Assembly: GCA_001399805.1 (NCBI GenBank) | Contig: LIHJ01000047.1 | Location: 1 to 17,754, forward strand | Length of the DNA: 17,754 nt | Reading direction: 5' to 3' | Source: Candidatus Bathyarchaeota archaeon BA1 | GTDB lineage: Archaea; Thermoproteota; Bathyarchaeia; Bathyarchaeales; Bathyarchaeaceae | Part shown: positions 1-17,754 of the stretch, one piece after another | How positions within the stretch are numbered: position 1 is the stretch's first letter | Layout: each line of letters begins with the position of its first letter | Position numbers and translations under genes: made by a program | The notes under the pieces: model-generated | What the model saw: the letters and a program-made list of their open reading frames with translations, nothing else | What the model was told of the DNA's origin: nothing | Database searches by the model: none

Positions 1-130
1 AGAGAAAATGAATAATTCATCTGTATAAAGGTGTTCAGTTAAAAATAAAGATGTTTAAACAAACCATACGAAATTCTTATTTAAGCAAGAAGCTTTGACG
101 AAAGGTAAAGAATGAGAATCGTGAAAACTC

Positions 131-979
131 ATGGCCACCAAAACATATCACCGAAAATCTCTAGTTCTCATAGCAACTTCCATGTGCGCAGCTCTTTATG
201 CTATCGGAGCCTATGCAACTGCATACATTCCGTCGCCGTGGGGTTTCGGGCAATTTAGGCCCGCGGTGGTCATTCCTGCTTTCTTTGCCACAGTATTTGG
301 TCCATGGCCAGCGGCAGTAGGCGCAGCTATAGGCACACTAACCGCGGATTCAGTTAAACAGGGAGCCCTTCACTTCGGAAGCCTAATCGCTGCGGTGCCT
401 GGCAACTTCATAGGTTTCTATCTGTTTGGCTATATCGTTAAAAGGTTTAGTTGGAGCCGGTTCATCCTAGCCTCAAACTTGACGCTCACCGTCGCCAACT
501 TAATAGTTGCCTTTCTTTACGTTTTCGCTTATAGATGGCTTTACTTAAGCGCATACGTGAACCCCGACTTTACGACTCTGGCATTCATATCTATTGGTCT
601 TACCATCTGGTGGTTTGTTACCATGCTTCCTTTCGTCTTATTGATCACTCCCCTTCTAATTAGAGCAGCCGCAATGGCCGTGCCTTCAATTGTATCCGAA
701 GACTTAAGAACATACAGCCTAAGAAAAGAACTTCCAAAAACAACGTTCAGTTTAGCTATGCTGGCTCCAGGAATCATAATGCTCCTCATGGGTTTAGTTT
801 CAACAACCTATGCCGATTTCGGAAAACTGTTCTCCCTAAAAGGCGCCACACTGACTGCTATCCAAATCCTCTTCTACGGAGGTGGCGTTGTCCTATCTGC
901 TTTAGGCGTCATGATATACACTGGGCAAAAGTTTCTTTGGCAAAAACCTCCTATAAAAGGGGCTGAAAAGAAACGCTAG
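131..979 (+). CDS. ECF-type transporter S-component-like integral membrane protein
   Basis: This 282-residue protein is very hydrophobic, with about six or seven predicted membrane helices (roughly residues 8-30, 44-64, 80-100, 112-134, 150-176, 205-226 and 240-262). The early segment FRPAVVIPAFFATVFGPWPA followed by a Gly/Ala-rich helix resembles substrate-binding (S) components of energy-coupling-factor vitamin transporters, which sit in the membrane and need a shared T component and ATPases encoded elsewhere. The substrate cannot be read from the sequence. The stop lies 9 bp before coaD on the same strand, so the two are probably co-transcribed, and a pantothenate-type or other coenzyme precursor is an inference from that context only. 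The ATG at 131 has GTGA 6 nt upstream, and a TATA-like TTATTTAAG lies near 76-84. The short tail is basic and probably cytoplasmic. Confidence 0.72.
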   Translation: MATKTYHRKSLVLIATSMCAALYAIGAYATAYIPSPWGFGQFRPAVVIPAFFATVFGPWPAAVGAAIGTLTADSVKQGALHFGSLIAAVPGNFIGFYLFGYIVKRFSWSRFILASNLTLTVANLIVAFLYVFAYRWLYLSAYVNPDFTTLAFISIGLTIWWFVTMLPFVLLITPLLIRAAAMAVPSIVSEDLRTYSLRKELPKTTFSLAMLAPGIIMLLMGLVSTTYADFGKLFSLKGATLTAIQILFYGGGVVLSALGVMIYTGQKFLWQKPPIKGAEKKR

Positions 980-988
980 AGGGGTCCC

Positions 989-1465
989 ATGAAAACGAAG
1001 TTCAGTGTGGTGGCTGTCGGCGGAACCTTCGACGAGTTTCATAAGGGTCATCGAGCCCTCCTCATGAAAGGCTTTGAGGTTGGCGACCGTGTCCTAATCG
1101 GTTTATGCTCGGACGATTTTGCGAAGAGATTAATGAAGCCGCATGGGGTTGCCAATTATGAGGAGCGGTTGGAGGAATTGAAGAACTTTTTGAGGAGGCA
1201 TGGATGGCTGGACAAGGCGGAGATATTCCCTTTGCACGACCCCTATGGCGTCACGTTGTCGAGTGGTTGCGTTGAGGCCATCGTGGTGAGTCGGGAAACC
1301 GAGCCAAGGGCTCATGAAATCAATGAAAAGCGGAGGACCAAGGGACTACCGCCCCTACATATCGTTGTTATTGAGATGGTTCCAGCCGAGAACCACGTTC
1401 CCATTTCCACGACCAGAATTCGGCGAGGGGAGATTGATCACGAGGGGCATCTGTTAGAGGCTTAG
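989..1465 (+). CDS. coaD: Phosphopantetheine adenylyltransferase, archaeal type
   Basis: This 158-residue protein belongs to the nucleotidyltransferase (HIGH) superfamily. It probably transfers AMP from ATP to 4'-phosphopantetheine to give dephospho-CoA, the penultimate step of coenzyme A synthesis, in the cytoplasm. Residues 11-21 read GGTFDEFHKGH, the GG-T-F-D...H-x-G-H nucleotide-binding signature. Residues 139-153 read ISTTRIRRGEIDHEG, matching the ISSTRI-type C-terminal motif of the family. The length fits the archaeal enzyme, which is distinct from bacterial CoaD. The ATG at 989 is preceded by GAGGGG about 5 nt upstream. It follows the S-component gene by 9 bp and is probably translated from the same mRNA. 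Base composition is more GC-rich than the preceding gene. Confidence 0.9.
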   Translation: MKTKFSVVAVGGTFDEFHKGHRALLMKGFEVGDRVLIGLCSDDFAKRLMKPHGVANYEERLEELKNFLRRHGWLDKAEIFPLHDPYGVTLSSGCVEAIVVSRETEPRAHEINEKRRTKGLPPLHIVVIEMVPAENHVPISTTRIRRGEIDHEGHLLEA

Positions 1466-1616
1466 TTAGGGGATAACACTCAACATCTATACAATCCTCA
1501 AATTACATATTAACCTTCAGTGCATCCCACCGAGAGATTCCTTATTTTAATCGAGTTTCAGAAAGGGCAGATCTACTTATAGCCATTGATGGAAGATGAT
1601 ATAATATGGTGATGGT

Positions 1617-2540
1617 ATGGTTAAAAAAGTCGCGGCAGTCATAGCCATCGTCATATTCGTGATCGTTGCGGTCGGGGCTTTTCACGGTCTGGTGAGGCAA
1701 CCCTCACCAACTCCTGCCCCAACTCCCACGCCAACTCCTACACCGACCCCTACTCCAGTGCGGGTGCAGGTTAGTGATGTGACCGTTCATTTCATCGACG
1801 TGGGGCAAGGTGATGCCATCTTTATCGATACTACGGAGAAGGATGTTTTGATTGATGGTGGATCAAAGTCTGCAGGGAAGACCGTGGTTAACTATCTCCT
1901 AAAAATCAATATCATGAGCATCAACATCCTTATTGCCACACATCCTCACGCTGACCACATTGGAGGTTTGATTGTGGTCATGGAGGAGTTTGACAGCCGC
2001 GGCTATGAGATCTCTCTCGTGTTAGATAGTGGCCAGAAGGCGACGACGAAAGTCTATCAGGAGTATATGGAGTTGGCAAATAAGAGAGTGGTCAAGTTGG
2101 CTGAGAGGGGGCAGATATACCAACTCGATAATATCACGATGATGACCGTGCTGAACCCCGTACAGCCCTTAGAGTTCGACGACCCCAACGAGAACAGCAT
2201 CGTGGTGAGAATCCAGATCTTAGACGTGAGCCTTCTGTTTACAGGCGATGCTGAAGTCTCGACCGAGCAAAGCATTTTGAAGTCCGGCTTTGTAATTAAA
2301 AGCACTATCCTGAAGGTTGGACACCATGGAAGCAGCTCATCCACATCCCAAGCGTTCCTCGAGGCGGCTTCACCAAAGGTTGGCGTAATGTGCGTCGGCG
2401 CTGGCAATCCCTACGGTCATCCACATCAAGAGACCCTAAGCAGACTAAAGGCTTACGGAGTGACTGTGTACCGAACTGACCAACATGGAACGATAATAAT
2501 AACGTCGGATGGAAAAAACTACTCCATCAAAACAGCCTGA
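1617..2540 (+). CDS. Membrane-anchored ComEC/Rec2-like metallo-beta-lactamase-fold hydrolase
   Basis: The 307-residue protein starts with KK and one hydrophobic helix (residues 5-22), either a signal peptide or a membrane anchor. A Pro-Thr-rich linker follows (residues 29-47), then a metallo-beta-lactamase domain (about 53-305). Metal ligands visible are H109, H111, D113 and H114 in HPHADH, D211 in TGDAE, H236-H237 in HHGSS, and H268 in NPYGHPH. HFIDVGQGDA at residues 58-67 is typical of the hydrolase domain of the competence protein ComEC, and stand-alone versions are common in archaea and Gram-positive bacteria. It is likely displayed outside the membrane; phosphodiesterase or nuclease activity is inferred from family. 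The start at 1617 is preceded by GGTGAT. A TATA-like element (CTTATAG) lies near 1575-1581. It is probably monocistronic. Confidence 0.85.
   Translation: MVKKVAAVIAIVIFVIVAVGAFHGLVRQPSPTPAPTPTPTPTPTPTPVRVQVSDVTVHFIDVGQGDAIFIDTTEKDVLIDGGSKSAGKTVVNYLLKINIMSINILIATHPHADHIGGLIVVMEEFDSRGYEISLVLDSGQKATTKVYQEYMELANKRVVKLAERGQIYQLDNITMMTVLNPVQPLEFDDPNENSIVVRIQILDVSLLFTGDAEVSTEQSILKSGFVIKSTILKVGHHGSSSSTSQAFLEAASPKVGVMCVGAGNPYGHPHQETLSRLKAYGVTVYRTDQHGTIIITSDGKNYSIKTA
1707..1757 (+). repeat. Pro-Thr codon tandem repeat (protein linker)
   Basis: About 51 bp of imperfect 6-bp repeats (CC-N AC-N units) encode residues 31-47 of the preceding protein, an alternating Pro-Thr stretch. It acts as an extended linker between the membrane helix and the catalytic domain. 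Third codon positions vary, so the repeat is kept at the protein level and is not a recent DNA expansion. Confidence 0.8.
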
Positions 2541-2654
2541 TGAAGATAAGCATGCGTATCTAATAAGAATTTGATGCCTTCGCATGTTTGAGGCTTTAAG
2601 GGTTCTTGAACATTCTGCCTCCTCTAGGTTCCCCAAACTTTCGCTCCTTACTTC

Positions 2655-2661
2655 TTAAATA
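2655..2661 (+). promoter_or_regulatory. TATA box for the DUF763 gene
   Basis: TTAAATA lies about 35 bp before the TTG codon at 2693. With the usual 25-bp TATA-to-start-site distance, transcription would begin near 2682. That is downstream of the far ATG at 2606 and so argues for the TTG start. Confidence 0.45.
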
Positions 2662-2692
2662 CCCGTTAAAAAATAAATTCTGTGGTGCCTCT

Positions 2693-3814
2693 TTGAAAAG
2701 AACCGGAATAGCCCATTTACCTTTACATTATGGACGGGCACCTTATTGGCTAATCACCCGTATGCGCAAACTAGCAAATGGCATAGTTACAGTCGTAATC
2801 GATGAGTATGGGCGTGACGAATTTCTCCGAAGAATTGCTGACCCCTACTGGCTTCAGGCCTTTTCCTGTTGTATCGGGTATGATTGGCATTCCTCAGGGA
2901 CCACTACGGTTGTAACGGCTGTTCTGAAAAGCATCTTAAAGCCCGAGGAACATGGCGTCGCTGTATGCGGTGGGAAGGGTAAGGTCTCCCTTCAAGCACC
3001 TACTGAAATACGTGATGCTGGGGAGAAATTTGGCTTATCAACGGATAGGGTTGATGGCTTACGATATGCGAGTCGAATGAGCGCTAAGGTTGATAACACC
3101 GCCATTCAAGCAGGCTACCCGCTATACCATCATGCATTTTTTGTAACCGAAGATGGAAAATGGGCGGTGGTTCAGCAGGGGATGAGCGTGAGGGACAGGA
3201 CTGCCAGAAGGTATCATTGGCTCTCGGATCACGTCAAAAACTTTGTGGTGGAGCCCCACGACGCCATACTTGGCGATGTGAAGAGGGAAATCGCGCTCAA
3301 CATGACGGCAAAGGAGAGCGAAGGATGTCAAAAAACCTCCACGGACATCGTCAAAGAGGAGCCGAGAAAGGTGCTGAGGGCGCTGAGGTCGATTAGGCCG
3401 ACTCATCAAAAGTCTTTACAAGAGTGGATGCCCGCTGAGGCTCGATGGAAAGAATACGTGACTGATGTCCTTTCTCTGCCCCGTAACCTCAACTGGGAGG
3501 CCGTAAAGAGGGCGTACGAGTTCCAGCCCAAAAACTACGAGGAACTCCTCGGCATCCGAGGGATTGGGCCTGCCGCTGCCCGAGCCCTCGCCCTGATCTC
3601 CGAGCTGATTTACGGTGAAAAGCCAAGCTGGAAGGACCCAGTGAAGTACAGCTTTGCCGTGGGAGGGAAAGACGGGGTTCCGTTCCCAGTGGACAAAACC
3701 GCCTATGACGAAGCCACCGAGGTTCTAGAAAGCGCCATAAAACAAGCTAAGGTCGGCGATAAAGAACGAATCAATGCCATCAAGAGGCTCCACAGCTTCA
3801 CAAAACAGAAATGA
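2693..3814 (+). CDS. DUF763 family protein with C-terminal helix-hairpin-helix segment
   Basis: This 373-residue protein (from the TTG start) matches the DUF763 family of archaea and thermophilic bacteria, whose biochemical function is not established. Conserved blocks are RTGIAHLPLHYGRAPYWL at the very N-terminus, DPYWLQAFSCCIGYDWHSSG near residues 60-80, and YPLYHHAFFV near the middle. The C-terminal LLGIRGIGPAAARALALI is a helix-hairpin-helix-like element, followed by FAVGGKDGVPFPVD; this suggests nucleic-acid contact. A longer reading from ATG 2606 is open, but its 29 extra residues look non-native. The TTG at 2693 has GGTG five nt upstream, a well-placed TATA box, and begins exactly where family homology starts. 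A weak inverted repeat follows the stop. Confidence 0.85.
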   Translation: MKRTGIAHLPLHYGRAPYWLITRMRKLANGIVTVVIDEYGRDEFLRRIADPYWLQAFSCCIGYDWHSSGTTTVVTAVLKSILKPEEHGVAVCGGKGKVSLQAPTEIRDAGEKFGLSTDRVDGLRYASRMSAKVDNTAIQAGYPLYHHAFFVTEDGKWAVVQQGMSVRDRTARRYHWLSDHVKNFVVEPHDAILGDVKREIALNMTAKESEGCQKTSTDIVKEEPRKVLRALRSIRPTHQKSLQEWMPAEARWKEYVTDVLSLPRNLNWEAVKRAYEFQPKNYEELLGIRGIGPAAARALALISELIYGEKPSWKDPVKYSFAVGGKDGVPFPVDKTAYDEATEVLESAIKQAKVGDKERINAIKRLHSFTKQK

Positions 3815-3837
3815 GAAAGCGTAGGTATGCTAGATTA

Positions 3838-3857
3838 TACTAAAGCTGATTTTAGTA
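3838..3857. repeat. 7-bp inverted repeat with 6-nt loop after the DUF763 gene
   Basis: TACTAAA and TTTAGTA flank GCTGAT. It lies 23 bp after the DUF763 stop in an AT-rich stretch. It could be a transcript-end hairpin or a protein-binding site; the sequence does not decide between these. Confidence 0.35.
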
Positions 3858-3931
3858 AATGATAAACAAAATAATTTTTAGAGCGTGTGTCCTAAAGGTC
3901 AACATGGCAAGTTTGTTGGATACCTTTTATA

Positions 3932-3954
3932 GGTGTACTTTAAAATTATACACC
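3932..3954. promoter_or_regulatory. Operator-like inverted repeat at the antitoxin promoter
   Basis: GGTGTA (3932-3937) and TACACC (3949-3954) form a perfect 6-bp inverted repeat separated by 11 bp of AT-rich sequence. It sits directly downstream of the TATA-like TTTTATA at 3925-3931 and just before the GAGGGT ribosome-binding site of the AbrB-type gene, so it would cover the expected start of transcription. AbrB/VapB antitoxins commonly repress their own operons by binding such repeats. Autoregulation here is inference. Confidence 0.5.
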
Positions 3955-3964
3955 GAGGGTATTT

Positions 3965-4234
3965 ATGGAATGGAAAGTCAAAATATTAGAAAATGGTAGG
4001 ATTACGATACCTCAGGAACTAAGGGACCGTTTAGGTCTCAAAAAGGGCGATGAAGTCAAATTCTTGTTAGAGGGAGGAGCAATTTGCCTAGTTACCCCTA
4101 AACTTGAGGAGGATATCGTGGAGAGAACCAGGGGGTTTTTGAGGGGGATTGAACCCGAGTTAACTCCTGAAGAGTTGGAGGAAGCCTTCCTCACAGCCGT
4201 GGCGTCAAAGATTAAAGCTAAAGAGGAAGCCTAG
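3965..4234 (+). CDS. AbrB/SpoVT-type antitoxin (VapB-like), now without an intact partner
   Basis: The 89-residue protein has a swapped-hairpin AbrB DNA-binding domain at residues 1-45: VKILENGRITIPQELRDRLG followed by LKKGDEVKF. A charged helical tail (about 50-89) would normally wrap the toxin. The ATG at 3965 has GAGGGT 4 nt upstream. Such proteins bind their own promoter and neutralise a PIN-domain ribonuclease encoded directly downstream. Here the next codon after the stop is a TTG opening a PIN-like N-terminus that ends after 40 codons, so the antitoxin appears orphaned. It may survive as a regulator or may neutralise other toxins; both are inference. Confidence 0.85.
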   Translation: MEWKVKILENGRITIPQELRDRLGLKKGDEVKFLLEGGAICLVTPKLEEDIVERTRGFLRGIEPELTPEELEEAFLTAVASKIKAKEEA

Positions 4235-4357
4235 TTGGAGATTCACTTTGTTGATTCAAACATATTTTATTATCACATGCCTTCCAAGTTTTTGTGGTTT
4301 GGCTTATCATCTTGCCGTCACCTTTTAAGGACGTTATATAAATGGCTAGTTATTTAG
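4235..4357 (+). pseudogene. Truncated vapC (PIN toxin) remnant
   Basis: Starting with TTG immediately after the antitoxin stop, the frame reads LEIHFVDSNIFYYHM. This is a clear PIN-domain N-terminus: beta strand, then the catalytic Asp in VDSN(I/T)F. From about codon 16 the sequence (PSKFLWFGLSS...) no longer resembles a PIN domain, and a stop follows at codon 41. Intact VapC proteins are about 130 residues long, so the other catalytic acidic residues are missing. No continuation is visible in other frames before the promoter and start of the next gene at 4334-4378. This points to a deletion, not a simple frameshift. Confidence 0.65.
4334..4341 (+). promoter_or_regulatory. TATA box for the pyruvate-kinase-domain gene
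   Basis: TTATATAA is preceded by a purine-poor, BRE-like region. The ATG at 4342 directly abuts it and would lie upstream of the transcription start expected near 4365. The ATG at 4378 is therefore the better start. Confidence 0.55.
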
Positions 4358-4377
4358 CTCTACAGAGGCGAGAGCCC

Positions 4378-5094
4378 ATGGAGGATGTTGAGAGAAAGGT
4401 TATATACCTTAGGTATTGTGGTGAAGTGAATACTGAAAAGGTGCTCCATGCAGTTAAATTGCGGTGCAAAGAGACGAACATAGACAGGGTGGTAATCGCC
4501 TCGGAGACTGGGAGAAGCGCAATAAGAGCTCTTGAGGTGTTTAAGGGAGCGAGCATCAAAATGGTTGTTGTGACTCATTATCCCGCCACAACGTGGGGGC
4601 CGAAAGGAGATATACCCATAGGGTTGAAGCGAAAGGAATACGCAGAAAACCTGAAGAAGCTTGAAGAAAATGGAGCAAAAATTGTTCAAGGCACTAGACC
4701 TTTCGCTCCACCTTCCCGCTCGATTAGCTGGAATTATCCAACTCCAGAAGGCATTATTGATAAAACGCTTGAAATATTTGGGGCTGGCACAAAAATAGCC
4801 ATAGAAGCGGCTATTATCGCAACTGATGCTGGAGAGGTGGAGGAAGGGGAAGAAATTGTATCTTGCGCAGGCACATACAAAGGCTTAGATACAGCTCTTG
4901 TTGTGAAAACCGCGCATAGTGGAAACTTCTTCAATCAATTCGAAGTCAGAGAAGTGATAACCAAGCCGATATGCCGTGTGAAGGAACTCCCCGAATATAA
5001 ATATGAAAATTGGAAGGGCAACATAGACGATTATTACCTGCAGCTGGGGAAGATATTAAGTTTAACAGGTTATCCGGCTCATATCGCTTATTAA
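4378..5094 (+). CDS. Pyruvate kinase alpha/beta (C-terminal) domain protein
   Basis: This 238-residue protein resembles stand-alone versions of the pyruvate kinase C-terminal domain, the part that carries allosteric sites in full pyruvate kinase, without the catalytic barrel. Recognisable elements are RVVIASETGRSAIRALEVF early on, VVVTHYPATTWGPKG, and later AIIATDAGEVEEGEEIVSCAG and GLDTALVVKTAHSGNFF. It is probably a cytosolic ligand-binding protein; the ligand and role are unknown. The start at 4378 is chosen because the upstream ATG at 4342 touches the TATA box, and GAGGCGA lies about 6 nt ahead of 4378. It is separate from the upstream antitoxin remnant by its own promoter. Confidence 0.72.
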   Translation: MEDVERKVIYLRYCGEVNTEKVLHAVKLRCKETNIDRVVIASETGRSAIRALEVFKGASIKMVVVTHYPATTWGPKGDIPIGLKRKEYAENLKKLEENGAKIVQGTRPFAPPSRSISWNYPTPEGIIDKTLEIFGAGTKIAIEAAIIATDAGEVEEGEEIVSCAGTYKGLDTALVVKTAHSGNFFNQFEVREVITKPICRVKELPEYKYENWKGNIDDYYLQLGKILSLTGYPAHIAY

Positions 5095-5289
5095 CGGCGC
5101 CATCCTGTCTGTTTCTTTGATCATTACATAAAGTTAAATTAGCATTTTCTAAGCGTTATGCTCTGTCCGAACCATAGTACAGCCCGGTTTGTTAACGCTC
5201 TCTGCTCGGCCATCCCCTAATTCCTTATGGAAAAAATAGGCTCTGCACTGCATGTGATGGGTGGGTGATGATGTTAGCCCTGTGGTTGC

Positions 5290-5397
5290 GTGGCTGACAA
5301 ACTTGAGGAAGTCATGCGGAGATTAGAAACCTTAAAATCTTCTCGTTTCCAATTTATCTTCGGGGAAAGATGGGCTATAGGAAGCGTTCAGGTTTAA
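5290..5397 (+). CDS. Possible small ORF or gene fragment before the nucleotidyltransferase gene
   Basis: A GTG-initiated frame of 35 codons begins VADKLEEVMRRLETLK, an amphipathic charged helix that reads like real protein, and ends QFIFGERWAIGSVQV. It has no in-frame continuation: a stop lies 5 codons upstream of the GTG. It overlaps the N-terminal extension that would be read from ATG 5370 in another frame, which weakens that extension. It could be a small regulatory protein or the remnant of a gene. The rest of 5095-5289 shows no gene. Confidence 0.25.
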   Translation: MADKLEEVMRRLETLKSSRFQFIFGERWAIGSVQV

Positions 5398-5453
5398 CGT
5401 ATGCCCAGAAAGGGTATGTCTCTAGGAGTCGTCGGAAGGTGGGTGGGGGCGGA

Positions 5454-6020
5454 ATGTCTAGTGGACCCAGGGTTCTATCTAACGTTTATGTTCCCTATTA
5501 CAGCAACGAGTTCAGAGATGTGGTCCGGTATATCCAAACTGAACTGGGTAAGAAGGTGTATTTGATAGGGATCAGGGCCATGTTTGAGAGGGGGGTTCCG
5601 CTGTGGCGTTTCACAGACGACTTTGACATTTACACACCCCTAACCCGCGAGGAGAGAGATAAAACAATTGATTTCATCAGAAGAAAATATGACGGCGCAA
5701 AACATGTTTGGTCGAGGTTCGGCTTCGGCTTGGACTTTGACCCTATAGGCCACATTGACGTAACCATCATCCCCCCAACCATCCAAGACAAGTCATGGGA
5801 GGAAGAATCCATAGAAATCAACGGCGTACAAGTATTCCTGCCACCCCTAGAGGACATCCTAGTTTTGAAACTCTTGTCTCCACGTCGAAAGGACACGAGG
5901 GATGTTGGAGTGGCATTAAGGCTGGGAAAAGAAAAGATTAATTTTGAAAAGCTGAAGACAAAAGCGGAAAAGGTAGAGGTAGGCAGAAAGCTATCAAAAG
6001 TAGTCAAGAAATATTGCTAA
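5454..6020 (+). CDS. Nucleotidyltransferase-fold protein (MNT/AbiEii-like), substrate unknown
   Basis: The 188-residue protein has the pol-beta-type nucleotidyltransferase layout. A helix leads into KVYLIGIRAM (position of the usual GG-x-A loop), then WRFTDDFDIY with the paired acidic residues D-F-D, a third acidic strand HIDVTIIPP, and the C-terminal helix PPLEDILVLKLLSPRRKDTRDV typical of these proteins. The first glycine motif is altered (GIR for GGx), so activity is uncertain. Such proteins occur alone or as one half of type IV-like toxin-antitoxin pairs; no obvious partner is present. The ATG at 5454 has GGTGGGGG about 7 nt upstream. The frame is open back to ATG 5370 (216 residues), but that extension is Arg/Gly-rich and overlaps another coding-like frame. 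Confidence 0.7.
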   Translation: MSSGPRVLSNVYVPYYSNEFRDVVRYIQTELGKKVYLIGIRAMFERGVPLWRFTDDFDIYTPLTREERDKTIDFIRRKYDGAKHVWSRFGFGLDFDPIGHIDVTIIPPTIQDKSWEEESIEINGVQVFLPPLEDILVLKLLSPRRKDTRDVGVALRLGKEKINFEKLKTKAEKVEVGRKLSKVVKKYC

Positions 6021-6063
6021 TTGACACTCAGATGATTTGCCGGCGCTGAAAGAACCGCTAGGT

Positions 6064-6464
6064 TCAGATTGATGGTTCCGTGATTAGGTCTTTTGGGATG
6101 GGAACCCCCCTTTCCCTTATGTCCTTGTAAACCTTTGTGATGTTGATGGCAAATTTTACGTGGGCGCGGTCGTGCTACCGCAATATTGGCACTAGGACTT
6201 CTCGTTCCTGAAGTAAACGTCTACCAACCTCTTGGTTTCGTTATCCATGATGGTGACGTGGTCCTCGTAGACATTGAAATGCTCAAAGCGGGTGCCTCAA
6301 GCACGGGTATTTGATAGTTCGCGAACCGCTGCGGGTGATCACATCAACCCCATCTGTGCCGCCTTATCGGTTTTTAGGAAGCCCTCAAAAGCGGTATTTA
6401 ACATGCAGGGTAGCATGTTGGTCCTTAATACGTAGATGATGCCTTGGGCAGGAATCCTTAACAA
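6064..6464 (-). pseudogene. Decayed gene for a small zinc-binding archaeal protein
   Basis: Reading the minus strand from a TTG at 6464 gives a coding-like product broken by TGA at 6341-6339, TGA at 6299-6297 and TAG at 6194-6192. A one-base frameshift near 6170 then switches to a frame ending at TGA 6066-6064. Best-preserved pieces are RFEHFNVYEDHVTIMD, ETKRLVDVYFRNEKS, CQYCGST and (shifted frame) AHVKFAINITKVYKDIRERG. The Cys-x2-Cys followed by a His suggests a small zinc-binding fold. The intact ancestor would have been about 133 residues. The family is not named here. Its promoter side shares the AT-rich TATA region with the divergent malic enzyme gene. The rest of 6021-6507 shows nothing else. 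Confidence 0.6.
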
Positions 6465-6465
6465 G

Positions 6466-6476
6466 CTTTAAATTTT
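6466..6476 (+). promoter_or_regulatory. TATA box for malic enzyme
   Basis: CTTTAAATTTT lies about 37 bp before the GTG start, placing transcription start near 6496 with a leader of about a dozen bases that includes GGTGA. The element is nearly symmetrical and may once also have served the decayed minus-strand gene. Confidence 0.5.
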
Positions 6477-6507
6477 GTCAAACGTATTACCGAAGTAGGT
6501 GAATTGA

Positions 6508-7842
6508 GTGTCCACGAAAGAGGAGCTTTTGGCTAAGGCGAAGAAGCCAGGCGAGTTAGCCCTGAGATATCATCCATTTTATCAGGGGAAGATCGAGGTG
6601 GTGCCGAAGTGCGCCATACGCGGCTTTGAGGACTTCGCCATATGGTACACGCCTGGGGTGGCTGAGCCCTGTAAGGCCATCAAACAAAACAGGGAGCTCG
6701 TGTTTGAGCACACTAATCGCTGGAACACCGTGGCTGTTGTGAGTGATGGAACCCGCGTGCTCGGGCTGGGCGACATTGGGCCGGAGGCGGGGCTGCCCGT
6801 CATGGAGGGAAAGGCGCTTCTCTTTAAATACCTCGGGGGTGTGGATGCCTTCCCCATGGTGCTCGCCACCAAGAACCCGGAGGAGATCATAATGGCGTGT
6901 AAGTGGATGGAGCCCAGCCTCGGGGGGATAAACCTGGAGGACATCGAGAAGCCGAAGTGCTTCTACATCCTAGACCGCCTGAGAAAGGAGATGAACATCC
7001 CCGTTTGGCACGACGACCAGCAGGGTACCGCGGCCGTGGTCACGGCCGGGGTGATGGGTGCCCTAAAGTTTGTAGGCAAGAGGCTGGATAGAGTCTTGAT
7101 CTCCATGATCGGCGCCGGCTCCGCCAATATCGCCGTGGCCAGGGTTTTGATCACGGCTGGCGTGAATCCCAAGAACATTGTTATGGTGGACAGCAAGGGG
7201 ATTCTTCACCCAGGTCGCTTGGATGTTGAGAAGGAGGACCCCTACAAGTGGAAGATGTGTCTGGAGACCAATGCTGAGGGTCGCACGGGTGGCATTGCGG
7301 AAGCGATGAAGGGCACGGACGTATGCATAGGTGCGTCTAGGCCGGGTCCAGGGGTGATCTTGAAGGAGTGGGTTGCGGCGATGGCTGATGACGCTATCGT
7401 GTTTGCGTGCGCCAACCCCATCCCTGAGATCTGGCCCTGGGAGGCCAAGGAGGCTGGTGCCCGCATTGTGGCCACCGGACGCAGTGACTTTCCAAATCAG
7501 GTGAACAACAGTCTTGGTTTCCCCGGCATCTTCCGAGGAACCCTGGATGTGAAGGCACGCACCATCACGGATGAAATGTGCATCGCTTCAGCCCAGGAGC
7601 TGGCTCAAGTGGCCGAGGACCGTGGCCTGAGGGAGGACTTCATCATCCCCACCATGGACGATTGGGAGGTCTTCCCCCGTGAGGCGGTTGCGGTGGGCTT
7701 GAAGGCCATCGAGCAGGGTGTGGCTAGGGTTAAGCCAGGTAGGCAAGAACTGTCGGAGCGGGCGTTTACCATTATCAAGCGGGCAAGGGATGCCGCACAC
7801 TGCTTAATGAAGCATGGGTTTATTCAACCGCCTCCCCCATAA
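6508..7842 (+). CDS. NAD(P)-dependent malic enzyme (malate dehydrogenase, oxaloacetate-decarboxylating)
   Basis: The 444-residue cytosolic enzyme oxidatively decarboxylates malate to pyruvate and CO2 with NAD(P)+. Domain order is malic enzyme N-terminal (about 20-170) then NAD-binding (about 175-440). Visible residues are the catalytic Tyr47 in WYTPGVAEP, catalytic Lys102 in VMEGKALLFKYLGG, metal ligands E143/D144 in NLEDI and D169 in HDDQQGTAAV, and the nucleotide loop GAGSANIAV (202-210). SDFPNQVNNSLGFPGIFRG and EMCIASAQELA match the bacterial/archaeal short form, without the phosphotransacetylase extension of MaeB. The GTG start has GGTGA about 5 nt upstream. The gene is clearly more GC-rich than its left flank. 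It converges with the TrmB gene, 34 bp away. Confidence 0.93.
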   Translation: MSTKEELLAKAKKPGELALRYHPFYQGKIEVVPKCAIRGFEDFAIWYTPGVAEPCKAIKQNRELVFEHTNRWNTVAVVSDGTRVLGLGDIGPEAGLPVMEGKALLFKYLGGVDAFPMVLATKNPEEIIMACKWMEPSLGGINLEDIEKPKCFYILDRLRKEMNIPVWHDDQQGTAAVVTAGVMGALKFVGKRLDRVLISMIGAGSANIAVARVLITAGVNPKNIVMVDSKGILHPGRLDVEKEDPYKWKMCLETNAEGRTGGIAEAMKGTDVCIGASRPGPGVILKEWVAAMADDAIVFACANPIPEIWPWEAKEAGARIVATGRSDFPNQVNNSLGFPGIFRGTLDVKARTITDEMCIASAQELAQVAEDRGLREDFIIPTMDDWEVFPREAVAVGLKAIEQGVARVKPGRQELSERAFTIIKRARDAAHCLMKHGFIQPPPP

Positions 7843-7876
7843 GATTTGCTGTTAAAGCCTTACCTCCCCACTTTTT

Positions 7877-8641
7877 CTACAGCCCTTCCGACGAGTTCCA
7901 TAAATATTGGAAATAATCCTTGGCAAACCTCACCAGGCCCATATGATCCGACCATAAGACGAGGGTTGGCTTCTCCTCGCCGAGAAGGAGCACCACTTCC
8001 TCATCATCCACGATGACGCCACCCCCAAACATATGGTCCCTCACCCTAACCTCTGCAACATTGGCTATCTTCCCTATGTCCCCTTCCTTCACATCCCTGG
8101 AGACCATGAACAGGACCCTCACACCGGTGCGTGGCAGACGCATCAACGTCGGAACGATGGACTCCACCAGCGTTTTTGTCAACATAGGAGCCGCGATCAT
8201 CAGCTCGCTCTTGGCCTTATCTAACACCTCGCGAAGCTTAGCAAGCATATTGAACTCACCACGAAGAATCCATATATCCGGTTTTTCTCGGATCTCCCTC
8301 CTCTCATAGAGGGGCTGTAGCTCGCTCAGGAAGGCTTGTTCCCAGGATTTTGTCATGTTCTCTAACCTTAGTTTGGCCGCTCCCAGCGCTTCCGAAGGTG
8401 ATCTGGGGTAGTATCGTTTGGGTCTCCCCTCTTCGGTTTCGATCCACCCCTTTCTGTCCAGGGAATTCAGGGTTTCATAGATCTTGGAGTAGGGCACATT
8501 CGCATACTCGCTGAGTTGGTTGGCGGTTACCGCCCCCTTCTCGATTAGGGAAAGGTATGCTCGAGCCTCGTACTCGGTTAGTCCAAGCTCATGGAGGATC
8601 CTCTTGGTTTTCTCACTTATGGGTGTGGTCAACCCTTTCAC
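7877..8641 (-). CDS. TrmB-family transcriptional regulator
   Basis: The 254-residue protein has an N-terminal winged helix (about 12-75): LGLTEYEARAYLSLIEKG, then VPYSKIYETLNSLDRKGWI with the wing ETEEGRPKRYYP. A coiled linker helix follows (about 85-110). The C-terminal domain (about 115-250) contains PDIWILRGEFNML and SELMIAAPML, the PLD-like effector domain seen in many TrmB proteins. Family members bind small ligands, often sugars, and repress or activate nearby genes. The GTG start at 8641 is set by GGGTGAAAG. It is divergent from the Tes homologue with about 80 bp between, and a perfect 16-bp palindrome lies 8 bp upstream of its start, so autoregulation plus control of the neighbour is likely. 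The ligand is unknown. Confidence 0.88.
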   Translation of the reverse strand: MKGLTTPISEKTKRILHELGLTEYEARAYLSLIEKGAVTANQLSEYANVPYSKIYETLNSLDRKGWIETEEGRPKRYYPRSPSEALGAAKLRLENMTKSWEQAFLSELQPLYERREIREKPDIWILRGEFNMLAKLREVLDKAKSELMIAAPMLTKTLVESIVPTLMRLPRTGVRVLFMVSRDVKEGDIGKIANVAEVRVRDHMFGGGVIVDDEEVVLLLGEEKPTLVLWSDHMGLVRFAKDYFQYLWNSSEGL

Positions 8642-8648
8642 CCTATGA

Positions 8649-8664
8649 AAGGTTTCGAAACCTT
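8649..8664. promoter_or_regulatory. Perfect 16-bp palindrome, putative TrmB operator
   Basis: AAGGTTTCGAAACCTT is an uninterrupted palindrome between the divergent TrmB and Tes genes. On the minus strand an AT-rich TATA-like element (AAATATG, about 8673-8679) lies 25-30 bp upstream, so the palindrome covers the expected TrmB transcription start. The Tes promoter (CATAAATG near 8690-8697) is about 30 bp away on the other side. Confidence 0.6.
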
Positions 8665-8721
8665 CTTATGCCATATTTCCTAATCTCACCATAAATGTCT
8701 TACAACTCTCAGTGGTGTTAA

Positions 8722-10203
8722 TTGGAAGTGATCAAGGAAACGAAGAGTATATGTCCAGAGTGCCTCAAGGTTTTGAGCGCTATAGTATTTGAAAAGGACA
8801 ATAAGGTGTACATGAGGAAGGAGTGCCCAGAGCACGGGGAGTTCCAGGACGTATACTGGTCGGATTATGAGCAATATGAACGAGCTGAGCAATTCAGACA
8901 TGAAGGTGATGGACTTCGAAATCCGCGAACACAAAGCAAGCAGGGATGCCCATACGACTGCGGAATATGCCCTCAGCACAAGTCGCACACCGCATTGGCC
9001 ATCATCGACGTGAGCAATCGATGCAATCTTCGTTGCCCGGTTTGTTTTGCAACGGCCGGAACCACCGGATACGTTTACGAGCCATCCAAGAAGGAAATTT
9101 GGGAGATGCTGGAGAATCTTAGGCGCAACGATCCCGTGCCCGCAACGGCGCTCCAGTATTCAGGAGGAGAGCCCACTATTCGAGAAGACCTTTTAGATCT
9201 TATCCGCATGGCGAAGGAGGTCGGCTTTCGGCACGTGGAGGTCAACACGAATGGTCTCCGACTTGCACAGAGCGTTGATTATTGTCGAGGCTTGATGGAG
9301 GCTGGGTTGAGCACGGTGTATCTACAGTTTGATGGTGTCACATCCGATGTTTATCAATTCACGCGTGGGTGTGACCTACTGGACATAAAATTGAAGGCCA
9401 TTGAAAATTGTCGTAAAGCAGGGGTCGATAGCATTGTATTGGTGGTCACGCTCGTTAAGGGGGTCAATGATCATCAGATTGGAGACATCATCCGATTCGC
9501 CATTCAGAACTTCGATGTGGTCAGATGCGTGAATGTTCAACCAGTTTCCCTTTGCGGCAGAATCCCTGAGCGAGAAAGGGAGAAGATGCGCATAACCATC
9601 CCCGACTTCATGAGGCTCTGCGAGGAGCAAACCAACGGGAAGATCAAGGTTTCGGATTTTTATCCTGTTCCAACAGTGGTTCCGGTCTCTCGTGCCGTTG
9701 GCGCTCTGAAGAATCGGAGGTATGTGGAGTTTACGGCCCATCCTCATTGTGGCATGTCCACCTTCATCTTTGTTGAGGATGACGAAATCGTTCCGATCAC
9801 CCACTACGGCAATGTGAATGGGTTCATCAGGGCGATGGATGGGGTTTACGAGGAAGCTGTGAAAGGGCATGAGAGCAGGGCCAAACTGCGGCTTATCGGC
9901 GCCATGCGCCACGTGAAGTTTGGCATGCTGAGAAAGTATGTTTGGCCCATATTGAAGACGGGAACCTATGAGGCCTTGGGCAAACTCCACATGAGGATGC
10001 TGATGGTCTCAGCCATGCACTTCATGGACCCCTACAACTTCGATTTGGAGAGGGTTCAGCGATGCTGCATACACTATGCGGTTCCAGACGGTAGAATCAT
10101 TCCATTTTGCACCATGAATTCGATTCATAGGGCGAAGATCGAGGAAAAGCTCGGGATTCCTCTGGATGAGTGGAGGAAGAAGCATAAGGAAGAGGTTTTA
10201 TAA
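8722..10203 (+). CDS. tes: Radical SAM tetraether lipid synthase (Tes/MJ0619 family)
   Basis: This 493-residue protein matches the Tes family, which joins the phytanyl tails of two archaeol lipids to form membrane-spanning tetraethers (GDGT) by S-adenosylmethionine radical chemistry. The radical SAM cluster motif is CNLRCPVC (C101, C105, C108), with SGGEP at 147-151. Extra metal-site cysteines fit the family: C11/C14 and C35 (CPEC...CPEHG, rubredoxin-like), C76/C80/C83 (GCPYDCGICPQH), C343, C448/C449 and C463. TVYLQFDGVTSDVY and VNVQPVSLCGRIPE are family hallmarks. Length is close to the usual 500 or so. The TTG start at 8722 has GGTG about 6 nt upstream. Archaea often carry paralogues, so a macrocyclic-archaeol or other coupling role cannot be excluded. 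Control by the divergent TrmB gene is inferred. Confidence 0.88.
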   Translation: MEVIKETKSICPECLKVLSAIVFEKDNKVYMRKECPEHGEFQDVYWSDYEQYERAEQFRHEGDGLRNPRTQSKQGCPYDCGICPQHKSHTALAIIDVSNRCNLRCPVCFATAGTTGYVYEPSKKEIWEMLENLRRNDPVPATALQYSGGEPTIREDLLDLIRMAKEVGFRHVEVNTNGLRLAQSVDYCRGLMEAGLSTVYLQFDGVTSDVYQFTRGCDLLDIKLKAIENCRKAGVDSIVLVVTLVKGVNDHQIGDIIRFAIQNFDVVRCVNVQPVSLCGRIPEREREKMRITIPDFMRLCEEQTNGKIKVSDFYPVPTVVPVSRAVGALKNRRYVEFTAHPHCGMSTFIFVEDDEIVPITHYGNVNGFIRAMDGVYEEAVKGHESRAKLRLIGAMRHVKFGMLRKYVWPILKTGTYEALGKLHMRMLMVSAMHFMDPYNFDLERVQRCCIHYAVPDGRIIPFCTMNSIHRAKIEEKLGIPLDEWRKKHKEEVL

Positions 10204-10303
10204 TTCAACTTTTCATTCCATGGCTTAGCGCTGTTTTCTTTCCCTTCCTCATGATGGTTGCTTAACTTGAAAGCGTTTGAGTGTATAGAAAACCTCAGTA
10301 AAG

Positions 10304-10311
10304 CTTATATG
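10304..10311 (+). promoter_or_regulatory. TATA box for the toxin-antitoxin pair
   Basis: CTTATATG lies about 34 bp before the ATG at 10345, predicting transcription from about 10332. This rules against the longer reading that begins with the TTG at 10258. Confidence 0.45.
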
Positions 10312-10344
10312 TTTGTATCGCATTGTGCACATTGTGTTAATAGA

Positions 10345-10860
10345 ATGAAAATTGTGTTAAACTCCATGGTAACAATACACTTAGCAAAATTAAGTATCCT
10401 AGAGCAATTCACGAACATGTTTGACGAAGTGATCATCCCCAAAAAAGTTTTTGAGGAAATAATAAGGGAAGGATACGAAAAGGGTTATTCTAATTCAATA
10501 GTTGCAGAGAAATTGATTAAAAAGGGTTTAATTAAAGTTGTGGCATCTTCAAGTGAACAAGCACTCAAAGAACTCGAGGCGTTTGGCTTAAAGGAGGGAG
10601 AAGCGGAAGCCGTAGCCATATACTTCCAAGAAAAAGCCGACAGAATGGCTTCCGACAACAGCACCGTAAGAAAAAATCGCCTCATCTTAAACCTAAACTT
10701 GATAGGAACACCAGCCATCATTTATTCGCTTTTTGAAAAAGGAATAATAGAAAAGGCAAAGACAATTGAGTGCTTAATTGAACTAAAGAAAATCGGCTGG
10801 TTTAAACCCGACATTATTGATTCAATAATAAAGGAGGTTATGGAGATTGGGGGAAAGTAA
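10345..10860 (+). CDS. PIN-like toxin of the DUF3368 type, with an altered first catalytic residue
   Basis: The 171-residue protein resembles DUF3368 PIN-fold proteins, predicted ribonuclease toxins. The first strand reads KIVLNSMVTIHLAKLSILEQF. Normally an Asp begins this motif (V-x-D-x-S), but here it is Asn6. Other acidic positions are present: E37 in VFEEII, E84/E86 in LKEGEAEAVAIY, and D104 in MASDNSTVRK. LIGTPAIIYSLFEKGII is the typical C-terminal segment. Loss of the first Asp may reduce or abolish nuclease activity. The ATG at 10345 is chosen from the TATA position; the frame is open to TTG 10258. The gene is AT-rich relative to its neighbours, consistent with acquisition by transfer. 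It overlaps the next gene by 14 bp. Confidence 0.72.
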   Translation: MKIVLNSMVTIHLAKLSILEQFTNMFDEVIIPKKVFEEIIREGYEKGYSNSIVAEKLIKKGLIKVVASSSEQALKELEAFGLKEGEAEAVAIYFQEKADRMASDNSTVRKNRLILNLNLIGTPAIIYSLFEKGIIEKAKTIECLIELKKIGWFKPDIIDSIIKEVMEIGGK

Positions 10861-11158
10861 GCTCATTTCCATGGGAATACGATTACCGAAAGAACTCCTA
10901 GAAGCTATTGAGGAAAAGGCCAAAGAGGACAACACTGACAAATCCACCGTAATACGACAGTTGCTGGTCTCCGCAATACAAGAATACCAAAAACAAAAAG
11001 CTGCCCAACAATACAAAAATGGCAAAATCACCATAACGGCCGCTGCAAAAATGGCAAACATAACCGTACACGAAATGATCGACTACTTAATAAAGTCTGG
11101 CTACAAAACAGAATACACCTTGGAAGACTTCAGAAGGGAGATCAAGCTACTTAAATAA
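10847..11158 (+). CDS. Ribbon-helix-helix plus UPF0175-like antitoxin
   Basis: The 103-residue protein begins with a ribbon-helix-helix DNA-binding region (SMGIRLPKELLEAIEEKA, then DKSTVIRQLLVSAIQEY). It continues with GKITITAAAKMANITVHEMI, which resembles the UPF0175 antitoxin module found beside DUF3368 toxins. It probably neutralises the overlapping upstream PIN-like protein and represses the operon. The TTG at 10847 has a strong AGGAGGT 8 nt upstream, inside the end of the toxin gene; the next in-frame ATG is 10871. The toxin-first order with a 14-bp overlap is the reverse of most VapBC-type pairs. The AT-rich composition matches the toxin gene. Confidence 0.72.
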   Translation: MGESKLISMGIRLPKELLEAIEEKAKEDNTDKSTVIRQLLVSAIQEYQKQKAAQQYKNGKITITAAAKMANITVHEMIDYLIKSGYKTEYTLEDFRREIKLLK

Positions 11159-11269
11159 TTTCATGTAAGCGACAGCTGAACACGCATTGATACGTCGGGC
11201 TTCCCTTCAGCTTAGGCATAGGAAAGCCTATAAGAAGCCGCTGTCCTTTTGAATTGTGAGATGAGGGAT

Positions 11270-11584
11270 ATGGGTGGGAAGAAGAAGCTAACCCTCAAGC
11301 AGATGGAGCGCATGCGGGTGAGGAAGGGGGAGAGGAAGGAGGGTAAGTCTGGTGGAGCTGTCGCCGAGAAGAAGCCCGCGGGAATCATCCCGCCCGACGC
11401 CAAAAGCGAGAAGGTCATCGGCGAGATCAAGAAGATGAGGGTCCTCACGCCCTATATGGTGGCTTCCCGCTTCAACCTACGCCTCAGCGTGGCCAAGGGC
11501 CTCCTCAGGGAGCTGGAGCAACGAGGAATCCTAGAGTATGTCTCCGGTGGTGAAAACATCAAGATCTACAAGCTCCCAAGCTAA
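11270..11584 (+). CDS. rps25e: 30S ribosomal protein S25e
   Basis: This short basic protein (104 residues) matches archaeal/eukaryotic ribosomal protein S25e. It has a Lys/Arg-rich N-terminal tail (GGKKKLTLKQMERMRVRKGE) and a winged-helix body with TPYMVASRFNLRLSVAKGLLR followed by LEQRGILEYVSG. S25e occurs in eukaryotes and TACK archaea and is absent from most euryarchaea, which helps place the organism. Upstream in-frame starts exist at 11249 (TTG) and 11261 (ATG). A TATA-like CTATAAG at about 11228-11234 predicts transcription from about 11255, and ATG 11270 gives the usual MGGKKK beginning. It is probably monocistronic and strongly expressed. Confidence 0.85.
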   Translation: MGGKKKLTLKQMERMRVRKGERKEGKSGGAVAEKKPAGIIPPDAKSEKVIGEIKKMRVLTPYMVASRFNLRLSVAKGLLRELEQRGILEYVSGGENIKIYKLPS

Positions 11585-11742
11585 AGGGCTCCTCCGCACA
11601 ATTTTCCCCAGGCACCGGCGAATCATACTCTAATACTTTAATAATCGCTCCTTTAAGCATGAAAATGGGTTTTCTTTTAAGTGGAAACATGCATTGATCT
11701 GAGACATACAGCGGCGTGTATATGACTAGAGGTGCAGAGGTT

Positions 11743-12222
11743 ATGGTGAAATTCCTAGAGAGGGCCTTCACTGGTGAGGAGGTCCAAAGGGCCAAAGAAA
11801 TGATTGATAGCGGCTACAAACATCGCCTAAGGGTGAGGGGAAGCCCTGAATTCAAATGTAAGGTGAGGGAGGCATTAAGGCTGATCAAGACCGCTAAGTA
11901 CTATGAATTTCTTCGGACGTACATTAGACAGATTGTTGAGATTGGCGGTTTCAGTCAGCTTCGTGAGGCGGACGTCGCCATCTGGGCAAACAAATATGTG
12001 GTTGACGACCCTGTTGACGCGGCTGGCTTCTTTGTTCAAAAGGCGCATCAAATGAAGGAATACCTAGAGGGCAGGCTTTACTACGGAGGCGAGGCGGAGA
12101 AGAGGGCAGTGGAAAAGCGCATCGAATTTCTGAAGGAACTTGGAAGAAGAAGCCAAAGCAACGACGTGAGGAAGAAATGCGAAGAATACGTAAAGCGTTG
12201 GACAGAGACCGTGTTCCCATAA
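11743..12222 (+). CDS. Conserved-looking archaeal helical protein of unknown function
   Basis: I do not recognise a named family. The 159-residue protein is almost entirely helical and charged. Notable stretches are FLERAFTGEEVQRAKEMIDS, KYYEFLRTYIRQIVEIGGF, QLREADVAIWANKYVVDDPV and DAAGFFVQKAHQMKEYLEGR, then a basic tail. It has no signal peptide, membrane segment or metal motif. The regular hydrophobic spacing and tryptophan/tyrosine content indicate a folded cytosolic protein. ATG 11743 has GGTG 8 nt upstream; ATG 11722 and GTG 11716 are also in frame. A TATA-like CTTTTAAG near 11676-11683 precedes it. It ends 9 bp from the convergent cyclophilin-like gene. Confidence 0.7.
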   Translation: MVKFLERAFTGEEVQRAKEMIDSGYKHRLRVRGSPEFKCKVREALRLIKTAKYYEFLRTYIRQIVEIGGFSQLREADVAIWANKYVVDDPVDAAGFFVQKAHQMKEYLEGRLYYGGEAEKRAVEKRIEFLKELGRRSQSNDVRKKCEEYVKRWTETVFP

Positions 12223-12231
12223 CACCATTAA

Positions 12232-12603
12232 TCAGACCTTTTCCACCCGGATCTTGGCCCCGCTCTTCACCCGCCCAAACAGTTCCAAATTCTTTGTCAC
12301 CCTCCCGACGATGTTGACGGGGCTGTAGGGCTGGGACTCACCATAGAAGATGCATAGTGCATTTCCCATGGGCCAATAGGCGATGGCCCCCCTTTCAACG
12401 GTGGGTTTCGCTTTCTCCTCCCCCATCCTCACCAATGTCTCAAAGTAAACCTCCTCCTTCCATATGGCTGCCCGACCCTCAATCGGCAATCTCCTGAGAA
12501 TTGCATCAACCGTTCTCGGCGCACTAAACCGGATGAGCTCACCCTCGGCCTCCCCTACACCCTCAATGATGAACCTTATGGGAAACCTTGAAACGCTAGC
12601 CAA
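12232..12603 (-). CDS. Cyclophilin-like fold protein (DUF369/TM1367-type)
   Basis: The 123-residue protein resembles the small cyclophilin-like beta-barrel family typified by TM1367, found in archaea and thermophiles. Diagnostic stretches are FIIEGVGEAEGELIRFSAPR, TVDAILRRLPIEGRAAIWKE, the strand EVYFETLVRMG, and the loop RGAIAYWPMGNALCIFYG, followed by SPVNIVGRV. It lacks the catalytic arginine/phenylalanine set of true peptidyl-prolyl isomerases as far as can be seen, so isomerase activity should not be assumed. The TTG at 12603 has GAGGGAGAG just upstream. The gene is convergent with the unknown gene at 11743, with stops 9 bp apart. Confidence 0.75.
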   Translation of the reverse strand: MASVSRFPIRFIIEGVGEAEGELIRFSAPRTVDAILRRLPIEGRAAIWKEEVYFETLVRMGEEKAKPTVERGAIAYWPMGNALCIFYGESQPYSPVNIVGRVTKNLELFGRVKSGAKIRVEKV

Positions 12604-12961
12604 AACTCTCCCTCATCTAAAGATTTGATTTCCCTCATAAAAAGAATTGGGAAAAATAAACCTCGAAAAAAGCCTTGAAAACGAATCTGATGAGACGCTA
12701 ACCACAATCACTTTACCCGTCGATCCGACACGTTCTCAAGATCAACATCCATAATACAATAAAGCTCAAGGCACAACTGCACGTGCTGGGCCGCTTTGTT
12801 GCAGCCGAATTTCAATCTTTTGTTCTATCGAGGACTTGGCTATCTGAGAAAAAATCGAAGCTGGGTGAAGCCGAAGAAAAATTGGAATCAACGATTAAGG
12901 CGTATTCAGCCTCGTCGTAGGGCATCCGTAAAGATATGTATGAGAGACTTAGCCCAAGAGG
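12604..12961. other. Intergenic region with one weak coding-like fragment
   Basis: Between the cyclophilin-like start and the end of the cyclic-DPG synthetase gene there is no confident gene. One plus-strand frame, open from about 12700 and ending at TAG 12918-12920, reads like protein: from GTG 12783 it gives VLGRFVAAEFQSFVLSRTWL then SEKKSKLGEAEEKLESTIKA. It lacks a good ribosome-binding site and could be a gene remnant. The plus-strand frame 12796-13056 runs into the synthetase coding region and looks spurious. Confidence 0.4.
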
Positions 12962-14323
12962 CTATCTTTTTGGAAAGCGACGCCTCAATATGCTCTCAAG
13001 CGTTGGTGTGCCAATCTCCTGAAGTTCATATTTGGCTCGTACTGCGGGCTTGTTGAGGAGCAACACCCGACGCAGGTCGATGGGGGTTCCGATAACGACC
13101 ACATCGCACTGCGTCATATTGATGGTCTGCTCCAGCTCGTTTATCTGCTCTTTCCCATAGCCCATGGCGGGGAGAACAGCCCCAAGATGTCCATAATCCC
13201 TAAATGTGCGTTTGATGGAGCCAACGGCGTAGGGGCGTGGATCCACCATCTCGCTCGCCCCAAGCCTCTCTGCGGCGATCGTTCCTGCACCATACGCCAT
13301 GTTGCCATGAGTTACGGTTGGACCATCCTCCACCACCAAGACTCGCTTTCCCCTGATGAGTTTGGGGTTGTCCACCGTTATGGGTGAAGCCGCCTCTACG
13401 ATGGTTGCGTCACGATTCACCATCCATATGTTCCTTCGAACGGTCTCAATGTCCCTAGGGTCCGCTGTATCCACCTTATTAATGATCACTACGTCAGCCA
13501 TCCTTAGGTTCATCTCTCCGGGATGGTAGGTCATTTCGTGACCTGCCCTGTGGGGGTCCGCCACTACGATATGCAGGTCGGATATGAAGAAGGGCACGTC
13601 GTTGTTGCCCCCATCCCAAACGATGATGTCCGCCTCCTTTTCAGCCTCCCTCAAAATCCTCTCATAATCAACCCCAGCATATACGACGATTCCATTGTCG
13701 ATGTGCGGTTCGTATTCCTCTCGCTCCTCGATGGTGCACTCGTGTTTGTCCAGGTCCTCGTAGGATGCAAACCTTTGGCACACTTGTTTACGTAAATCTC
13801 CATAGGGCATCGGATGCCGCACAACCACCACATGAAAGCCCCTTTTCCTCAGGATGCTGCAAACTCTCCTCGATGTTTGGCTCTTCCCGGACCCCGTTCT
13901 AACTGCACAAATCGAAACCACGGGAACCTTAGCCTTCAACATGGTGGTGGATGGGCCCATCAACCTAAAATCGGCCCCGCTCGCTAGCGCTATAGACGCC
14001 TTATGCATAACGTATTCATGCGATACATCACTATACGCGAAAACTACTTGATCCACGTTATGTTCCTTAATTAAGGTCGGCAGTTCTTCTTCAGAATGGA
14101 TTGGTATGCCCTCCGGATATCTTGACCCAGCCAGCTCCGGTGGGTACACCCTATTCTCAATTCCAGGTATCTGCGCGGCGGTAAACGCCACCACCTCATA
14201 CTGATCATTGTTTCTGAAGTAGACGTTGAAGTTATGGAACTCGCGGACCTAAGCGCTAGGTCTATCGCGTCCCGCAGCACCTAAAATTATCACTCGAATA
14301 TGTTCAGAATCGATGTTTATCAC
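12962..14323 (-). CDS. Cyclic 2,3-diphosphoglycerate synthetase-like GTPase, interrupted by a 24-nt intron
   Basis: The spliced product is about 445 residues (exon 1: 14323-14264; exon 2: 14239-12962). It matches the enzyme family that makes cyclic 2,3-diphosphoglycerate, a thermoprotective solute and phosphate store of some archaea, using ATP. Exon 1 ends VIILGAAGRD and exon 2 begins FHNFNVYFRNN, together giving the family N-terminus. Then come FTAAQIPGIENRVYPPELAG, AYSDVSHEYVMHKA, Walker A RTGSGKSQ (GKS at about 138-140), VVRHPMPYGDL, ADIIVWDGGNND, NKVDTADP and VLPAMGYG. In the unspliced gene a TAG at 14251-14249 would end translation after about 24 codons. The start is unclear: a perfect GGAGGTGAT (14327-14319) is present, but the only standard in-frame starts are GTG 14323 inside it and GTG 14293 too far downstream; ATC 14314 has ideal spacing. 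A TnpB element lies directly upstream. Confidence 0.85.
14240..14263 (-). other. 24-nt bulge-helix-bulge intron in the cyclic-DPG synthetase gene
   Basis: In the minus-strand RNA: outer helix GGA:UCC, central helix CGCG:CGCG (4 bp), 3-nt bulge AUA on the 5' strand, 6-bp hairpin GACCUA:UAGGUC with loop GCGCU, then a 3-nt bulge AGU on the 3' strand. This is the full hBHBh' substrate of the archaeal tRNA splicing endonuclease. Cutting after the second base of each bulge (AU^A, AG^U) removes 14263 to 14240. Joined codons read GGA CGC GAT TTC CAT AAC, i.e. GRDFHN, exactly the family sequence. The insert carries an in-frame TAG. Geometry and protein evidence agree to the base; splicing itself is not shown. 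Confidence 0.85.
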
Positions 14324-14344
14324 CTCCCCTTTTCAGAATTGTTT

Positions 14345-14500
14345 GACACTCTCCTCGACTGAAGTCGGGAGATTCTCTGGTAGCTCCCTTGCTACGCACG
14401 GTTCATCACTCCAGAGTTTGGGCTGTGTCCAATGCGGCCCTGCTCTCCCCGATGTACGAGGAGAACCTCTCCGCTATGTTTATGGCTCCGTTAAGATCGG
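14345..14500 (-). ncRNA. Putative omega RNA (reRNA) scaffold at the tnpB 3' end and right end
   Basis: TnpB guide RNAs overlap the 3' end of tnpB and run to the right end of the element. Here the minus strand downstream of the tnpB stop contains a near-perfect hairpin (CTCCCGACT / AGTCGAGGAG, 14351-14371) and an upstream complementary GGGAG/CTCCC pair that could form a pseudoknot, the usual layout. The guide would be the sequence just beyond the right end, i.e. the leader of the synthetase gene. Both borders are estimates. Confidence 0.5.
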
Positions 14501-15503
14501 CGTTGAAGTGGTCCAGTCTGCAATTTGTGCACTTGAACCTGGCTTGGCTGAGCCTTTCGCCTTCTCTTCCGCATCTGTGGCAAGTCTTGGACGTCCAAGC
14601 CTCGCTAATCTTGTAGACCAATATGCCTTCCCATAATGCTTTGTAGGTTATCATTTGTGTTAAGTGATAGTACGGCATATGAGATACTATGCGGTTCATT
14701 CTTCCGCCTTTGTCTTTGACTTTATCTCTAATGCCCTTCAAATCTCCTACGATAATGACTGCGTTAAGCCTCCTAGCTTCACTGACAATCCCTTTTGATA
14801 TCTTATGAAGAATAGCGTCCACTTTCCTTTTCTCCCTATGTCCAATCCTCTTGATAACTCTTAGCAATTTCCTCTTTCCAAGCCTCCTACGGAGCCATGC
14901 ATAGTGGCGCCTTATGCCACGAACCTTTTTGCCGTAGAACTTAGGATTCTTCATCACGCCGTCCGCAATCACCACCGATGTTGCGATGCGGCGTTCACCC
15001 AAGTCTACGGCCAAGATGGTGGATGGAGGTTGTGTTTGCCTAAGCTCAACCTCCTTCATCACCGTTATGTGGAGCGACCAGTGATCGCCTTTCCATAGAA
15101 GTTTCCCCTCCCTTATACTTAAAGATAGGAGATGCTCTTGGTTACGGGGGAGTTGAATTGGGACCTTTATTCTGCCCCTCACATGATGAACTGGGATCTT
15201 CACCCAGAACTTAGCGAGCTTGTTCTCAGTCTTTCTTATATTAAAAACGTCTCTGCGTAGGATCATGGGATACTCCTTATTTTTTGGTCCCTTACCGTTC
15301 TGTTTTCTGACCTTCCTCAGCAGTCTATGGGCTTGCTGTTTAGTTGCGGAGTAGAGGGGCGCATCGAAGCCCCGCAAACAGGCTTGAAAATTGTCATACT
15401 CCTCCCTGAGCAATGCCCCCTTAATCCTTGTTAAAGCGAATATCCTCGCCTTAACCGTCTTTCTAACGATCATTTTCTGCTCTGGATTGTTTATAGTCCA
15501 CAT
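14406..15503 (-). CDS. tnpB: TnpB RNA-guided endonuclease (IS605 OrfB family)
   Basis: The 365-residue protein has the TnpB layout: N-terminal OrfB helix-turn-helix region (about 11-120), RuvC-I with D167 in ILAVDLGERRIATS, a basic bridge-helix-like region (about 195-240), RuvC-II at 250-258 (IIVGDLKGI), a zinc ribbon with C308, C311, C325 and C328, and RuvC-III with D336 in FNADLNGAINIA. TnpB cuts DNA matching its omega RNA guide and helps retain the element. The normal RuvC-II glutamate is Gly253 here; Glu301 (ISEAWTSKTC), 48 residues on, is a candidate replacement. The protein is otherwise full length and may be active. ATG 15473 (residue 11) is an alternative start that better fits the family N-terminus (MIVRKTVKARIF). 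Confidence 0.9.
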   Translation of the reverse strand: MWTINNPEQKMIVRKTVKARIFALTRIKGALLREEYDNFQACLRGFDAPLYSATKQQAHRLLRKVRKQNGKGPKNKEYPMILRRDVFNIRKTENKLAKFWVKIPVHHVRGRIKVPIQLPRNQEHLLSLSIREGKLLWKGDHWSLHITVMKEVELRQTQPPSTILAVDLGERRIATSVVIADGVMKNPKFYGKKVRGIRRHYAWLRRRLGKRKLLRVIKRIGHREKRKVDAILHKISKGIVSEARRLNAVIIVGDLKGIRDKVKDKGGRMNRIVSHMPYYHLTQMITYKALWEGILVYKISEAWTSKTCHRCGREGERLSQARFKCTNCRLDHFNADLNGAINIAERFSSYIGESRAALDTAQTLE

Positions 15504-15509
15504 AACTAT

Positions 15510-15655
15510 CTACATCATAAGCCAATTAAGTGCTATCCTCAATTCATCCACATGGCTGAAGCCAGCAGCTTTCTTAAGGAGGTCCTGTAACCCCCTATTG
15601 AATTAATACTCATTATATCAAATTCGTCGGTGATAGTTACCTCATCTGACTCCAT
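15510..15655 (-). pseudogene. Small gene split by a one-base frameshift in a G run
   Basis: From ATG 15655 the frame reads MESDEVTITDEFDIMSINSI; after a run of five Gs (minus strand, about 15598-15594) the coding-like signal moves to another frame, reading GLQDLLKKAAGFSHVDELRI then ALNWLMM and a stop at 15512-15510. Adding one G would join the two into a product of about 48 residues. A strong TATA box lies 60 bp upstream. I do not recognise the family. It could be a decayed gene, a sequencing error in the homopolymer, or a real frameshift. It ends 6 bp before the long tnpB start. Confidence 0.4.
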
Positions 15656-15716
15656 TCTTATCCACTTTACTGCTGGAGAGATTCATTAACTCGACATGGA
15701 CATCCTCATCTTACTT

Positions 15717-15725
15717 CTATATAAG
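15717..15725 (-). promoter_or_regulatory. TATA box ahead of the frameshifted small gene
   Basis: On the minus strand, CTTATATAG, a strong archaeal TATA box, predicts transcription from about 15693 toward the small gene and tnpB. It is also 65 bp past the end of the aminotransferase gene, so it begins a new transcription unit. Confidence 0.45.
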
Positions 15726-15789
15726 CTTTTGACTGATTCCAATCCCCAATATAGAAATTATCCTTAATGATTTAAAAACCGCAGATTAG

Positions 15790-16893
15790 TCATTTGAGCA
15801 CCTCTACGATGGAATCCCCAATATGGCTGATTTCCCTCAACGTCACACCTGGATGGATCGGTAGGGAAAACACTTGTTGAGCAGCCTTTTCCGTTTCAGG
15901 AAGGTGGTATTCCCCGAATTGATGGTAGTATGGCATGAGATGAATCGGAGTGTGATAGTATATGGCAGCTCCGATGCCGCGCTTTCTCAACTCTTCCACG
16001 ACCTTGTCTCTTGTTGCCGCATCGGCGTCTCGAAGTCGAACCGTGTAGAGATACCAGCTGTGTTTATGATTTCGTGGTTGGATGGGCAGTTGTAATCGTT
16101 TGGCCTCGGCAAGTCTTTCTGTTAAGAGCCTAGCGTTTTCCCGTCTTTTTCTAAGAAATCCCGGAAGCTTACGGAGCTGCACACATCCTATGGCTGCTTC
16201 CATCTCGGGCATGCGATAGTTGTGCCCAATCATGAGAGACCTATAGTCTTCCCTCTCCCCATGTGAACGGATACAACGCAACGTTTCCGCATATTTATCG
16301 TTGTTGGTGGTGACCATGCCACCCTCACCAGTGGTCATGTTTTTACTCGCATAAAAGCTCCAACACGCCATGTCCGCAAAATATCCAGGCGGCTTACCCT
16401 TGTATTTGGCTCCATGGGCTTGGGCTGCATCCTCTATGAGGATTAAATTATGCCTTTGAGCGATTTCCCGTATGGCTTCCATTTCCGCTGGCAGCCCATA
16501 CAGATCGACTGGCATGACCACCCTCGTCTTCGCCGTGATAGCCTCCTTGATTTTTTGAGGGTCGATGTTATAGGTTTGGGGGTTGATGTCCACAAAGACC
16601 AGCTTTGCGCCTATCAATGCCACGACCTCGGCAGTAGAAACAAACGTGAAGCTTGGAATGATCACCTCATCGCCTGAACCAACTCCAGCCGCTAAAAGAG
16701 CCAAATGCAGAGCAGAGGTCCCGTTATTGACTGCGACAGCATGCTTAGCCCTCACAAACCTTGCAAAGGCCCGTTCTAACATCCTAACCATGGGTCCATC
16801 CCCGAGAGAAGTGGTCAACACTCGGCTCCTCAAAACCCTGGTGACCATCTTAACTTCTCTGTTGTCAATTTGAGGCATATTAATAGGAATCAT
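15790..16893 (-). CDS. DegT/DnrJ/EryC1/StrS-family PLP-dependent sugar aminotransferase
   Basis: This 367-residue enzyme of fold type I (aspartate aminotransferase-like) adds an amino group to a keto-sugar nucleotide in surface-glycan or glycolipid synthesis. Numbering from the upstream TTG at 16902: NNGTSALHLAL (59-69) binds the cofactor phosphate, DEVIIPSFTFVSTAEVV follows, D158 in LIEDAAQAHGA contacts the pyridine ring, and K187 in SFYASKNMTTGEGG forms the Schiff base. NYRMPEMEAAIGCVQL and the C-terminal YYHTPIHLMPYY are family signatures. The length is standard. ATG 16893 (MIPINMPQI) gives the usual N-terminus; TTG 16902 is in frame 9 nt earlier and has an AAGGCGAG upstream, so it is also possible. 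The actual sugar is unknown because no other sugar gene is nearby. Confidence 0.88.
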   Translation of the reverse strand: MIPINMPQIDNREVKMVTRVLRSRVLTTSLGDGPMVRMLERAFARFVRAKHAVAVNNGTSALHLALLAAGVGSGDEVIIPSFTFVSTAEVVALIGAKLVFVDINPQTYNIDPQKIKEAITAKTRVVMPVDLYGLPAEMEAIREIAQRHNLILIEDAAQAHGAKYKGKPPGYFADMACWSFYASKNMTTGEGGMVTTNNDKYAETLRCIRSHGEREDYRSLMIGHNYRMPEMEAAIGCVQLRKLPGFLRKRRENARLLTERLAEAKRLQLPIQPRNHKHSWYLYTVRLRDADAATRDKVVEELRKRGIGAAIYYHTPIHLMPYYHQFGEYHLPETEKAAQQVFSLPIHPGVTLREISHIGDSIVEVLK

Positions 16894-16977
16894 CTTCCTC
16901 AATGTTCTCGCCTTCTAAACGACCCTACATTCTCAAAGTGTTTGCTTATTGTTTTCGGTTTGAGGCTCCATCAAATC

Positions 16978-17754
16978 TTACTTTAGTATCGAAATGAGTG
17001 CCTTCATGGCTGCGGCGGAAGCGTGCGCCACTGTCTCCGCTATATTCATTGGCTGCTGTGTTGTTCCTGCTAAGAATATTCCCCTAATGGGCGCTTCGTT
17101 GGTTGCGAGGCTTGGGTGCGCTTCCTTAAAGAAGCCATCCTCGCCCAATGAAATTCCAAGCGTTTTTTGAAGGTCAGTTTCTGGCTCTAATCCCGCTTCT
17201 AAGACGATGAGATCCGCGGTGATGGAGAGCAGCTTGGAGGTTGCCTTGTCATACACGTCGATGGTTAACGACCTGTCGGGGAGCTCTCGAACTTCGGATG
17301 GTTCGCCATGAATGAGGTTGACCTCTGATTCCCTCACCCTTCGATAGAATTCTTCGGCTCTCCTTCCGACCGCTCGCATGTCCGTGTAACAAATATATGT
17401 GTCCACTTCGTTTCCATATTGACCCTTTAAGAGGTAGACATGTTTTAGGGCGTTTATGCACCCAACTCTGCAACAATAACTGTGATTTTGCACCTCCCTG
17501 GAGCCGACACACAAAATGTATGCAACGCTCCTCGGCCTTTCCCCGTTGTCGATTCTCACGATTCTCCCATTCGTGGGCCCATTGGGGCTGCATAGTCGCT
17601 CATACTCAAGCCCCGCGATCACATTTCTACATACGCCATACTTGAACTGACCCTTTTTCTCAGCATCGTATGGCTTGAATCCCGTGGCAACGATGATCAC
17701 GCCGAAGCCGATTTCCTCCCCCTCATCCTTTTGTTCAAAAATAATGGCGTTTTC
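16978..17754 (-). CDS. hdrA: Heterodisulfide reductase subunit A-like flavoprotein (3' part)
   Basis: The frame is open to the window edge, so only the last 258 residues are seen. They match the FAD-binding body of HdrA, which in the HdrABC complex bifurcates electrons between ferredoxin and a disulfide or similar acceptor. Recognisable parts are VIIVATGFKPYD, AYILCVGSREVQNHSYCCRV with the Cys cluster and GCINALKHVYLLK, YICYTDMRAVGRRAEEFYRR, and GIFLAGTTQQPMNIAETVAH. The protein stops at SAAAMKALISILK, right after the flavin domain, so the C-terminal two-cluster ferredoxin domain of classical HdrA is absent. The gene lies 75 bp upstream of the aminotransferase on the same strand. HdrB and HdrC are not in the window. 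Confidence 0.85.
   Translation of the reverse strand, partial: ENAIIFEQKDEGEEIGFGVIIVATGFKPYDAEKKGQFKYGVCRNVIAGLEYERLCSPNGPTNGRIVRIDNGERPRSVAYILCVGSREVQNHSYCCRVGCINALKHVYLLKGQYGNEVDTYICYTDMRAVGRRAEEFYRRVRESEVNLIHGEPSEVRELPDRSLTIDVYDKATSKLLSITADLIVLEAGLEPETDLQKTLGISLGEDGFFKEAHPSLATNEAPIRGIFLAGTTQQPMNIAETVAHASAAAMKALISILK

Follow-up and report, generated by a model that had tools for sequence, protein, structure and literature searches.

A predicted 24-nt bulge-helix-bulge intron in the coding frame of an archaeal cyclic-2,3-diphosphoglycerate-synthetase-like gene

In Desulfurococcales and Sulfolobales, the cbf5 pre-mRNA carries an intron of 16 to 44 bp, which in these crenarchaeal genes splits the codon of the catalytic Asp after its first letter (PMC2738675). 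The 5' UTR of HVO_1309 in Haloferax volcanii contains a bulge-helix-bulge (BHB) element, with a central fragment of 47 nt, that is cleaved by EndA in vitro (PMC7714728), and putative introns of 12 bp, whose splicing is equally putative, were proposed in archaeal virus genes (Peng et al., via PMC2738675). According to PMC7714728 (2020), the cbf5 mRNA contained the only further archaeal BHB intron reported before its leader element. The open-licence literature, to which subscription papers mostly do not belong, shows in the excerpts covered no coding-frame BHB intron other than that of cbf5 and the viral candidates, and no such intron from Bathyarchaeia. The original prediction held that an intron as small as the one described here would be unusual in a metabolic GTPase gene and possibly undescribed.

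The window, i.e., the whole stretch of 17,754 nt that we analysed, contains an interrupted cyclic-2,3-diphosphoglycerate-synthetase-like (cDPG-synthetase-like) gene at 12962-14323 on the minus strand. As first described, 24 extra nt (14240-14263) with an in-frame TAG (14249-14251) separate GAAGRD from FHNFN, and letters and coordinates proved exact when re-read. The unspliced frame reads VIILGAAGRD-RPSA*VRE-FHNFN and is broken by the TAG; removal of the insert gives an open frame of 435 residues. The predicted 5' exon (14264-14293) starts at GTG 14293, with GTG 14323 as an alternative, and encodes VIILGAAGRD. The predicted 3' exon (12962-14239), cDPG-synthetase-like by homology and fold match, runs from FHNFN to the stop and includes a P-loop-like RTGSGKS. 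We consider it highly probable that the 24 nt are a pre-mRNA intron spliced by EndA and RtcB. EndA would cut each 3-nt bulge of a BHB after its second base (14264/14263 and 14240/14239), RtcB would ligate the two exons, and translation would then yield the intact cDPG-synthetase-like protein.

The predicted intron resembles the crenarchaeal cbf5 intron in having a BHB at its borders, in the cuts between the second and third base of the bulges and in breaking a coding frame (PMC2738675), and its 24 nt fall within the 16-44 nt range given there. Unlike the cbf5 intron, it lies in another gene and another codon, which is not that of the catalytic Asp. Among seven cbf5 introns that PMC2738675 added, all but two have unconventional BHBs, whereas the BHB in the window is canonical; partial cDNA backs several cbf5 introns, whereas the window intron is predicted from sequence. 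The HVO_1309 element is likewise a BHB intron of an mRNA, but it is found in the leader of a haloarchaeal transcript (PMC7714728) and not in a coding frame. The viral 12-bp putative introns are also very small inserts in coding genes, half the size of the window intron (via PMC2738675).

The whole BHB, predicted from pairing, register and a model trained on cbf5 introns, occupies 14236-14272 on the minus strand. It comprises an outer helix GGA:UCC (14270-14272 with 14236-14238), a central helix CGCG:CGCG (14266-14269 with 14242-14245), bulges AUA (14263-14265) and AGU (14239-14241) on opposite strands of the fold, an inner helix GACCUA:UAGGUC (14257-14262 with 14246-14251) and a 5-nt loop GCGCU (14252-14256). 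The intron would thus be laid out as 1 nt, the 6-bp hairpin with its 5-nt loop, the 4-nt central strand and 2 nt. The pairing of a canonical BHB, with an outer helix, a 4-bp central helix, opposed 3-nt bulges and a 6-bp hairpin, is possible exactly as it had been proposed. This is not the minimum-energy fold, for which RNAfold gives a shifted outer and central stem on the same inner hairpin.

The BHB pairing at 14236-14272 exceeds chance. A strict scan of the window (Watson-Crick pairs only; outer helix of 3, central of 4 and inner of 6; introns of 16-44 nt; both strands) had the site at 14240-14263 as its sole match on either strand, and two of 300 simulated windows contained any strict site. 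When the letters of the 44-nt segment were shuffled, with the splice sites fixed as the protein family dictates, two of 2,000,000 shuffles formed all 13 pairs again, G-U pairs being permitted. The hairpin alone is common by chance: with at most two mismatches, 66 of 200 shuffled windows have one. At the true junction, the central helix pairs in 4/4 positions, the outer in 3 and the inner in 7 (one G-U counted), and sliding the splice sites by 1-4 nt always cost at least one of the three helices. No tRNA was found in the window by ARAGORN, and no Rfam family, self-splicing group I and group II introns included, at its gathering score.

Cuts after the second base of each bulge take out exactly 24 nt and rebuild GAAGRDFHNFN. 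The original prediction held that this cut rule matches the protein family to the exact base, and proposed a family alignment and a survey of related genomes as checks. The match stood up to a new test on 120 proteins and 110 loci, together with a survey that covered 256 genomes of the class. The spliced motif is present in 120 of 120 homologs (the best 120 of 8,000 proteins scored), and relatives with homologous residues at the insert, the case that would have spoken against splicing, were absent among these 120 proteins and the 110 loci. The gene is present in 113 of the 256 genomes, of which 110 cover the insert site (all except G076, G252 and G141); none of the 110 has a stop or break there, i.e., the insert is not shared by descent among them. 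An Asp precedes the junction in 79/80 genome loci and 30/30 class loci, the latter repeating in part genomes of the 80-locus set.

A rival reading is that a small palindrome with a CGCGA repeat was recently inserted and inactivated the gene, which would leave a pseudogene or a shortened protein starting at 14194. A 5-nt direct repeat, CGCGA, does stand on both sides of the palindrome, and a lone IS200/IS605-type TnpB gene, taken here as context, lies directly upstream of the interrupted gene (14406-15503, minus strand). The two readings differ at the junction: the BHB cut leaves GAT-TTC (Asp-Phe), and removal of one CGCGA copy with the palindrome, also 24 nt, leaves GAG (Glu). The family has Asp in 120/120 proteins and 109/110 loci, and its data therefore fit the splice rule better than the scar of a simple insertion. 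The end branch of the window gene is longer than those of its four nearest kin (0.062 vs 0.031 for P0001 and 0.028-0.039 for P0002-P0004), and there is no ATG at the family start position. Against inactivation, the 3' exon is open in 425 of 425 codons and shows a pN of 0.094 vs a saturated pS of 0.78 (compared with locus L081), although further damage would not be expected if the insertion were very recent. The shortened protein would miss strand 1, helix 1 and part of strand 2, judging from the model of a homolog. We regard such an insertion as unlikely.

That model was obtained with AlphaFold for P0003, a homolog 93% identical to the window's protein, and the fold search was made on it as well. 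It was the one confident model of five (mean pLDDT of 83.9 vs 56-66 for the others), with a pLDDT of about 63 at residues 11-20. In the model, the 5' exon corresponds to strand 1 and to the turn leading into helix 1, and the junction falls at the start of helix 1, directly after strand 1. Solved cDPG synthetase (8oru, 8ork) was its first fold match, at 14-15% identity and a TM-score of 0.40-0.46, and the sequence match to cDPG synthetase reached 22.6 bits. One homolog of 80% identity bears the NCBI name cDPG synthetase, and others are named "predicted GTPase". The identity first given to the gene, cDPG synthetase, holds only in the form "cDPG-synthetase-like".

An error of assembly or sequencing would be in keeping with an insert known from a single contig, and seems very unlikely: 24 nt that form a 13-bp BHB in the right register would be an unusual form of error, and the other main reading frames of the window appear whole. 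That the TAG is read through, e.g., as pyrrolysine, with eight residues added within the motif, is barely credible even though the insert is eight codons long and in phase and one of 12 relatives encodes a PylS N-terminal domain (G065:C1:1716169-1716411), since the 120 proteins and 110 loci read uniformly lack residues at the insert, TAG ends other frames of the window (131-979, 989-1465, 3965-4234 and 7877-8641), and the BHB would be left unexplained.

For the gene in its predicted spliced form, one of three candidate starts must serve: GTG 14293, which shortens the first strand, GTG 14323, or a rare AUC after a Shine-Dalgarno-like site. This site, GGAGGTGAT, was recognised in the sequence upstream of the 5' exon (14319-14327, within the stretch 14319-14330; minus strand), by anti-SD pairing and a spacing rule. 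No ATG, GTG or TTG stands at normal spacing after it, where there is an in-frame AUC. Gene callers would start the ORF at 14194, as the original prediction had it; the loss of 35 residues that it derived from this holds only against GTG 14323, and amounts to 25 against GTG 14293.

The nearest proteins (among the best 120 of 8,000 scored) are 91-93% identical and uninterrupted. The intron looks recently gained, or else lost in the kin sampled, because these close relatives and the 110 covered genomes lack the insert. No second copy was found among the best 120 of 8,000 proteins scored, in the 256 genomes or, by an exact search for the 24 nt, in viral contigs. Several cDPG-synthetase-like genes that are split in other genomes were considered as further introns and rejected: they contain runs of N (G196, G072, G064 and G021), a frameshift with stops (G162), a single stop with no insert (G160) or a deletion with a change of frame (G018). 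G247 and G011, read alongside these, run to contig ends.

Splicing of this kind requires enzymes, and we searched 12 relatives for them. EndA was found in 11 of the 12, nine of which have two genes, and RtcB also in 11; G069 has neither, and G060 and G068 have one EndA each. In G139, one EndA is nearest to the solved chains 2cv8 and 3p1z, which we take to be crenarchaeal catalytic subunits, and retains the Tyr, His and Lys that are presumably the catalytic residues; the other EndA lacks the His. We infer that the host probably has and uses EndA and RtcB at this site, that the transcript would be spliced and that the gain of the intron would be recent. Hetero-oligomeric EndA has been tied to relaxed substrates (PMC2738675, PMC7714728) and to mRNA splicing, including that of the crenarchaeal cbf5 intron (PMC2738675). 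In fission yeast, a BHB intron in the lacZ mRNA abolished activity unless an archaeal EndA was expressed (PMC8707768).

The cbf5 gene itself appears to be interrupted in Bathyarchaeia, probably the class of the host to judge from where the window finds its matches. The Cbf5 profile TIGR00425 matches 207 of 256 class genomes, many with an internal stop or split in two. We read 41 cbf5 loci: that of the reference G074, which has no insert, and 40 (L253-L291 and that of G060) picked for a stop, a split or a partial match. In each of these 40, an insert of 17-40 nt interrupts the codon of the catalytic Asp behind its first base, e.g., G060:C1:102511-102546; this proportion is not a rate, because the loci were chosen for their interrupted matches. 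Crenarchaeal cbf5 has its known intron in the same codon. In 16 of the 40, the length of the insert is not a multiple of three, and read-through cannot rescue these. The central helix is complete in 37/40 and in 0/40 after slides of 1-3 nt, and 19/40 jointly have a central helix of 4, an outer of at least 3 and an inner of at least 4, as the window site does.

In an alignment of 26 of the 40 cbf5 introns, pairing holds in 95.8% of the cells. Of the 12 pairs, six vary on both sides (equalled in 2/500 shuffles), all of them in the central or the inner helix, and 29 cells have changes on both sides (0/500); relatedness can inflate these counts, but versions that were slid gave far lower scores. 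Pair types were no more numerous than in the shuffles (182/500), and the outer helix showed no compensation in the 26 introns. A model built from these 26, the other 14 having longer or irregular loops, matches 135/256 genomes at E 0.05 and 115/256 at E 1e-4, training genomes included and with stricter filters in use, and 133 of the 135 have a single match. At least four weak matches lie away from the genome's own cbf5 (G221, G230, G233 and G238; E 0.0026-0.045). The model ranks the window site first among its 16 matches in the window, weakly (10.0 bits, E 0.35).

The class thus has a predicted coding intron of the same build as that of the window (1 nt, hairpin, 4 nt and 2 nt), and this lends the latter independent support. 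The window site is a separate case and not a copy: the cbf5 introns are widespread in the class, whereas the cDPG-synthetase-like intron was seen once, and there is no convincing sequence kinship between them. Descent of the 24-nt intron from a cbf5 intron was rejected, the longest common word, of 9 nt, being unconvincing (72/2000 shuffles do as well).

Among relatives, the cbf5 intron is present in G060, G063 and G068. At E 1e-20, no Cbf5 match was found in G001, G061, G062, G064, G065, G066, G069 and G070, of which G069 and G070 are the two nearest genomes by the cDPG-synthetase-like gene. The next-nearest, G071 and G074, have an uninterrupted Cbf5 and no match to the model. That the closest genomes show no cbf5 intron counts against the splicing of the 24 nt. 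G001, a single contig of 1.09 Mb, has no model match either, and tblastn with Cbf5 gives a weak partial match there; in G060, the only strong model match is cbf5, a training intron. In additional genomes of the phylum, profile matches show Cbf5 with internal stops, e.g., in G570, G502, G394, G278 and G295.

A cross-genome screen of G060 and G001, which are near-complete, gave no convincing further coding intron when judged by eye. It used 1,032 and 991 query ORFs with matches, respectively, antisense shadow ORFs included, and returned 7 and 3 split alignments; a stop adjoined a gap in another 19 and 12. Genes with no homolog in the other genome are missed by this screen, cbf5 included. When G060 was scanned for BHBs under loose rules, 1,858 raw matches and 709 frame joins resulted, which we judged to be chance.

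Taken with the old cbf5 intron, the 24-nt insert inclines us, with some reserve, to the view that mRNA splicing by tRNA-splicing enzymes may be alive and growing in Bathyarchaeia, with fresh gains of 24 nt in metabolic genes that gene callers misread. If the 24 nt are spliced, this would be a second coding gene with such an intron, from a different lineage and with no relation to RNA processing, and would show that new coding introns spliced by EndA can still arise. Ordinary gene callers would miss the N-terminus of this conserved protein because of the intron. The cbf5 introns would widen the range of that intron from the two crenarchaeal orders (PMC2738675) to Bathyarchaeia, which bears on when it arose.

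Two features of the window were noted besides. Hairpin-like repeats between the TnpB gene and the interrupted gene may be the right end of the TnpB element. A gene for the tetraether lipid synthase Tes lies at 8722-10203 on the plus strand (NCBIfam model, 673 bits); in G069, too, DNA that matches it lies near the cDPG-synthetase-like gene, and the region 6508-10203 matches genomes at a DNA identity of at most 75% among the matches listed.
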